This document shows positions 1 through 64,000 of a stretch of 64,000 bases of DNA, piece by piece; positions within the stretch are counted from its first letter, which is position 1; each line of letters begins with the position of its first letter. The position numbers and the translations under genes are program-made. Below the pieces are notes generated by a model, which saw only the letters and a program-made list of their open reading frames with translations, had not been told where the DNA came from and did not search any database. Origin of the DNA: Methylophilus sp. TWE2 (GTDB lineage: Bacteria; Pseudomonadota; Gammaproteobacteria; Burkholderiales; Methylophilaceae); assembly GCF_001183865.1 (NCBI RefSeq), contig NZ_CP012020.1, forward strand, positions 2,227,839 to 2,291,838, in the 5' to 3' direction.

Positions 1-1291
1 CGATATACTCGTAGCGTAATACTGGCGTGATATTGAACTGACCAATATCAAAACGGTTACTTACAAAACCTGAATAAGCATCCGTTTTACGTATATTATC
101 TTCTACACGAACACCTGAGCGAGCTGTGGTCGTGTTACCGTTGTCTTGGCGGCGATCCTGGTCTTCAAAATGCGCGCGAAAACCTAACTCTAGTTGCCCC
201 ATTCCATGGTCAACTGTTAATCGTGGTTCTACTCCGTAGGTTTCATAAGTTCTTTGTCGGCCTTGATTGGCTTGACAAATACTTGGATCAACACGCACAC
301 CCGCCAAACGCTGGTCACGTAACAAAGTACAGTTACTTGCTCCGCCTAAATTATCGTTAGAGTTACTGGAAGAACGCCACCAGTCACGGTCAAAGTAGCT
401 GTAGTAGTAATTAGTGCGCAATAAAGCACTATCTGAAATCTGCCAGTCATGGGTTAAAGAAAGCCCATAGCGTTTGGTATCGAAACTGTCATTTTTATAA
501 GGATAGTATTCGCCACCAAAGTTATTAAACTCAGCACTTGTTAAGCCAGAATATCCAACTTGCGAGTTCTCGGAGAAGTAATTGGCACGGAATGTGACCG
601 CATGAAAGTCGTTAATAGCTTTAGTAATTTTAAAGTTTAAGTCGTCAATATTGAGATTGGTATTATCGCGGTTACCTTCGCCAGATTTATGTGTGTAATC
701 AAGCAACATGCCGTTTCCGCCGATGTTAAACCGAGCATTTTTATAATCACGGTTACCGAACATCACACTTGCCCAGCCACCAAACTCTTCTCGTGCATCT
801 GGGGTAATGTGGTTGATAACCCCTCCAATCGTTTGCGGACCAAACTTGACCTGATTAGCCCCTTTTTGCACTTCAATACGGGAAAATCGATCAATCGATG
901 GATAGTAGTAACTTGCGTTATCGCCATAAGGCGCATAGGCCAATGGAATACCATCTTCAAGCAACATGACTTTGGTTGAGCGGGTTGGATTAAGGCCTCT
1001 AATACTGACATTAGGGCGAATACCAAAGCCCTCTTCGTCACGCACGACCACGCCTGGAACTTTACGCAAGGCTTCATTAGTGGTCATTACGTGAGCACTT
1101 TCCAGCTCTTTTTGTTCCACAATAGTGGATGTGCTGGACTGTTTGAACTGTTGATCTTTTGTGCCGATAACATCAACGCGGGGAACTTCCAAAAGAAGTT
1201 GTTTTTTGGCTTGGCTAATATCCTCTGATAGTGCAATGGTCGAAAATGCAGACAATAGGGCTAGATTGATCCATGAAAGGGTCATTTTCAT
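1..1291 (-). CDS. TonB-dependent outer-membrane receptor, FecA-like (partial, C-terminus beyond the left edge)
   Basis: About 430 N-terminal residues are visible; the frame stays open to the window edge. An N-terminal signal peptide (MKMTLSW...) is followed by a short region with the TonB-box-like stretch EVPRVDVIGTK. A plug domain comes next with NISIRGLNPTRSTKVMLLEDG, APYGDN and FGPQTIGGVIN, then the start of the beta-barrel. The RGLNP / DGIP / APYG / GPQ.GGV series resembles the ferric-dicitrate receptor FecA, so Fe(III)-chelate uptake is likely, but the ligand is inferred. The start at 1291 has AGAAGAGGA a short distance upstream. A Fur-box-like palindrome lies at 1353-1371, which fits iron repression. 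No FecR/FecI pair is seen on the right side. Confidence 0.88.
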   Translation of the reverse strand, partial: MKMTLSWINLALLSAFSTIALSEDISQAKKQLLLEVPRVDVIGTKDQQFKQSSTSTIVEQKELESAHVMTTNEALRKVPGVVVRDEEGFGIRPNVSIRGLNPTRSTKVMLLEDGIPLAYAPYGDNASYYYPSIDRFSRIEVQKGANQVKFGPQTIGGVINHITPDAREEFGGWASVMFGNRDYKNARFNIGGNGMLLDYTHKSGEGNRDNTNLNIDDLNFKITKAINDFHAVTFRANYFSENSQVGYSGLTSAEFNNFGGEYYPYKNDSFDTKRYGLSLTHDWQISDSALLRTNYYYSYFDRDWWRSSSNSNDNLGGASNCTLLRDQRLAGVRVDPSICQANQGRQRTYETYGVEPRLTVDHGMGQLELGFRAHFEDQDRRQDNGNTTTARSGVRVEDNIRKTDAYSGFVSNRFDIGQFNITPVLRYEYI

Positions 1292-1352
1292 TTGTTACGT
1301 ATCCTCTTCTACTACCTTGTTAATATTTATTGATTAAGTTTATTATCTCGAT

Positions 1353-1371
1353 AATGATAACTGTTATCATT
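1353..1371 (-). promoter_or_regulatory. Fur-box-like palindrome
   Basis: The core ATGATAAC-T-GTTATCAT at 1354-1370 is a perfect palindrome, extended by one matching pair to 1353-1371. It is built of the GATAAT/ATTATC-type hexamers typical of Fur boxes. It sits about 60 bases before the start of the TonB receptor and about 50 before hslO on the other strand. It probably acts on the receptor gene. Confidence 0.75.
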
Positions 1372-1423
1372 TAAAAGCTCAAGTTCTTAGTTGAGAGTAG
1401 TGAGAAATGTTAAAATGAGCCTC

Positions 1424-2284
1424 ATGACAAATGACCAACTACACCCTTTTATTTTTGAAGAATCCGCTGTACGCGGTAACCATGTCCAGCTCGACCAAAG
1501 CCTGTTTACTGCACTAGAACACCAGACCTTGCCGCCTGCCCTTAAAAAGGTGATTGGCGAATTCACGGCTGCCAGTGTGCTGCTGACCGCTACCCTCAAA
1601 ATGCAGGGCAAACTGATTTTGCAATTACAAAGCCAGGGCACTTTGCAATTATTGGTAGTGGAATGCACCTCTGACCTGAATATTCGCGCCACGGCTAAAG
1701 TCGCTGGTGAGTTGCAGGGAGATAGCCTGACTGACTGGCTAAGACAAGGCCAACTGGTCATTACCCTGATGCCTGAGCAGGGCGAACCATACCAGGGAAT
1801 CGTCCCACTTGAGGGCGACAATATTGCGACAATGCTCGAGAATTACATGTTGCGCTCGCAACAGATTGACACCCGCCTATGGCTGACTGCTGAAGGCGAC
1901 CGTGCCGCCGGCCTGCTGTTACAGAAACTGCCTCAACAACAAGAACATGATCTGGATTGCTGGAATCGTGTCCAGCACTTGGCTGGGACTGTGACGGATG
2001 AAGAATTACTCAACTTAGACGCTATCACCCTGTTACAACGACTGTTTGCCGAAGAGGACGTGCGTTTATTTAGTGGCCGTGAGGTAGAGGCTTTTTGCAG
2101 CTGTTCTCAAGCCAATGTCACCAATATGTTGCAGATGCTCGGGCTGGCTGAGGTGCGTAGCATCATTGAAGAGCAAGGCAGCGTGGAAATCCAGTGTGAC
2201 TTTTGCCACAAACATTATGTCGTCGATGAAGATGAGGCCTTAGCCTTGTTTGATGAGGATGATGACCACGAGGTCACGCATTAA
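1424..2284 (+). CDS. hslO: Hsp33 redox-regulated chaperone
   Basis: Cytoplasmic holdase activated by oxidation and unfolding. The N-terminus DQLHPFIFEESAVRG matches the usual Hsp33 start, so ATG 1424 is preferred (286 aa, close to the family's roughly 290) over the in-frame TTG 1391 or ATG 1415. The C-terminal redox switch is complete: a Cys-X-Cys pair (FCSCSQ) and a Cys-X2-Cys pair (CDFCHKHY), which together bind Zn in the reduced form. The gene is divergent from the TonB receptor and followed after 8 bases by the convergent methyltransferase gene. Confidence 0.95.
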   Translation: MTNDQLHPFIFEESAVRGNHVQLDQSLFTALEHQTLPPALKKVIGEFTAASVLLTATLKMQGKLILQLQSQGTLQLLVVECTSDLNIRATAKVAGELQGDSLTDWLRQGQLVITLMPEQGEPYQGIVPLEGDNIATMLENYMLRSQQIDTRLWLTAEGDRAAGLLLQKLPQQQEHDLDCWNRVQHLAGTVTDEELLNLDAITLLQRLFAEEDVRLFSGREVEAFCSCSQANVTNMLQMLGLAEVRSIIEEQGSVEIQCDFCHKHYVVDEDEALALFDEDDDHEVTH

Positions 2285-2292
2285 AGGGTAAG

Positions 2293-3084
2293 CTATTGCG
2301 ATAAGCGTTGGCGCTTGCATTCAAACAGTGCCACCGCAGTTGCTGCTGCGGCATTCAGTGACTCTATCGCCAGCGTGCCTTGATGCGCCATGGGGATGGT
2401 GACACAGGTATTGACGGCTGACTGCAAGGCAGCAGAAATTCCCGCGCCCTCATTGCCCACCGCAAACAATACGGGATCACGCAGGGATTGTTGATAAAGA
2501 TCTTCACCATGTATAGTCAGTGCCAAGGTCTGTCCTGCAAAGCTGTTCACTATTTCCAGTGCGTCCACCGCCTCAATCACAGGCAACACAAATTGCGCGC
2601 CCTGCCCGCCGCGTAACGCCTTGGGTGACCAGGCGTCAGTGCATCCTTTTGTCAGGTAAGCGACTTGCACGCCCGCTGCTGCGGCCGTTCTCAGCATACT
2701 GCCCAGATTGCCCGGATCCTGGATATCCTCAATCAGTAAAGCAAAATCGACGCTTGCGGGCACTTGAGCTTCCGGGATATCAACCAGTGCCATGACGCCA
2801 CTACTAGACGCAACTGGTGCCAGTTCTGCGAACATCAAGGTCGGTAGCAGCATGGTATCCACATCCGCCAGTTGCTGGATAAGCCCCGTCGCCTCCACGC
2901 TACTTTGCCCTTCAGGAATAATCAACAAGCGTGGCTCGCCATACACCTGCAGGTAGGCCTCTATCAAATGCACCCCTTCCAGTAAGGTGGACGCTGTTTT
3001 TTTGCGCTCACGTGACTGGTCAACCAGTTTGCGGAGTTGCTTGAAAATCGGGTTATCGCGGGAAGTGATGTGTTTAAAGGCCAT
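2293..3084 (-). CDS. TrmH/SpoU-family RNA 2'-O-methyltransferase
   Basis: SPOUT-class S-adenosylmethionine-dependent RNA methyltransferase of 263 aa. An N-terminal substrate-binding part (ITSRDNPIFKQLRKL, then LLEGVHLIEAYL) precedes the SpoU domain. All three family motifs are present: motif 1 LIEDIQDPGNLGSMLRTA, motif 2 FAVGNEGAGIS and motif 3 IPMAHQGTLAIESLNAA. The layout resembles RlmB/YsgA-type rRNA methyltransferases, but the exact target nucleotide cannot be read from sequence. A TATAAT hexamer reading leftward at 3091-3096, just upstream of the start, is a likely -10 element. Confidence 0.9.
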   Translation of the reverse strand: MAFKHITSRDNPIFKQLRKLVDQSRERKKTASTLLEGVHLIEAYLQVYGEPRLLIIPEGQSSVEATGLIQQLADVDTMLLPTLMFAELAPVASSSGVMALVDIPEAQVPASVDFALLIEDIQDPGNLGSMLRTAAAAGVQVAYLTKGCTDAWSPKALRGGQGAQFVLPVIEAVDALEIVNSFAGQTLALTIHGEDLYQQSLRDPVLFAVGNEGAGISAALQSAVNTCVTIPMAHQGTLAIESLNAAAATAVALFECKRQRLSQ

Positions 3085-3143
3085 GGCGGGATTATACGTG
3101 AATTGCCTGGATGGCTCTGCCTGGAATTATCTACTGACATATC

Positions 3144-3258
3144 AACTATATGCGTCTGCGGCCTTCAGACGATTCCAGCAGGTAATGCGTGAAACGCATG
3201 CTCACAATTTTTTATCGCGCCTTGCCTGGCATAGTAATTTGGATTTATAGAAGCGCCC
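3144..3258 (+). repeat. Dispersed intergenic repeat, copy A (MITE-like, partial)
   Basis: Shares an ordered series of blocks with copy B at 22058-22168: AACTATATGCG, then ATGCGTGAAACGCATGCTC, then a TCGCGCCTTG.CTGGC block, then ATTTATAG.AGCGCCCT. ATGCGT-GAA-ACGCAT is a small perfect hairpin. The 3' part also matches copy C at 44013-44077. The inverted left end seen in copies B and C is not recognised here. The repeat ends just before the TATAAT that precedes rsuA. Confidence 0.7.
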
Positions 3259-3275
3259 TCACGTATAATTCACAT

Positions 3276-3992
3276 ATGGCAAAAACACTAGATCTGGAAC
3301 GTATCCTGCACAGGCAGGGTTTTGGCACACGCAAAATGTGCCGCATTTTGATTATCAACGAAGAAGTGACCGTGAATGGCGAAACTTGCGATGATCCTGA
3401 CGCCAAGTTTGTCCTGGATAACAATTTGCATTTCACCGTTCAAGGCGAATCCTGGGAGTATCGTGAACACAGCTACCTCATGATGCACAAACCTGCGCAT
3501 TACGAATGCACGCACAAAACCCAGTTTCACCCCACCATCTATACACTCCTGCCTGCGCCACTGGTTGAACGCGGCATTCAATGCATAGGCCGCCTCGATG
3601 AAGACACAACAGGCCTGATTTTGCTTTCAGATGATGGGCAATTTATTCATAAAGTCAGCTCTCCCAAGCATCATGTGCCTAAAGTATACGAAGTCACATG
3701 TAAACATCCGCTGAGTGACACTGACCAGCAACATTTGTTATCCGGTGTCAAACTGATAGATGAAGAAGAGACCATTGCAGCGCTGGCCGTGACCCGCCTG
3801 AGCGACACAGTCATTCACATGACACTGGCTGAAGGCAAGTACCATCAGGTCAAACGTATGATTGCTGCGATCGGTAACCGCGTAGAAGGTTTGAAGCGTA
3901 TCCAAATTGGGAAACTGGCATTGCCGGAGACGCTAGCGGCGGGAGAATGGCGCTGGTTATCTGCGGATGAGTTAAGCGCTGTGCAGTCTTAG
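3276..3992 (+). CDS. rsuA: 16S rRNA pseudouridine(516) synthase RsuA family
   Basis: Converts a uridine of 16S rRNA (U516 in E. coli) to pseudouridine. The 238-aa protein starts with an S4-type RNA-binding region ([20 protein letters not shown]...VTVNGE). The catalytic domain carries [18 protein letters not shown], where the Asp after GRL is the nucleophile. [14 protein letters not shown] and [18 protein letters not shown] are characteristic of RsuA/RluF rather than RluA. ATG 3276 is chosen because it aligns with RsuA proteins; the frame is open further upstream into the repeat, but that part lacks homology. TATAAT at 3264-3269 is close to the start, so the leader is very short or absent. Confidence 0.92.
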
Positions 3993-4041
3993 ATCATCAC
4001 TTGCACAAGCTATTTTCAATCAATCATCAAAAAGGAATGTG

Positions 4042-4365
4042 ATGACCTGGCTGGTATTAATGATTGCTGGTTTATTTGAAACGGCGTGGGCAATTGGCCT
4101 GAAATATACGGATGGCTTTACCAAGTTCTGGCCGTCATTCTGGACTATCGTCGCCATGGTCATCAGCGTCTGGTTACTGGGTCTATGTGTGAAGCATTTG
4201 CCCGTGGGGACTGCTTATGCAGTTTGGGTGGGAATAGGCGCAGTAGGCACTGTCATCGGTGGAATTTGGCTATTTAACGAGCCGGTATCGCCGCTACGGG
4301 TGATCAGCCTGATTTGCATTATTGCGGGCATCATTGGCCTCAAACTCGCTTCTTTGCAACCATAA
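4042..4365 (+). CDS. sugE: SMR-family exporter, SugE/Gdx type
   Basis: Small four-helix inner-membrane proton-coupled exporter of 107 aa. The four hydrophobic segments and the Glu of helix 1 ([14 protein letters not shown]) are present. [27 protein letters not shown] and the terminal GIIGLKLAS follow the SugE/Gdx subtype, which exports guanidinium, rather than EmrE. ATG 4042 is chosen because AAAGGA at 4031-4036 lies at good distance; a GTG directly before it is less likely. Only about 50 bases separate it from rsuA, too short for a guanidine riboswitch. Confidence 0.9.
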
Positions 4366-4479
4366 AAGAGTCCGCTAAGATTGAAAGAGTTAGGCACAAA
4401 AGTCGTTTTATTCTGTCTATAGTGAATACAGAAAATTCCGGTATGATCAACATTCACCTCCTGGGAGTAGCTGGCTATT

Positions 4480-5442
4480 TTGCAAACACCTGAGATACCT
4501 CACAATGAAGCAGAGCGCTTGAATGTATTGCGTGCGCTGGCCATTCTCGACACACGGTCAGAAGAGCGTTTCGATCGTTTAACCAGGATTGCCAGTAGAA
4601 TGTTTCATGTGCCGATTGCGCTCGTCACGCTTGTGGACAGCCATCGCCAATGGTTCAAATCTTGCGTCGGACTAGACATTAAGGAGACTTCAAGAGATAT
4701 TTCTTTTTGTGGTCACGCTATCCTCGGCAATGACGCATTTGTGATTGCAGATGCCTCGAAAGATCCCAGATTTTCTGACAATCCGCTAGTGACTGGCGCA
4801 CCTCACATCCGGTTTTATGCAGGCAGGCCCATCCGCACCACACTTGGCTTTAAAATTGGCACCTTGTGCCTGATTGATACGGAACCGCGCGAATTTACGG
4901 ATAAAGATATCGAAGACCTTCATGATCTTGCACTCATGGTGGAGCATGAACTTGCTGCGATTGAACTGGCAACGATAGACGATCTTACTGAGGTGAATAA
5001 TCGGCGTGGATTGATTATGTTGGCAGAAAAATACCTCAATTATTTTACCCGTCACCATGTGTATGCCTCGCTTGTTTTTCTGGATCTGAATGGGTTCAAG
5101 TTTATCAATGACTCACATGGCCACGATGAAGGTGATCGCGCCTTACAGACTTTTGGCAGAGCATTGAAAAAAGTGGGCCGTACCTCGGATATATGTGCCC
5201 GGCTGGGTGGGGATGAATTTGTAGTGCTATTGGCTAATGCCCGCCACCATGAAGCCCATATCTATATTGAGCGACTGGTTGCCTACCTCGACACCATCAG
5301 GCAACAACAGCGCCAACCGTACAGGATTTCATTTGCCCACGGCATCGTTGAGTTTGATCCCCAGCTGCCTAAATCTGTGGAACAACTGCTGATTGAAGGG
5401 GATGCCTTGATGTACCAACTCAAAAAGCTAACCCAGCGCTAG
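4480..5442 (+). CDS. GAF-GGDEF diguanylate cyclase
   Basis: Predicted cytoplasmic enzyme making cyclic di-GMP. Residues about 20-160 form a GAF sensor domain (RFDRLTRIASRMF, VALVTLVDSHRQWFKS, FCGHAIL, GTLCLID). The C-terminal GGDEF domain contains FLDLNGFKFINDSHGHDEGD and the intact active-site motif RLGGDEFVVLL. Five residues before it stands RTSD, a classic RxxD inhibitory site for product feedback. No membrane segment or signal peptide is visible. The start appears to be TTG 4480 with GGGAG at 4463-4467; the next ATG would cut into the GAF domain. Confidence 0.9.
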   Translation: MQTPEIPHNEAERLNVLRALAILDTRSEERFDRLTRIASRMFHVPIALVTLVDSHRQWFKSCVGLDIKETSRDISFCGHAILGNDAFVIADASKDPRFSDNPLVTGAPHIRFYAGRPIRTTLGFKIGTLCLIDTEPREFTDKDIEDLHDLALMVEHELAAIELATIDDLTEVNNRRGLIMLAEKYLNYFTRHHVYASLVFLDLNGFKFINDSHGHDEGDRALQTFGRALKKVGRTSDICARLGGDEFVVLLANARHHEAHIYIERLVAYLDTIRQQQRQPYRISFAHGIVEFDPQLPKSVEQLLIEGDALMYQLKKLTQR

Positions 5443-5488
5443 TCAAAAGACAAGAGTCCGGGAATGCATATTGCCACGGGCTCAACAA

Positions 5489-5929
5489 TTAGCTCCCCAA
5501 CAATCTTTGCGCTTTGGCAGTTGCGGTGTTGGCAGAAGCTTTTTTTACCTGCGTGATATGGCGGCCTTTTCCAACCGAGGCCTGCTGCGCAACACAAGCG
5601 CCGCCAGCACTTCCCAAGCCAGCTCCCAGGATGGCTAATAACCTGCCACCACCTAAGCCACGACCAAGAATTGCTCCACCAGCGCCACCGACCGCACCAC
5701 CTAACATGGTTGAAGGCTGCGTCTTGCCATCATTCGCGACCACGCTACCGACTGCACCACCCACTGCCCCGCCCAAAACTTCACCGGCAGGCCCAAGCAT
5801 GACTGCGCCAATCGCCGAACCGGCAACCCCGCCCACGCCACTGGCAGCCACGTTTTTATTGTTGCAACTTTGCGCCTGTGCCAATAGGCTAAAGCAGCCT
5901 AAGCTAAAACCGAGAATCCACACTTTCAT
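5489..5929 (-). CDS. Glycine-zipper envelope protein
   Basis: Exported protein of 146 aa with signal peptide MKVWILGFSLGCFSLLAQAQS. The body consists of repeated Gly/Ala-rich GxxxG segments (GVGGVAGSAIGAVMLG, LGGAVGGAVGSVV, MLGGAVGGAGGAILG), a glycine-zipper pattern that inserts into or associates with membranes. The C-terminal 30 residues are basic. The second ATG (5929) is preferred because it begins a clean signal peptide. Such proteins are common in proteobacterial envelopes and have no defined enzymatic activity. Confidence 0.75.
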   Translation of the reverse strand: MKVWILGFSLGCFSLLAQAQSCNNKNVAASGVGGVAGSAIGAVMLGPAGEVLGGAVGGAVGSVVANDGKTQPSTMLGGAVGGAGGAILGRGLGGGRLLAILGAGLGSAGGACVAQQASVGKGRHITQVKKASANTATAKAQRLLGS

Positions 5930-6025
5930 ATACACTTTTCACAACCTTTCACCAGATTTTTTCATGATGGAATTTGTGTTATTTTAAACGGTCGTAACCA
6001 CTTGTTTAACACTAAGTCACTCAGC

Positions 6026-6622
6026 ATGCTCAAAACTTTTTCCTACCTATTTTATATTGCATCCGTGATCACCTTGAGCGCTTGCTCAGAAGCAATGTCG
6101 CCAGAAGCTGAAAAGGCCATAGTCCCCAGTTTTGACCCCACCCAATATGTGGGCACCTGGTACGAAATCGCACGGCTGGATAATCGTTTTGAAAAAGGGC
6201 TGGAACAAGTGACTGCGCAGTACAGCATCGAAGCAGATGGAACATTGAAGGTGGTTAACCGCGGGTTTAATGCAAAAAAGAATGACTGGAGCGAAGCCGT
6301 GGGCAAAGCAAAATTTGTCGATCCCCCAAACGCCGATGGCACACGCACTGGCCGACTTAAAGTCTCGTTTTTTGGGCCCTTTTATGGCGAGTACAATATC
6401 CTGGAACTCGACAAGCCATATTATAACTATGCGTTGGTCAGCAGTGGACGTGATTACTTATGGATATTGTCACGCACGCCTCAACTCACCTACCCAATCA
6501 AACAGCACCTCATGGCGAAAGCCAAGGCATTGGGATTTGCCACTGATCAATTACTATTCATCAGACAAGCCAACCAGGTTGAGTACGAATCCGGTCGACA
6601 TGTGGTGCCCGAGCATCACTAA
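6026..6622 (+). CDS. blc: Outer-membrane lipoprotein lipocalin Blc
   Basis: Lipocalin-fold lipoprotein of 198 aa, thought to bind fatty acids or lysophospholipids at the outer membrane. A lipobox ends the signal peptide (ITLSAC-SEA). The lipocalin signature follows: VGTWYEIARLDNRFEKGL, TAQYSIEADG, VVNRGF, LKVSFFGPFYGEYNILELD and YALVSSGRDYLWILSRTP. ATG 6026 is chosen because it begins a normal lipoprotein signal sequence; an upstream TTG (6002) only adds eight residues. It is convergent with the BON gene, with a hairpin between them. Confidence 0.92.
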   Translation: MLKTFSYLFYIASVITLSACSEAMSPEAEKAIVPSFDPTQYVGTWYEIARLDNRFEKGLEQVTAQYSIEADGTLKVVNRGFNAKKNDWSEAVGKAKFVDPPNADGTRTGRLKVSFFGPFYGEYNILELDKPYYNYALVSSGRDYLWILSRTPQLTYPIKQHLMAKAKALGFATDQLLFIRQANQVEYESGRHVVPEHH

Positions 6623-6640
6623 CTCTTGCCTGGTCAATCC

Positions 6641-6662
6641 CCGGGAGAGCGGTGTCTCCCGG
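6641..6662. terminator. Hairpin between convergent genes
   Basis: CCGGGAGA (6641-6648) and TCTCCCGG (6655-6662) form a perfect 8-bp stem with a 6-base loop between the blc stop and the convergent BON gene stop. There is no T tract, so it may be a weak bidirectional terminator or an mRNA 3'-end stabiliser. Confidence 0.5.
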
Positions 6663-6667
6663 TGAGC

Positions 6668-7081
6668 TCATTGCGCATTTATCTGCTGTTGGCTAGTCTC
6701 ATTACCAGCGGCAGGGGCATCCATCACAGGATCAAGGCCACCTGGAACGGGGGCAGGCACTACTTCACCAGTCTCATAGCGTAAAGAACCCAGAACAGCA
6801 TATACACCCTCTGACTGCTGTGCAATCTGGGTAATGCTTTCAACCTGTTGTTTTGAGTCCACTTCACCTCTTAATCGCACCACACCTTGCGCATCAGCAT
6901 CGACTTGAATGGCAGACACATCTACGCCATGGCTTTGGAGGTTGCTTTTCACATTATCCACCACGGTGTCACTGGGCAGAAAATCATACATGGGTTCGCC
7001 TTTAGCCATGGCATGAGCGCCTGACACCAGCAAAATACCACTGAATACACTACTTACCAGATAACGATTCATCTTGTTCAT
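6668..7081 (-). CDS. Periplasmic BON-domain protein
   Basis: Secreted protein of 137 aa: signal peptide MNKMNRYLVSSVFSGILLVSGAHA, then one BON domain (VVDNVKSNLQSHGVDVSAIQVDADAQ, VVRLRGEVDSKQQVESITQIAQ, GVYAVLGSL), and a Pro/Gly/Gln-rich tail. BON domains, as in OsmY, bind phospholipid surfaces and are linked to envelope or osmotic stress. It is on the same strand as the EF-hand/BON gene upstream, separated by a strong terminator, so the two are probably separate transcripts. Confidence 0.85.
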   Translation of the reverse strand: MNKMNRYLVSSVFSGILLVSGAHAMAKGEPMYDFLPSDTVVDNVKSNLQSHGVDVSAIQVDADAQGVVRLRGEVDSKQQVESITQIAQQSEGVYAVLGSLRYETGEVVPAPVPGGLDPVMDAPAAGNETSQQQINAQ

Positions 7082-7166
7082 GATGTTTCCTTTCTGTTAC
7101 TTAAGGTGGCGAGTTGTTCGAGTCGCACAGAGGATGAATCAGCCAACACTTGTGAACAACCCGCCG

Positions 7167-7213
7167 GAAAAAAAAGAGCAAGCTACGTACTTGGGAGAGA
7201 AAATGTAGCTTGC
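7167..7213 (-). terminator. Rho-independent terminator of the EF-hand/BON gene
   Basis: On the minus strand GCAAGCTAC and GTAGCTTGC form a perfect 9-bp stem (7205-7213 with 7178-7186) followed by a run of T (A on the plus strand, 7168-7175). It begins just after the stop of the gene at 7226. Confidence 0.85.
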
Positions 7214-7225
7214 AAGGGGGTGTAA

Positions 7226-7741
7226 TTAACCTTTAACTACGATTGCATTTTTGACTGACTTTACGCCTTCGACCGTCGCAACAAGCTCTTCTGCTTTTGC
7301 TTTAAGGGTGGAGTCATTCACAAACCCGCTCAGCAACACTTCACCTTTATGTGTTTCAACACTGATTTTCAGTGACTTCAATGATTCTTCTTCTAACAGA
7401 CGCGCTTTTACCTTAGTGGTAATCCAGCTGTCAGACATGGCGCCCTTGATGGCTTTCTGACCAGTTTGCGTTTTGAGTTCTGCGTATTCTTCGTAACTCA
7501 AGGTACCATCTTTGTCATGGTCGTAGGATTTAAAATCTTGCTGCTTGAGCCCTTTGTCTTTTTGCGCTTCAGCCCAGGTCAGAGTGTTATTCGCGTTTTT
7601 GTCCAGCGTAGTGAACTCTTCTAAATAAGGCTTATCACCCTTTTGCACTTCCTCAAGATCGAACGCAAAAGCGTTTAATGTAATGGTTGTCGCCAACAGG
7701 CCGCCAAAGATTGTTGCTTGTTTGTATTTTGACATTAACAT
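7226..7741 (-). CDS. Periplasmic EF-hand plus BON-domain protein
   Basis: Exported protein of 171 aa. After the signal peptide (MLMSKYKQATIFGGLLATTITLNAFA) come two EF-hand-like Ca-binding loops, LDKNANNTLTWAE and YDHDKDGTLSYEEY. A BON domain follows (DSWITTKVKARLLEEESLKSLKISVETHKGE..., VLLSGFVNDSTLKAKAEELVATVEGVKSV). The start at 7741 is preferred over an upstream in-frame ATG because AAGGAG stands six bases before it. The pairing suggests a calcium-responsive envelope protein; this is inference. It forms a stress-envelope neighbourhood with the second BON protein and the kinase at 7898. Confidence 0.85.
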   Translation of the reverse strand: MLMSKYKQATIFGGLLATTITLNAFAFDLEEVQKGDKPYLEEFTTLDKNANNTLTWAEAQKDKGLKQQDFKSYDHDKDGTLSYEEYAELKTQTGQKAIKGAMSDSWITTKVKARLLEEESLKSLKISVETHKGEVLLSGFVNDSTLKAKAEELVATVEGVKSVKNAIVVKG

Positions 7742-7897
7742 GTGCGTCTCCTTTTTCACACTTAGCCACAAAACAATTCAATTGAATTTGTTGTTTAGTG
7801 TGTTGCCATGTTAACAAGACAAACAAATGCAGTCAGTCGTCCGATCACTGAATCCAGTGTCAGAATATGACTACATGAGGTGAAATACGTGAAGTGA

Positions 7898-9322
7898 CTA
7901 GGAAGGATCAGCCAGAAGATATGGCAGTAACACGCGCGTGCTGGTTCCCTGGCCGGGAGCACTGGTGACTTCATAGTGACCACCAATCGACTCTACCCGA
8001 TTACGCATACCGCTGATGCCAGTATTGGCGGTGGTTAAGCTGTTCATATCAAAACCTATGCCGTTATCGGCAATTTCCAGCTTGATATATTGGTCATCAT
8101 GCATCAGGTGCACGGAAACCTGTGTCGCTTTGGCATACTTGCTGCAATTATTAAGGCTTTCTTGGACCAGCCGATAAATAATCAGGCTCAGTGTCTCGTT
8201 AATCAACATTTCCTGCTCTGGCATGATGACATCCAGTTGCCATTGATTGCGCCCCCCGGCTTCATTGAGCAGGTTCTGTAATGACGCAATCAGGCCAAAG
8301 CTCTTGATCATGGAGGGATGCAGGTTCTGTACAATTTCACGCTTGAAATTAATACTGCGGTCGAGGTACTGATTAGTTTTTTTCAGTTTTTCCGTGACCT
8401 GCGGCATATCCTCTTTTAAGTGCTTGATCGCCCAGGAGATATCCATCTTGATCGCTGTCAGCAAGGAACCCAGCTCATCATGTAATTCCCTGGACAGCTG
8501 ATAGCGCTCACGCTCTACATTGGTTTGCGCCTGCAATGCCTGGCGCTGCAACGTCGTCGTCATGCGCTGGATATTACGCTCATATTCGGCATTCTCGTCT
8601 GTCAGCCGCACATACAGGTTTGCTTTTTCTGCCAGTTCCCGCAGCAGACGCCTGATCACCAAAACCACCAGTGAAACAAAAATCAGCGGACAGGCCATCA
8701 CAAACCATCGCATCATGCGACGCATCGTATTACGCCTATCCTCCAGCTCTACCCTGTAAGCCAGCACCTGCTGTTCGAAGCGGCGTGACAAGACCTCAAT
8801 ATTATGGCTCTCCTTGATACCTGAATCCAGCCTGACCACTGCCAACGCCTTATCGAACTGGCGCTTCTTGGCAAAATCTATGGTCACGCTCATTTCTGCA
8901 GATTTTTTTGAAATACTGCTCATGAGTTCGCTCATGGTCGACTGGATTTCGGCATGTTTCACCAAGTTGGTATGGTTGAGCAGAGTATTGATATTTTGTA
9001 ATTGCTGGCTGATTTGCCCGGTTGCATCGTCATAGGGTTCAAAGTAATTGTCAGAACGCGTCAACAGATATCCTCTCTGCGAGCTTTCTGCAATTGCCAG
9101 ATTGGACTGCACCTTCCAGGTTTCCAGGAGCAATTCGTCCAGCATGGACAACACATCGGTTTTTTCTCGCGTAGAAACAATGAAACGATCATTGACCACC
9201 AGCATGGCTGCAGCCAACAGTAAACTCACCGTGAGCAAAGCCACCGTGTTCCCGCCGAAGGTGTCACTGATTTTTTCCAGGCGGTCAAGCAAGGTAATAA
9301 GAGTGGTTCTGACTTTGTGCAT
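7898..9322 (-). CDS. Membrane sensor histidine kinase (CHASE3-like, NarL-partner type)
   Basis: 474 aa. TM1 (VALLTVSLLLAAAMLVV) is followed by a periplasmic CHASE3-like four-helix domain with the motif SSQRGYLLT. TM2 (WFVMACPLIFVSLVVLVI) and a coiled coil come next. The HisKA_3 dimerisation helix contains the phosphoacceptor His in LSRELHDELGSLLTAIKMD. The HATPase domain has N box LNNCSKYA, G1 IADNGIGF and G2 GISGMRNRVESIGG. ATG 9322 is chosen; an upstream TTG at 9331 is also in frame. The likely partner is the LuxR-type regulator at 10554, two genes away and divergent. Confidence 0.88.
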   Translation of the reverse strand: MHKVRTTLITLLDRLEKISDTFGGNTVALLTVSLLLAAAMLVVNDRFIVSTREKTDVLSMLDELLLETWKVQSNLAIAESSQRGYLLTRSDNYFEPYDDATGQISQQLQNINTLLNHTNLVKHAEIQSTMSELMSSISKKSAEMSVTIDFAKKRQFDKALAVVRLDSGIKESHNIEVLSRRFEQQVLAYRVELEDRRNTMRRMMRWFVMACPLIFVSLVVLVIRRLLRELAEKANLYVRLTDENAEYERNIQRMTTTLQRQALQAQTNVERERYQLSRELHDELGSLLTAIKMDISWAIKHLKEDMPQVTEKLKKTNQYLDRSINFKREIVQNLHPSMIKSFGLIASLQNLLNEAGGRNQWQLDVIMPEQEMLINETLSLIIYRLVQESLNNCSKYAKATQVSVHLMHDDQYIKLEIADNGIGFDMNSLTTANTGISGMRNRVESIGGHYEVTSAPGQGTSTRVLLPYLLADPS

Positions 9323-9621
9323 GCAGTTCAAATGAAAAGATTGAAAATCCAGACAATCCGGCGTAACGTTTTTAAATATATGGTAAACAATATCTGAAAC
9401 GCATCATAACGATGTTATTACTGATCGGCAACGTAAAACATGAAATAAAGCATTCTTGACAAGGATTGTCAGATGATTCTGACTTCGATATCGGTGCTTG
9501 GCCGATAGGGATTCAACATGTGATTACGTAAGATGGATACATGTTGAAAGCACTTTTGATTCTAGGTGATTCTGAGTGACTGTGTTTTCTTTTGTAATCA
9601 AGATAAAAAAGGAGTTCCACT

Positions 9622-10026
9622 ATGTTTAACTTTTCAAAAGACAATGTTGAGAATACAACTGATCGTCTGGCAAAAAAATCGGATGAAGCAATAGAAGAAA
9701 TTGCCGCGCAGGTGAAGTCCACCGCCAACGACTTGCTGGACGCTGTCAATGACACTGCAGACACTACCCAGGACAAAGCAAAAGAACTCATTCATAGCCT
9801 GAAAGCCAATATTGACCGTCTGACCAGTGAAGAAAATGCGGCAGCGCTTGCCTCCAAGGCCAGCCGCGTCAAAGATCAGGTTCAGCGTGAAGTGAGCGAA
9901 ACTTATCAATCGCTTAAAGGTAAAACGGTAGATACCGTACAAGAGCATCCTATGGGCACCGTTCTGGTAGCCGCGGGCGTTGGTTTACTGATAGGATATT
10001 TGTTAGGTTCCAAACGTCGTGAATAA
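9622..10026 (+). CDS. DUF883 (ElaB/YqjD-like) tail-anchored protein
   Basis: 134 aa. A long amphipathic, Lys/Glu/Ala-rich coiled coil (residues about 1-100) is followed by one C-terminal transmembrane helix (TVLVAAGVGLLIGYLLG) and the basic end SKRRE. This is the typical ElaB/YqjD/YgaM layout; those proteins are inner-membrane-anchored, associate with ribosomes and respond to stationary-phase stress. AAAAAAGGAG precedes the ATG. The next gene begins 12 bases downstream and encodes a YqjE-like protein, so the pair resembles the E. coli yqjD-yqjE operon. Confidence 0.85.
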   Translation: MFNFSKDNVENTTDRLAKKSDEAIEEIAAQVKSTANDLLDAVNDTADTTQDKAKELIHSLKANIDRLTSEENAAALASKASRVKDQVQREVSETYQSLKGKTVDTVQEHPMGTVLVAAGVGLLIGYLLGSKRRE

Positions 10027-10038
10027 GCTAGGAAAGCT

Positions 10039-10530
10039 ATGTGGGTAAACCTCTTGAAATTTGCTGCTCTTTTATTTCTTAATCGCAAGGTGACGGCACT
10101 AAAAGATAATTTTTTCAATCTGCGCCATCATGTTGCCGACTACACAGAGGACCGTGCACAGCAATTGAAACAGGATTTTGTAGAGGAAACAGAACGGCTA
10201 GCCACCAGCATCGTAGGGTTGCTGGTGGTGTTTAGCATGTTTATTTTTACCGGCCTGCTGGGATTGATGTGGCTATTCTCATTATTGTGGGAACATCCGC
10301 ACCGCTCCCTGATCCTGGGGCTTGCAATGCTGGTGCCTATCATTATAGGCGTAGTCATTTTTCTGGCTGTCCGTGCTACCTGGCAGAAAAAACCTTTGTT
10401 TGCTGACTCGCTGAACATGATTAGTCATGACTGGCGCTTATTCAGGAATGAAATGGCTCCGGAGCAGCAACCTCAACCAGACCAAGCTGAGCCTGGGTCG
10501 AGCGCTGATGTGGCAAAATCTGCAACCTGA
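10039..10530 (+). CDS. YqjE-like / phage-holin-family membrane protein
   Basis: 163 aa. An N-terminal amphipathic part (LRHHVADYTEDRAQQLKQDFVEE) is followed by two transmembrane helices (VGLLVVFSMFIFTGLLGLMW and ILGLAMLVPIIIGVVIFLAV) and a hydrophilic Gln/Pro-rich tail. The arrangement matches the YqjE / actinobacterial holin-X family. It directly follows the DUF883 gene and precedes the response regulator by 23 bases, so the three genes are probably cotranscribed. Function in this family is not established. Confidence 0.75.
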   Translation: MWVNLLKFAALLFLNRKVTALKDNFFNLRHHVADYTEDRAQQLKQDFVEETERLATSIVGLLVVFSMFIFTGLLGLMWLFSLLWEHPHRSLILGLAMLVPIIIGVVIFLAVRATWQKKPLFADSLNMISHDWRLFRNEMAPEQQPQPDQAEPGSSADVAKSAT

Positions 10531-10553
10531 TAAATAAAATCAAAGAGAACATA

Positions 10554-11186
10554 ATGAAAAGAATTCTTTTGGTAGATGATCACAGCATAGTCCGTGACGG
10601 CCTACGTAACCTGATAGAACTTGAGTCTGACTTGCAAGTGACCGGAGAGGCCAGCTCAGGGGCAGAGGCCATCCAGTTGGTACGCAAAAATGAATATGAT
10701 GCCATGGTGCTGGATATTTCCATGCCGGATAAAAACGGGGTAGATACGCTACACGAATTAAAGCATGTTGCGCCAGAGTTACCTGTATTAGTCCTTAGCG
10801 GGTATGCTGAAGACCAATACGCACTCAATTTAATGCGCAATGGCTGTAAAGGGTATTTGTCCAAAAACGCCGATTCTGATGAGATTATCCAGGCCATTCG
10901 CACGGTCTCTGCAGGCAAGCGCTATATTTCAACCGAGCTGGCTGAACTGATGACTAACGAGCTTAGCCATCCTTCAGAAAAGCAACTGCATGAGACGCTC
11001 TCAGACCGCGAATTCCAGGTATTCGTCAAACTGGCTGCCGGGCAGACGCCCACCGCCATCGCTGACGAATTGTTTATCAGTATCAAAACCGTGAGCACTT
11101 ACCGTAGCCGTATTTTGGAGAAAATGGCCATGAAATCGAATGCCGACTTGACTTACTACGCCATCAAATACGGTTTGCTTAATTAA
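10554..11186 (+). CDS. NarL/LuxR-family response regulator
   Basis: 210 aa. The receiver domain (RILLVDDHSIVRDGLRNLIE) has the acidic pair DD, the phosphoacceptor Asp in AMVLDISMPDKNG and the switch residues LSG and K in GYLSKNA. The C-terminal LuxR-type HTH is LSDREFQVFVKLAAGQTPTA followed by IADELFISIKTVSTYRSRIL. It is the likely partner of the CHASE3 kinase at 7898. AAAGAG precedes the start. Its linkage to DUF883 and YqjE-like proteins suggests control of an envelope or stationary-phase stress response. Confidence 0.92.
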   Translation: MKRILLVDDHSIVRDGLRNLIELESDLQVTGEASSGAEAIQLVRKNEYDAMVLDISMPDKNGVDTLHELKHVAPELPVLVLSGYAEDQYALNLMRNGCKGYLSKNADSDEIIQAIRTVSAGKRYISTELAELMTNELSHPSEKQLHETLSDREFQVFVKLAAGQTPTAIADELFISIKTVSTYRSRILEKMAMKSNADLTYYAIKYGLLN

Positions 11187-11250
11187 AAAATGAAATTCGT
11201 CAGGCAGCAATATTTTTACCATCACGTGAGTAAACATTGGTTGAATCGTC

Positions 11251-11631
11251 ATGTATAGACTATTGTTAGTTGAAGATTCTGCGCTCATCCGCGATGTGAT
11301 CGTGGAGATGTTGCATGACTGTAATCAACTGGATATCAAAGATATTGCCACCACCAGTGACGAAGCCATTGATTTGCTGAACAAACGCCAATACGACATG
11401 ATCGTGCTGGATATTGAGCTGGCCAAAGGGACAGGTTTTGACGTGGTGCGCCACACCCGGCAGCAGGATTATCCTTTCAAGGCCCCTGATATTGTCATGC
11501 TAACTAACCATGGCAACAGTTATTACCGCAACCTGGCGCACAACATGGGTGTAGAATATTTCTTTGATAAATCACTGCAATTTGATGAATGCATTGACGT
11601 GATTCAACAACATGCCAGCGAATTGAATTGA
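11251..11631 (+). CDS. Stand-alone response-regulator receiver protein
   Basis: 126 aa consisting only of a CheY-like receiver: YRLLLVEDSALIRDVIVEML, phosphoacceptor Asp in DMIVLDIELAKGTGFDVV, VMLTNHGNS, and Lys in FFDKSLQFDE. There is no output domain, so it works by protein contact or as a phosphate relay. It follows the LuxR regulator by 64 bases on the same strand, which makes a three-component arrangement with the kinase at 7898 plausible. That link is inferred from position. Confidence 0.88.
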   Translation: MYRLLLVEDSALIRDVIVEMLHDCNQLDIKDIATTSDEAIDLLNKRQYDMIVLDIELAKGTGFDVVRHTRQQDYPFKAPDIVMLTNHGNSYYRNLAHNMGVEYFFDKSLQFDECIDVIQQHASELN

Positions 11632-11695
11632 ATTGCATTTATTTCCCTTTTAAAACAACGGTGCGGGTGTAATATTTAAACCACGTTGCCACATT

Positions 11696-12175
11696 ATGTC
11701 TATTGCTACTTGGGAATTACTGAGTTATGTCGTCACCGTGATCGGCTTGCCGCTCGCGATCCTCACCTTTGTCTTAGAGCAACGCAAAGAGCGCGAGAAC
11801 GAAGACGAAGAGGTCTATCAGTTATTGGCTGACAACTATACCGACTTTCTAAAACTGGTCATGGCTAATCCCGACTTACAATTGCGCTCTCACCGCGGCG
11901 CCTTACCCATGACGGCTGAGCAGGAAGAACGCAAGCTGGTGCTGTTTGAAATCCTTATTTCTCTTTTTGAGCGGGCTTACCTTCTGGCTTATGATCCTGA
12001 TATGCGTGGCAAACGTCTGCGGCGCTGGATGTCTTGGGAAGATTACATGCGGGAATGGTGCCTGCGTGAAGACTTCCGCCAACACCTGCCTCGGCTATTG
12101 GTTGGCGAAGATGCAGATTTTGTCGCGCACATCACACGCATTGCGCAGGAGATGTCGCAACAAAAGCCAGCCTGA
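11696..12175 (+). CDS. Membrane-anchored protein of unknown function
   Basis: 159 aa. I do not recognise a named family. One N-terminal membrane segment (ELLSYVVTVIGLPLAILTFVL) is followed by a charged stretch (EQRKERENEDEEVYQLL) and a soluble alpha-helical domain with many Trp/Arg residues (RGKRLRRWMSWEDYMREWCLREDFRQHLPRLL). The predicted topology puts the helical part in the cytoplasm. It ends eight bases before the convergent TraB/GumN gene. Confidence 0.6.
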   Translation: MSIATWELLSYVVTVIGLPLAILTFVLEQRKERENEDEEVYQLLADNYTDFLKLVMANPDLQLRSHRGALPMTAEQEERKLVLFEILISLFERAYLLAYDPDMRGKRLRRWMSWEDYMREWCLREDFRQHLPRLLVGEDADFVAHITRIAQEMSQQKPA

Positions 12176-12182
12176 ACACTGG

Positions 12183-13046
12183 CTACTTTTTAAGTGGCGT
12201 CAGTTTAAACCCAGCCTGCCGGAAGGTATTGATCAATCCGTCTTTTCCAGCCAGATGGGCGGCACCCACCGCAATAAATACCCTGCCCTGTTTCGCTTGC
12301 TCCAGGCTGCGTTCTGCCATCAACACATTACGCTCATCCAGCAGTTTTACGCGCATCCGCTGCCACAAAGCGGCAGGCAATACCCCCTGGGTCATGGCAT
12401 CATCCATGTTTGCCACCTGCTCGGCATCACCCGCCAGGTAAGCCTTCATAAGCCGCTCAAAATCATTTTCCTTTTGTTTCTGGCTACGTTTGAGCACGGT
12501 ACGCAACATCTGCAATTGCTCCTCTGTGGTCAGGTTATCCATGACGCCAAAATGTTCCTGTGGACTCTCTAGCCCCAACACTCGTTTATCCAGCTCTTCC
12601 GCCTTGGCTTTCAGCAACAGGTCTTGCGCAAAAGGGGTTTGTGGTTTGGGCAAGTCAAACAATACCGCGAGCAACCATGGTTTCATCCTGAGCACCATTT
12701 CCATCGGCATCACATGCATATCAGCCAGCCTTGCCACCTGCTCCAGCTCGGTCTCAGACAAATACTGCTTTAAATTGCCCTGCGGCAACTGCAATAAGCT
12801 TGCTGGCGGCGCATCCGCCACCTCCAGCATAAAGGTATCTACATTCTTTAATGCCTGTATGACGGATGGGGGAAAGTTAGTCACCCGGTTGTCGTCGGTA
12901 TGCATGGTGCCAAACAGGTAACTGACCTGGCCGCTGGGAGACTCTAACTGCCAGAACAACCCTTTCTCAGCGGCATCAACATGCTGAGAGAGCAGTAAAA
13001 AAACTGTCGTTAATAACAACCATACCCAGCGCATCGCATTCCCCAC
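12183..13046 (-). CDS. TraB/GumN-family protein
   Basis: 287 aa with an N-terminal signal peptide (MRWVWLLLTTVFLLLSQHVDA) and a full TraB/GumN (Tiki-like) domain: FWQLESPSGQVSYLFGTMHTDD, FMLEVADAPP, VLGLESPQEH and, at the C-terminus, VFIAVGAAHLAGKDGLINTFRQAGF. The conserved GTMHxxD and GxAHLxG motifs contain the presumed metal ligands of this putative metalloprotease fold. It is probably periplasmic. The substrate is unknown. The second Met (13034) may be the real start. Confidence 0.85.
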   Translation of the reverse strand: MGNAMRWVWLLLTTVFLLLSQHVDAAEKGLFWQLESPSGQVSYLFGTMHTDDNRVTNFPPSVIQALKNVDTFMLEVADAPPASLLQLPQGNLKQYLSETELEQVARLADMHVMPMEMVLRMKPWLLAVLFDLPKPQTPFAQDLLLKAKAEELDKRVLGLESPQEHFGVMDNLTTEEQLQMLRTVLKRSQKQKENDFERLMKAYLAGDAEQVANMDDAMTQGVLPAALWQRMRVKLLDERNVLMAERSLEQAKQGRVFIAVGAAHLAGKDGLINTFRQAGFKLTPLKK

Positions 13047-13201
13047 TTTTCATTACTCCTGGTCAACATGACCCTGCTTTACATCCTCTCATAAATCATG
13101 CGGGCTTGCCATGATTACCCCTGGCGACACTAGTTGTCACATAAATGAGACAGCGCTACCATGTGTTAAATAATATCAACGATAAATTCTGGGAGAAAGC
13201 C

Positions 13202-15682
13202 ATGCACGCAAACGACCAGCCAGATGAGACTGATCCGCATAAAACACATTCTTTTGATACGGTCCTTGATGCCGAAATCCGCGGCATGTCACATTTACGC
13301 GAAGAGATACATCGCAACAATTTGATAGGGTTAGCATTTTCCGGTGGAGGCATACGCAGCGCGACACTGAACCTGGGCATCCTGCAGGGCATGGCTAAAA
13401 AAGGGTTGTTAAGCAAGTTTGATTATCTTTCAACCGTCTCGGGCGGTGGCTACATCGGCGCCTGGTTTTCCAGCCTGGTCAAGCACAGCAATCATGTCAA
13501 TACGGTTCAAACCGAACTGGTGTTGTCCACGCAACCTGAAGGCTCGCTTCCACGCCAACCGACAGCGACTGAACGCGCAATTCTGTGGTTACGCAGTTAT
13601 AGCAATTACCTGACCCCCAAAACCGGTTTGTTCACGGGTGACACGTTGTCTGCCTTGGCACAATGGATGGCGAATACCTTACTCAACCAGGTGCTATTAC
13701 TGTGTGTTCTGGTCTGCCTGATGATGTCGGTGATTTTCCTGAGTCATTCAGACATTCATCCAACATTACAGCCAGGTTTCAGCGTTGATCTCGGTCTGCT
13801 CTTGAGTTTATTTGAGAATGCATGGCAAACGACACTGGGCAAAACTGGTGTGGCTTTGGCATTAATCAGCCTGGCCACCTCCTTCTATTTTAGCCGCCTG
13901 ACGTGCCTGACGCCTGCGCACGCCAGATATCCACTGATTGCGTTTTTATGTGGCGTTGCAGGATTCACCTTGCTGTTATGGGCGTTTCCCAGTGAAGGCT
14001 GGCAGCAGCTATTGGTGATTTATCCTACCGACCACCAGGATAGCCATATCAGCCCGAACTACTGGATAGGATTGGGCGTGCCTGTGATTTCACTGGTGAT
14101 TTCTGCAGGGTTGGTCGCCTTGATGGGATTAAGTGGTCGTTTGATTGATGTGAGTACGCGTGAATGGTGGCATCGTATCGGCGGCGTTAACCTGGCATTT
14201 TGTGTCATTTGGCTGGCCCTCTTTGCTTGTGCCCTTTACATTCCCTACTTGTTTTACCAAACCCTGGCAGACATCCCTGCCACGGAAAAAAGCCTGACAG
14301 GATTAGGATCCTGGTTGCTCGCTCTTTTTACCTCCAGATTAGGCAAAAGCCGCAATACCGGGACCGAGCCGCCGAATAGCGTGAAAGGCAAGTTCACGCA
14401 TGTCTTGCCTTATATTGTGGTGGCGTTGATTCTGCTGATGTCCGGATACCTGAGTTTTAGCCTTTACCTTTCCCCGCACCGTGTTTGGTGGTTTGCTGGG
14501 GCATTGCTGATGGTGGCATTGGGTAGTTGGCGCATCGATATTAATGTGTTTTCACTGCACAATTTTTACCGTAATCGCCTCACCCGCTGCTATCTGGGTG
14601 CCGCTAACAATGCCAGAAAGCCTAATACTTTTACGGGTTTTGATGACCAGGATGATCTGCCCATGGCTGCGTTGCGCGGACAACGTCCGACCCATATAGT
14701 GAACACCGCAGTGAATATCAGTGATGGCTCTCAGTTGGCCTGGCAACAACGCCAGGCCGCGTCGTTTATGTTCAGCCCTTATTATTGCGGTTTTAAATTG
14801 CCGGATAAGGAAGTCTGGTACGACACTTATCATTACACGGGAGAAGGCGGCCCGGAACTGGGAAGCCTGGTGTCGACCAGCGGTGCCGCAGCCAGCCCCA
14901 ATATGGGGTACCACACCAACCCAGTCATGGGCTTTATCATGACCATATTTAACGCCAGATTGGGCCGCTGGTTTGGTAACCCCCTGCATGAAAACTACCT
15001 TAACCGCCTGTTGATCCACTGGCGCTGCAAGTATCGCCTGCGCAATCCGCCAGAACGCAAATCACCCTTCTGGAACCTGTTTTACCTGATCAAGGAACTG
15101 ATCACCAACACCGGCTCGACCTCAGGTTACCTGTATTTATCAGACGGCGGCCACTTTGAGAACCTGGGCATTTATGAACTGGTACGCCGCCGTTGCAAAT
15201 TGATCGTTGCGATTGATGCCGGTGCGGATGCTGGGTATGAATTCGAGGACCTGGGCAATGCGATCCGCAAATGCAAAGTCGATTTCGGCATCACCATCAA
15301 GCTGGATATCAGCGCCTTGCTTCCCGTCAACGATTGCAAATATGGGGTGTTTAAATGTGGGAGCCGTCACTTTGCGATTGGCACCATAGATTATCTTGGG
15401 GATGGTGATCCTGAACATATGGGCTACCTGGTCTATATCAAAAGCTCACTCACCGGGGATGAACCCAGCGACCTCATCAACTTCAAATTGCAGGAACCCA
15501 GCTTCCCGCACCACAGCACCGTTGACCAGTTTTTCAGCGAGTCCCAGTTTGAGAGCTATCGCCGCTTGGGTGAACATATCGCGCAAAATCTTAAATTGCC
15601 CATGGGCACAGCCGATCAAGCCATTCTGTCACAGATTCAGCACCTGATGCCTGGCCTGATTACCCTACAACCGGCCCATTAG
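13202..15682 (+). CDS. Patatin-like phospholipase with a multi-helix membrane insert
   Basis: 826 aa. The patatin fold is split. Near residue 47 stands the oxyanion loop (AFSGGGIRSATLNLGILQGM) and near residue 79 the nucleophile turn (LSTVSGGGYIGAW). The catalytic-dyad motif comes only near residue 648 (YLSDGGHFENLGIYELVRRRC). Between them are roughly eight hydrophobic helices, for example LLLCVLVCLMMSVIFLS and YIVVALILLMSGYLSFSLYL, which make it an integral membrane lipase. ATG 13202 is chosen because GGGAG at 13191-13195 is well placed. The DUF2235 gene follows after 13 bases, so the two are an operon. Substrate unknown. Confidence 0.85.
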   Translation: MHANDQPDETDPHKTHSFDTVLDAEIRGMSHLREEIHRNNLIGLAFSGGGIRSATLNLGILQGMAKKGLLSKFDYLSTVSGGGYIGAWFSSLVKHSNHVNTVQTELVLSTQPEGSLPRQPTATERAILWLRSYSNYLTPKTGLFTGDTLSALAQWMANTLLNQVLLLCVLVCLMMSVIFLSHSDIHPTLQPGFSVDLGLLLSLFENAWQTTLGKTGVALALISLATSFYFSRLTCLTPAHARYPLIAFLCGVAGFTLLLWAFPSEGWQQLLVIYPTDHQDSHISPNYWIGLGVPVISLVISAGLVALMGLSGRLIDVSTREWWHRIGGVNLAFCVIWLALFACALYIPYLFYQTLADIPATEKSLTGLGSWLLALFTSRLGKSRNTGTEPPNSVKGKFTHVLPYIVVALILLMSGYLSFSLYLSPHRVWWFAGALLMVALGSWRIDINVFSLHNFYRNRLTRCYLGAANNARKPNTFTGFDDQDDLPMAALRGQRPTHIVNTAVNISDGSQLAWQQRQAASFMFSPYYCGFKLPDKEVWYDTYHYTGEGGPELGSLVSTSGAAASPNMGYHTNPVMGFIMTIFNARLGRWFGNPLHENYLNRLLIHWRCKYRLRNPPERKSPFWNLFYLIKELITNTGSTSGYLYLSDGGHFENLGIYELVRRRCKLIVAIDAGADAGYEFEDLGNAIRKCKVDFGITIKLDISALLPVNDCKYGVFKCGSRHFAIGTIDYLGDGDPEHMGYLVYIKSSLTGDEPSDLINFKLQEPSFPHHSTVDQFFSESQFESYRRLGEHIAQNLKLPMGTADQAILSQIQHLMPGLITLQPAH

Positions 15683-15695
15683 CCTGGAGGCAGCA

Positions 15696-16739
15696 ATGAG
15701 GAAAAAAGAAAGACTGATTGTGCTGTTTGATGGCACCTGGAACGACCCCGAAGACCTGACCAATGTCTATCAGCTCTCCACGTTAATCGAAGAATATGAC
15801 GGTGAGATTCACCAACGGTTTTTTTACGAACCTGGGGTAGGCACGGCCACCGGCGACAAACTGCGTGGTGGCTTATTTGGCTACGGATTAAGCGAGAACC
15901 TTCTCAAGGGTTATGACTGGCTAGTGAAACATTACCAAGAGGGTGATGACATCTGGGTATTCGGCTTCAGTCGCGGTGCCTATACCGCCAGGAGCATGGT
16001 CGGCCTGATCAGGAAATGCGGGCTACTCAAAACCAGCACGCCAGACTTATTGCAACGTGCAGAAAAGTTGTATCGCGACAAATCTGCCCATCCTGATAGT
16101 CCGCAGTGTCAGCTATTCAGGCAAACCTACAGCAAAGAGGTCCGTATCCATTTTTTAGGGGTTTGGGACACCGTGGGTGCATTGGGGATTCCTGGCACCA
16201 TGATTTCGGAATACGGCTTTTACGCCTGGCATGATACAGAGCTTTCCAAAATTGTCTCTTATGCCTATCACGCCATGGCGATTGATGAGCACCGTGAAGC
16301 TTACAAAGTGGCTATGTGGACCAACGAAGGTGGCAGCAAAAAAAACGAGAATATTGCCGTGGAACAACGCTGGTTCATTGGCGCGCATGCCAATGTCGGT
16401 GGCGGTTACGGCAAAGACCCGCTGGCAGGGATTGCCTTAGCCTGGATGCTGAAAAAAGCACGCGATGCCCAGTTAAAGCTTAAGCCGTTCATGACGGCAC
16501 CAGATGCCTACTTAACCAACCCCACCGACTCATTTAAAGCTTTCGCTTATGGGTTATATGGCTGGTTTAAAGGCATATTCAAAAAAGGAGATGGCCGCTT
16601 TTACCGGCCATATGCAGTCACACAAGGCCCGTTGCGTGCGGTGAATGTCACCATTGATGACAGCATTACTGCCAAATGGCGGGCGCAAGCCGAGTATCGG
16701 CCACCCACTCTGGTGGATGCCCACAGAGATCCCAGTTAG
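15696..16739 (+). CDS. DUF2235 alpha/beta-hydrolase (Tle1-like)
   Basis: 347 aa. N-terminal [21 protein letters not shown] and the nucleophile elbow [15 protein letters not shown] (Ser near residue 92) define the DUF2235 hydrolase family, which includes type VI phospholipase effectors. [14 protein letters not shown] and [13 protein letters not shown] supply further family motifs; the catalytic His region is probably [10 protein letters not shown]. There is no signal peptide. GGAGG precedes the ATG. It is coupled to the patatin gene. No T6SS or immunity gene is seen nearby, so a housekeeping lipid or ester hydrolase role is at least as likely as a toxin role. Confidence 0.85.
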
Positions 16740-18919
16740 TGCTTGTTGCGGCTGCCCGTGTGTTTTTTCGGGCTGGCAAAGCTTTTGGTCTGGTTAAAAC
16801 CTTTAGGCATAGGCTTGGCCTGGAAGCGGCTACCATCAGACTGCACAATTTTAGGCAAGACCGCGGGCTGGTAAGCTGGCACCAGGTGTTTTTTACCATT
16901 ACCGATCAAGTCTGCACGGCCCATTTTTTTCAGCGCTTCGCGCAACATGGGCCAGTTTTGCGGGTCATGGTAACGGATAAAGGCTTTATGCAGTTTACGG
17001 ATGGTTCCTGTTTTGGGGATGGGAACAGGCTCAGAATCAGCCGTCACTTTGCGCAAGGGATTCTTGCCACTGTGATACATGGCCGTCGCCATCGCCATCG
17101 GGGTTGGCGTAAATGTTTGCACCTGGTCCAGGCGGAAATCGTTACGCTTCAACCATAAGGCCAGGTTGACCATATCCTCATCTGTCGTCCCGGGATGCGC
17201 CGCAATAAAATACGGGATCAGGTATTGCTTTTTACCGGCTTCGGCACTGAATTTTTCAAACATGCGCTTGAACTCATCATAAGCACCCATGCCGGGTTTC
17301 ATCATTTTACTTAACACATTCTCTTCAGAATGCTCTGGTGCAATTTTTAAGTAGCCACCGACATGGTGCTGTACCAGTTCCTTCACATACTCGGGTGACT
17401 TCACGGCAAGGTCATAGCGCAAGCCCGAACCGATCAGGATTTTTTTCACGCCACGCAGGTTGCGTGCCTTGCGATACAACTGTATCAATGCCGAATGGTC
17501 AGTATTGAGGTTTTCACAGACACCAGGATAGACGCAAGACAATTTGCGGCAATTTTTCTCAATTTCTTCAGACTTGCAGGATAAACGGTACATATTGGCC
17601 GTCGGGCCGCCCAGGTCAGAAATCACGCCGGTAAAGCCATCGACCTTGTCACGGATTTCTTCAATCTCGCGCAAAATAGAATCTTCAGAACGGCTCTGGA
17701 TAATACGTCCCTCGTGCTCGGTAATCGAACAGAATGTACAACCGCCAAAACAGCCGCGCATGATATTGACCGAAAAGCGGATCATTTGCCAGGCAGGAAT
17801 ATTGGCACCTTGATAGGCCGGATGCGGCATACGCGCATACGGCAAGTCGTAGACGTAATCCATCTCCTTGGTAGTCAGCGGGATGGGGGGCGGATTGAGC
17901 CAGACTTCACGGTTGCCATGCCTTTGCACCAGTGCGCGTGCATTACCGGGGTTGGCTTCCAGATGCAGCACGCGTGAGGCATGCGCATACATCACCGGGT
18001 CATTCACCACCTCTTCATAGGAAGGCATGCGGATGACCTGGCGGTCACGTGGTATCTTGGCCGCTTTGAGCGGTAGCGGCAAGCTGATCGTGGGTGCAGT
18101 CTCACCAGCTTTCTCATCGGTTGCACAGCTGGCATCGCCCTTACCCATTTTCATGGCATAAGGATCTTCGTGCTTCTCTACGACGCCAGGCCTGTCCAGG
18201 CGTGTAGAAGGGACTTCCACAAAATCATCCGGCACTTGTTTGCGTATAAACGCCGTACCACGGATATCCTGAATCTCGTGAATGGCTTCACCGCGCGCAA
18301 TCCGGTGCGAAAGCTCGACGATGGCACGCTCGGCATTGCCGTATACCAACAAGTCTGCTTTGGAATCAATCAGAATAGAGCGGCGAACTTTGTCCGACCA
18401 GTAATCATAATGGGCAATCCGACGCAGGCTGGCCTCAATACTACCAATCACTAGTGGCACATCGGAATAAGCTTCCTTGCAGCGTTGCGAGTACACCAAT
18501 ACGGCACGGTCCGGACGTTTATTCGCCTCGGCATTGGGCGTATACGCATCGTCGGAACGGATTTTACGGTCCGCCGTGTAGCGGTTGACCATACTATCCA
18601 TATTGCCTGCCGTCACCCCGAAGTACAGATTGGGTTTACCCAGCACCTTAAATGGTTCGGCCGATTGCCAGTCCGGCTGCGCAATAATACCGACGCGAAA
18701 GCCCTGTGCTTCAAGCAAACGCCCGATCAGGGCCACACCAAAGCTGGGATGATCAATATACGCATCGCCACTCACCAGAATAATGTCGCAACTATCCCAG
18801 CCCAACGCATCCATTTCTGCTCGGCTCATGGGCAGCACGGGCGCGGTCCCGAAACGCTTGGCCCAATAAGGGCGATAGCTGTTAACAGGTTTGGCAGTAA
18901 GGGAGGTGTAGATTTCCAC
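16736..18919 (-). CDS. ygiQ: YgiQ-family radical SAM protein
   Basis: 727 aa. An N-terminal YgiQ domain ([56 protein letters not shown] stretch) is followed by a radical SAM core. The core carries the iron-sulfur motif CFGGCTFC (Cys-X3-Cys-X2-Cys, near residue 390) within [20 protein letters not shown]. The basic tail is typical of the family. YgiQ proteins are UPF0313 members whose reaction is still unknown. Its stop overlaps that of the convergent DUF2235 gene by four bases. Confidence 0.92.
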
Positions 18920-19200
18920 GCGAGGTGACCAGCAATGCTTGAGAGTTGCGCATTTTACGCGTTAATTGATTGATTTGAAATCGTTTTTTAATAGAATTTA
19001 TCGTCCGACAGCGACCATATGGACAAAAGCATGTTTAGAACGCTGTTAGGCCGGATGTCTTATATAAGTCGAGGGTCATTAAAAAATACTTACATATTGC
19101 CTGCACACCCTTATTTCCGATTGCAGCCAGCGTCAAAGCCCTGTATAACCTTACAGGTATCAAGGGGATATTTTTTATATAATAATTACATATTTTAACA
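18920..19200. other. Intergenic region between divergent ygiQ and the GGDEF-EAL gene
   Basis: A 281-base AT-rich spacer holding the promoters of both divergent genes. The last 40 bases before ATG 19201 are nearly all A/T, with no clear Shine-Dalgarno. No RNA gene or ORF with coding character was recognised here. Confidence 0.5.
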
Positions 19201-21987
19201 ATGAAGCATTACGCGTTATTCAAGAAAATCTTGTTGCCACTGGCAGCGTTCGGCCTGATCACTGGCCTCCTTTCATTTGCCTATATTTTCAATCACCACC
19301 TGAATGATATTGAAAGCAAAGCGCATGAAGAAACACAAAAACTCGCCAACCTCTTAATCACCGCCAGAACACTGGTCAGTGAGCATGTGCTTTCGAGCAT
19401 GGCCTTACTCAAACAGTATGCCTCAGTGGAAGGTGCCCCCAACATCCAAGGGGTCACAGACATGCTGGGCACGACAGTACCCAATTTGCGTTTTGGTGAT
19501 ATTGAACAGACTGGCCGAACGATTCTGGTGGATTCTGTGACCCGCATTGGTAGCGGCACAGCCACCATCTTTGTCAAACGCGGCCGGCAGTTTTTACGCA
19601 TAGCCACTAACGTCAAAAAAGCCGATGGCAGCAATGCTTTCGGAACGGAGTTGAGCCCGTCTGGCAGGGCCATTGAGAGCCTGCTTAACGACCAAACCTA
19701 TTACGGCGTGGTAGATATTCTTGGGGAAGCCTACCTCTCGCGCTACGAGCCTATGCACGACGAAAAAGGCAAACTCATTGGCGCCTGGTATGTGGGCTAT
19801 AAGCTGGATTTTAATGCGCTTGACCAAGCAATCCGCCAATGGGGATTTATGGAAAAAGGGTTTGTCGCCATTACAGATGGTCGCGGTAAAATCCGCTTCC
19901 TCACGGAAGGGATCACGCCATCGCAAGCAATATCGGCGCTGGAGGACAAACAGCATCAGTGGAAACGAATCAGTAAGGACGTGCCGGAATGGGATTTCCA
20001 GATCAATATCCTGTATCCGGTCAATGAGGCTTACTGGTCGGCCCTGGGTGCAGTGTCACCGGTCATGATCATTGCCTTCAGCCTAACGCTGGTGGTGCTC
20101 ATCGTGGTGGTTAGTGGGCTGCGGCGCTTTGTCTTGAATCCATTGGGGGGCGACCCCGACACTGCCAAACAGCTGTTGATGCGGATAGAACGCGGTGATT
20201 TTGAGGAAGATCATACGACTGCCGCCCCGGACACATTGATTGCCAACATGTTAAAAATGCGCCAGCGCCTGCGCGAAATGGTGAGCCAGATCCAGGCCAG
20301 CGCCAACCGGCTACAAGTGTCTGCCAGCGTGTTTGAGCACGCGCATGATGCCATCTTCATTACAGATCACCATGGCCTGATTGTGCAATGCAATCCGTCC
20401 TTCAGCGTGGTCACCGGCTACTCTTCGGCAGAAGCGATTGGCGAATTGCCCGCAGCACTGGGTATCGCCTGCCAGCTGCCTGACTTTTTTCAATCGCTTT
20501 ATACAGGCGAACAGGCTTTCAAAACATGGAAAGGTGAAGTATGGAACCGCCATCGTCTGGGGCATGATTACCTGGTGGAACTGGAACTGTCACCCGTACT
20601 TAACCAGGCGGGGGAGTTTCAGCATTATGTGGGCTTATTTTCCGACATTACACATGCCAAAGAGCAGCAGAACATGCTCGAGCATCTGGCGTACCATGAT
20701 GTATTAACACAATTACCAAACCGCGTGCTGTTTTCCAGTCGCTTGCAACAGGCCTTACTGGAAGCCGAACGCCAGCAATCCCTGGTGGCCATTTGTTACA
20801 TAGACCTGGACGACTTCAAGATTGTAAATGACCAATATGGCCATGAATATGGAGACAAGTTACTCATGCAACTGGCGACCAGGCTGACAGGGATACTTAA
20901 GCCACAAGATACCTTGGCCAGGCTGGGAGGAGATGAGTTTGCGATGCTGCTCTGTGGCGGTCGCACACAAGCTGAATATACACGTTTACTTAAAAAACTG
21001 CTGTCTGCCATTGAAAAACCCTTTACGGTGGATAAATTCAAATTCTCGATTTCGGCCAGCATCGGCTATACCCTCTATCCGACGGACCACAATCCCCCAG
21101 ACACCTTGCTGCGACATGCCGATCATGCCATGTACCATGCAAAGACCCATGGCGGGCACCAGTACCAGCTGTTTGACCTGGCTTCAGCACAGCAGTCCCA
21201 GCAACAGCAACTGCTACTGCGAGATTTACTCAACGCTATTCAGAACAACCACATCAAACTGGTCTACCAGCCACAGGTTTGCATGCGGTCTGGCAAGTTG
21301 TTCTGTTTTGAAGCGTTGCTGCGCTGGCAGCACCCGGTGCGTGGCCTGCTCTTCCCCAAGGACTTTCTAGATGCCGTGGAACATACAACCATGATTATTG
21401 ATATTGGCAACTGGGTGATTGAAGAGAGTCTGCGCCAACTCACCGAGTGGCAAGACCAGGGCCTGCATACGCAAGTATCGGTGAACATTGCCGCACAGCA
21501 TTTGATGCATAAACAATTTCCGGACCACCTGGCCGCTTTATTTAAAAAGTATGCCCGGATCACTCCACAGCAATTGCACATCGAGATTACCGAAAGTGCC
21601 GCAATCAGTGACTTTTCCCGTGTGAACCGTGTCATCCAGCAATGTCAGTCGTTGGGCGTAGCGTTCTCAATCGACGACTTTGGTTCGGGCTATTCTTCAT
21701 TGATTTACTTGCGTCGCCTGCCGGTCAATATCATCAAGATAGACCAGTCATTTGTGCATAATATGCTCAGCAACCAGGAGGATATGGCGGTGATCCGGGG
21801 TGTCATTACCCTAAGCCGTGAATTTGGCCGTAAAGTCATTGCAGAAGGCGTAGAACAAGCCGAGCAGGCTCGCATTCTGGCAGGACTGGGATGCGATTAT
21901 GCGCAAGGGTATGGCATCGCGCGTGGCATGCCTGGTCACAAGGTTATAGAATGGGCAGGTAAGCACGACCCTTACGAATTTAGCTGA
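19201..21987 (+). CDS. Cache-PAS-GGDEF-EAL cyclic-di-GMP signalling protein
   Basis: 928 aa. TM1 is near residues 8-30. A periplasmic Cache_3/Cache_2-like domain (GTATIFVKRGRQFLRIATNV, YYGVVDILGEAYLSRYEPM, LIGAWYVGYKLDFN) is followed by TM2 near residue 290. A short HAMP-like linker leads to a PAS domain (FEHAHDAIFITDHHGLIVQC, NPSFSVVTGYS). GGDEF is intact near residue 576 (LARLGGDEFAMLL). The EAL domain is also intact: EALLRWQHP near residue 703, IEITESA, IDDFGSGYSSL, and IAEGVE. It could therefore both make and degrade c-di-GMP. The periplasmic ligand is unknown, though Cache domains often bind carboxylates. Confidence 0.93.
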   Translation: MKHYALFKKILLPLAAFGLITGLLSFAYIFNHHLNDIESKAHEETQKLANLLITARTLVSEHVLSSMALLKQYASVEGAPNIQGVTDMLGTTVPNLRFGDIEQTGRTILVDSVTRIGSGTATIFVKRGRQFLRIATNVKKADGSNAFGTELSPSGRAIESLLNDQTYYGVVDILGEAYLSRYEPMHDEKGKLIGAWYVGYKLDFNALDQAIRQWGFMEKGFVAITDGRGKIRFLTEGITPSQAISALEDKQHQWKRISKDVPEWDFQINILYPVNEAYWSALGAVSPVMIIAFSLTLVVLIVVVSGLRRFVLNPLGGDPDTAKQLLMRIERGDFEEDHTTAAPDTLIANMLKMRQRLREMVSQIQASANRLQVSASVFEHAHDAIFITDHHGLIVQCNPSFSVVTGYSSAEAIGELPAALGIACQLPDFFQSLYTGEQAFKTWKGEVWNRHRLGHDYLVELELSPVLNQAGEFQHYVGLFSDITHAKEQQNMLEHLAYHDVLTQLPNRVLFSSRLQQALLEAERQQSLVAICYIDLDDFKIVNDQYGHEYGDKLLMQLATRLTGILKPQDTLARLGGDEFAMLLCGGRTQAEYTRLLKKLLSAIEKPFTVDKFKFSISASIGYTLYPTDHNPPDTLLRHADHAMYHAKTHGGHQYQLFDLASAQQSQQQQLLLRDLLNAIQNNHIKLVYQPQVCMRSGKLFCFEALLRWQHPVRGLLFPKDFLDAVEHTTMIIDIGNWVIEESLRQLTEWQDQGLHTQVSVNIAAQHLMHKQFPDHLAALFKKYARITPQQLHIEITESAAISDFSRVNRVIQQCQSLGVAFSIDDFGSGYSSLIYLRRLPVNIIKIDQSFVHNMLSNQEDMAVIRGVITLSREFGRKVIAEGVEQAEQARILAGLGCDYAQGYGIARGMPGHKVIEWAGKHDPYEFS

Positions 21988-21988
21988 C

Positions 21989-22168
21989 GGGCACTTCTAT
22001 AAATTCAACTTCCGTTACCATACTGCGTTGATCATAAAAAATTTCTCCTTAAATATAAACTATATGCGGCGTCAAATGGGGTATGCAGGCAATGCGTGAA
22101 ACGCATGCTCGCAAAATTTTTCAATCGCGCCTTGTCTGGCTTAGCAATTTGAATTTATAGGAGCGCCC
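21989..22168 (+). repeat. Dispersed intergenic repeat, copy B (MITE-like with inverted ends)
   Basis: 180 bases. The left end GGGCACTTCTATAAATTCAA (from 21989) is an imperfect inverted copy of the right end, TTGAATTTATAGGAGCGCCC (to 22168). Inside are AACTATATGCG and the hairpin ATGCGT-GAA-ACGCAT shared with copy A, and a TCGCGCCTTGTCTGGCTTAG block shared with copies A and C. The element fills the space between the GGDEF-EAL stop and aat and may supply or separate transcription signals. Confidence 0.7.
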
Positions 22169-22176
22169 TGACGTTT

Positions 22177-22875
22177 ATGCACGAACACTACTACCCCCTG
22201 CCAGGAGGGCCAGTCCTTATTCTGGGCAGAGAAACGCCTTTTCCGCCCTTGCAGCAAGCCCTGACCGACCCCAATGGCTTGATTGCAATCGGTGGCGATT
22301 TACAGCCGGAAAGGCTGATCGCTGCCTATAAACAGGGTATATTCCCGTGGTTCAGCCCAGAAGAGCCCATCCTCTGGTGGAGCCCTGACCCGCGCATGGT
22401 CCTGTTTCCAGAATCCCTCAACATCAACCGTTCATTACGCAAAGTCATCCAACAGCGTCCATTCGACATCCGTTTCAATACCGACTTCAAACAAGTGATG
22501 CAGGCTTGCGCACAAACACCCCGTCCAGGTCAGCCGGGCACTTGGATTTCAGACGACATGGTAGAGGCCTACCATCAGCTACACCTCATGGGTTATGCCC
22601 ATAGCGTGGAGGCCTGGCAACAGGGCCAACTGGTTGGCGGCTGTTATGGGGTCAAAATTGGCCGCATGTTTTATGGTGAAAGCATGTTTCATCATGTCAG
22701 CAACGCCTCCAAAGTAGCGTTTGCCCATCTGGTGCAATGGTTAAACGCACAACAAGTCGGTATGATAGATTGTCAGATGCATACACCGCTACTGGCGGGT
22801 TTTGGTGCATATGAAATACCGAGAGACCGATTTATCGCACAATTGAACGAGCTAGTGCAATATGACGCTACCTAA
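22177..22875 (+). CDS. aat: Leucyl/phenylalanyl-tRNA--protein transferase
   Basis: Adds Leu or Phe from aminoacyl-tRNA to proteins with N-terminal Lys/Arg, marking them for ClpS/ClpAP degradation. 232 aa, normal length. Family motifs are complete: GLIAIGGDLQPERLIAAYKQGIFPWF, ILWWSPDPRMVLFPE, GTWISDDMVEAYHQLHLMGYAHSVE, GGCYGVKIGRMFYGESMFH and MIDCQMHTPLLAGFGA. Its 3' end overlaps bpt by 14 bases, so the two N-degron enzymes are translationally coupled. Confidence 0.96.
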   Translation: MHEHYYPLPGGPVLILGRETPFPPLQQALTDPNGLIAIGGDLQPERLIAAYKQGIFPWFSPEEPILWWSPDPRMVLFPESLNINRSLRKVIQQRPFDIRFNTDFKQVMQACAQTPRPGQPGTWISDDMVEAYHQLHLMGYAHSVEAWQQGQLVGGCYGVKIGRMFYGESMFHHVSNASKVAFAHLVQWLNAQQVGMIDCQMHTPLLAGFGAYEIPRDRFIAQLNELVQYDAT

Positions 22876-23590
22876 TGATGCCCCGCTGCAAAAGCTGCAG
22901 TTTTATGTCACCACAGCCTATCCATGTGGTTACCTGCCCAAGAAACTGGCACAAAGCCTGATTGCCACACCGCAGAACCTGGTGGATGACACCGTTTATA
23001 GCGGATTGATTCAACAGGGCTTCAGACGGAGCGGCAAGTTTGCTTACCGCCCCCATTGCGAGCATTGCAATGCCTGCATTTCCGTACGCCTGCCCGTGAA
23101 TGAGTTCCAGGCCACGCGCAGCCAACTGCGTGCGTTTAAAAAACACGCAGACCTTCAAGTCTCTATTGTCGAAGCGAATTATCACGAAGAGCATTTTGCC
23201 TTATATCAGGCCTACCAGGCACAACGTCACCATCAGGGGCCTGATCATTCTGCAGAGCTGGAAGATGAAGCTGCACAGTATCAACAGTTCTTGTGCCAGA
23301 GCAATGTGGATAGCCTGATGGTGGAGTTTCGTGATGCGCAACAGACCCTCAAAATGGTGAGTGTCATCGACGTTGTCCTTGATGGTTTGTCTGCGGTATA
23401 TACATTTTATGATGCTAACGATAAAGCCAGCTATGGCACCTATAGCATATTGTGGCAAATCGAGTGGGCCAAACAACTCAACCTGCCTTATTTATATTTA
23501 GGCTATTGGATCGCCGACAGCCAGAAAATGACCTACAAACAGCAGTTCCAGCCGCAAGAAAAACTGGTGGATGGTGAGTGGATTCGTTAG
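22862..23590 (+). CDS. bpt: Aspartate/glutamate leucyltransferase (Bpt)
   Basis: Transfers Leu from leucyl-tRNA to N-terminal Asp/Glu. 242 aa. The N-terminal Cys-rich element (TAYPCGYLP, then RPHCEHCNACISVRLPV) and FRRSGKFAYRP are typical of the ATE/Bpt family, as is the C-terminal GNAT-like part with LDGLSAVYTFYD, SYGTYSILWQIEWAK and YLYLGYWI. The aat-bpt order is widespread in proteobacteria. Confidence 0.95.
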   Translation: MTLPNDAPLQKLQFYVTTAYPCGYLPKKLAQSLIATPQNLVDDTVYSGLIQQGFRRSGKFAYRPHCEHCNACISVRLPVNEFQATRSQLRAFKKHADLQVSIVEANYHEEHFALYQAYQAQRHHQGPDHSAELEDEAAQYQQFLCQSNVDSLMVEFRDAQQTLKMVSVIDVVLDGLSAVYTFYDANDKASYGTYSILWQIEWAKQLNLPYLYLGYWIADSQKMTYKQQFQPQEKLVDGEWIR

Positions 23591-23608
23591 GCCTGGATCT
23601 TGTAACAG

Positions 23609-24109
23609 ATGCAGATGACACAAACAGTCCAGTCCCTCGCCAAACAGTTTTGCATGGGTTCGTATGTCAACGCGGTGGATGCCCCGCTCTGGCGCGAAAC
23701 GTTCAACTATCTGTCTCAACTCAAAGATGATTCCGCTTTTCAGAAAGCGAAAATAGCCACGTTGTGGATGCAGTACGGCGGTGACTTGCGTGCAAAAATC
23801 CGGGACGACGATTTGATACTGGCGGTACTCAGAAAGGCCTTGCCGGGTTACAACGGGGAAGGATTAAACTTGTATCGCGGCGAATGCTGGTTTTTATTTG
23901 ACCAGCACCAGATCGGTTTCTGCTGGACACCTTCGCAAACGTTTGCCACCAGTTATGCCAAAGGCCTCAATGCGGTCGACTCCGGTGGTGTTTTGCTCAG
24001 GTGTTACGCCCCTACCGAAGCGATTCTGGCCATGGAAAATAATGTCTTCGTCTGTGATACTAGCCGCTTGTTGCGCCTGACCACACTGGAACTCTTTCCA
24101 AAGCTATAA
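23609..24109 (+). CDS. Putative ADP-ribosyltransferase-fold protein, unknown function
   Basis: 166 aa with no signal peptide. The second half looks like an R-S-E-type ADP-ribosyltransferase core: LYRGECW (Arg), then GFCWTPSQTFATSYAKG (Ser/Thr strand and helix), then GGVLLRCYAPTEAILAMENN, where a Glu lies in the position expected for the third motif. Many ART-like proteins share the order L-Y-R-G, G-x-x-W-T-x-x-x-x-x-A, v-L-r-x-x-x-x-x-x-x-I-L-A. This is pattern recognition only; the final ExE is not canonical and activity may be absent. It follows bpt by 18 bases on the same strand, likely the same operon. Confidence 0.5.
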   Translation: MQMTQTVQSLAKQFCMGSYVNAVDAPLWRETFNYLSQLKDDSAFQKAKIATLWMQYGGDLRAKIRDDDLILAVLRKALPGYNGEGLNLYRGECWFLFDQHQIGFCWTPSQTFATSYAKGLNAVDSGGVLLRCYAPTEAILAMENNVFVCDTSRLLRLTTLELFPKL

Positions 24110-24112
24110 CTG

Positions 24113-24751
24113 CTATTTACCCCACTGACCATAACCGGTGAACTGGGCATGTACCTCGCGCATCTGTTCAGACGTCAGCAGTTTGACCTCACCCAACTTC
24201 AATAGCCGCCAATACTGCTCACACAGGTTCTCAACTTCCACCGCAATCGCCAGCGCTTGTGGCAGAGTCTTACCCACCGCAATCATGCCGTGGTGCGCCA
24301 ACAGGCAAGCCTTACGATCTTGCAAGGCAGCAACGGCACTGTCGGACAAGGCCTGTGTCCCGAACAAGGCATAGGGGGCACAACGGATATCATCGCCGCC
24401 GACTGTTGCAATCATGTAATGAAAAGGTGGCACGTTGCGCCCCATGCAAGCGATGGTGGTAGAGAACATGCTGTGGCTATGGACAACGGCGCCCATTTCT
24501 GGCCTGGCCAGCAAAATATCGCGGTGAAAACGCCATTCACTGGAAGGTTTCTTACCAGCTTCCGGCCTACCCTCCCAGTCCATGTACACCATACTGTTTG
24601 CGGTCAACTGCTCAACCGGGACCCCAGAGGGAGTGACCAGGAAACCATCGTCCAAGCGGATACTTGCATTCCCGGAGGTGCCTTTATTGAGCCCAGCCTC
24701 TGCCATCTTTTGTACGGCTAGCAGCAACTGCTCAGCAGGGGTGGGTGTCAT
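24113..24751 (-). CDS. Class II aldolase, FucA-like (probable 5-methylthioribulose-1-phosphate aldolase)
   Basis: 212 aa. It aligns with L-fuculose-1-phosphate aldolase throughout: GLNKGTSGNASIRL (phosphate binding), KPSSEWRFHRDIL (catalytic Glu), VVHSHSMFST (two Zn-binding His), HYMIATVGGDDIRCAPYALFG, and LLAHHGMIAVG (third His). The start overlaps the mtnA stop by four bases (ATGA), so it is coupled to methylthioribose-1-phosphate isomerase. FucA-type aldolases next to mtnA run the DHAP shunt: 5-methylthioribulose-1-phosphate is cleaved to dihydroxyacetone phosphate and methylthioacetaldehyde. The MtnB dehydratase is an alternative, but the motifs fit aldolase better. Confidence 0.82.
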   Translation of the reverse strand: MTPTPAEQLLLAVQKMAEAGLNKGTSGNASIRLDDGFLVTPSGVPVEQLTANSMVYMDWEGRPEAGKKPSSEWRFHRDILLARPEMGAVVHSHSMFSTTIACMGRNVPPFHYMIATVGGDDIRCAPYALFGTQALSDSAVAALQDRKACLLAHHGMIAVGKTLPQALAIAVEVENLCEQYWRLLKLGEVKLLTSEQMREVHAQFTGYGQWGK

Positions 24752-25821
24752 GTGGAAGGCTCCAAGGTGGTTAATTGGTTTGGAGAAAATACCCCCCGCT
24801 CGGTAATTATGCCTGTCACCAGCCTGGCCGGTGTCACGTCAAACGCAGGATTCAGCGCCTGACTTTCATGTGGAATCACACGCACCTGTTGCAACCGCCC
24901 ATCCTTTCCCTGGCCTTGCATATAAGCCACTTCATCGGCATCACGCATTTCAATGTCGATATCCGCTCCGCGGGCCAGTTGCCAGTCTATGGTGGGTGTA
25001 GGCACCGCCGCATAAAAAGGGATGTCCTGGTCAAAGGCTGCCAGGGCCTTCAAATAGGTACCAATCTTGTTGCAGACATCCCCGTGCCGTGACACCCGGT
25101 CTGCACCCACAATCACCATATCGACTTGCCCATGCTGCATCAGATGCCCACCCGCATTGTCTGCAATCACTGTATGCGGCACGCCATGCTGCGCCAGTTC
25201 CCAGGCGGTCAGGCTGGCACCCTGGTTGCGCGGGCGTGTTTCGTCTACCCATACATGCACCTTCAGGCCGGCATCATGCGCAGCGTAAATCGGCGCCAGC
25301 GCTGTTCCGCCATCCACCGTCGCCAGCCACCCAGCGTTGCAATGGGTCAGGATATTCACTACCTGCTGAGGATTAATACCCGCTTTTGATTCAATCAACA
25401 TTTTGCCATGCTGGCCAATCGCCAGGTTCTGCGCCACATCTTCATCAGCGATTTCTGCAGCCATCTGCCAGGCATGTGCTGCGCGTGCCGACACTGGTAA
25501 AGCCTGCAATTGTTGCTGCATACGTGTAGCCGCCCATGCCAGGTTAACGGCAGTCGGCCTGGTCGCAATCAATTCTTTCACAACAGCATTTAATTGCTGG
25601 TCTGTGGCAACAGCCTGTATCCCTAGTGCAACACCGTATGCAGCTGTGGCTCCTATCAGTGGCGCGCCGCGCACTTGCATGCTGCGGATGGCATGGCAAA
25701 TTTCCGGCAGGGTCGTCACGGTGACGGTCACAAATTCAAAAGGCAGGCGTGTTTGGTCTATGAGGCAGACAGCATTGGCTTCCTGCCAAATTGTACGAAA
25801 ATGTTGTTCATGAATACGCAT
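24748..25821 (-). CDS. mtnA: S-methyl-5-thioribose-1-phosphate isomerase
   Basis: Isomerises methylthioribose-1-phosphate to methylthioribulose-1-phosphate in the salvage of methylthioadenosine. 357 aa, normal. Signatures: MQVRGAPLIGATAAYGVALG, ILTHCNAGWLATVDGGTALAP (catalytic Cys), VDETRPRNQGASLTAWEL, and VGADRVSRHGDVCNKIGTY (catalytic Asp). It lies upstream of and overlaps the FucA-like aldolase. No mtnC, mtnD, mtnK or mtnP is in the window, so substrate probably arrives via a phosphorylase or nucleosidase/kinase encoded elsewhere. Confidence 0.95.
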   Translation of the reverse strand: MRIHEQHFRTIWQEANAVCLIDQTRLPFEFVTVTVTTLPEICHAIRSMQVRGAPLIGATAAYGVALGIQAVATDQQLNAVVKELIATRPTAVNLAWAATRMQQQLQALPVSARAAHAWQMAAEIADEDVAQNLAIGQHGKMLIESKAGINPQQVVNILTHCNAGWLATVDGGTALAPIYAAHDAGLKVHVWVDETRPRNQGASLTAWELAQHGVPHTVIADNAGGHLMQHGQVDMVIVGADRVSRHGDVCNKIGTYLKALAAFDQDIPFYAAVPTPTIDWQLARGADIDIEMRDADEVAYMQGQGKDGRLQQVRVIPHESQALNPAFDVTPARLVTGIITERGVFSPNQLTTLEPST

Positions 25822-26092
25822 GTAATGATGCCTGACGATGGAGAATCAATTGTTGTAAAGTTTGTAAAACCGCTTGCTTTTTTTGTAGGACAAACACTGT
25901 AAATTTCAATCCACAAAATCTGTGGATAACTTTGTGGATTGCTGTGTCTTAAAAACGTAACTTACCAATTTAAAAGGACTTTTTCCAAAAGTTCATTTTT
26001 TAATCTATTTTTTTATTCAATAAAATCAATGACTTAAAACTCACCACTATAATTGAAACACTTTCGTCACATTCTTAAAGTGTCACTTTAAG
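25822..26092. other. Intergenic region with three DnaA-box-like sites and an A/T-rich block
   Basis: 271 bases between the tatD stop and the mtnA start. TGTGGATAA at 25921-25929 is the exact reverse complement of the DnaA box TTATCCACA. CAATCCACA (25907-25915) and its complement TGTGGATTG (25933-25941) match 7 of 9 bases. ATCCACA-AAATC-TGTGGAT is a perfect inverted repeat. An A/T-rich segment follows to about 26070. The region must also contain the mtnA promoter. Confidence 0.55.
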
Positions 26093-26893
26093 TCATGTGC
26101 ATAAATGCGCTAATTTTGGCAAAACTTGCATAGAATTTTTACCTGTGATTTCAATGAGTTGCGAAATTTCCAAGCCACGAATTAGGGCCATTTCCTCTGC
26201 TATTCTTTTTAATTGTCCAGGCGTATTCCGTCCGTGATGGCCCACCCAAACCGGGGGAATATCGGGCGCATCCGTCTCTAAAACCAGGACTTCCACGGGG
26301 AGCTCAGCAGCCAGCTTGCGGATTTTCAGTGCGCGTGGCCAGGTCATGGCACCGCCAAATCCAAGCTTGAATCCAAGTTCACTGAATATCGTTGCCTGTT
26401 GCAGGCTGCCATTGAATGCATGCGCAATACCACCATCTAGATGATATTTGCGCAAGTATTTAAGCACGCTATCCACAGCCGCACGCACATGTAAAATGAC
26501 CGGCAGACCAAACTGCTTGGCGATCTGTAACTGCCCTTCAAACAGGGCAAGCTGCTTGGCTTCGTTGTCGCGCGTGACATAAAAATCCAGGCCGATTTCC
26601 CCGATTGCCAGGAGTTGCCGTCCTTGTGGGCCTGCCAACACTGCTGCCACCGTGTCTTGCATCTGCTGCAAGGCGTCATCTGCCGCCTGGTCGACAAACA
26701 GAGGATGCCAGCCCAGGGCAAAGCCAGTTTGTGGATGCTGTGAGCACCAATCCATTACCGGTTGGAACGTGGATTGCATGACAGCCGGAATCACCAGCGC
26801 ACGCACGCCTTGCGCTTGCGCCTCTCGCCACACTTGGTCACGATCGGCATCAAACTCGCTGGCATCTAGATGGCAATGGGTATCAATCAGCAT
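26093..26893 (-). CDS. TatD-family metal-dependent hydrolase
   Basis: 266 aa TIM-barrel hydrolase. The first metal motif DTHCHLDASEFD, the Glu of AIGEIGLDFYV, His in PVILHVRAAVDSVL, IAHAFNGSLQQA and the Asp in VLETDAPDIPP form the TatD metal site. The ending ENT/GRNTPGQLKRIAEEMALIRG is typical. TatD proteins have 3'-5' DNase or related activity. The gene follows ribD by five bases on the same strand. Several paralogues usually exist, so no precise symbol is given. Confidence 0.9.
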   Translation of the reverse strand: MLIDTHCHLDASEFDADRDQVWREAQAQGVRALVIPAVMQSTFQPVMDWCSQHPQTGFALGWHPLFVDQAADDALQQMQDTVAAVLAGPQGRQLLAIGEIGLDFYVTRDNEAKQLALFEGQLQIAKQFGLPVILHVRAAVDSVLKYLRKYHLDGGIAHAFNGSLQQATIFSELGFKLGFGGAMTWPRALKIRKLAAELPVEVLVLETDAPDIPPVWVGHHGRNTPGQLKRIAEEMALIRGLEISQLIEITGKNSMQVLPKLAHLCT

Positions 26894-26898
26894 ACATA

Positions 26899-27990
26899 TC
26901 AGGGTTCAAGTTTGGCCTGCACACGAATATCCTGGCCAAACTGGCGAATATCAAGAATATGCAGGGGATGTGCGTCCGTCATATGAGCCATCTCTGGCAG
27001 GGCAAACATGCCGCGCGCAGTACTGCCCATCAGTTTGGGGGCGTAATATAACAATAGTTCATCCACCAGGCCAACTTGCAGGAAGGCACCATTCAGGGTT
27101 GCACCCGCTTCTATCAGCACCTCATTGCAGGGTAGCGCAGTGAGCGCCTGCATTAATGCGGCGATATCCACCTGTCCTTGTGCATTGGGAATATGCAGCG
27201 TGCGTATCCCCATGACCTGCAACACCTCCAACTTGGACGCGTCGCCTTGTGCGTAAGCAATCATGGCCTGGCCATGCTCTAACACTTTTGCATCAACAGG
27301 GATACGCAGCTGGCTATCTACAATCACTCGCAAAGGTTGTCTGGTTGTCGGGACATCCCTGACCGTCAGTGCGGAGTTATCCTGAAGAATACTCCCTATG
27401 CCCGTCACGATGACACAACTCTGTGCACGCCAGTGATGTACATCCTTACGCGCATCTGCTGAAGTGATCCACTGGCTGACACCATTCAATAACGCTGTGC
27501 GGCCATCCAGGCTGGCAGCCACCTTGAGCCTAACATATGGCCGCTGCTGGGTCATGCGAAGTATAAAACCCGGGTTGAGTGCCCTCGCCTGTGCTTCGCA
27601 TACCCCCACCGTCACCGCGATGTTTTGTGCCCGCAAGCGTTCAATGCCCTTGCCCGAAACCAGCGGGTTAGGATCTTGCATCGCCACGACAACGCGGTTG
27701 ACGCCTGCTTTCACCAAGGCATCGGCACAGGGTGGCGTGCGTCCAAAATGACTGCACGGCTCCAGCGTGACATAGGCTGTCGCGTCACACGCCAAGTCAC
27801 CTGCCGCTTGCAGGGCATGCACCTCCGCGTGCGGTTCACCCGCCTTGAGGTGGGCACCTTCGCCTAACACCTGGCCATGTTTGACAATAACGCAGCCAAC
27901 CCGCGGGTTAGGCGTCGTGGTATACAGCCCTCGCGCTGCCAGACGCAGCGCACGCGTCATCCATTCAATATCTTGTGTAGTTTGAGACAT
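26899..27990 (-). CDS. ribD: Bifunctional riboflavin biosynthesis deaminase/reductase
   Basis: 363 aa. The N-terminal cytidine-deaminase-like domain binds Zn through HAEVHAL and PCSHFGRTPPCADAL and deaminates the pyrimidine intermediate. The C-terminal reductase domain (RPYVRLKVAASLDGRTALLNG, WITSADARKDVHHWRA, PLRVIVDSQLRIP, VLIEAGATLNGAFL) reduces the ribosyl side chain. Length and order are normal. It is separated from the usual ribE/ribBA/ribH genes, at least in this window, and pairs with tatD. Confidence 0.95.
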   Translation of the reverse strand: MSQTTQDIEWMTRALRLAARGLYTTTPNPRVGCVIVKHGQVLGEGAHLKAGEPHAEVHALQAAGDLACDATAYVTLEPCSHFGRTPPCADALVKAGVNRVVVAMQDPNPLVSGKGIERLRAQNIAVTVGVCEAQARALNPGFILRMTQQRPYVRLKVAASLDGRTALLNGVSQWITSADARKDVHHWRAQSCVIVTGIGSILQDNSALTVRDVPTTRQPLRVIVDSQLRIPVDAKVLEHGQAMIAYAQGDASKLEVLQVMGIRTLHIPNAQGQVDIAALMQALTALPCNEVLIEAGATLNGAFLQVGLVDELLLYYAPKLMGSTARGMFALPEMAHMTDAHPLHILDIRQFGQDIRVQAKLEP

Positions 27991-28153
27991 AGCTTGCCAT
28001 GATACAAAAAAATACCGCGTTTACGGTTTTTTTGTGCACCAGGCCTCATGACTGAAATCGCAACATCACTCGCATCACGAACTGCCGAATACGGGGGGGT
28101 TTGCATGTTTCTTTCATGCAAGCACGCACGCGTAATGACGCTACACTCAAAGT

Positions 28154-30298
28154 ATGATTTATATTGCCGATCCCAACCCTTGGCTGGCCCTGTACGCACA
28201 ACCGCTGCATACACGCACTGCCCCCCCTACCGCAGACTTGCAGTCGTTTTTATCGACTTATGGCCGCTCGCAGCAGCAGACATGCACTCTCACCCGAATA
28301 AGCCCTGAAATAGGATCAGATTTAACAGAAGCGTTGGCAACTCTGCCAGAAAGCCTCCTGAATACCCTCAACAAATCTGTACTGGGGATTTTCTTTGCTG
28401 ATGGCCTGGGGGCTTCCGGCCTGACCGATATGGTCGCGCTGGGTGATGGCAGCAACAATATCGGATTTATCATCGTGCTGGATACTCAAGCATTTGCGCA
28501 CGCTTCGGCAAATGCCTGGGCCAGCTGGAAAGAAAATTCGGCGTTTACGGCGGATGAAGAGGTGCAGATTCAGGTGTGCATTGCTAATGAAGACAGCGAC
28601 CATCGCGTGCAAGCCTTGCGCTTCCTGTTGCTGCACGAATTTGGCCATGTCCTCGCTACCATGACAGACATTTGCCCCAAAGAGTGGAGCTTTCCCCTGC
28701 AAAAACTGGCCGGTCACTTCAGCAAACATAGCTGGCAAACGAGTGGTACTAAAGCGATTCGACCAGAACAGAACTTCCCCCACCGTGAAAAAATCTCGTT
28801 TTACCGCCAGCCAGCACTGCAGGCCAGCCAGGCACTAGACCTTTACCGTGATCTGGCAAGAACCGCTTTCCCCACCTTATATGCCAGCATGGATGTACAG
28901 GAAGATTTCGCCGAGTGCTTTGCCACTTACGTGCATACACAATTGCTGGGCCAACCCTATCGCGTGCAGGTAAAGGTCGGCGATGCTCTGGTATTTACCA
29001 GCGATGACTTCTGGGCATCGTCGCGTGCCAGTGAAAAGCGGCGATACTTTCATCACTTATTGCAGTCACTGGAACACAATAATGCCAGGCATACCTTCCA
29101 GGGTCTTGCGCCTTTCCTGCGCATGAACCTTAATGGCGCTGACTTGCGGTCCCATGCACAATCGTTGCTGGTACAAGCTAATCAAGACCAGGAGAATGCC
29201 ATCTTATGGATGAACCTGGCGACAGTATTTTTATGCCTCAAAATGCGAGACATGGGATTAGCCATCCAAGAGCAGGCGTTAGCGTTACAGCGTCTGTACG
29301 TTCGCCCGGCAAACTGCAGGCGACCAAAGTTCCGCCTGCTGATGATTATGACTGCAGGGGATCTGTCAGAAAACACCCCGATTGATTGCCTACTGGAAAA
29401 CAGCCCGGTAGAGTTGCTTTATTACTATGCGACGGTAGCGCAACCTTTACCATCCCCATTGCCAGAGCATGATGCTGTGATGGTAGGCTTGTCTGACAGC
29501 GAGGCTAACCGGGCGCTATTGTTAGCCGTACAGGCCAGCCTGTCAGGTCACGCAAAGCCGGTCATCAACCCACCGCACCTGCTGCCCAACGTTAACCGTG
29601 ATCAATTAAGCGCGCTCCTGCAAGACATCCCTGGACTGGAAATGCCACGCACACATAAACTGTCGCGTAGCCAGGTAGTGACTCGTTTAAGCCTGCAAAA
29701 CCAGGGTAAACAAACCGCCCCTGAGGCAATGCCTGGTTTTCCATTGATTATCCGACCCGTTGGCTCCCAAGCAGGTAACAATCTGGCCAGAATCACCTCT
29801 GCGAATGAACTAGCGGACTATTTAAAAGAGGTGACAAGCCCCGATTTCTTTGTGTCCCGTTTTGTGGATTACAGCAGCCACGATGGACAATTTCGCAAAT
29901 ACAGAATTGCCATGCTGCGCGGCGAACCCTTTATTTGCCATATGGCGATTTCGAGTGACTGGATGGTGCACTACGTGAACGCTGGCATGTATGAGTCCGC
30001 CGAGAAACGCGAAGAAGAAGGCCTGTTCATGCAAAACTTCAACCGCTTTGCGACTCGCCATCAGGCTGCGTTGGAGGCCATTTATGCGCGTCTACAACTT
30101 GATTATCTCTGCATTGATTGCGCCGAAACCTCCGATGGCAAACTGCTGGTGTTTGAGATAGACCATATCATGGCCGTGCACGCCATGGACTCGGCCAGCC
30201 TGTTCCCGTTTAAGGCGGGGCAGATCGCCAAACTACAGCACGCTTTCGAGCAGTATTTATATACATTACAGACGCAACCATTACTGGAGAGCGCATGA
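28154..30298 (+). CDS. HExxH metallopeptidase-like / TPR-like / ATP-grasp fusion protein, unknown function
   Basis: 714 aa. Residues about 1-290 contain RFLLLHEFGHVLATM near residue 160, a zincin-type HExxH, followed later by DVQEDFAECFATYV, where a Glu could be the third ligand. The middle has helical, TPR-like repeats, then a domain with LMIMTAGDLSENTPIDCLLE and LPEHDAVMVGLSDSEANRALL. From about residue 528 a RimK-like ATP-grasp domain appears: GFPLIIRPVGSQAGNNLARI, FFVSRFVDYSSHDGQFRKYRI, and LLVFEIDHIMAVHAMD. There is no signal peptide. Translation is coupled to serC by ATGA. The TPR/ATP-grasp part resembles ligases of unknown substrate; the peptidase fusion is unusual to me. Confidence 0.7.
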   Translation: MIYIADPNPWLALYAQPLHTRTAPPTADLQSFLSTYGRSQQQTCTLTRISPEIGSDLTEALATLPESLLNTLNKSVLGIFFADGLGASGLTDMVALGDGSNNIGFIIVLDTQAFAHASANAWASWKENSAFTADEEVQIQVCIANEDSDHRVQALRFLLLHEFGHVLATMTDICPKEWSFPLQKLAGHFSKHSWQTSGTKAIRPEQNFPHREKISFYRQPALQASQALDLYRDLARTAFPTLYASMDVQEDFAECFATYVHTQLLGQPYRVQVKVGDALVFTSDDFWASSRASEKRRYFHHLLQSLEHNNARHTFQGLAPFLRMNLNGADLRSHAQSLLVQANQDQENAILWMNLATVFLCLKMRDMGLAIQEQALALQRLYVRPANCRRPKFRLLMIMTAGDLSENTPIDCLLENSPVELLYYYATVAQPLPSPLPEHDAVMVGLSDSEANRALLLAVQASLSGHAKPVINPPHLLPNVNRDQLSALLQDIPGLEMPRTHKLSRSQVVTRLSLQNQGKQTAPEAMPGFPLIIRPVGSQAGNNLARITSANELADYLKEVTSPDFFVSRFVDYSSHDGQFRKYRIAMLRGEPFICHMAISSDWMVHYVNAGMYESAEKREEEGLFMQNFNRFATRHQAALEAIYARLQLDYLCIDCAETSDGKLLVFEIDHIMAVHAMDSASLFPFKAGQIAKLQHAFEQYLYTLQTQPLLESA

Positions 30299-31437
30299 TG
30301 AAACTGAATGCCAATCAACTGAATTTTTCTGGTGGTCCAGGTGCATTGCCAGAAAGTGTATTGCAGCAACTCCAGACAGCCATGCTCTGTGTACCAGAAG
30401 TTGGCTTGTCTATTCTTGGCATCAGCCATCGTTCGCAATGGTTTGCACAAGTAGTGCAAGAGCTTGAGGATAATATCCGCCAGTTGATGGGCCTGCCTGA
30501 CTCTACGCGCGTGCTCATGATGCAAGGTGGCGCCACGCAACAGTTCTCCATGTTGCCCATGAACCTGTTACGCGATGGGCAATCTGCCGACTATATCCAC
30601 AGCGGCTACTGGAGTGGCAAAGCCATTCACGAAGCTGAAAAGTCCGGCAAACTTCAACTGGCCTGGAGCGGCAAGGCCGACCAGTTTAGCCGTTTGCCGA
30701 GTGATGCGGAGCTGCAACTGTCAAAAGACGCTGCCTATTTTCACTACATTTCAAACGAAACCGTAGAAGGCCTGCAGTTTCACCGTGTGCCTGGCCGGGA
30801 CGATGTCCCGCGTATCTGTGACATGTCCTCCGACCTGCTGTCTGCACCGGGGGAATTCAACCGCTATGCAATGATCTATGCCCATGCCCAGAAAAACATA
30901 GGCCCCGCAGGCGTGACACTTGTCATTTTGCGTGATGATTTTATGCAGACCCTGCCCAAGGATTTACCTGGCTTTATCAACTACCATGCTCAGGCGGATG
31001 CGCACTCTATTTACAACACGCCGCCTGTGTTTGCCATTTACAGTGTATTGCTGGTGACGCGCTGGCTACTTAATGACATCGGCGGCTTGCACAATATTGC
31101 CAAACATAACGAGCTGAAAGCAGCTTGTTTGTACCAGGTGCTGGATGACCATGCCGATTTCTACCGCGGCCGTGCCGCTATCGCTGACCGCTCCAACATG
31201 AATGTGGTATTTAATTTACCTAACGCAGAGATAGAACAGGCATTTTTACTGGCTGCCCAACAGGCAGGCTTTTCAGGCCTGAATGGTCACCGCAGCATCG
31301 GCGGCATACGAGCCTCGATTTATAATGGGTTGGAAATTGCTGCCGCTGATCAACTGGCAGACTTTATGCAGACGTTCTATAAACGCTATAAAACCTCTAC
31401 GCCGCAAACCGCAGGATTTTCCCCGGCCTACGCATAA
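30295..31437 (+). CDS. serC: Phosphoserine aminotransferase family (SerC)
   Basis: PLP-dependent transaminase of 380 aa. NFSGGPGALPESVLQQLQ, GISHRSQWF, LMMQGGATQQFSMLPMNLL, HYISNETVEGLQF, and the PLP-lysine segment IYAHAQKNIGPAGVTLVIL match SerC, as does GLNGHRSIGGIRASIYNG near the end. It would convert 3-phosphohydroxypyruvate and glutamate to phosphoserine. The start overlaps the stop of the ATP-grasp gene by four bases. It may be the housekeeping SerC or a specialised paralogue; the conserved motifs favour real transaminase activity, and the context leaves the substrate open. Confidence 0.85.
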   Translation: MMKLNANQLNFSGGPGALPESVLQQLQTAMLCVPEVGLSILGISHRSQWFAQVVQELEDNIRQLMGLPDSTRVLMMQGGATQQFSMLPMNLLRDGQSADYIHSGYWSGKAIHEAEKSGKLQLAWSGKADQFSRLPSDAELQLSKDAAYFHYISNETVEGLQFHRVPGRDDVPRICDMSSDLLSAPGEFNRYAMIYAHAQKNIGPAGVTLVILRDDFMQTLPKDLPGFINYHAQADAHSIYNTPPVFAIYSVLLVTRWLLNDIGGLHNIAKHNELKAACLYQVLDDHADFYRGRAAIADRSNMNVVFNLPNAEIEQAFLLAAQQAGFSGLNGHRSIGGIRASIYNGLEIAAADQLADFMQTFYKRYKTSTPQTAGFSPAYA

Positions 31438-31441
31438 GGCA

Positions 31442-31819
31442 TTAGTGCGAGGAAATCTGGCTATGGGTTAAGCGCCCATCCGCGTCAAAATAAATACGCA
31501 ACGCATGGTAAACATGCATACATTTGCCGAGGTCATATTCCAGTGCGTTGGCATCTTCCAGACTGGGACGGCCTAGCAGGGCCATGACAGCCTCTTTTTT
31601 GGCGCCGCGGATCAAGATGTGATTTTTGAGATCATAAGCCATGTCACCCCGGCGGCAATCTTTTTGTACACTACTTGAAAGTTCCATCCAGCGTGTCTGG
31701 TCAAATTTCTCACTGCCAAAGACCGCTTCGTCCTTGAATGCCCACCAGGTAAAAAAGACGATGGTGAGGATCACCGTGAATACCGCCAGTACAATTGCAG
31801 ACACCTTGATCAGTTTCAT
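31442..31819 (-). CDS. Membrane-anchored small protein, BamE/SmpA-like fold
   Basis: 125 aa. One N-terminal membrane segment (VSAIVLAVFTVILTIVFFTWWAF) precedes a periplasmic part with a pattern like the BamE/SmpA or YxeA-type small domain: LKNHILIRGAKKEAVMALLGRPSLED, LEYDLGK, ALRIYFDADGRLTHSQI. The phrase 'x-x-x-V-x-x-L-L-G-x-P' followed by a Tyr/Leu strand is the usual sign of that fold. The precise family is uncertain. It follows the nrdR gene, 20 bases away on the same strand. Confidence 0.6.
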   Translation of the reverse strand: MKLIKVSAIVLAVFTVILTIVFFTWWAFKDEAVFGSEKFDQTRWMELSSSVQKDCRRGDMAYDLKNHILIRGAKKEAVMALLGRPSLEDANALEYDLGKCMHVYHALRIYFDADGRLTHSQISSH

Positions 31820-31839
31820 GCACGTTGCCTTTCAGAGGA

Positions 31840-32301
31840 TTAGTCGCTATCGGTCACATCCAGGTCACGGATGGCGTTATGGAAATCATCCACATCCGAA
31901 AAGCTGCGGTACACCGATGCAAAGCGGATATAAGCGACCTGGTCCATCTGCTTGAGTTCCTGCATCACGGTTTCACCCAATAGCCGCGCAGGCACCTCTC
32001 GCACACCAAGGCCCAGTACTTTTTGAATAATACGGTCCATGGCTTTGTCCACATACTCGGTAGGCACCGGGCGCTTGTGCAAGGCACGCGTAAATGACAC
32101 CCGCAATTTTTCGCGTTTGAATTCTTCACGCGTACCGTTTTGTTTGACCACTTGCGGCAGGTGCAACTCGGCCGTTTCATAAGTCGTAAAACGCTTGTCG
32201 CACACCTGGCAACGTCTACGCCTGCGGATAGAGTTCCCCTCCTCATTGAGGCGGGAATCTACCACTTGCGTATCGTCAGCACCGCAAAACGGACATTTCA
32301 T
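31840..32301 (-). CDS. nrdR: Ribonucleotide reductase repressor NrdR
   Basis: 153 aa, normal length. The N-terminal zinc ribbon has two Cys pairs ([10 protein letters not shown] and [12 protein letters not shown]) around VVDSR and IRRRRRC. The ATP-cone domain ([44 protein letters not shown]) senses ATP/dATP. NrdR represses nrd operons at NrdR boxes. It lies directly downstream of glyA on the same strand, the common glyA-nrdR arrangement of betaproteobacteria. Confidence 0.97.
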
Positions 32302-32322
32302 GGCTGGAAATAACCAGAGAAA

Positions 32323-33570
32323 TTATTTACCGTAAACAGGGAATTTATCAGTCAAGGCGTGTACCTTGGCTTTCACCGCAGCAATCACTTCCGCACTTTC
32401 CGGATTATCCAGCACGTCGGCAATCAGGTTGGCCACTTGCTCTGCTTCCGCTTCTTTGAAGCCACGTGTGGTGATCGCTGGTGAACCAATACGGATACCG
32501 GAAGTCACGAATGGACTTTCAGGATCGTTAGGGATCGCATTCTTGTTGACGGTGATATGTGCCTGGCCCAGGTAGGCATCGGCTGCTTTACCGGTCAGGC
32601 CTTTCGGACGCAGGTCTACCAGGAATACGTGAGATTCTGTACGGCCAGAAATGATACGCAAACCGCGTGCTGCTAATGTAGACGCCATGACGCTGGCGTT
32701 TTTAAGTACCTGCTCCTGATAGGTCTTGAACTCAGGTTGGGCAGCTTCCAGGAAAGCAGTCGCTTTACCTGCAATCACGTGCATCAAAGGGCCGCCTTGC
32801 AAGCTTGGGAACACATTGGAGTTGAGTGATTTCTCGAACTCCGCTTTAGCCATAATGATACCGCCACGTGGACCACGCAAAGTTTTGTGCGTGGTCGAAG
32901 TCACAAAGTCAGCATGCGGCACCGGGTTAGGATACACGCCCCCTGCGATCAGGCCTGAATAGTGCGCCATGTCGACCATAAAGTAGGCACCTACTTTTTT
33001 GGCGATTTCTGCCATGCGCGCCCAGTCAAAACGCAAGGCGTAGGCAGACGCACCGCCTATCAGCAATTTTGGTTTGCATTCAACGGCAATACGCTCCATC
33101 TCGTCGTAGTCGATTTCTTCTTTGTCGTTTAAGCCGTAAGGCACGATATTGAACAACTTACCGGACAGATTTGCAGGTGAACCATGCGTCAAATGGCCGC
33201 CGTGACCCAAGTTCATGCCCATCACGGTGTCACCTGGTTTCAGGATAGAGAAATAAACCGCCTGGTTAGCCTGTGAACCGGAGTGTGGTTGTACGTTGGC
33301 ATACTCAGCACCATACAACGCCTTCAAGCGGTCAATTGCCAATTGTTCAACCTGGTCAACAAACTCGCAACCGCCATAGAAACGCTTGCCTGGGTAGCCT
33401 TCAGCATACTTGTTAGTGAGTTGCGAGCCCTGGGCTTCCATCACCGCAGGACTGGTGTAGTTTTCCGAAGCAATCAGCTCAATATGCTGATGCTGACGCT
33501 CTACTTCAGAAGAAATCATTTGGGCCAATGCTGGGTCTGCAACGCTTAAGTTTCTTGAAAAGCTAAACAT
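32323..33570 (-). CDS. glyA: Serine hydroxymethyltransferase
   Basis: PLP enzyme of 415 aa interconverting serine and glycine with tetrahydrofolate, central to one-carbon flow. Motifs: [72 protein letters not shown], and the PLP-lysine sequence [15 protein letters not shown]. Start at 33570 ([10 protein letters not shown]) matches the usual GlyA N-terminus; an upstream in-frame ATG adds 21 unrelated residues. In a RuMP-type methylotroph it serves biosynthesis rather than a serine cycle; that is inference from the family. Confidence 0.96.
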
Positions 33571-33959
33571 GACGATCAAGTTTCCGTATTCACAAAAATA
33601 AAGCGTGATTTTACCATGAGGCGACCCTTGCATGCATCTTTAGCATGGCTCCTCGCCAGACAGCAAGCTTGCTATCCCCGCAGAATTTGCTTCCCTAGGT
33701 GACGATGGCGTGCGCTGGCATTGCCCGCACCGCACCAATTCGGTGCACTTAATTCAGCAGTTGATGACTGTAAATATACTGATCAATATGGAAAAATTAT
33801 TTATGTACATGATTTTTATAGCATTATTAAACCTGGCATGGCTTATGCTTAGTAATAACCGTAAGCGTATATCTCCAAAATCGCTCCCTAAACCCAACTT
33901 CGGTTGGGTTCTTTTTTGCCTCACTGCACTTTAGGACTGCTGTGCATAGGAATGTTGAC
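33571..33959. other. Non-coding region upstream of glyA with structured segments
   Basis: 389 bases between glyA and the AsmA gene stop. It carries the glyA promoter. Self-complementary stretches include GCACCG/CGGTGC around 33730-33750 and GTGCG/CGCAC just before it. A strong plus-strand terminator ends the region at 33891-33917, although no convincing plus-strand gene precedes it. A 48-codon reading frame from about 33788 runs through the terminator and lacks a ribosome binding site, so I do not call it. Confidence 0.5.
33891..33917 (+). terminator. Rho-independent terminator reading rightward
   Basis: AACCCAAC (33891-33898), loop TTCG, GTTGGGTT (33903-33910) form a perfect 8-bp stem with a stable UUCG tetraloop, followed by CTTTTTT. 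It points along the plus strand, opposite to both neighbouring genes. Confidence 0.8.
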
Positions 33960-36059
33960 CTAGGGCTGTTTGCCCTCAGTATTTTTTGTTTGCGGACTTT
34001 TACTCTGTCGCGATTTTAATTGTTGCAAGGTTTGCTGGCATCCATCATCGGCAGCCGCATCGGCCTGACTACCTGGATCCAGGAAAGGCACAATCGCCGC
34101 AAAGGGGTTGATGAGCGCCAGCAACAAACCACCAGCTACACGTGCAGCAATTGGGCCAGGACTTAATGACACCTGCGGATCGACAAATGGACCAGTGACA
34201 AGAATCGGGGAGCGCACGGTAAACGGTGAAAAGTTTTTTGGGTTAGCCTGCAATTTAAGATTTAACTGTTCTTCCCCCAGGTTCACCTGCCCCAGCACAT
34301 TCACTGTGGTGACCGGGGTATCAATCAAGGCGGCTTCAGGCGTTAGCACACCTTGCTTGGCACGCCAGCCCATGGCCGCACATTGCATAGGTAACGGCTG
34401 GTCCCCTTTGATCAGCACACCCACGGCCTGCGCGATATCCAGGCCCGCCGCTTCCACGACCAAGTGCGAAATTTCGCCCTGGCGTATCATCAGCGCCACT
34501 TGTCCATCCAGCGACTTAAGCAAGGCCGCCGTGGATCGGCCCTGGCCCTGCAGTTTCGCCTTACCGGTTAACCGGCCAGAAATATAAGGTGGTTCTGCAT
34601 TGGCTACTTGCTTATTTTGCTGCTGCCCTGCCTGAGACTTATCTGGTGGATTTTGCTGCACCTGATTTTTCTGTACTTTCAGCCACTGCTCCAGCCGGAT
34701 ATCGCGCACGGCCAATTGAATCTCCCAATCAGGTGCAGGGGGCGGGGAAATATCTGTATTTTGGGAGTCATGTGCATCAATGCTCAGTGCGCCTGACAGG
34801 CTGCCTTGTGCCGTATTGGCCTCAAGGTCAGCCAGGCTGAGTTTGTGTTTATTGAGCGTCAGATGCAATTTAAGCGGCGAAATCTTCTGCCTGAAGGCAC
34901 TGCCTAAATCGACCGCATCCAGGTGCACATCAATATCGGCATTCATACGTCCATAAGTGGCAAAATCGAGCGACTCATCGGGAAATAGCTTGCCTGGATG
35001 TGTATTGGTTGCGTTGTCTTGAGTCGCCCCAAAGGCGGGTGCCAGATCAGCCAGCATTAATAATGCACCTTGCAACTTGCCACTTAGCATGGGAATTTCG
35101 GGCGTCAGGTCATAAACAAACTCGCCCGATAGGCGGCTACGTCCTATTTTTGCTGAAGGGATATTCACTTTCCATTGACTGGTCCCTTTTTCCACCTCGG
35201 CTGCCACTTTAAAGGCAGAAGTCCGTGGAAAAGTCAGGTCCAACAAGTCACCGACATCTGCCAATGAAGGCCCGGTGACATCGACCTTACCTTTGACGCG
35301 CTGCTCACCAAATAAATCATAGACCGATCCACGAAACTGTGCCTTCACAGCCCCATATTTGAGCCAGCCCTGGGAATTAATCGGTTGGGAGTCCTTGCCC
35401 TGCGTCGCCACCGGCAAAAACCCTTGGGTGACCAGCTCCCCTTGTAATGGCAACCGACGGAACTTACCATTCACTTTCACCCTGGACTCAGGACTTGCCA
35501 AGTGCTCGCCTTCTTCGGTAAAAAATTTCACCGCCAATTGTGCATGCGTAATGGCATCATCTACTTTGGCTTGTCCCTGATTGACAGCAAGCTGTTCAAT
35601 CACCGGGAAAGGCCTTGGCGGGCTGGTATCATCCAGCTCAAAATCCCAGCTGGCATGGCGGTCAGTATGACGAAGCAGATAGGCGTTGAGTTGATCGGCG
35701 CGAATCGCCTGGATGCGGTAAGGATCGCCCTCTTTCAACGACCACAAATGTCGATACCGGAGCTGTAAATCCAGCCCTCGTGCATCGACAAAATAAGGCG
35801 CGTCAAATCCTTCAGGCGCAGAGATATTTAATCCACCGACCTGCAGGCGAATGCCACCTAGCAGCTGTAAGTGGAACGGCCGTTCAATTTCCACAGACCG
35901 ATGTAATTTATTTTGTAGGAATTGTTGCAAAGGTTGGCGCAAAAAAGGCCACCCAGCCATTTCACAGCCTATGACGGCCAACACCAACACCAGTAAACTC
36001 GCCATGACCCATCTGGTGACTTTGCTGGATTTTGTTTTTGTTATCTCAGTATCACTCAT
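33960..36059 (-). CDS. AsmA-family inner-membrane protein
   Basis: 699 aa. One N-terminal membrane helix (WVMASLLVLVLAVIGCEMA) anchors a large periplasmic beta-rich body. Family signs are IERPFHLQLLGGIRLQVGGLNISAPEGFDAP at the N-terminus and, in the C-terminal AsmA_2 region, LNLKLQANPKNFSPFTVRSPILVTGPFVDPQVSLSP. A Gln-rich linker is near residue 480. AsmA-like proteins are thought to move phospholipid between membranes. Start 36059 (MSDTEIT) is preferred to an in-frame ATG 54 bases upstream. Confidence 0.88.
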   Translation of the reverse strand: MSDTEITKTKSSKVTRWVMASLLVLVLAVIGCEMAGWPFLRQPLQQFLQNKLHRSVEIERPFHLQLLGGIRLQVGGLNISAPEGFDAPYFVDARGLDLQLRYRHLWSLKEGDPYRIQAIRADQLNAYLLRHTDRHASWDFELDDTSPPRPFPVIEQLAVNQGQAKVDDAITHAQLAVKFFTEEGEHLASPESRVKVNGKFRRLPLQGELVTQGFLPVATQGKDSQPINSQGWLKYGAVKAQFRGSVYDLFGEQRVKGKVDVTGPSLADVGDLLDLTFPRTSAFKVAAEVEKGTSQWKVNIPSAKIGRSRLSGEFVYDLTPEIPMLSGKLQGALLMLADLAPAFGATQDNATNTHPGKLFPDESLDFATYGRMNADIDVHLDAVDLGSAFRQKISPLKLHLTLNKHKLSLADLEANTAQGSLSGALSIDAHDSQNTDISPPPAPDWEIQLAVRDIRLEQWLKVQKNQVQQNPPDKSQAGQQQNKQVANAEPPYISGRLTGKAKLQGQGRSTAALLKSLDGQVALMIRQGEISHLVVEAAGLDIAQAVGVLIKGDQPLPMQCAAMGWRAKQGVLTPEAALIDTPVTTVNVLGQVNLGEEQLNLKLQANPKNFSPFTVRSPILVTGPFVDPQVSLSPGPIAARVAGGLLLALINPFAAIVPFLDPGSQADAAADDGCQQTLQQLKSRQSKSPQTKNTEGKQP

Positions 36060-36197
36060 CTTCGCTATGATGCCCAGACAATGACCTACTGAACAGTCCC
36101 GCTTGTCTGACAAAAGTGTAGGCGGATTCTGTCAAATTCGGTAAGCGCTGTCAGTTATAATATCAACCATCTCGCCTTGAAAAATGGAGTAATGACA

Positions 36198-36392
36198 ATG
36201 AAATGGACCGATAGCCAGCGGATTGCTGAAGAACTTTATGATAAATTTCCCGACGTAGATCCCAAAACTATCCGTTTCACTGACCTGATGCAGTGGGTCA
36301 TAGAATTGGAAGACTTTGACGATGAGCCTTCCCGTTGCGGTGAAAAAATCCTCGAAGCCATACAGCTGGCCTGGATTGAAGAAGCGGAATAA
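36198..36392 (+). CDS. iscX: IscX iron-sulfur assembly protein
   Basis: 64 aa acidic protein. [42 protein letters not shown] and [13 protein letters not shown] cover the entire IscX (YfhJ) family. It binds IscS and Fe and modulates Fe-S assembly. Start 36198 has GGAG at 36186-36189 at normal distance; the in-frame ATG 36192 is too close. It is usually at the end of the isc operon, but here stands alone ahead of a phosphohexomutase whose ATG immediately follows its stop. Confidence 0.93.
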
Positions 36393-37796
36393 ATGCAGTT
36401 TCTGCCAGCGTCCATTTTCAAGGCTTATGATATCCGCGGCATTGTGGATGACACATTGACTGTGGAGATTGTCAAACAGATAGGTCTGGCACTGGGCTCG
36501 CTGGCAGAAGAGCGTGGCCAGCATCAAATCTGTGTCGGCTATGATGGCCGTTTGTCCAGCCCAACCCTGGCAGCCGCCCTTAGCGAAGGCATCCTGGAGG
36601 CCGGGATGGATGTAATTCATTTAGGCATGGTCACCACGCCCATGCTCTATTTCGCAACGCACTACCTGGCCCAGACCAGCAGTGGCGTCATGATTACCGG
36701 CAGCCATAATCCGCCTCAGTATAATGGCCTGAAAATGGTGATTTCTGGTGAAACCTTGAGCAGCGACGCCATTCAGGCCATCAAGCAACGCATTATCCAA
36801 CAACAGTTGGACCAACCAGATCAGTCGGGTTCTGAATCCCACTATGATATTCAACCGGCCTACCAAGAAGCCATCGTTTCCGACATCCAGCTTGCCAGGC
36901 CCATCCGGGTCGCCATTGATTGCGGGAACGGTGTCGCAGGGGCTTATGCACCTGCGTTATTTCAAGCATTAGGTTGTGAGGTTGACCTTTTGTTTTGTGA
37001 GGTGGATGGCCGTTTCCCTAACCACCATCCTGACCCGGTCGAAGCCAAGAACCTGCAAGATCTCATCCACTGTCTGCGCACAGGCGAGGCCGAAATCGGG
37101 CTGGCGTTTGATGGCGATGGTGACCGCCTGGGGGTGGTCACTAAAAGTGGACAGATCATTCGCAGCGACCGCCAACTGATGCTGTTTGTAGAAGACGTCC
37201 TGACACAGCAACCAGGCAGCCACGTGGTTTTCGATGTGAAATCCACGCGCCACTTATCAACCTACATACGCGAATACGGCGGCAAACCAGTGATCTGGAA
37301 AACCGGCCACTCACTCATGAAAGCCAAAATCAAGGAAACCGGTGCCGCCATTGGCGGTGAGCTCTCCGGACATTTGTTTTTCAATGATGCTAAAGAAGGT
37401 AAACCGCGCTGGTTTGGCTTTGATGACGGGCTTTATAGCGCAGCACGCTTGCTGGAAATTGTCAGCCGCAGCCCGAATGCCAGCGCCGTACTCGAAGCCC
37501 TGCCAGATAGTTTGAACACGCCAGAATTGCAAATTGCCATGCAGGAGGGCGAACCTCACGCGCTCATTGCAGCACTGCAACAATCTGCCCGTTTCCCGGA
37601 TGCCATTGAAGTCATCACCATTGATGGCTTACGTGTGGAATATGCAGATGGCTTTGGCTTGATCCGCGCATCCAACACCACGCCCGTCCTGACCTTAAGG
37701 TTTGAAGCAGATGACACCACGGCGTTAACACGCATTCAGCAAGCATTCAAACAAGTGCTTAGCAGTGCCAGACCAGACTTGAAAATTCCTTTTTAA
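36393..37796 (+). CDS. Phosphomannomutase/phosphoglucomutase (AlgC/ManB type)
   Basis: 467 aa alpha-D-phosphohexomutase. FKAYDIRGIVDDTL at the N-terminus, the phosphoserine loop GVMITGSHNPPQYNGLKMV, the Mg site AFDGDGDRLGVV, sugar-binding GGELSGHLFF and the phosphate loop IRASNTTPVLTLRFEA are all present. It interconverts hexose-1- and -6-phosphates for nucleotide-sugar and polysaccharide synthesis. The first codon abuts the iscX stop, and the aspartic protease gene follows 11 bases later. Confidence 0.93.
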   Translation: MQFLPASIFKAYDIRGIVDDTLTVEIVKQIGLALGSLAEERGQHQICVGYDGRLSSPTLAAALSEGILEAGMDVIHLGMVTTPMLYFATHYLAQTSSGVMITGSHNPPQYNGLKMVISGETLSSDAIQAIKQRIIQQQLDQPDQSGSESHYDIQPAYQEAIVSDIQLARPIRVAIDCGNGVAGAYAPALFQALGCEVDLLFCEVDGRFPNHHPDPVEAKNLQDLIHCLRTGEAEIGLAFDGDGDRLGVVTKSGQIIRSDRQLMLFVEDVLTQQPGSHVVFDVKSTRHLSTYIREYGGKPVIWKTGHSLMKAKIKETGAAIGGELSGHLFFNDAKEGKPRWFGFDDGLYSAARLLEIVSRSPNASAVLEALPDSLNTPELQIAMQEGEPHALIAALQQSARFPDAIEVITIDGLRVEYADGFGLIRASNTTPVLTLRFEADDTTALTRIQQAFKQVLSSARPDLKIPF

Positions 37797-37807
37797 GCCT
37801 CCATTGA

Positions 37808-38320
37808 ATGAGCATGCTTAAAGCAACTCATCAAAAATACTCGCGTGGGCGCGGCCTGCTTTTTACAATGATCTGGCTGGGCCTTGCCGCCCTGGTCTGG
37901 CTACTCATAGAACGTGTACAACATCCTAATACACTAGAGCAGATCGGGCAGCAGAAAGTCGTTAGCCTCAAGCGCGGCCCCGATGGTCACTACAGTGCCG
38001 AAGCCCTGATTAATGGAGAACGCGTACGTGTACTTGTGGATACCGGTGCCACTGGTGTCGCCATTTCTCAGCATGTCGCCAACCGTTTAGGGCTGGTCAG
38101 CCATGAGGCCATCAATACGCATACCGCCAATGGCACTGCTGTGTCGTATCTGGTACGGCTGAAAACCGTTCAACTTGGTGGTGTCGTAGCCCATGATGTC
38201 GCTGCGACAATTTCACCGGGGCTGGAAGGCGATGCGCTACTCGGCATGAGTTTTTTGGGCCGGATGGATGTCCGGTTACATCGGGGAGTGATGACGATTA
38301 GTGACGGAGAGACCAAGTAA
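37808..38320 (+). CDS. Retropepsin-like (clan AA) aspartic protease, TIGR02281 type
   Basis: 170 aa. An N-terminal membrane helix (GLLFTMIWLGLAALVWLLI) anchors a single retroviral-type aspartyl protease domain: active site VRVLVDTGATGVAISQHVANRLGL, flap-like NGTAVSYLVRLKTVQLGGV and the ending DALLGMSFLGRMDVRL. As in retroviral proteases it must dimerise, because only one DTG is present. It is probably periplasmic. Substrate unknown. Confidence 0.85.
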   Translation: MSMLKATHQKYSRGRGLLFTMIWLGLAALVWLLIERVQHPNTLEQIGQQKVVSLKRGPDGHYSAEALINGERVRVLVDTGATGVAISQHVANRLGLVSHEAINTHTANGTAVSYLVRLKTVQLGGVVAHDVAATISPGLEGDALLGMSFLGRMDVRLHRGVMTISDGETK

Positions 38321-38357
38321 CGAGTTGAGGTATTCAATCCGCCTGTGTAAAAGTCAT

Positions 38358-38735
38358 TCAGTAGTCATCCATGGCTTTTCGATATCCAAACTCCAGCACA
38401 AAATATTGGGGATTCAACCCTGCCAGCGGCTCTTTCAGTTTTGCTAACTCAGCTTCCTGGCCATGCACTTCAATTCGCACCAGTCTGGACACCTCACCCA
38501 TTTCATGCAAAATCGGACGCAGATTGTTAATATGCGCAATTAAGGCATCTGCATCTACAAAGCCTTCACGGCAATGTGCGAGGTCGCCATCAAAGCTGAA
38601 GCCGTAATACAAACAGCCTGGCTCGCGGGATGACCACTCAACGTATTTCTCGCAAATGGCGCGAAATACGGCGGCTTTACCGGGGTTAATTTGAAAGTAA
38701 GGAGAAACGGAACAGCAGGTGTCTTGAGTCGCCAT
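38358..38735 (-). CDS. ABM-domain (putative quinol monooxygenase-like) protein
   Basis: 125 aa. A ferredoxin-like ABM fold is suggested by VSPYFQINPGKAAVFRAICEKYVEWSSREPGCLYYGFS, then AHCREGFVDADALIAHINNL. The C-terminus (FVLEFGYRKAMDDY) is an extra segment. ATG 38735 is chosen; a GTG at 38780 would add 15 residues and overlap the M48 protease gene. Oxygenase activity in this family is not universal. Confidence 0.7.
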   Translation of the reverse strand: MATQDTCCSVSPYFQINPGKAAVFRAICEKYVEWSSREPGCLYYGFSFDGDLAHCREGFVDADALIAHINNLRPILHEMGEVSRLVRIEVHGQEAELAKLKEPLAGLNPQYFVLEFGYRKAMDDY

Positions 38736-38760
38736 GAGAGGTCTATTGGTATTGATAAAT

Positions 38761-40320
38761 TTAATTGGCCAGTTCGGCACCCTCTACCACCACACGGAAA
38801 AACTGCAATGCGGCCTGATCCTGAATGCGGATGCCAGTGGCGACTGAGCCACGCTTGCCCGGCGCAATCCCGCCAGTAATCAGCATGGGACGTGTCTGGT
38901 TGACCAGACGGCCACGGCTATCATATTGCAGCATACGCACTTGAACGCGACCTACAGGCACACTGCTGTTATTTTGCACTGCGGCATAAACCATACCGCT
39001 GTCGTCTGCCAATGGGCCAGAGGGCAAATAACGTGCGGGATTACGTGGCAAGTCGATACGCATGGCGCGAGCCGCAGCTTCCTTACCAATTTCAGAGCCG
39101 GAACTGGCGGCCAACTGGTAATGTTGCAACGCCAGTGAAGTTTCACCGCGGCCTTCGGCAATCTGGCCAAGCAAAGCATAGCCTGGCGCCGTTGGCAGCA
39201 AGGCGTTGGCTTTCTTTAAAAACGGTTCAGCCTGTTCTTTTTTGCCGTCATTAAACAAGGCAATCCCGCTTTGCACATAAGGCTTGAAGTAATCTGGCTG
39301 CATTTGGATCGCCTTGTCATAAAACGCTAAGGCTTCAGTGGTGTTTTTCTTGGTTAAAGCAATATCACCTAATAGTTCCTGGAAGCGTGCCTCACGCGGC
39401 TCAATGCTGATGGCTTTTTTAGCCAATGTCTTGGCCTTTTCAGTATCGCCTTTTTGTAGCGCTTCCTTGCCTTCATCATAGGCTTTATAGGCCTCGCGCG
39501 TGGCCATCAGTTTGGCGACTTTTTGTGCATAGATCTCTTTACCCATCTCACCGCCAGCACCTAACTCGGCCAGCGTTTTTTCGTTGAGATCTACCCGCTC
39601 TTGCGAAGGTGGATGACTGGCAAACAAGCCGGACAGAAAGTCCTGTCGCTTGCCTTGACTCAGCCTGACAAAGGTCTCTTGCAGCGTCACAGCCGCAGTA
39701 AGGTCATAACCGGCCAGTTTCATATATTTCATGCCATAGTGATCCGCTTCAGACTCGGCATCACGGCCATACTTGCTGGTAATCAACTGACCGCCCAACT
39801 GCGCACCACCGACCACCAGATTGGCATAGTTAGAGTCACGTGTCGCCAGGCCAACTGCCAGCATCGCCCCCTGCATAAATATGCCGCGCTCCATGCCTTT
39901 GGCACCGTGACGGGCGGCAGCGTGCACAATTTCATGGCTTAGCACCGCGGCCAACTCGGCCTCGCTATGCAGCTCATATAACAAGCCGCGGTTAAATGCG
40001 ATTTTTCCACCAGGCATGGCCCAGGCATTGGGCACAGAGTCATTGAGCACCACAAACTCATATGGTAAATCGGGCCGGTCAGACACCGCTGCCAGCTTCT
40101 GGCCGACTTGTTGCACATAGCGGGTGAGTTCAGGGTCCAGCGTATAGTCACCGCCTTGCGACTGACGCGCCGGGCTGTAGTTTTGCTGGCCGATCTGCAC
40201 TTCCTTGTCTTGCGAGACAAACTGGAACTCACGCTCCTTGGTCACCGGATTGATACCACAGGCCAACAACCCTGCGGACAGTAGCACCGGGCAAAGAATT
40301 GTTTTTTTGATCATCGTCAT
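38761..40320 (-). CDS. M48-family lipoprotein metalloprotease with TPR tail
   Basis: 519 aa. A signal peptide ends in a lipobox (LLSAGLLAC-GIN). The M48 domain contains the zinc site AAVLSHEIVHAAARHGAKG (HExxH) and ESEADHYGMKYMKLAGYD (third ligand Glu). From about residue 270 several TPR helices follow (AKTLAKKAISIEPREARFQELLGDIAL, ALAFYDKAIQMQPDYFKPYVQSGIALF). The layout resembles BepA/LoiP-type periplasmic proteases of outer-membrane quality control, with a longer C-terminal domain ending VEGAELAN. The exact orthologue is uncertain. Confidence 0.87.
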   Translation of the reverse strand: MTMIKKTILCPVLLSAGLLACGINPVTKEREFQFVSQDKEVQIGQQNYSPARQSQGGDYTLDPELTRYVQQVGQKLAAVSDRPDLPYEFVVLNDSVPNAWAMPGGKIAFNRGLLYELHSEAELAAVLSHEIVHAAARHGAKGMERGIFMQGAMLAVGLATRDSNYANLVVGGAQLGGQLITSKYGRDAESEADHYGMKYMKLAGYDLTAAVTLQETFVRLSQGKRQDFLSGLFASHPPSQERVDLNEKTLAELGAGGEMGKEIYAQKVAKLMATREAYKAYDEGKEALQKGDTEKAKTLAKKAISIEPREARFQELLGDIALTKKNTTEALAFYDKAIQMQPDYFKPYVQSGIALFNDGKKEQAEPFLKKANALLPTAPGYALLGQIAEGRGETSLALQHYQLAASSGSEIGKEAAARAMRIDLPRNPARYLPSGPLADDSGMVYAAVQNNSSVPVGRVQVRMLQYDSRGRLVNQTRPMLITGGIAPGKRGSVATGIRIQDQAALQFFRVVVEGAELAN

Positions 40321-40349
40321 TCAGCCGTTTCCCCAGGCAGCCACGCTGA

Positions 40350-42092
<1,743 letters not shown>

Positions 42093-42113
42093 TTAATGGA
42101 TCAACAGTGAGGA

Positions 42114-42770
42114 TCAGTGACAACGGCTAAGGCCGTAGTAACTCACAGAGAGTGCAGCCACATGCACTGCCGGCAACAGCAAGGCGTTAAAGTGCCAATG
42201 CAGATATCCCCACGCACCCAGCACCCCGCCACAAATAAAGCCAGCTATCAGCAGGGTATACAGTAGCAGGCGCCGCCTATCTACCGCCTGTCCACGCAAA
42301 CGCAGGCCGAGCGCAATGCCAATATCGGTAAATAGCCCTGACACATGCGTGGTGCGCACCACCGCGCCGCTAAAGGTACTGGTCATGGCATTTTGCAGGC
42401 CGCAAGCGGCTGAGGCCAGCCACTGCCCACTTTGCCAGCCATGATTCAGCAACCAGACAGAGGCGGCCAATAAACCAGCCTCTAGCCATAACGCCACATG
42501 GTAGCGACGGCCAATTCTGAGTGCTTCATTTCCTATCAGCACACCGCTCAAGATGGCCCCCAGCACAAAAAACAGGATCACCCACAATAGATGCAACACT
42601 TGCCATGCATCCTGATTCACCAACTCAATGGAGAAATAAGTGGAGATGCCGGTCAGGTGCGATACTGCCTGATGGCGAAAGCCCAGTACGCCAACAGCAT
42701 TAATATAGCCAGCGTTCATGGCCAGTAAAAAACCGCCCCACTCCACCCAGCGGGGCAAGCGCTGCATCAT
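42114..42770 (-). CDS. DUF1275 (YoaK) family membrane protein
   Basis: 218 aa with six predicted membrane helices. AMNAGYINAVGVLGF, SHLTGISTYFSIEL, VLIGNEALRIGRRYH, ACGLQNAMTSTFSGAVVRTTHVSGLFTDIGIALG and LIAGFICGGVLGAW are the usual DUF1275 motifs. A transporter-like role has been suggested for the family; no substrate is known. It is divergent from pqqA across a 196-base spacer. Confidence 0.85.
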   Translation of the reverse strand: MMQRLPRWVEWGGFLLAMNAGYINAVGVLGFRHQAVSHLTGISTYFSIELVNQDAWQVLHLLWVILFFVLGAILSGVLIGNEALRIGRRYHVALWLEAGLLAASVWLLNHGWQSGQWLASAACGLQNAMTSTFSGAVVRTTHVSGLFTDIGIALGLRLRGQAVDRRRLLLYTLLIAGFICGGVLGAWGYLHWHFNALLLPAVHVAALSVSYYGLSRCH

Positions 42771-42842
42771 GTCACACCCTTATTGTTGTGATGATTCTTG
42801 ACTACCATTCTACGCTGCCGGCTAAGGACTTCAACTCAAACT

Positions 42843-42869
42843 ACGTAAAATCATGAGCCGTTTTTACGT
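42843..42869 (+). promoter_or_regulatory. Inverted repeat upstream of pqqA
   Basis: ACGTAAAA (42843-42850) and TTTTACGT (42862-42869) are perfect 8-base arms around an 11-base spacer, about 100 bases before pqqA copy 1. It could be an operator or a promoter-associated hairpin. Confidence 0.4.
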
Positions 42870-42919
42870 GATCGCCTCAGGGCACTTTTGAAACACATGC
42901 GTATAGTAGGAGTCATACA

Positions 42920-42940
42920 AGTACATCAGCACGATGTACT
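42920..42940 (+). promoter_or_regulatory. Leader hairpin before pqqA copy 1
   Basis: AGTACATC (42920-42927), loop AGCAC, GATGTACT (42933-42940): a perfect 8-bp stem ending 26 bases before the pqqA ATG. It probably lies in the 5' leader and may protect or regulate this short mRNA. Confidence 0.5.
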
Positions 42941-42966
42941 ACTTAACAACCAAAAGGAGACTTACC

Positions 42967-43038
42967 ATGTGGACTAAACCAGCTGCTACTGAAATGCGTT
43001 TTGGCTTTGAAGTGACTATGTACGTCATGAACAAATAA
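42967..43038 (+). CDS. pqqA: PQQ precursor peptide PqqA, copy 1
   Basis: 23-residue peptide ([13 protein letters not shown] then [10 protein letters not shown]). The Glu and Tyr in E-V-T-M-Y are the two residues that are cross-linked and excised to form pyrroloquinoline quinone, the cofactor of methanol dehydrogenase. AAGGAGA precedes the ATG, and a rho-independent terminator follows directly, so it is a monocistronic transcript. pqqB, C, D and E are not in the window. A second gene at 44848-44919 encodes exactly the same peptide. Confidence 0.95.
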   Translation: MWTKPAATEMRFGFEVTMYVMNK

Positions 43039-43060
43039 TCGGCCAACGCTGATTAAGAAA

Positions 43061-43084
43061 ACCCGCCGAGAGGCGGGTTTTTTA
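43061..43084 (+). terminator. Terminator of pqqA copy 1
   Basis: ACCCGCC (43061-43067) and GGCGGGT (43072-43078) pair with a 4-base loop and are followed by a T run. It ends the pqqA transcript 20 bases after the stop codon. Confidence 0.88.
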
Positions 43085-43102
43085 TTGCCGGTTATTTGCA
43101 GG

Positions 43103-43918
43103 TCAGGCCAGCTGTGACCAAAACAGGTTGAGGCTGACGGCAATCAGGAAAATAGCAAAAATGCGTTTTAATACCTTCACCGGTAAACGCTTGGTCAATG
43201 CCACGCCGGCCGGGGCAAACAATACACTCAGCGGCGTAATCAGCATCACGGCTGGCAAATAGATCAGCCCAAAGGTGTCGGGCGCATGCGTAGCTTGACG
43301 GATGGCATCTTGCAAATAACTTACCGTACTCGCCAACGCGATGGGAAAACCTAAGACTGCAGAAGTACCAATTGCCTGTTTGACCGACACATTCCGCATG
43401 GCTAGATAAGGTACCGTCAAGGTGCCACCGCCAATCGACACCAGCGCAGAAATCACACCAATCAACAGGGATACCAGGCTTATTTCAATCTTGCCCGGTA
43501 CTTTATGCTGGATAGGTTTGCGGTCGCGGAATAATTGAGTCGCTGCAAAAAAAGTAAACACGGCAAAAAACAGCGTCAAATAAAAAGCATCCAGATGAAT
43601 CGCCACCAATGTTGCAATCAGTGAGCCCAAAAACGCCATGGGCACCATGGCCCAGACATATGGCCAAACGATATTCTGGTTTTTATGATGCGCTAAAATA
43701 CTCGACAGTGAAGTAAACACAATACAGGCCATTGAAGTGGCCAGCGCCATATGAAAAGCCACATCAGCTGAAAATCCTTTAGCAACCAATATGGCATGCA
43801 GCATGGGCACCAATACAATCCCGCCTCCGATCCCCAGCAAACCGGACAGCACGCCAACAAGCATCCCTATCAGGCAAAACAACGCATATTGCTCAAAAAA
43901 TAGTGACATCCAGTTCAT
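43103..43918 (-). CDS. TSUP-family (TauE/SafE) membrane transporter
   Basis: 271 aa with about eight membrane helices in two inverted halves. Signature stretches are GMLVGVLSGLLGIGGGIVLVPML near the start and LLIGVISALVSIGGGTLTVPYL in the second half, each with the family's G-x-G-G-G motif. TSUP proteins export sulfite, sulfoacetate or other small organic sulfur anions; the substrate is not predictable. The gene lies between the pqqA terminator and copy C of the dispersed repeat. Confidence 0.85.
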   Translation of the reverse strand: MNWMSLFFEQYALFCLIGMLVGVLSGLLGIGGGIVLVPMLHAILVAKGFSADVAFHMALATSMACIVFTSLSSILAHHKNQNIVWPYVWAMVPMAFLGSLIATLVAIHLDAFYLTLFFAVFTFFAATQLFRDRKPIQHKVPGKIEISLVSLLIGVISALVSIGGGTLTVPYLAMRNVSVKQAIGTSAVLGFPIALASTVSYLQDAIRQATHAPDTFGLIYLPAVMLITPLSVLFAPAGVALTKRLPVKVLKRIFAIFLIAVSLNLFWSQLA

Positions 43919-44012
43919 CGTCAGTCAATGATTCAAAGCGCAACAGTATAACGGTTAGCCTGAATGCTGGTTAGAAAAACACATGCAGCAACCGACCTCC
44001 CCTTGGAAACAA

Positions 44013-44077
44013 GGGCACCTCCAAAAATTCAAATTGCGCCTTGTCCGGCTGAGCAATGTGCATTTTTAGAGACGCCC
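44013..44077 (+). repeat. Dispersed intergenic repeat, copy C (short form)
   Basis: 65 bases bounded by imperfect inverted repeats: GGGCACCTCCAAAAATTCAA at the left and, in reverse complement, GGGCGTCTCTAAAAATGCAC at the right (19 of 24 paired positions match when extended). The centre CGCCTTGTCCGGCTGAG matches the core of copies A and B. It can fold as one long hairpin. It lies between the TSUP gene and umuD. Confidence 0.7.
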
Positions 44078-44124
44078 ATAAAAGTTTAATTTTAAGTAAA
44101 TACCAACATAATGACTTATGCACG

Positions 44125-44151
44125 ATTGATTATTTGTTACAATTAATCAAT
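44125..44151 (+). promoter_or_regulatory. 27-base operator-like palindrome overlapping the umuD start
   Basis: ATTGATTA and TAATCAAT are the outer arms and TTGT-T-ACAA the centre. Over 27 bases only one arm position fails to pair (12 of 13). It ends on the T of the umuD ATG, so a bound protein would block translation start and promoter clearance. It does not look like the CTGT-N8-ACAG LexA box. Confidence 0.6.
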
Positions 44152-44776
44152 GAGCGATGAGACTAAAAAGATAAAAGGCGGTAAACGGCCAGGTGCTGGG
44201 CGCAAGCCGGGCTCTACCACCAGCCTGGAAAAGACTATTGTTGTGCGTATTCCGGTGAGCCAGAAACCGGTGGTCAGCGATCTCATGGCAGCTTACGCCA
44301 AAAAGCGACAAGCCAGTCAGTTAAAGCAAAACCTGGATCAAGTGTCTAACTTCGCTCTGCCTGCAGCAGATCTGCAAGAAGTCAGTGTGCCGATGTTCCA
44401 ATCCAAAGTGCCGGCAGGTTTTCCATCACCAGCAGATGACCATATCGAAGACCGTCTGGACCCGAATGCCTACTTGATTGATCAGGTGGATACCACTTTT
44501 TTTGTCACGATCCAGGGGGAGTCCATGATTGAAGCTGGTTTGATACCAGGAGACAAAGCGGTCGTGGATAGAGGCAAGCAAGCTGTTGTAGGTGATATTG
44601 TACTTGCCATGATAGATGGCGAATTCACCATCAAAATCTTGGCAAAACAAAAAAATGGCAACCCTAAGCTGTTACCCGCCAATGCATCTGGCAAATACAG
44701 CCCTATCCTGATCGAGCCGCCCATGCAGTTTGAAGTGTGGGGCGTGGTGACTGGTTCGTTCAGGCGGTTCAGGTAG
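44150..44776 (+). CDS. umuD: UmuD-like S24 autoprotease with an N-terminal basic domain
   Basis: 208 aa, longer than E. coli UmuD (139). The C-terminal part is UmuD/LexA-type: self-cleavage site PAGFPSP (Ala-Gly), catalytic Ser in TIQGESMIEAGLIPGD and Lys in DGEFTIKILAK. The extra N-terminal about 90 residues begin with a GGKRPGAGRKPGS motif and a stretch KTIVVRIPVSQKPVVSDLMAAY that resembles a ribbon-helix-helix strand and helix. It may bind DNA, perhaps the palindrome over its own start. It belongs to the umuC operon downstream, interrupted by an antisense pqqA. Confidence 0.82.
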   Translation: MSDETKKIKGGKRPGAGRKPGSTTSLEKTIVVRIPVSQKPVVSDLMAAYAKKRQASQLKQNLDQVSNFALPAADLQEVSVPMFQSKVPAGFPSPADDHIEDRLDPNAYLIDQVDTTFFVTIQGESMIEAGLIPGDKAVVDRGKQAVVGDIVLAMIDGEFTIKILAKQKNGNPKLLPANASGKYSPILIEPPMQFEVWGVVTGSFRRFR

Positions 44777-44796
44777 ACAATCATGGCGCTGATGGC

Positions 44797-44832
44797 AATA
44801 AAAAACCCGGCATGGATTCATACCGGGTTTCT
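44797..44832 (-). terminator. Terminator of pqqA copy 2
   Basis: Read leftward, AAACCCGGTATG and CATGCCGGGTTTTTT form a long stem with a short loop, ending in a T run. It closes the pqqA copy-2 transcript about 15 bases after its stop codon and lies just after the umuD stop. Confidence 0.85.
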
Positions 44833-44847
44833 GGGTACTCAGATGAA

Positions 44848-44919
44848 TTATTTGTTCATCACGTACATGGTTACTTCAAAGCCGAAACGCATTTCGGTAG
44901 CAGCTGGTTTAGTCCACAT
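44848..44919 (-). CDS. pqqA: PQQ precursor peptide PqqA, copy 2 (antisense between umuD and umuC)
   Basis: The 23-residue product is identical to copy 1 (42967-43038), although the DNA differs at several synonymous positions (for example ACC/ACT, TTC/TTT, GTA/GTG), so the copy is old or under selection. AAAAGGAG precedes the ATG and a strong terminator follows, so it is a complete minimal gene. It lies on the strand opposite to umuD and umuC in the space between them. The duplicate would raise precursor supply for PQQ or allow different regulation. Confidence 0.93.
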
Positions 44920-45042
44920 AATGATCTCCTTTTTTATTTCCCGAACCGACCCCATGTCTGGTTCGTGTGAATGTATTATCGGCTTGGTCAGTCAGAATCA
45001 TGCTATTGCGGATCATGAACGGACTTTAGGGAATTTCATGAA

Positions 45043-46368
45043 ATGGGCCTCATAAAAATGAATGAGACCCCATTGAGAGAGCAGACCCTCAGGGCCATCG
45101 CACTGGTAGATGTGAATAACTTCTACGTCAGTTGCGAGCGCGTGTTTAACCCAAAACTGCGCAATCGCCCCGTGGTGGTGTTAAGCAACAATGATGGCTG
45201 CATCATCTCCCGCAGTGCAGAAGCAAAAGCCCTGGGCATCCCCATGGGTGCACCCTGGTTCAAGGTCCGCAAGTTTGCCGAACAGGAAGGCGTCGTTGCG
45301 TACTCATCCAACTATCCGCTATATGCCGACATGAGTAACCGCGTCATGTCTGTTTTGCGGCAATTCAGCCCGGCGCAAGAAATTTATTCCATTGATGAAT
45401 CATTTCTTGATTTCACCGCATTTGCGACGCGGGACCTGACGCTGTATGCCCAGCAACTCAGGCAAAAAGTACTCCAATCGACCGGCCTGCCGGTATGCGT
45501 GGGCATCGCCAGCAGCAAAACGCTGGCGAAACTGGCTAACCATCTTGCCAAACAAAATTCAGCACTTGAAAGTGTCTGCAATTTTAATCGCATGAGTTTG
45601 ACCGCCATTGATGCCGCCTTACGTGACATTGATGTCAGCCATGTGTGGGGCATAGGCCGGCATTTAAGCGAACACATGCATGACGCAGGCATACACACCG
45701 CCTATGACCTCAAGCTAAGCAATGCTGTAGCCATGCGACAAAAGTTTAACGTGATCATGGAGAAAACGGTACGCGAACTGAATGGTAACGCTTGCCTGAA
45801 ACTGGAACAGATACGAGGCCCCAAGCAGCAAATCTTGAGTACCCGCAGCTTTGGTCACCCTGTGCGAGACCTGCAAAGTCTGGAAGAAGCCGTCACGCTT
45901 TATACGACCCGTGCAGGGGAAAAACTGCGCCAACAAAAATTATATGCAGGCAGTATTTATGTCTATATCCGCACTAGCCCTTTCCGCGACCCCGGCCAAC
46001 AATACGACAACAGCCTGCTGTTACCCCTGCATGTCGCCACCAATAACACCTTGCAGCTGGTGCAGGCAGCACTCGTTGCACTAAGAAAGATTTATCGTCC
46101 GGGATACGACTATGCTAAGGCGGGAGTATCACTGGGTGAACTGGTGACTGCCGGGGCACAGCAACAGGATATGTTCCATGCTGCCACTGGCCGGGAAAAA
46201 TCGGAACGGTTGATGCATGTGCTGGACAGTATCAACCAGAAAATGGGCAGGGCCACGGTCAAACTAGCCAGCGAGGGATTGCAGGTCAGGCAAGACTGGC
46301 GCATGAAGCAGGAGCGTAAGAGTCCTGGCTATACGACGCGCTGGGAGGATTTATTAAAGGTAGATTAA
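45043..46368 (+). CDS. umuC: DNA polymerase V catalytic subunit UmuC
   Basis: Y-family translesion polymerase of 441 aa. Catalytic motifs are complete: [52 protein letters not shown] (active-site acids), and [19 protein letters not shown]. The C-terminal DUF4113-type part ends with [13 protein letters not shown] and [14 protein letters not shown]. The usual umuD-umuC order is kept, but the two are 266 bases apart with pqqA copy 2 between. ATG 45043 or 45058 may be the start. Confidence 0.94.
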
Positions 46369-46396
46369 TTGCAGATGAGGAATAAATCGCGGCCGG

Positions 46397-47035
46397 TTAT
46401 TCGGCATCAATCAAGCCGTGTTTCATCGCCAATCTCACCATTTCCACCGGGCTGTTCACGGATAACTTCTGCTTGATCAGCGTGTAATAATTAGCGACGG
46501 TTTTCTGGCTAATTTTAAGCATCTCGGCCACGTCTTCGACCCGCTTGCCTTCGGCCAACAGCCTGAATACTTCAAATTCGCGCGAGGTCAGCTGTTGTAA
46601 TGGGTTACTTTCGCCAATCAATGTCTGCAAAGCCACTTTTTGCGCCACATCCTGGCTCAAGAAGGTACGGCCTTTGGCCACATCAAGTACCGCCTGTACC
46701 AGATCATCAGCCACACCCGTTTTGGTGACATAGCCTTTTACGCCGGTTTTAAGCGCCTGGGCAGCAAACGACACCGCTTCATGCATAGAGAAAATGACGA
46801 TTTTTGCCTGGGGATAGCGCTGCAAAATACGTTTGGCGGCTTCCAGCCCGCCCATGCCAGGCATGGAAATATCCATCAGCACCACATCGGGCAGCACTTC
46901 ACCATACACTTGATATGCCATCTCGCCGGTATCGGCTTCTGCCACAATCTCTATGGACTTATGGCTCTCCAGCAAACGGCGCAACCCTGACCTCACCACC
47001 GTGTGATCATCGACTAATACAACCTTGACTATCAT
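46397..47035 (-). CDS. NarL/LuxR-family response regulator
   Basis: 212 aa. Receiver: KVVLVDDHTVVRSGLRRLLE, phosphoacceptor in DVVLMDISMPGMGGLEAAK, IFSMHEA, and Lys in GYVTKTG. The LuxR HTH is LTSREFEVFRLLAEGKRVED then VAEMLKISQKTVANYYTLIK. Its start overlaps the stop of the kinase gene by four bases (ATGA). The pair lies between the PQQ peptide genes and the mxa locus. LuxR-type regulators are known to control methanol dehydrogenase genes in other methylotrophs, so a role there is possible but unproven. Confidence 0.92.
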   Translation of the reverse strand: MIVKVVLVDDHTVVRSGLRRLLESHKSIEIVAEADTGEMAYQVYGEVLPDVVLMDISMPGMGGLEAAKRILQRYPQAKIVIFSMHEAVSFAAQALKTGVKGYVTKTGVADDLVQAVLDVAKGRTFLSQDVAQKVALQTLIGESNPLQQLTSREFEVFRLLAEGKRVEDVAEMLKISQKTVANYYTLIKQKLSVNSPVEMVRLAMKHGLIDAE

Positions 47036-48411
47036 GGCGCAGTATCCTGAAATTTTCCTGTATTTTGAAAGTGCACTTCTATGCGTGTCCCCTGACCAGG
47101 GGCGCTACTAATATTCATCGTTCCCATCAATCCTTCCACGCGCTCCTGCATGCCAGCCAAGCCATAACCCCGGCTTGGCACTGTGGGATCAAAACCACGG
47201 CCATCATCTTCAACCAGCAAGTACAAACCACCCGCCTTGTCGCTCACCTCTATGGTCACCCGCTCAGCCGCAGCGTGCTTACTGATATTGGTCAGGCACT
47301 CCTGCAAGATACGATAAACCGTCACTGCGACCGATTCCTCTGGCTGTGCCAGATGGTTGGAAATATTATTCACCACCAGAATATTACGATTTCTATCATG
47401 CCAATGGTGAATCAACTCGGCCAGGGCCAGGCTCAATCCCAATTCATCCAACACGCGTGGGCGCAGGCGCGCCAGCAAATCCTGTATGGTGAACATCATT
47501 TGCCGGGTGATTTGCGCAATCGCCTTAGCACTTTCCCGCGCCACAGTCAGCTTTTTGGCCGCCACCATGGCACTGGCGTCGATATGAACCGCCGTCAGGT
47601 ACTGGCCGATTTCATCATGCAGGTCGCGCGCCAGCTTTTTGCGCTCTTCTTCCTGCAAGTGGATAATCTGCTGAGTGAGCCTGTGGTTATTGCGTATGCT
47701 TTGCTCCAGCGTGCTCGCCATCTTGTTAAACTTGTCGCTGATTTCACTTAACTCAACCTGCTCAAAACCAGGCAGCCGAGTCTGGTAATCGCCATGCTCA
47801 ATCTGGTTTAAGCCATGGATAATCTGCTTGACCGGTTTAAACGTCGCCCGCACCGTCCAATACACAAACAACAGTACACTGAGGCCAAACAAGCCAACGA
47901 TAGAGAGCAAGCCTGAAGTATCGTCCCAGATCTCGCGCAACTCGAAACTCGGATCAGGCGTAATGACTAACTCACCAATCAACCGCCCATTCAAGATGAT
48001 ATTTTTGCGTTTGGGCTCATTGAGCACGCTGGAAATATCAAGCAACCTGACAAACCAGATCGGTGGTTCTTCCCCCGCATGCTCCACACGCGTCGAGCGG
48101 TTAGACTCCCTTAAGCGACCATTCACATCAAAAAAATCCACCTTCAGATGCCGAATATTGGTCAACTCTTCCAGCCTGAAAACAGAGACTTTTCCTTCTT
48201 CGCTACGGCTGAGCCAACCAAAATCTGTCATGTAATGCGCAATCTGCGCATCCAGCAAATGCATCACCAGGTTGGTCGTCGAATCCACCTCTGCCAGCAC
48301 ATCTTCCCGCGCATTTTTAATCACGGAAATCGCCCAAGTCAGTAATAGCCCAAGCAGTAACAGGGTAATTATCAGATTGAGTTTGAATTGGAGGCTGAGA
48401 GATTTCATCAT
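47032..48411 (-). CDS. Membrane sensor histidine kinase, HAMP and HisKA_3
   Basis: 459 aa. TM1 (LIITLLLLGLLLTWAISV) and TM2 (LLSIVGLFGLSVLLFVYWTV) enclose a periplasmic sensor of about 140 residues. A HAMP domain (FKPVKQIIHGLNQIEHGDYQ) follows. The HisKA_3 helix holds the phosphoacceptor His in KLARDLHDEIGQYLTAVHID. HATPase motifs are LTNISKHAAAERVT, VEDDGRGFDP and GYGLAGMQERVEGLMG. It is cotranscribed with the overlapping regulator gene. A perfect palindrome at 48450-48462 sits 45 bases upstream. Confidence 0.92.
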   Translation of the reverse strand: MMKSLSLQFKLNLIITLLLLGLLLTWAISVIKNAREDVLAEVDSTTNLVMHLLDAQIAHYMTDFGWLSRSEEGKVSVFRLEELTNIRHLKVDFFDVNGRLRESNRSTRVEHAGEEPPIWFVRLLDISSVLNEPKRKNIILNGRLIGELVITPDPSFELREIWDDTSGLLSIVGLFGLSVLLFVYWTVRATFKPVKQIIHGLNQIEHGDYQTRLPGFEQVELSEISDKFNKMASTLEQSIRNNHRLTQQIIHLQEEERKKLARDLHDEIGQYLTAVHIDASAMVAAKKLTVARESAKAIAQITRQMMFTIQDLLARLRPRVLDELGLSLALAELIHHWHDRNRNILVVNNISNHLAQPEESVAVTVYRILQECLTNISKHAAAERVTIEVSDKAGGLYLLVEDDGRGFDPTVPSRGYGLAGMQERVEGLMGTMNISSAPGQGTRIEVHFQNTGKFQDTAP

Positions 48412-48449
48412 GCAATGGGGATTTTAAAGAGTATTCACCAAAAACATTC

Positions 48450-48462
48450 GGGAATTTTTCCC
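48450..48462. promoter_or_regulatory. Palindromic site GGGAA-N3-TTCCC upstream of the sensor kinase
   Basis: GGGAA-TTT-TTCCC is a perfect 5+3+5 palindrome, with C before and T after it. The same form (C-GGGAA-N3-TTCCC-T) occurs upstream of the beta-propeller gene at 53195-53207. The distance to the kinase start is about 40 bases, a normal regulator position. Confidence 0.5.
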
Positions 48463-48814
48463 TACTCGTTCATACAGCAAGAAATTAGCAAGGCGCGGGG
48501 TCACATGGTCGATTGTAACGCCTCACACAAAACCTGCCAGCCTACCACAATGGCCTATTTGAACAATGACCTGCCGCTCAAGCAACGCTAGAAGGACTGG
48601 AACTGTTTTCGGCAGAACGGGCTTTTGATGTATTTGGGATTAAAAGGCATTGGTGACTTTTCAGCACAGACAAAAGTTGACGGAGTTAAGGTTGTATTTT
48701 AGGATGGTCTAAAATTTAATAACAGCTTGAAAATGTTAAATAAAACCCTTAAACCTTCAATCAAAAAAGCATCAATGAAAGAAAGTTTTGCGTCATTTAG
48801 GATGACTACTTTAC

Positions 48815-48821
48815 GTTAGGC
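48815..48821 (+). other. Integron-type recombination core GTTAGGC (left boundary of cassette 1)
   Basis: GTTAGGC fits the GTTRRRY core site where integron recombination occurs. It stands ten bases before the ATG of cassette gene 1, as usual for a cassette start. A matching inverse core upstream is not obvious, so this may be the end of a degenerate attC or an attI-like site. Confidence 0.6.
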
Positions 48822-48830
48822 GGCACAGCC

Positions 48831-49586
48831 ATGACCAATGGGACTCTTCCGCACTTCGAGATCGCTTTTTCAAGCGTTGGATGGTTCCTTCCGCCCTACG
48901 CTGCGATGGGATTCCTTAGTGCCATGGCAGCGGAAATTCTTCGCAAAGGGAATGGATTTGGTCAGAGCGATCTTGAACAGTGGCTAGCGCATTTGTACGG
49001 AGCAGATGGCCTAGCCGCGATGGTATGTAGTCGCTATCCAATTACTCCGGTAATCGCCGAGTACAAAGAAACGATTGCTGAATCAATTGAGGCTCATTTC
49101 CTTGGCCTTCATCATGTCGCAGTCGCGGGTCTGGTTCCTGTAATCGAAGGTGCCGGGCGAGAAATCTTGGCTAGTCGCGGCTTATCTTGCAAGGGCGTTC
49201 GCGGAGTGTTTTCTGAACTAGCAGCGGACTGTAAGCGCGAGTCGATAGAGAAGAATATTGGGGCAACGGGCGAGATCGTTTCCATGATGGATTCGTTTGC
49301 GTCTTTCACGAACAACGTGTTGTATGTGGACTCTGCCAAGTATCCGTTCATCGATGGAACGAATCGCCATGGCATTACACATGGCTCCTTCAAAGATAGT
49401 GACTACGGTAGCCCCATAAATTTCTACAAGACAATAGGGGCAGTAGATTTCTTGGCCTTTGTGTCTGCGTTTCGCGCCGCGATCTCCTGGTTTGCGCCCG
49501 AGGTGACTGAGGAGTCGGCGAAGTTGGCCAGCTACTACCGCGAGCTGCAAGGCATTCGATCGAAAGGTGATACAAGTGCCGCCTAA
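48831..49586 (+). CDS. Cassette gene 1: HEPN-like protein of unknown function
   Basis: 251 aa, cytoplasmic. No clear named family. Near residue 190 stands GTNRHGITHGSF, which matches the R-x4-H pattern (with N-R-H-G-I-x-H-G) of HEPN ribonuclease-type domains found in many abortive-infection proteins. The rest is alpha-helical (IEAHFLGLHHVAVAGLVPVIEGAGREIL). The stop codon lies within the core GCCTAAC of the following attC, a normal integron cassette feature. The RNase role is inferred only from the motif. Confidence 0.6.
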   Translation: MTNGTLPHFEIAFSSVGWFLPPYAAMGFLSAMAAEILRKGNGFGQSDLEQWLAHLYGADGLAAMVCSRYPITPVIAEYKETIAESIEAHFLGLHHVAVAGLVPVIEGAGREILASRGLSCKGVRGVFSELAADCKRESIEKNIGATGEIVSMMDSFASFTNNVLYVDSAKYPFIDGTNRHGITHGSFKDSDYGSPINFYKTIGAVDFLAFVSAFRAAISWFAPEVTEESAKLASYYRELQGIRSKGDTSAA

Positions 49587-49649
49587 CCCTGCGGTCAACA
49601 CCGACCTTGCGCGAAAAGCCGCGCAAGGTCGGTTACCTTCACGTTAGGC
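49581..49649 (+). repeat. attC recombination site of cassette 1
   Basis: 69 bases from GCCTAAC (49581-49587) to GTTAGGC (49643-49649), the inverse and direct core sites of an integron attC. Inside, CCGACCTTGCGCG and CGCGCAAGGTCGG form a perfect 13-bp stem with a six-base loop. This is the folded single-strand structure that integrases recognise. Confidence 0.88.
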
Positions 49650-49659
49650 CTCTTGAACT

Positions 49660-50538
49660 ATGAGCACAATATTTGGTGAAGCACTACATGCTGGCCTGTC
49701 CGGCCTCGAGATTGCAGAGCATCAGTTAGAGCTTGGCGAGGGCATTGTTTTGCGGAAAACATTTGCTCATATGTTCGCGCCATTCATGCTTGCATTTTCC
49801 CCTGCTGAAATCGGCAAGCCTCATCCTGGCCCATGGAAGGCAGCACGTGGTGGCTTTGGATTCGATGTGACCACTGAATTGTATATCCCTGCTGATATTG
49901 AAACTCGCTTCGGATCCAAGATTGGCGTTGCAAAAACTATACTTTTTCTGCTGCGACTGGGCGTCAACCCAGCAACCACGCTACCGGTCTTCGCCAATGC
50001 CTCCTTCTCTTCGCTGGCAAGCAGGTTAGACAATGACGTTTTGCTCCAACCCTACGAAGTCGAGTCACGCCACTTCCCGCTTGGCGTTGTCGGCGGTGTG
50101 GCTACAGAGGCAGCGGCTACTTGGGTAAAAGAACGATGGCAACTCGCCTATAAGCTCATCGAACATCATGCTGACTTTGCGCTTGCCGTTGATGCACTCG
50201 ACAGCGGCCAGTTTGTGCGGCACTCTGCCCTAACATTGGTCTCACTTTGGGCAGCACTTGAAGCGCTGTTTTCGCCTTCAACTTCGGAACTCAAGTTCCG
50301 CGTATCTGCGTTGATCGCCGCCTACCTTGAAGCGCCGGGCGCCAGTCGCATTGCCAAGCAAAAGGCCATCTCCAAGCTATACGACAAGCGCTCGGCCGCC
50401 GCTCACGGAAAGCCGACACATGAACCACAGCATCTGCTGGAATCCTTCAATCTTCTGCGCGAAGTCATCACAAAGATGCTTGACGATGGGTATGTACCCA
50501 CAAAGGATCAGCTTGAAAAACTATTATTTGGGGCTTAG
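49660..50538 (+). CDS. Cassette gene 2: Apea-like HEPN-domain protein
   Basis: 292 aa, cytoplasmic. The C-terminal third has HSALTLVSLWAALEALFSPS followed by RVSALIAAYLE and KLYDKRSAAAHGKPTHEPQ, the usual Apea-like HEPN order with the R-S-x3-H-G ending (R-S-A-A-A-H-G). The N-terminal half is a separate mixed domain. Such HEPN proteins often occur in defence islands and act as RNases or toxins. The stop codon lies in a degenerate attC core (GCTTAGC, 50533-50539). Function not shown by sequence. Confidence 0.65.
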   Translation: MSTIFGEALHAGLSGLEIAEHQLELGEGIVLRKTFAHMFAPFMLAFSPAEIGKPHPGPWKAARGGFGFDVTTELYIPADIETRFGSKIGVAKTILFLLRLGVNPATTLPVFANASFSSLASRLDNDVLLQPYEVESRHFPLGVVGGVATEAAATWVKERWQLAYKLIEHHADFALAVDALDSGQFVRHSALTLVSLWAALEALFSPSTSELKFRVSALIAAYLEAPGASRIAKQKAISKLYDKRSAAAHGKPTHEPQHLLESFNLLREVITKMLDDGYVPTKDQLEKLLFGA

Positions 50539-50542
50539 CCTG

Positions 50543-51179
50543 GTAGGGTGGGCAACTCGTTGCCCACGCGGTAAAACTCACGCACAATTCCACCATGTCA
50601 CGTTATCGTCGCGCTAATACTGCTGGAACTACTTACTTTTTCACAGTTGTGACTTACCGCAGGCAAAGATTTCTTTGTGATGATGATGTACGTGATGCGT
50701 TAAAACATGCCATTCAAAAAGTTCGTACTGACTATCCTTTTACAATCGACGCATGGGTGTTATTGCCTGACCATACTCATTCCATATGGACGCTACCACC
50801 CAATGATGTAAACTTTGCGCTTCGTTGGCAACTTATCAAACGTCATGTGAGCCGTGCTTGCGGTTCGCGTTTAAACCATGCTGAATGGATGTCAGCATCC
50901 AAAACCAAACATCGTGAATCGACCATTTGGCAACGCCGTTATTGGGAGCATCAAATTCGCGATGATAACGATTATGCAAAGCATATGGATTATTTGCATT
51001 TCAACCCGCTTAAACATGGCTTAGTGAACAATGTGAAAGATTGGCCTTATTCAACATTTCACCGATATGTTAAAGCGGGTGTTTATGATGAGCATTGGGG
51101 TGTTGGGCTAGAATTTATGGAAGGAGCGTTTGGTGACGCATAACGATTTTACGCGTGGGCAACGAGTTGCCCACCCTAC
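50543..51179 (+). mobile_element. RAYT transposase flanked by inverted REP sequences
   Basis: The left end GTAGGGTGGGCAAC and right end GTTGCCCACCCTAC are exact inverted copies. Each lies in a REP hairpin, GTGGGCAAC-TC-GTTGCCCAC at 50548-50567 and GTGGGCAAC-GA-GTTGCCCAC at 51155-51174. The intact RAYT gene is between them, a REP-doublet (BIME-like) arrangement. It is inserted in the attC of cassette 2. Confidence 0.8.
50595..51143 (+). CDS. REP-associated tyrosine transposase (RAYT, IS200-like Y1)
   Basis: 182 aa. The N-terminal TTYFFTVVTYRRQRFL and the metal-binding His pair in DAWVLLPDHTHSIWTLP (H-x-H) are typical of IS200/IS605-type Y1 transposases. The catalytic Tyr is probably in DDNDYAKHMDYLHFNPLKHGLV, the usual RAYT pattern H-x-N-P. 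The gene is intact and is flanked by REP hairpins. RAYTs are mostly vertically inherited and cleave REP DNA; here its place in a cassette attC suggests recent movement. Confidence 0.9.
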   Translation: MSRYRRANTAGTTYFFTVVTYRRQRFLCDDDVRDALKHAIQKVRTDYPFTIDAWVLLPDHTHSIWTLPPNDVNFALRWQLIKRHVSRACGSRLNHAEWMSASKTKHRESTIWQRRYWEHQIRDDNDYAKHMDYLHFNPLKHGLVNNVKDWPYSTFHRYVKAGVYDEHWGVGLEFMEGAFGDA

Positions 51180-51267
51180 AGACTGGCAAGCTCGCGCCTA
51201 TTACGCGGGCGTTAGGCCCCGCATGCTTTCCATGTGTAGTCAGCAAATTTGAGGAGAGGATCAGCAG

Positions 51268-51792
51268 ATGAAAGTTGCCATGTCATTAATTGCGCTCATG
51301 CTGCCAATTTCGGCTTTCAGTGGATGGGTTGACAGCTCCGGAAAGCCTATCCCCGAAACGCCTTCGATGCGCTCAGCGGGAGACTTTGGCGCTCAGCTTA
51401 TTCTCACTAGCAGCGACCAAGAATTCCGCAAGGTATGGAATGCAACCACCGGCACTCCCAAACTCCAGACAACCAACCATATCAAGCTTGGCCAGTCCAT
51501 CGCAGGAGTCATTGTATTCAGCGGTTGCGCGCCAGGTCCAGCAAATACATGCAATGTCACAGCTGATTTCTCCGTACAAAATCCAGATGGCACGACAACT
51601 CTCGCAGGCAACGGACCAGTATGGTTAAAGGCTGCTCCAAAGCGTCGAATCATCGTGCTCGGAGATGCAAGCATAACCTTAGGTTTTGGCAAAGACGATT
51701 CACCTGGAACTTATAAATTGATAGCGAACGTCACAGACAAGGTCACACAACAAACGCTAATGCTTGCTCTCCCCTTCAGTGTCTCGAAGTAA
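51268..51792 (+). CDS. Cassette gene 3: secreted protein of unknown function
   Basis: 174 aa. The signal peptide MKVAMSLIALMLPISAFSG precedes a mature periplasmic protein, mostly beta-structure, with two Cys (SGCAPGPANTCNV) that may form a disulfide. The C-terminal end (TYKLIANVTDKVTQQTLMLALPFSVSK) resembles an Ig-like strand pattern. I do not recognise a family. GAGGAGAGGA precedes the ATG. It follows core site GTTAGGC at 51211, so it is the third cassette. Its own attC is not clear. Confidence 0.6.
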   Translation: MKVAMSLIALMLPISAFSGWVDSSGKPIPETPSMRSAGDFGAQLILTSSDQEFRKVWNATTGTPKLQTTNHIKLGQSIAGVIVFSGCAPGPANTCNVTADFSVQNPDGTTTLAGNGPVWLKAAPKRRIIVLGDASITLGFGKDDSPGTYKLIANVTDKVTQQTLMLALPFSVSK

Positions 51793-51954
51793 AAGCCTCA
51801 ACCCATTCATGACCAGCCCAAGCCACTCGCCGAGACATGAACACAAAGCAGTCATGAGTATCTTAGCTACTGCCACCTGACTAACTAAAAGTTAGCCTGT
51901 TAGATACCGTGATAAAGGACAAGCTTTTTGATACATTTCTTTATCGAAAGCCTG
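51793..51954. other. Degenerate end of cassette 3
   Basis: A non-coding stretch containing a CCTCAAC at 51797-51803 that could be a decayed inverse core. A perfect hairpin CTAACT-AAA-AGTTAG (51881-51895) overlaps a GTTAGCC. Neither gives a full attC. GATAAAG and CTTTATC farther right form a second loose inverted repeat. Confidence 0.35.
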
Positions 51955-52031
51955 GTAGATTTTGTGGAGGGAGGAGCGTTTGGTGACGCATAACGAGCAT
52001 TGACGCGTGGGCAACTAGTTGCCCACCCTAC
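51955..52031 (+). mobile_element. Truncated RAYT tail with REP sequence
   Basis: GGAGCGTTTGGTGACGCATAA at 51972-51992 is identical to the 3' end of the RAYT gene at 51123-51143. The similarity starts a little upstream at the codons for the last residues. It is followed by the REP hairpin GTGGGCAAC-TA-GTTGCCCAC (52007-52026) and the same CCTACAG end. This is a remnant of a second RAYT copy, about 850 bases downstream of the intact one. Confidence 0.8.
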
Positions 52032-52074
52032 AGAATGTTAATGGGCACTGAGAAGCAACAATCACCTATCAAGG

Positions 52075-53037
52075 TTAATGAATCACCACCCCCCAAGGCA
52101 GATTCCCCACCGCAATATCCTTCAGCTTGGCATTGGTTTGAGTATCAATCACCGAGACATTATTACTACGTCCATTGGCGACATAGAGCTTTTTGCCATC
52201 CGGCGTCAGTGCCATATTCCAAGGGCGTTGGCCGACGGGGATAGTGGCGATGACTTCGCGGGTGGCGGTATCGATCACGCTGAGGTTGTGATCGCCGCCA
52301 TTGCTGACATAAATACGGCTGCCATCGGCGTTGACCTTGACGCCATTGGAGCGCAGGCCGACCTTGATATTGGCTTGCACTTTCCAGTCGGCGGTGGAGA
52401 CAATCTCTAGCAGGTTAGCAGCTTCGTTGGCGACATAGGCCCATTTGCCATCGGGGCTAAAACCAACGCCGCGCGGGTGTTTGGTGGATGCGATCAGGTG
52501 TTCTGATTTGAGCGTATTGAGGTTAATCACATCGACATTATTGCTCTCTTCATTGCTGGCGAGCAGCCATTGCTGGTCGGGTGAAAATACGCAATGCTCG
52601 GGGTTTTTGCCCTGGGTTTTAATGGTGTGTTTGAGCTTGTTGGTTTGCAGGTCTACCAGCGAGACCGCGTTTTCTTCTTCCAGGCAGGCGGCCAGCAACT
52701 TGCCATCGGGTGAAATATCGATGCCTTCTGGTTCATCGCCAACTTTGATCAGGGCAGTTTGTTTGCCGAGCTGGGTGTCTACCACCGAGACGGCGTTTTT
52801 ATCGCGCACAACGACGTAGAGTTTTTGGTTGCTGGGGTGGATGGCGGCGGCTTGTACTTTTTTGCCGAACTTGCCTTTTTTAGGCAGCGTATTGATGACT
52901 TCGTCAGTGCTGGTATCAATCACTGAAACCGTGCCATCTTTTTCGTTGGGCACATACGCAAGGGGTTGGGAAAAAACGTTTGAACAGAAGCTGGCCAGCG
53001 CGCCAGCAAGCAATAGATGTGACAGGTGTTTTTGCAT
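52075..53037 (-). CDS. YVTN beta-propeller protein, periplasmic (copy 1)
   Basis: 320 aa with signal peptide (SHLLLAGALASFCSNVFSQ). Seven repeats of the form Y-V-x-N-x-x-x-x-x-V-S-V-I-D-T (AYVPNEKDGTVSVIDT, VYVSNGGDHNLSVIDT, YVANGRSNNVSVIDTQT) build a YncE/YVTN-type propeller. It resembles the beta-propeller proteins linked with PQQ-dependent alcohol catabolism. It lies on the mxa strand but is separated by 205 bases from the next gene, with its own upstream palindrome. Confidence 0.87.
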   Translation of the reverse strand: MQKHLSHLLLAGALASFCSNVFSQPLAYVPNEKDGTVSVIDTSTDEVINTLPKKGKFGKKVQAAAIHPSNQKLYVVVRDKNAVSVVDTQLGKQTALIKVGDEPEGIDISPDGKLLAACLEEENAVSLVDLQTNKLKHTIKTQGKNPEHCVFSPDQQWLLASNEESNNVDVINLNTLKSEHLIASTKHPRGVGFSPDGKWAYVANEAANLLEIVSTADWKVQANIKVGLRSNGVKVNADGSRIYVSNGGDHNLSVIDTATREVIATIPVGQRPWNMALTPDGKKLYVANGRSNNVSVIDTQTNAKLKDIAVGNLPWGVVIH

Positions 53038-53242
53038 ACAGCATCCTTAAAAAAAATCGGCCAGTTGCTGCAACAACTGGCCCGAACATGGAGATATACT
53101 TTATGCAAAATCAATTAAATATAATATTTAAATGATGATTGCATCATAAGTGTTCAGGCGTACTGCCAATAGCGGCATGCTTCCCGATTTATCCGGGAAA
53201 AATTCCCTTTATTTGCACAACGAGCATACTCAACCAACATCC
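53038..53242. other. Region upstream of beta-propeller gene 1
   Basis: 205 bases. Besides the palindrome at 53195-53207 it contains the hairpin TTCCCG-ATTTATC-CGGGAA, whose right arm is shared with that palindrome. An A/T-rich part near 53110-53145 is a likely promoter. No gene or clear terminator was recognised. Confidence 0.45.
53195..53207. promoter_or_regulatory. Palindromic site GGGAA-N3-TTCCC upstream of beta-propeller gene 1
   Basis: GGGAA-AAA-TTCCC, perfect arms and the same flanking C and T as the site at 48450-48462 before the sensor kinase. It lies about 160 bases upstream of the beta-propeller start, just after the stop of beta-propeller gene 2. It is a candidate shared operator. 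Confidence 0.5.
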
Positions 53243-54193
53243 TCACTCGGTATGCCCGACAAACTGGCCAAATGCACGCGGTTGCGAGCCCACCTTGATA
53301 GCAGGTTTCAAGATCAGGCGCTCGCCATCAATTACTGCCAATACGTTATCCATCCAGCTCGCTACCAGTATCTGCTGATGCACCGCATCATAAGCAATGC
53401 CTTCTGGGCTGCCTGGCACCCGAACCCTGGCGATGGCTTTGCTGCTGGCGAGGTCAATCACACTGACGCTGTCTTCGCCGGTATTGGTCACATACAAGCG
53501 CTTGCCAAGCGCATCCGTCGTCGCACAATAGGGATGGTCTCCCACCGGCAGCGTGGTCTCCACCTTGTCAGTGCGCGTATCCACCAGGCTGACCGAATTT
53601 GAATACACATTCACTACAAATAGCCAGCGGCCATCCGGGCTTACACTCAACCCGAACGGATGCTGTCCGACCTTGATGCGCTGCCGCTCCTGATTAGACG
53701 CGGTATCAATCACGCTGACATCATTGCTATCGCGATTGGCCACATACAAAATGGTTCCATCCTGGCTTAGCTGCAAACCGCCCGGCGCCTGCCCTACCTG
53801 CACTTGCGCAATCACCTGTCCGTCTTGTGCGGCTATCACCATCAGGGTGTCGTGATACCAGTCAGCCACATACAAGCGATCACCCTCTTTGTTCACAGCC
53901 AAGCCCACGGGCGCAATTGGTAAAGCAAACGTCTGCGTCACTTGCTGGCGCTGCATATCTATGACCGATAGCGAGCGCCCTTCTACATTGCTCACATACA
54001 CTTTTTGATGGCGCTGATCGACTGCCACACCCACTGGTGCTTTGCCTACCTGAATACGTTTCACCACTTGCTTCCGTTGCAGATCAACCACCGAAACCGT
54101 GTGATCGCCCTGGTTGGTGACATAGGCATAATCTGCCGCCTGAGCACCAAGCGCCAGGCCAAAAGCAAACAAACTCCATAATGTTTTCATCAT
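53243..54193 (-). CDS. YVTN beta-propeller protein, periplasmic (copy 2)
   Basis: 316 aa counted from MMKTLWSLFAFGLALGAQA, a clean signal peptide. The mature part consists of about seven YVTN-type repeats (YAYVTNQGDHTVSVVDL, VYVSNVEGRSLSVIDM, LYVANRDSNDVSVIDTA, LYVTNTGEDSVSVIDLA). It is a paralogue of copy 1 rather than a close duplicate. An in-frame ATG at 54241 would add 16 residues ahead of the signal sequence and is unlikely. The position after mxaD and the thioredoxin gene suggests membership of the methanol oxidation locus; function unknown. Confidence 0.87.
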   Translation of the reverse strand: MMKTLWSLFAFGLALGAQAADYAYVTNQGDHTVSVVDLQRKQVVKRIQVGKAPVGVAVDQRHQKVYVSNVEGRSLSVIDMQRQQVTQTFALPIAPVGLAVNKEGDRLYVADWYHDTLMVIAAQDGQVIAQVQVGQAPGGLQLSQDGTILYVANRDSNDVSVIDTASNQERQRIKVGQHPFGLSVSPDGRWLFVVNVYSNSVSLVDTRTDKVETTLPVGDHPYCATTDALGKRLYVTNTGEDSVSVIDLASSKAIARVRVPGSPEGIAYDAVHQQILVASWMDNVLAVIDGERLILKPAIKVGSQPRAFGQFVGHTE

Positions 54194-54346
54194 TTGAATA
54201 CGATGGTCACGGCTGGTGCTCTCATTGCAACCATGGGACACACTATAAGGATTTCTCTGAAAAGCGGATTGAGACGCTCTCCCGCAAGCAGTTAGGAATT
54301 TTTCACGCTACTGGCGGGATTCCGCGTCTTGATGAGATTGCACGCT

Positions 54347-54739
54347 TCAGGCAGCGGCAGAAGGATGCTCGAAATGAGCGTTAATGGCCGTCATATCCAT
54401 GGCCTGCCACATCTGGATATGGTGTTGCAATTCATCTGCGTGCATGGCCCCTGTGACCATATCAATGACTACCCGGTCACGCACCACCATCAATGCAGGC
54501 ACTTGTTTCACCTGAAAGTTGGCTATCAAGTCCGTGGCAACATCAATATCCACAGTGACAAAGCGGATGTCCGGATACTGTTCCGCAGCCGCGGCAAACA
54601 CAGGATAAAACACCTGACATGGTTCACACCATGTCGCGGTGAATAGCAAGACCACAAAGTTTTCGGTGGCTACTTGCTGGTTGAACTGCTGCTGGCTTTC
54701 AATGGCGACCGGCAGTCTAGTGAGAGTGATGTCCTGCAT
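54347..54739 (-). CDS. Thioredoxin-like protein
   Basis: 130 aa, no signal peptide, so cytoplasmic. The thioredoxin fold is complete: FVVLLFTATWCEPCQVFYPVF (active-site Cys-Glu-Pro-Cys), IRFVTVDIDVATDLIANF and VKQVPALMVVRDRVV with the cis-Pro. The active site CEPC differs from the classical CGPC, which shifts redox potential. The start is separated by three bases from the stop of the small secreted protein gene at 54743; the pair and mxaD are probably one transcript. Confidence 0.85.
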   Translation of the reverse strand: MQDITLTRLPVAIESQQQFNQQVATENFVVLLFTATWCEPCQVFYPVFAAAAEQYPDIRFVTVDIDVATDLIANFQVKQVPALMVVRDRVVIDMVTGAMHADELQHHIQMWQAMDMTAINAHFEHPSAAA

Positions 54740-54742
54740 GAA

Positions 54743-55108
54743 CTACTCCTTGCGATAGGGAGCCCCTGCCAGCGGCAGGCGCTTAATGGTACTTAATGTC
54801 CAGTGCTGGGGACCAGCAATACTCTGCGAGCAACCGAGCTCTTTCTCCGGGGTTTCGGCAGTGAGCAGATGCTTGGTGTGATCCGCGGTTTGCACCTGCA
54901 TGAACCAGCGATCCACCCACACTTCGACGGGCTCCTCCTGCATAGCCATGGCGGATTCGGTCAGTTGCAATGACACCATTTTTCCGCCATGTGCCAGGCA
55001 AAGTGAGTCATCTGTTTCTATCAACCTGACCAGCGCTGGTTCTGCCTCGACTGCAAAACAGGATTGCGCGGCCACAAGTAAAAGCAACAGTAAAAAACGC
55101 ACTCGCAT
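54743..55108 (-). CDS. Small secreted protein in the mxa cluster
   Basis: 121 aa. Signal peptide MRVRFLLLLLLVAAQSCFA, then a mature part with two Cys (SLCLAHGGK and LGCSQSIAG) and the stretch VEVWVDRWFMQVQTADHTKHLLTAE. I do not recognise the family. In other methylotrophs mxaD is followed by mxaE and mxaH, of unknown function, so this gene occupies an mxaE/H-like position. Homology to them cannot be claimed from sight. It lies ten bases after mxaD. Confidence 0.65.
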   Translation of the reverse strand: MRVRFLLLLLLVAAQSCFAVEAEPALVRLIETDDSLCLAHGGKMVSLQLTESAMAMQEEPVEVWVDRWFMQVQTADHTKHLLTAETPEKELGCSQSIAGPQHWTLSTIKRLPLAGAPYRKE

Positions 55109-55118
55109 TGCGAAGCCC

Positions 55119-55715
55119 TTAGGCGCAGACTGACATGCCTATACTTTTAAAGATCGGGCGCATGGCCACGCAAACTTTCTGACGCCAATCCGTCCTACTA
55201 GCTGCGGCGGCATTACGGCCGTCTTTCAGCCCTTGCAGGCCTTCTTTAACGAAGGCATCCACGGCATTTTTAGCAGATTCATCGTCCTGGCCTGCAGGTG
55301 GCTCATTGCCGGTAAACGCGCGGTAGTAACGTGCGGTCCATACCACCTTGGCATTGCTGCCATCTGCACTCACCTTGATTTTGCCATTGAGCGAGCTGAC
55401 TGGCAGTGCTTCCAGGTCAATATCCCCGGACAAGCGGTAAGCCACCGTCATATCCGCAGCCGAGACTTCATCAATCTCCTGCAGCAACTGCTTGCCGTTT
55501 TTGAGGGTGAGCTTTTGCTGCTTGTCCCCCACCGTCTCACAGGCCGTCACTTGCGGGTGCCATTGTGCCAGGCCACAGGGTGCGCTGATACGCTTCCAGA
55601 CAGCCTCTGCCGACGCACCCACCTGGATGGATTCATCCGTTTTCTGCGGCGTAGGGCCATGCGCCCACACATTCGCACTCAACAATAATCCAGCCAGTAA
55701 TAAAGACCACTTCAT
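55119..55715 (-). CDS. mxaD: MxaD, periplasmic SRPBCC-family methanol oxidation protein
   Basis: 198 aa with signal peptide (WSLLLAGLLLSANVWA). The START/Bet v1-like fold is visible in DESIQVGASAEAVWKRIS, LAQWHPQVTACETVGD, QEIDEVSAADMTVAYRL and VWTARYYRAFTG. MxaD is thought to help methanol dehydrogenase interact with cytochrome cL. It is the last of the conserved mxa genes and lies 32 bases after mxaL. Confidence 0.9.
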   Translation of the reverse strand: MKWSLLLAGLLLSANVWAHGPTPQKTDESIQVGASAEAVWKRISAPCGLAQWHPQVTACETVGDKQQKLTLKNGKQLLQEIDEVSAADMTVAYRLSGDIDLEALPVSSLNGKIKVSADGSNAKVVWTARYYRAFTGNEPPAGQDDESAKNAVDAFVKEGLQGLKDGRNAAAASRTDWRQKVCVAMRPIFKSIGMSVCA

Positions 55716-55746
55716 GTTTACTCCTTCTCGATAAAATCTATGGGGA

Positions 55747-56844
55747 TCATCTGCCAGACCGCTTCAGCAACGGTAGCCTGTACCCGATGCCGCGCCAGAT
55801 GCGCCGCAGAACACCTATCCAGGTGCTACCGGCAAAGGTCAAGGCCAGGTAGACCAGCCAGGCGGCCGCCGCTGGCCAGGCCAGCCAGGGTCTGAGGTCG
55901 GTATCGGCCCAGCGCCAGGCGGTCATGCCTAACCCTGTCGCCCAGCCACTGCCTTGGGCGGCATCATCCAGGCGGACAAAATGCAAGCCGGTGGTCTCGG
56001 CCAGACGCTGCAAGTTCTGGGCGTCCAGCGCAGACAAATGTGCGTTTTCCAGTAATGTATTGCCTGGACCGTGCCCGGCATTACGGTCGTGCTGGCCTTG
56101 CTCCATGGCCAATACGGATAAGGTTTCTGCCATGCCAAAATTACCGAAGCGCTGCACTTCTTCCTGCTCCCAATAACCGGAAACCGCATTTTTTTCGTCC
56201 AGTTTGGGAATCTTGCTTGGTGTCGGTTTGCCCATACCCACCAGAAAACCCTGTACATCTCCTGGCTTGCCAGCATAAGTAGGCATATATCTGGGATTGG
56301 CTGGCGGCGCTTGTTGTCCATCGGTAAAAAACATCAGCCGCATCTGCTTACCTAATTGCGGCGCTTGCTCAAGCGCGTTATACAAACCATGGGCGATAAA
56401 GGAGTCTGCCGCCCAAGCCATCCGCCAATCCATACTGGCCACGGTCTGGTCCAAGGCCGCAAAATGACTGCAGACTTCGACCGGTTTGACGACATTCACT
56501 ACGTTACGCTCGGTGAACATGCCCAAAGCCACGTGCGAGCCGCAAGGCAAGGCGGACAAGGTTTTGCGTATGCTTTGCTTGGCTACTTGCAAGCGACTGA
56601 CACTTTTGCCACCCATCTGGTAATCGGGCACATTCATGCTTTGCGTAATGTCGACCACGAAATACCAGTCATAAACGCGGTTGGGCAGCATGAGATGCGG
56701 CTTGAACAAAGCCAGCGTCAACAAGAGCAACATCAAGACCAGGCTGAGTTTGCGCCAGAATGGGTAACCTCGATGGCCTGTGCTGAAACCAGCCAGCCAG
56801 GATCGCCTTTGATCTTTCAAGGCAGAAACACTGACTCCCATCAA
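55747..56844 (-). CDS. mxaL: MxaL, vWA-domain protein of methanol dehydrogenase maturation
   Basis: 365 aa. TM1 (LSLVLMLLLLTLALF) is followed by a von Willebrand A domain with metal-site motif DITQSMNVPD (DxTxS) and FFTDGQQAPP. A C-terminal helix (WLAWPAAAAWLVYLALTFAG) forms a second anchor. With MxaR, S, A, C and K it is required for calcium insertion into methanol dehydrogenase. Start and mxaK stop overlap by four bases (ATGA). Confidence 0.9.
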   Translation of the reverse strand: MMGVSVSALKDQRRSWLAGFSTGHRGYPFWRKLSLVLMLLLLTLALFKPHLMLPNRVYDWYFVVDITQSMNVPDYQMGGKSVSRLQVAKQSIRKTLSALPCGSHVALGMFTERNVVNVVKPVEVCSHFAALDQTVASMDWRMAWAADSFIAHGLYNALEQAPQLGKQMRLMFFTDGQQAPPANPRYMPTYAGKPGDVQGFLVGMGKPTPSKIPKLDEKNAVSGYWEQEEVQRFGNFGMAETLSVLAMEQGQHDRNAGHGPGNTLLENAHLSALDAQNLQRLAETTGLHFVRLDDAAQGSGWATGLGMTAWRWADTDLRPWLAWPAAAAWLVYLALTFAGSTWIGVLRRIWRGIGYRLPLLKRSGR

Positions 56845-57443
56845 GGCATGCCTCTTGGATTACCAGGCATGGCAGGCCAGCCACTTGGCTCTTGCTCGGC
56901 CTTGATTTGCTCATCTTCATACTGTTGCGGCCCGGACATGCCATGGGTGGTCGGCGACAGGCGCAATGCCAGATGATAGTTATATTTCGCTTCTGACCAG
57001 TCAGGATCTATACGCAAGGCTTTTTGATAGCTTTCCTTGGCCAGGGCAACCAGCGGCCCGGCTTCATCCCAGGCGGGCAGGCCACGCTGTTCGAGCAGGC
57101 GGGTGGCGGTGCGCATGTAAATATTGCCGGAATTGAAATAGGCCTGCTTGCGTAGCGGATCGGCCTCGCTCACTTTACTGATCAAGGCGGCAAATTGCGC
57201 CAGGGCCTGCTCAGGCTTGAGCTGGTTGTCATAAAACACAGCATTGGCGAACAGTGCCTGTGGGGTCTGGTTGGCGCCCAGAAGGGTGTTTTGAATCAAT
57301 ACATGCGGCACCAGGCTATGGCGATACACCTGTGCCTGATAGATTTCAACCAGTTGCCTGGCCAACATCACCAAAGAAACCAGCATGAGCACGCCTGCCC
57401 ATAGCACGCCGCGCCGCATCACGCTTGCAAACTTTTCATTCAT
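56841..57443 (-). CDS. mxaK: MxaK, membrane protein with TPR-like region
   Basis: 200 aa counted from MNEKFASVMRRGV, whose ATG overlaps the mxaC stop by four bases. A single membrane helix (VLWAGVLMLVSLVMLARQLV) precedes a periplasmic TPR-like part (LLGANQTPQALFANAVFYDNQLKPEQALAQFAALIS, YQKALRIDPDWSEAKYNYHLAL). The C-terminal region is Pro-rich. It is part of the Ca-insertion module of methanol dehydrogenase. Confidence 0.88.
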   Translation of the reverse strand: MNEKFASVMRRGVLWAGVLMLVSLVMLARQLVEIYQAQVYRHSLVPHVLIQNTLLGANQTPQALFANAVFYDNQLKPEQALAQFAALISKVSEADPLRKQAYFNSGNIYMRTATRLLEQRGLPAWDEAGPLVALAKESYQKALRIDPDWSEAKYNYHLALRLSPTTHGMSGPQQYEDEQIKAEQEPSGWPAMPGNPRGMP

Positions 57444-58471
57444 GCCTGCCACCGCTTCAACTCCAGTCCAAACATACACATCAGTAATACCGCTGCCAGC
57501 CAGGCCAACCAGTACGCATACTGGCTTAAATCCTGCCTGGACACTGGTTCAAGATACCTGGTCGGTTTATTTTTCAAGGTGGCAATATCGCGCACTGCCG
57601 CCATCACCGCTTCCGGATTTTCAGCTTCATAAACCCGGTAAGGCACATTCAGCGTTTGAAAATACTCATGCAGGGCATATTCTGGATAAGCATCGATATT
57701 TTCACCTTCTGCCAGGCTTTGCTTGAGGCTGACACCGCTTTCAGAACGCAGATAAATCCAGTAGAGCGAGGCTTGCTGGCGCATGAACATGGCACGCAAC
57801 ATATCCTGGGTTTTACCATCCAAATGTGCCCCGCCATCCGACACCAGCACCATGGCCCGGGCACCCGTCACCGGCTGGTCAGCAAAATAATCAAGCGCCA
57901 TGCCCAAGCCACGCGCCACCGCAGTGAAACCCATTCCGCCGGCCTCGGTAGCATCCAGTGCTGCCTGTACAAAACCACGGTCATTGCCCAGGGGCGCAGC
58001 CAGAATAGGCGAGGTACTGAAGGTCACCATGCCCATCAGGTCATCATGGCCTTGTGCCACCAGGGTTTTAAGTACCTGTCGTGCCACTTCCATTTTTGGG
58101 ACGCGGTCAGCGGCATCGCCTCTTTTCACAAAGGGCTCATTCATGCTGGCACTACGGTCAAGCACGATCATCACATGTGCACCGCGACCGACTTTCTCAA
58201 CGTATTGCGACTTCAGGTAGGGGCCGGCCAAGGCAACACTCAACGCCACGATCAGCGCGCTAATGGCTATTTTCCAGGTGCGATCCAGCCACACTGACAA
58301 GGGATCCGCGGGCAAGCCCTGCAAGGCGGGATGCGCAAAATTCATTTGCCCATGCAATATCCATGGCAAGACTGCCAGTGGTAATAAGAGCAACGGCCAG
58401 AGATTCGCCAGCCCCCAATCATCACCAAAACCGGCAGCCATGAGTACTGCCTGAGCGCCTTCATGCCACAT
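57440..58471 (-). CDS. mxaC: MxaC, vWA-domain protein of methanol dehydrogenase maturation
   Basis: 343 aa. An N-terminal helix pair (LWPLLLLPLAVLPWIL, then ALIVALSVALAGPYL) anchors a vWA domain with MIDAS motif VLDRSASMNEPF (DxSxS) and LVSDGGAHLDGK. A C-terminal helix (WLAWLAAVLLMCMFGLEL) follows. The family is related to BatA/BatB proteins that work with MoxR ATPases. It is coupled to mxaK and two bases from mxaA. Confidence 0.92.
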   Translation of the reverse strand: MWHEGAQAVLMAAGFGDDWGLANLWPLLLLPLAVLPWILHGQMNFAHPALQGLPADPLSVWLDRTWKIAISALIVALSVALAGPYLKSQYVEKVGRGAHVMIVLDRSASMNEPFVKRGDAADRVPKMEVARQVLKTLVAQGHDDLMGMVTFSTSPILAAPLGNDRGFVQAALDATEAGGMGFTAVARGLGMALDYFADQPVTGARAMVLVSDGGAHLDGKTQDMLRAMFMRQQASLYWIYLRSESGVSLKQSLAEGENIDAYPEYALHEYFQTLNVPYRVYEAENPEAVMAAVRDIATLKNKPTRYLEPVSRQDLSQYAYWLAWLAAVLLMCMFGLELKRWQA

Positions 58472-58473
58472 GC

Positions 58474-59400
58474 TCAGGAAATCTCCACCTGACTCAAGGT
58501 TTTAGCCAGCTGTTTCAGTTTACCCAGCGAACAGGCGGCTGGTTTACCGGCAAAAAAAGTGTGCTGCAAGTCTTGGTAGAAATCTTGCAAAGCCTCGCTG
58601 TAGGGCTGGATAGCCTGGTGAGTCGCCAATAGTTTGGGCAAGTTTTCTGCCGTGACCACGTAGCCCGCAAACTGGTCCACGGCACGGCTGAGTAATTGCA
58701 TCGCCTGCATGGGAGCATGCGCCTGTTGCTCTTTGAGCGCACGCATCGCCCGCCAGGCCTGCCTGAACGGCATGCGTTTTTCTTGCGGCAACTGGATCAC
58801 ACCAAAGTACCAGAGCATGTAAACCAGGCCCAGACCAAATGCACCTGCCCAGCCAGCGAGCTGCCAAAGCTGGCGTGACAGCGGCCAGGCAGGCAGTGGC
58901 ACATCGGGATACAATTTGACATGTTCTGCATCAATACGCGCTGGCAACAGGCTGGAAACAATGACTTTATCTGCAGGCACATCCACCGTCAGGCGTTGCT
59001 GACCACGCTTGAATTCAAGATGCAGTTTTTTCAGCGGCATGGTTTTCACCGTATCGCCCGCAACAAATATCTGCCAGTCGATATCAAGCAGAATCAGTCG
59101 TTCCTGCTTGGTATCCTTGATCTCCCAGTGAGCCTCGCGTAACTCGATCGCCTCATTCTGCGCAGGTGCTGGCAGACTGGAGGCGTCCAGTTCAAATCCT
59201 GGTGGCACATGCAAGGTAATATGCTGTGTTGCAATACTGCCCAGCGTGTAATCCACTTCACGCGTCGCGCTCTCGGCTCGCACCTGCATCTGATCGCTGT
59301 TTGCCGCAAAAGTCTCATTGAGACCAGTCAGGCAGAACAACAAGCTACCCAGCATCAGCAGACCTGCTTTAATTTTCATGTTGTATGAGTCCGCGCTCAT
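58474..59400 (-). CDS. mxaA: MxaA, methanol dehydrogenase calcium-insertion protein
   Basis: 308 aa from MSADSYNM, whose ATG overlaps the mxaS stop by four bases. A signal-like helix (GLLMLGSLLFCLTGLNETFA), a periplasmic beta domain (VDYTLGSIATQHITLHVPPGFELD, WQIFVAGDTVKTMPLK) and a second membrane helix (WQLAGWAGAFGLGLVYMLWYFGV) precede a cytoplasmic helical tail with DUF4381-like features. MxaA mutants in other methylotrophs make Ca-free, inactive enzyme. Confidence 0.9.
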   Translation of the reverse strand: MSADSYNMKIKAGLLMLGSLLFCLTGLNETFAANSDQMQVRAESATREVDYTLGSIATQHITLHVPPGFELDASSLPAPAQNEAIELREAHWEIKDTKQERLILLDIDWQIFVAGDTVKTMPLKKLHLEFKRGQQRLTVDVPADKVIVSSLLPARIDAEHVKLYPDVPLPAWPLSRQLWQLAGWAGAFGLGLVYMLWYFGVIQLPQEKRMPFRQAWRAMRALKEQQAHAPMQAMQLLSRAVDQFAGYVVTAENLPKLLATHQAIQPYSEALQDFYQDLQHTFFAGKPAACSLGKLKQLAKTLSQVEIS

Positions 59401-60344
59401 GCCATGGTCTCCATTAAATGTCGGCTGACATCTTCCGCACGCCAGCCAGGACTCAGCCACAATGGGGCACGTGTGCCTGCTTTTAATAGCTTTGCATTCA
59501 GTGCCTGTTTCTGCTGTTGGGCATTGGCGACGATCTGCTGATGCAAGCGACGCCTGAGCATCCAGCTGCGCTCTTCACCTGTCTCCATGTCACGTAACCT
59601 TGCCCAGCCAAAGGCGGGCAAGCCTTCCGTGGCGGAGCGGTCACGCAGAACCACCGGAATCACATCGTGACCCTGACCTGCTTGTAGTGTTTTTTGTAAC
59701 AAGTCATCGGACCAGTAAAAATCTGACAGCAGGAAGACCAGCGCACGTTGTGGCCCTATCGCTTCCATTGCTTCAGGCATTGCCGTTGCGCCGCTGCCTT
59801 TCCCCTCCCTGGCAACTGTTTCTTGCCAGTATCTGGTCATTTGCTGTGCAACCATGTGTGCGGTGCCGGGTTGAAAAGTAGGCATGACCTGCCAGGCCGG
59901 GATAGAGGTGTCCGCTGCCGCACGCATGCCAAATGCATCGCCCTGCCTCGTCGCTGACCAGGCAAGCGAAGAGACAAACTCAGTCACCTGCTGCCGCATG
60001 TTCGATTCACCCTCAAAAAACATGGAGCTTGAGAGATCAACAATGGCAAAGACACGGATCGCCGCACGTTCAAGATAGGTCCTCACCAGCCATTGACGGG
60101 GGACGGTACGCACACTCGCCCTGATATCGATACGCTTTGGATCAGGACATGCCAGCAAAGAAGAGAACCCGGCAAAATCACTGCCATTCCCATGATGGGC
60201 AGTCAGAGTCGCCCCGGCGTGATAGGACTTGGAACGCCACTGAATCGAGTAAAAAAACAGTGACGGCTCAAACGCGCTGTGTACGCGGGAAACGGGGCCG
60301 GACATGGCACTAGGCGCAGACGAATTGGCCATCATTGGGATCAA
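59397..60344 (-). CDS. mxaS: MxaS, DUF58-family methanol oxidation protein
   Basis: 315 aa, soluble. The DUF58/vWA-like core includes DPKRIDIRASVRTVPRQWLVRTYLERAAIRVFAIVDLSSSM-type sequence (Asp and Ser of the MIDAS-like DLSSSM) and LVFLLSDFYWSDDLLQ. Proteins of this family are normally partners of MoxR ATPases, here MxaR, 20 bases upstream on the same strand. It is coupled to mxaA downstream. Confidence 0.9.
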   Translation of the reverse strand: MIPMMANSSAPSAMSGPVSRVHSAFEPSLFFYSIQWRSKSYHAGATLTAHHGNGSDFAGFSSLLACPDPKRIDIRASVRTVPRQWLVRTYLERAAIRVFAIVDLSSSMFFEGESNMRQQVTEFVSSLAWSATRQGDAFGMRAAADTSIPAWQVMPTFQPGTAHMVAQQMTRYWQETVAREGKGSGATAMPEAMEAIGPQRALVFLLSDFYWSDDLLQKTLQAGQGHDVIPVVLRDRSATEGLPAFGWARLRDMETGEERSWMLRRRLHQQIVANAQQQKQALNAKLLKAGTRAPLWLSPGWRAEDVSRHLMETMA

Positions 60345-60364
60345 CCTTTTGCCTGATCATTACC

Positions 60365-61384
60365 TTAAGGTGCGGACACGTTGTCGAGCACCGCTTGCAA
60401 CAGCAGTGGTGCGAGGCGCTCATGCTGCAAGGCATACGCGCCATTGAAGAACACACGATGCGTCACCACAAATGGCCATACGGCGCGAATATCATCTGGC
60501 GTTAAATAATCGCGACCTTCCAGCCAGGCACGTGTCCGTGCGCTGCGCATCAGCATCGCCATGCCGCGCGGGCTGGCACCACCCGCCAGCAACCGTGACA
60601 TATCGACATCCGGCAGCTGAATGCCTGCCGCCTGCGGGTCTTTCAACACCCGCCACAAATCGACCGCGTAGTTCTGCAATGGCATTTCAGCGCGGACGGT
60701 AGATTGAACGGCCTCAGCCACCGCATTGAGTTGATCGTAAGGGGTCAATCCTGACGGCTGCTGGCTGACCAGCGCATCAACATCATAAAAACGGGTGTCA
60801 AACATCAGCGCACGCTGCAGATCTTTATCATCCGGCGCCTTGACGGATATTTCCATCAGGAAACGGTCGCGGGCCGCAGCTGGGATTTCAAACGTTTCTT
60901 CACGCTCCAGACGATTTCGATCGGCGAACACGGTCAGGTGCGGAAAATGGTATTCACGGTTAAAGGCGTTGACCGAGCGCTCGGCCATCAAGCGCAGAAA
61001 CAAGGCATGCGCCTGTGGGCGGGCACGGTTGATCTCGTTGAAAAAGAAGACGGATAACGCCTCATCATGTTGTAATAACGGCCCTGGCTTGACTGCGGCC
61101 TGGCCGCGCTCGTCAATATAGGCATGATAGAGAAAGTCACTGGGCATCAGGTCGATGGCGCCTTCAATCCGCTGATAACCACCGCCCAGCAAATGTGCCG
61201 CAGCGCGCAGCAAGGTGGTCTTACCGACACCCACATCGCCTTCCAGCAACACATGGCCGCGCGAAAAAATGGCAATGGTCAGCGCACGAATTTGCTCTGG
61301 CATGCCAACGACGACAGTGTTTAATGCTTGTTCAAACGCCAGCGCGCGTTCGCGCCAGGCTGGCAACTCAATGTTGTTTTCCAT
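60365..61384 (-). CDS. mxaR: MxaR, MoxR-family AAA+ ATPase
   Basis: 339 aa from MENNIELPAWRER. Walker A is LLEGDVGVGKTTLLRA, Walker B VFFFNEINRARPQ, and the arginine region is FADRNRLEREETFEIPAAARDRFLM. MoxR ATPases act as chaperones for cofactor insertion; in this cluster the target is methanol dehydrogenase. The start chosen aligns with MoxR N-termini; an upstream in-frame start would add 15 residues. A 127-base spacer with a palindrome separates it from mxaI. Confidence 0.93.
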   Translation of the reverse strand: MENNIELPAWRERALAFEQALNTVVVGMPEQIRALTIAIFSRGHVLLEGDVGVGKTTLLRAAAHLLGGGYQRIEGAIDLMPSDFLYHAYIDERGQAAVKPGPLLQHDEALSVFFFNEINRARPQAHALFLRLMAERSVNAFNREYHFPHLTVFADRNRLEREETFEIPAAARDRFLMEISVKAPDDKDLQRALMFDTRFYDVDALVSQQPSGLTPYDQLNAVAEAVQSTVRAEMPLQNYAVDLWRVLKDPQAAGIQLPDVDMSRLLAGGASPRGMAMLMRSARTRAWLEGRDYLTPDDIRAVWPFVVTHRVFFNGAYALQHERLAPLLLQAVLDNVSAP

Positions 61385-61419
61385 ACATAATCCATGATTC
61401 GGGATGAAACAGGCCACTA

Positions 61420-61437
61420 TCGACTGCATGCAGTCGA
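61420..61437. promoter_or_regulatory. 18-base perfect palindrome between mxaI and mxaR
   Basis: TCGACTGCATGCAGTCGA is fully self-complementary over 18 bases. Nearby GTCGACACCGG and GCCGACACCGG repeat on the same strand. It lies in the mxaI-mxaR spacer and may be an mRNA stem where the abundant mxaFJGI message is trimmed or attenuated. Confidence 0.55.
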
Positions 61438-61511
61438 CACCGGTATGTCACATACTGGGGATGAAGCCGACACCGGAAACGATGTCAGCTTCCTTGGGGG
61501 GATTTTTTTGA

Positions 61512-61787
61512 TTACTTCACGTCAAACACGAAATTGCCGCTGGATTTTGCGTTGGCAATGCGTTTTGCATTACGCTCATCCATGGCTTTGATGGCTTGCT
61601 CTTGTTTGTTGAGCTCTACCGGATCATGTTTCGGGTCATATTTTGAACCCGCAATTTTTTCCGGATAGCCTGGTTTGGCTTCCCAGCAGTTGCCGGCTTC
61701 TTTACAAGTTTGACCGTCGTATGCCAGGGCCTGATTTGACACTGCAAACACACCGGCGACTGCCAGTAATGTCAATACGTGTTTCAT
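61512..61787 (-). CDS. mxaI: Methanol dehydrogenase small (beta) subunit
   Basis: 91-aa precursor. Signal peptide MKHVLTLLAVAGVFAVSNQALA, then the mature subunit YDGQTCKEAGNCWEAKPGYPEKI with the two conserved Cys, followed by a Lys-rich helix (LNKQEQAIKAMDERNAKRIANAK). It wraps around MxaF in the periplasmic a2b2 enzyme. AAGGAG precedes the ATG. The start at 61787 is preferred to one six codons upstream, which would spoil the signal peptide. Confidence 0.96.
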   Translation of the reverse strand: MKHVLTLLAVAGVFAVSNQALAYDGQTCKEAGNCWEAKPGYPEKIAGSKYDPKHDPVELNKQEQAIKAMDERNAKRIANAKSSGNFVFDVK

Positions 61788-61869
61788 CACTTTCTCCTTA
61801 ATCACAAATTAGCTGGTGTCTTGTTTTAATTACCGGAATGCCCACCAGCGAGACGATCCGGCAATCCTG

Positions 61870-62490
61870 TTAACCGTGCGGGGCTGCGCCACCGTTTTTC
61901 TGGTTTTCTTCTGCTTGATGACGAATCCAGGCAATAATCTGAATAATTTCGTCGACTTGCAGGCGGCCTTGTTGTGGCCCCATCATGCCGGCTGCGCCAC
62001 CATAAATCGTTTCAAAAATGCCTTTGTCCGTTTCATTTTTGGGATAGGTCCAATATTCATCCGCCAGGGCCGGGCCTAACTTGCCTTCCGCCAAATGCCC
62101 GTGGCATCCAGAACAGGCCGTTGAAAACAGCGTATAGCCTTTTTTGATGGCCTCTTCATTGTTGCGATATGGATTTTCGCCTGTTGCAAGAAAGTGCTTG
62201 GCTTCGGGGGTGAAGGTTTCATCCTCCATCGGCGAGACATCCAGCACATCGCCGGACAGCGTGCCACGGAACTCCAGTGCGGGACCATCTTTTAAAGCGA
62301 GCTGCACAGGCGCACTCTTAGCGCTCTCTTTGGCATTTGCAGACGCATCCTCTTTCGCACAGGCCACCGTTAAAAAAGCAGCCATCACCAGGCCTGATAC
62401 GCCAAAAGCCACCGCCAGCTGCTGTTTTGCACGACGTGATTGCGGATGTTGACCCTGCAATTGTTGAGATTCTTTCAATTCAAACTCCAA
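61870..62490 (-). CDS. mxaG: Cytochrome cL, electron acceptor of methanol dehydrogenase
   Basis: 206 aa. Haem motif CSGCHGHLAEGKLGP, GENPYRNNEEAIKKGYTLFSTA upstream of it and the Met-containing loop GAAGMMGPQQGRLQVDEIIQII place it in the cytochrome cL family, which takes electrons from MxaF PQQ. The N-terminus is unusually long (about 25 hydrophilic residues before a hydrophobic helix ending VACAKED), so the real export signal may begin later or be atypical. The C-terminus is short (ENQKNGGAAPHG). Confidence 0.93.
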   Translation of the reverse strand: MEFELKESQQLQGQHPQSRRAKQQLAVAFGVSGLVMAAFLTVACAKEDASANAKESAKSAPVQLALKDGPALEFRGTLSGDVLDVSPMEDETFTPEAKHFLATGENPYRNNEEAIKKGYTLFSTACSGCHGHLAEGKLGPALADEYWTYPKNETDKGIFETIYGGAAGMMGPQQGRLQVDEIIQIIAWIRHQAEENQKNGGAAPHG

Positions 62491-62515
62491 AACTTGATTA
62501 ACAAAATAGGGTGAC

Positions 62516-63358
62516 TTAATGCAGGCTTAACAGAGGAATACCTTCATCCTTGAGGATGGCAGTGATCTCTGCGCCATGCGCATCAATGACACGATTCAAA
62601 GCATCCACCAGCTCGGGGCGCTGCTTGTTGACGCCCATGACGACGTTGTAGTGCATGGGGATTTTTTCACCGTTGGTTTTTTTGGCGGTATCTTCGACGA
62701 TCACCATATTCAACGGCACTTCGGAGGCACGCACATAACGTGCAGCTTCTGGCGCCCACAACATCGCCATATGCAAATGCATATTGGCCACATCATTCAC
62801 CAACCGGGAAGGCTCGACGTGAATGTAACGGTTGCGGGTGGACTGAAAATTCTGGATTTCAGTAAAGTAGTCAAACATATCGTCAAAACGATTAATTTGC
62901 AGCAACATGTTTTTGCCAGGACTATCCGGCATCACCCCAATACGGAAATTCTTCTCTTTAAGGTAGGGATGATCCCAGGAGGTCACATCAATTTCGCGGT
63001 CTTTGCGCGTAATAAACACATAGGCTGACCGGTAATAAGGCTTGGTAGTCAGCACACGCGGGTCATTCGGGTCAGTGCCTATCAACACATCACACTTACC
63101 TGCTTCCATGTCTTTTTGCAGGGTGAGTGGATTGGTCCACCAAAAGTAGTTGACTGGCATATTTAACGCTTTGCCAATCACGCTTGCAATCTTGTTTTCA
63201 AAGCCTTCTTGCTTGTCATTTGAAAAAGGTAACTCGGCCTTGCCAGCACAGATATTGAGTGCATTTGCAGCCATGGCAGGCAATGCCAAAAGGCTGAATG
63301 CCAGCGTGAGGCAGGTACTTACCCAGCCAGCACGGACTTTTTTTACATCAGGAAACAT
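62516..63358 (-). CDS. mxaJ: MxaJ, periplasmic methanol oxidation accessory protein
   Basis: 280 aa from MFPDVKKVRAG. A signal peptide (STCLTLAFSLLALPAMAANA) is followed by a family-3 solute-binding fold: LNICAGKAELPFSNDKQEGFENKIASVIGKAL, CDVLIGTDPNDPRVLTTKPYYRSAYVF and RIGVMPDSPGKNMLLQ. MxaJ is thought to help assemble MxaF and MxaI. An in-frame GTG at 63373 would add five residues; AAGAGAG lies before the chosen ATG. Confidence 0.94.
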   Translation of the reverse strand: MFPDVKKVRAGWVSTCLTLAFSLLALPAMAANALNICAGKAELPFSNDKQEGFENKIASVIGKALNMPVNYFWWTNPLTLQKDMEAGKCDVLIGTDPNDPRVLTTKPYYRSAYVFITRKDREIDVTSWDHPYLKEKNFRIGVMPDSPGKNMLLQINRFDDMFDYFTEIQNFQSTRNRYIHVEPSRLVNDVANMHLHMAMLWAPEAARYVRASEVPLNMVIVEDTAKKTNGEKIPMHYNVVMGVNKQRPELVDALNRVIDAHGAEITAILKDEGIPLLSLH

Positions 63359-63456
63359 ATTTGCTCTCTTCACTCTAGGGCTGAGAACAGGGCGACCGGC
63401 CCGCCTTGCGACTGACGGCCACCCTGCACACTACATCAACAGGTTCAGGACTTGAA

Positions 63457-64000
63457 TTACAGGCTGAACACCATCAGGCCACCGCCCATTTGTGTGTGGT
63501 TTTGCAGTTCTTTGAACGCACCAACCGCACCCAAACCAGCACTTGGGTCTGTCAGGTCAAACACCAGACCAACACCTGGCCAGCCACCAACACCGTACAT
63601 GCTGCCGATATACTGTTTACCCTTGAAGGAGTAAGTCATTGGAGAACCGATACCACCGGATGGCATCTTGAAGTTCCACAGCTCTTTACCGTCTTTGTTA
63701 TCCAAGGCTTTCAGGTAACCGTCCAGCGTTGCGTACCAAACCAGGCCGCCTTTGGTGTACAAAGTACCGCCCCAAGCTGCAAATTTCTCCCACTTGGTCC
63801 ATTTAGCTTTACCAGTGGTCAAGTCAAATGCGCGGATCTGACCCATTTCTTTCTTGGTTGGGCCGTTAGGGCCAGGGTACATCGCCAAGGTCGCACCAAC
63901 GAAGAACTGACCGGCACGGTATGGCAGCATGAACGGCTCCCAGTCCATACAAATGTGGTTCAGGCCTGCGTACAAGGTACGGCTTTCAGGATCGTAAGAA
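63457..64000 (-). CDS. mxaF: Methanol dehydrogenase large subunit (partial, N-terminus beyond the right edge)
   Basis: The last about 181 residues are present and open to the window edge. [82 protein letters not shown], and [27 protein letters not shown] belong to the PQQ beta-propeller of Ca-dependent MxaF. Adjacent mxaJ, G and I genes confirm MxaF over XoxF. It oxidises methanol to formaldehyde in the periplasm. The mxaF promoter lies outside the window. The 98-base gap before mxaJ has a long imperfect stem (CAGGG...CCCTG). Confidence 0.97.

Follow-up and report, generated by a model that had tools for sequence, protein, structure and literature searches.

An ATP-grasp ligase gene and the paralogous serC gene that directly follows it, whose product we call SerC2, are inherited as one unit. 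With roughly even confidence we propose that they form a two-enzyme module in which the ligase takes a phospho-amino acid made by SerC2 and puts it into amide linkage, giving a small phosphoserine conjugate. The pair lies in a stretch of 64,000 nucleotides (the window) from Methylophilus sp. TWE2, a genome assembled as a single contig of 3,079,044 bases (99.99% complete) with Methylophilus methylotrophus as its nearest named relative, at 96% protein identity. Two open reading frames, for an ATP-grasp fusion protein of 714 aa and a SerC of 380 aa, were verified in the window sequence, which bears out the description in an earlier note on this DNA of a zincin-like, TPR-like and ATP-grasp fusion coupled to a SerC gene through an ATGA overlap (Table 1). 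The divergent gene on the left and the convergent gene on the right limit the operon here to two genes. The pair has no phage match, and an Rfam search of the window returned no RNA elements; the window holds 5 promoter-like sites where shuffled sequence averages 4.0, and 8 terminator-like sites, again versus 4.0, and neither count enters the argument.

Table 1. Positions in the window of the two genes, their parts and the genes that bound them.
Feature	Position	Strand	Remark
ATP-grasp fusion protein, 714 aa: zincin-like N-terminus, TPR-like middle, RimK-fold ATP-grasp	28154..30298	+	
N-terminal zincin-like domain, residues 1-305	28154..29068	+	Optional fusion; also as stand-alone proteins of ~316 aa
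HEFGH motif, residues 161-165	28634..28648	+	
DFAEC motif, residues 251-255	28904..28918	+	Third metal ligand probably E254
TPR-like helical segment, residues about 311-391	29084..29326	+	
RimK/LysX-fold ATP-grasp domain, residues about 393-708	29330..30277	+	
ATGA stop/start overlap of the fusion gene and SerC2	30295..30298	+	
SerC2, paralogous phosphoserine-type transaminase, 380 aa	30295..31437	+	
ribD, divergent	26899..27990	-	Left boundary of the two-gene module
Small convergent gene with a weak BamE-like match (14.1 bits, under the cut-off)	31442..31819	-	Right boundary of the module

Conservation of the pair was followed in a scan of one genome per species (84,980 species), using a query alignment of the fusion protein and its stand-alone relatives. 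At least 592 genome stretches matched, a tally of stretches rather than of species that includes ligases without SerC2, and 581 among the 592 matches listed encode a ligase relative. Among the best 80 loci, which were the ones analyzed, SerC2 lies directly downstream on the same strand in 75, at 57–96% identity to the SerC2 of the window. The spacing, measured to SerC starts picked by script, ranges from -14 to +44 nt with a median of -4, and 42 of these 75 pairs overlap. Two of the five remaining loci (L016 and L018) stop near a contig end, two others (L071 and L074) show no SerC in about 0.9 and 1.3 kb of downstream sequence, and the fifth (L066) shows no SerC2 in 10 kb. A search of the L074 genome found no SerC of any kind, so its missing SerC2 says little; the L066 genome (G767, which seems to be the assembly also listed as G271) carries SerC2 about 32 nt upstream of another ATP-grasp gene, a distant one. 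In the reverse direction, all ten SerC2 proteins retrieved from 250 genomes of the order at E <= 1e-108, a limit that excludes distant SerC proteins such as that of G217, adjoin an ATP-grasp match. Protein distances among ligases and among SerC2 proteins are correlated across 71 pairs (r 0.886), a value reached in none of 1000 permutations, the best of which gave 0.30. The coupling reported in the earlier note is thus conserved whether one starts from the ligase or from SerC2, and an upstream neighbor of serC that varies at random is ruled out by the same pairings.

The pair is also carried by Rahnella, Pantoea and Sodalis, which are not known to be methylotrophs. One locus labeled Armatimonadetes (L017) is placed among Betaproteobacteria and may be mis-binned, and G348 and L014 are possibly one species. 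A search with the fusion protein finds some match in 53 of the 250 genomes of the order, for the most part remoter ligases or the isolated N-terminal domain, in either case unaccompanied by SerC2. Ligases of this order at 38-45% identity to that of the window mostly lack SerC2. When greedily called open reading frames around the 80 loci were clustered, no third gene family was found beside the pair at more than 14 loci, and the family near 14 loci is antisense to the pair and looks artefactual. A U32 peptidase gene lies upstream of the pair in several Gallionellaceae-type loci; no transporter, regulator or third enzyme common to most pairs was seen among the 80 loci.

SerC2 is not the housekeeping copy of its genome. 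A housekeeping serC lies elsewhere, between gyrA and pheA, so that the gene in the window is a paralogue; the second copy that the earlier note suggested looking for is therefore present, and the possibility that the window holds the only serC is ruled out. With serC paralogous and its neighbor non-random, the genomic grounds that the earlier note gave for abandoning its proposal fall away. The two proteins of the window's genome are 43% identical, and SerC2 still exceeds the NCBIfam equivalog cut-off (NF009112; 565.6 bits vs 563). The residues K200, H45, R46, H332, R333 and R339 are kept in all 88 SerC2 sequences; by reference to the E. coli enzyme we take K200 to be the PLP lysine and the others to have substrate-binding roles. 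Unlike this shared active site, the phylogenetic placement separates the two: in a tree of 106 sequences, the 88 SerC2 and 18 housekeeping proteins form distinct clades with 100/100 support, although the bootstrap had not completely settled and the housekeeping set comes from the window's order only, with one sequence entered twice. SerC2 has invariant residues of its own, including H197, V245 and Q161, that all 18 housekeeping sequences, or all but one, lack (D180 and Y105 are further residues typical of SerC2), so its substrate may differ from that of housekeeping SerC, and it is tied to the ligase. Judged by its conserved positions, SerC2 probably works as a transaminase on a phosphorylated substrate and evolves under its own constraint. 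A housekeeping SerC is found as well in seven of the eight pair-bearing genomes examined (the eighth, G091, is 85% complete), and both kinds are present in G348 and G271. The distant pair of G217 has its paired SerC alone, with no second SerC at E <= 1e-20, and the paired enzyme there may merely serve serine synthesis.

The N-terminal HExxH domain has a different standing. It occurs in 12 of 86 distinct SerC-linked proteins and is absent from 64 (lengths were taken from the leftmost start, which perhaps inflates the class of stubs), and in at least one Methylophilus the middle of the domain is missing from the fusion protein. These observations rule out the domain as the module core. By this comparison of sequences it is an optional fusion, and the core consists of a ligase of ~405 aa, with a TPR-like segment and a RimK fold, together with SerC2. 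The earlier interpretation therefore stands for the conserved unit of ligase and paralogous SerC (75/80; 10/10) and fails where it placed the HExxH domain in the core set. Within the domain family, H161, E162 and H165 are invariant and E254 is at least 90% conserved in 29 aligned sequences, and the motif is lost in two relatives of the fusion (P0021 and P0022). Matches to zincin models in Pfam remain under the gathering scores (16.9 bits against a required 25.6, and 16.8 bits against 27); the domain thus differs from M34/MtfA-like and Peptidase_Mx zincins in scoring below their cut-offs and in being fused to an ATP-grasp ligase. Stand-alone relatives of the domain at L097:5264-6319 and L099:6203-7303 have a signal-peptide-like start, so the family may also act outside the cytoplasm.

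The ATP-grasp domain was found to have the RimK-type fold, with R534, K582, R584, D655 and E668 invariant in all 140 aligned homologues and position 670 mostly D, with N next commonest. Acidic residues are conserved at the expected metal site; the metal and ATP sites were assessed by conserved residues and fold rather than by atomic geometry. The domain differs from the amide ligases RimK, LysX and ArgX in several respects. Its score against the RimK family model is 17 bits, short of the cut-off of 143.4, and it adds a TPR-like extension and a SerC2 partner. It also has R534, in every homologue, at the lobe position expected to hold a lysine, as in RimK. No Pfam TPR match was found in the window protein; a distant relative (L108) has one.

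In the two-enzyme module that we propose, SerC2 would transaminate a phosphorylated 2-oxo acid, the likeliest substrates being 3-phosphohydroxypyruvate and, as amino donor, glutamate; the phosphorylated amino acid so formed would most likely be O-phospho-L-serine. The ATP-grasp enzyme, co-translated with SerC2, would turn a carboxylate into an acyl phosphate, and the activated carboxylate would be amide-bonded to the phospho-amino acid to give a small phosphoserine-containing conjugate. The HExxH domain, an add-on in some lineages, may trim the product or modify it in another way. We infer the identity of the substrate, the acceptor, and channeling between SerC2 and the ligase. Phosphoserine conjugates are rare, and the product could be a signal, a metal ligand, an antimetabolite or a protein tag. 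If the proposal is true, many Beta- and Gammaproteobacteria have a compact route from a central metabolite to an undescribed phosphorylated amide. The second gene can carry a plain serC annotation, as in the one annotated record examined; such a label hides the module and could mislead models of serine synthesis.

The closest parallel lies in the phosphonoalamides, in which PnaA synthesizes phosphonoalanine and the ATP-grasp enzymes PnaC and PnaB assemble tripeptides (PMC11867202). The PnaA/PnaB/PnaC/PepM system resembles the pair in that a dedicated PLP transaminase feeds a phosphorus-containing amino acid to ATP-grasp ligases; it differs in that PnaA is a member of the aspartate aminotransferase superfamily rather than the SerC family, and in that the pathway needs PepM and two ligases whereas the window pair has one ligase (PMC11867202). 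Methylofuran synthesis offers a second likeness, since MyfA and MyfB are methylotroph ATP-grasp enzymes building an amide-linked small molecule (PMC8141765). They constitute a separate pathway with its own gene cluster, and no link to the pair was found in the passages of that article examined; the pair, moreover, extends to Rahnella, Pantoea and Sodalis. A literature search by title and start of abstract, mostly outside subscription journals, found no description of the ligase-SerC2 pair. The individual parts are of known kinds, and the combination and its spread seem new.

Both the making of a small peptide and the modification of a protein end, the outcomes raised in the earlier note, are possible. 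Acting on proteins, in the way of RimK on S6 and LysX on LysW, the enzyme would hold a protein or peptide with its TPR-like segment and add phosphoserine to an end or side chain; in a variant, glutamate would be added and SerC2 would tune its supply. Taken together, we consider these two versions unlikely. The best VIA matches (RimK, LysX and ArgX, all of them protein ligases) argue for them, as do the conservation of the TPR-like segment in stand-alone ligases and the presence of distant TPR/ATP-grasp relatives within a flagellar gene cluster (L101). The fold, however, cannot separate small-molecule from protein substrates, D-Ala-D-Ala ligase being at the top of the Foldseek ranking; the predicted model has about two TPR-like hairpins only; and no conserved carrier or target gene lies beside the pair among open reading frames of at least 70 aa at the 80 loci. 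The VIA search also matches inositol phosphate kinases of the ATP-grasp fold, and this, along with the arginine that stands in place of the lobe lysine throughout the homologues, would suit a kinase-like or other non-ligase enzyme to which SerC2 is linked solely for serine supply, a reading that we regard as highly improbable.

Alternatively, SerC2 would take a different oxo acid as substrate, phosphorylated or phosphonylated, such as phosphonopyruvate, and the module would yield a phosphonoalanine-type or vitamin B6-antagonist peptide. The SerC2 residues missing from housekeeping SerC are consistent with such a change of substrate, and so is the PEP mutase of the window's genome, which clears its cut-off with 410.5 bits. 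Yet PEP mutase occurs in three of 11 pair-bearing genomes, the window's and two other Methylophilus, and the eight that lack one above cut-off lower the standing of phosphonopyruvate as a general SerC2 substrate; moreover, pepM of the window's genome, inspected by eye, sits beside phosphonopyruvate decarboxylase- and class V transaminase-like genes of its own. We judge this alternative distinctly unlikely. We think it most improbable that the HExxH domain, instead of being a peptidase, resembles an iron/oxoglutarate oxygenase and hydroxylates the product. The PEP mutase gene itself (G000:C1:1861958-1862809, locus L201, above the TIGR02320 cut-off) is outside the window, and its neighbors by eye also include flagellin-region and nucleotidyltransferase-like genes; this cluster possibly serves phosphonate decoration of flagella or of a surface sugar.

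Ligases without SerC2 are mostly 34-45% identical to that of the window. Many of them have a PLP decarboxylase (PF00282) and a protein of ~480 aa as direct neighbors or fusion partners. At 164 ligase places, duplicates counted, SerC is nearby in 108, the decarboxylase and/or the ~480-aa protein in 31, neither in 25, and both kinds of partner in none. In a tree of 140 ligases, drawn from a quick search with SH-aLRT as its only support and with several long branches, 82 SerC-linked ligases and those of the five remaining loci described earlier form a clade of 87 (SH-aLRT 100). The SerC label changes nine times over this tree and the decarboxylase label eight times; ligases linked to the decarboxylase therefore do not group as a single clade. 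SerC partners beyond the main clade belong to L108, L154, L168 and, in reversed order, G271; L019_1 is scored as SerC-linked merely through its convergence with a normal pair. A PLP decarboxylase beside out-of-clade ligases fits a ligase that receives its amine from a PLP enzyme. We give somewhat less than even credence to a widespread and so far undescribed family of modules, each with an ATP-grasp ligase fed by its own PLP enzyme: the SerC2 branch would make phosphoserine amides or protein-end phosphoserine, the decarboxylase branches would make amine conjugates, and the zincin-like domain, where it is fused on (in Methylophilus and in a small number of further lineages), would process the product.

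Ligases joined to both the PF00282 decarboxylase and the ~480-aa protein, which carries a TGSK motif, are found at L104, L105, L109, L155 and others, and on a Rhizobium plasmid the ligase, a ~500-aa protein and the decarboxylase are consecutive. The ~480-aa protein matched no Pfam, NCBIfam or PDB profile; its TGSK motif suggests that it may resemble a PLP enzyme. In a Methylotenera MAG, a second ligase, 40% identical, is convergent to the ligase-SerC2 pair (L019:3168-4256). Two distant TPR/ATP-grasp genes of 832 and 543 aa (L101:4052-9352, genome G034) lie immediately ahead of genes of the FlhB and FlhA families and a gene for an SRP54-type GTPase in the flagellar cluster, where a role in flagellar protein modification is possible.

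Within Methylophilus, the gene is present in 11 of 22 genomes. Five loci from the 11 pair-less genomes were examined, and all five show a clean empty site in which ribD is immediately followed by the BamE-like gene and nrdR; the pair has been gained or lost as a block in this genus. On a plasmid of Paraburkholderia sp. FT54, one site-specific integrase and two tyrosine-type recombinases are encoded close to a ligase-serC pair (L154:5950-12722).
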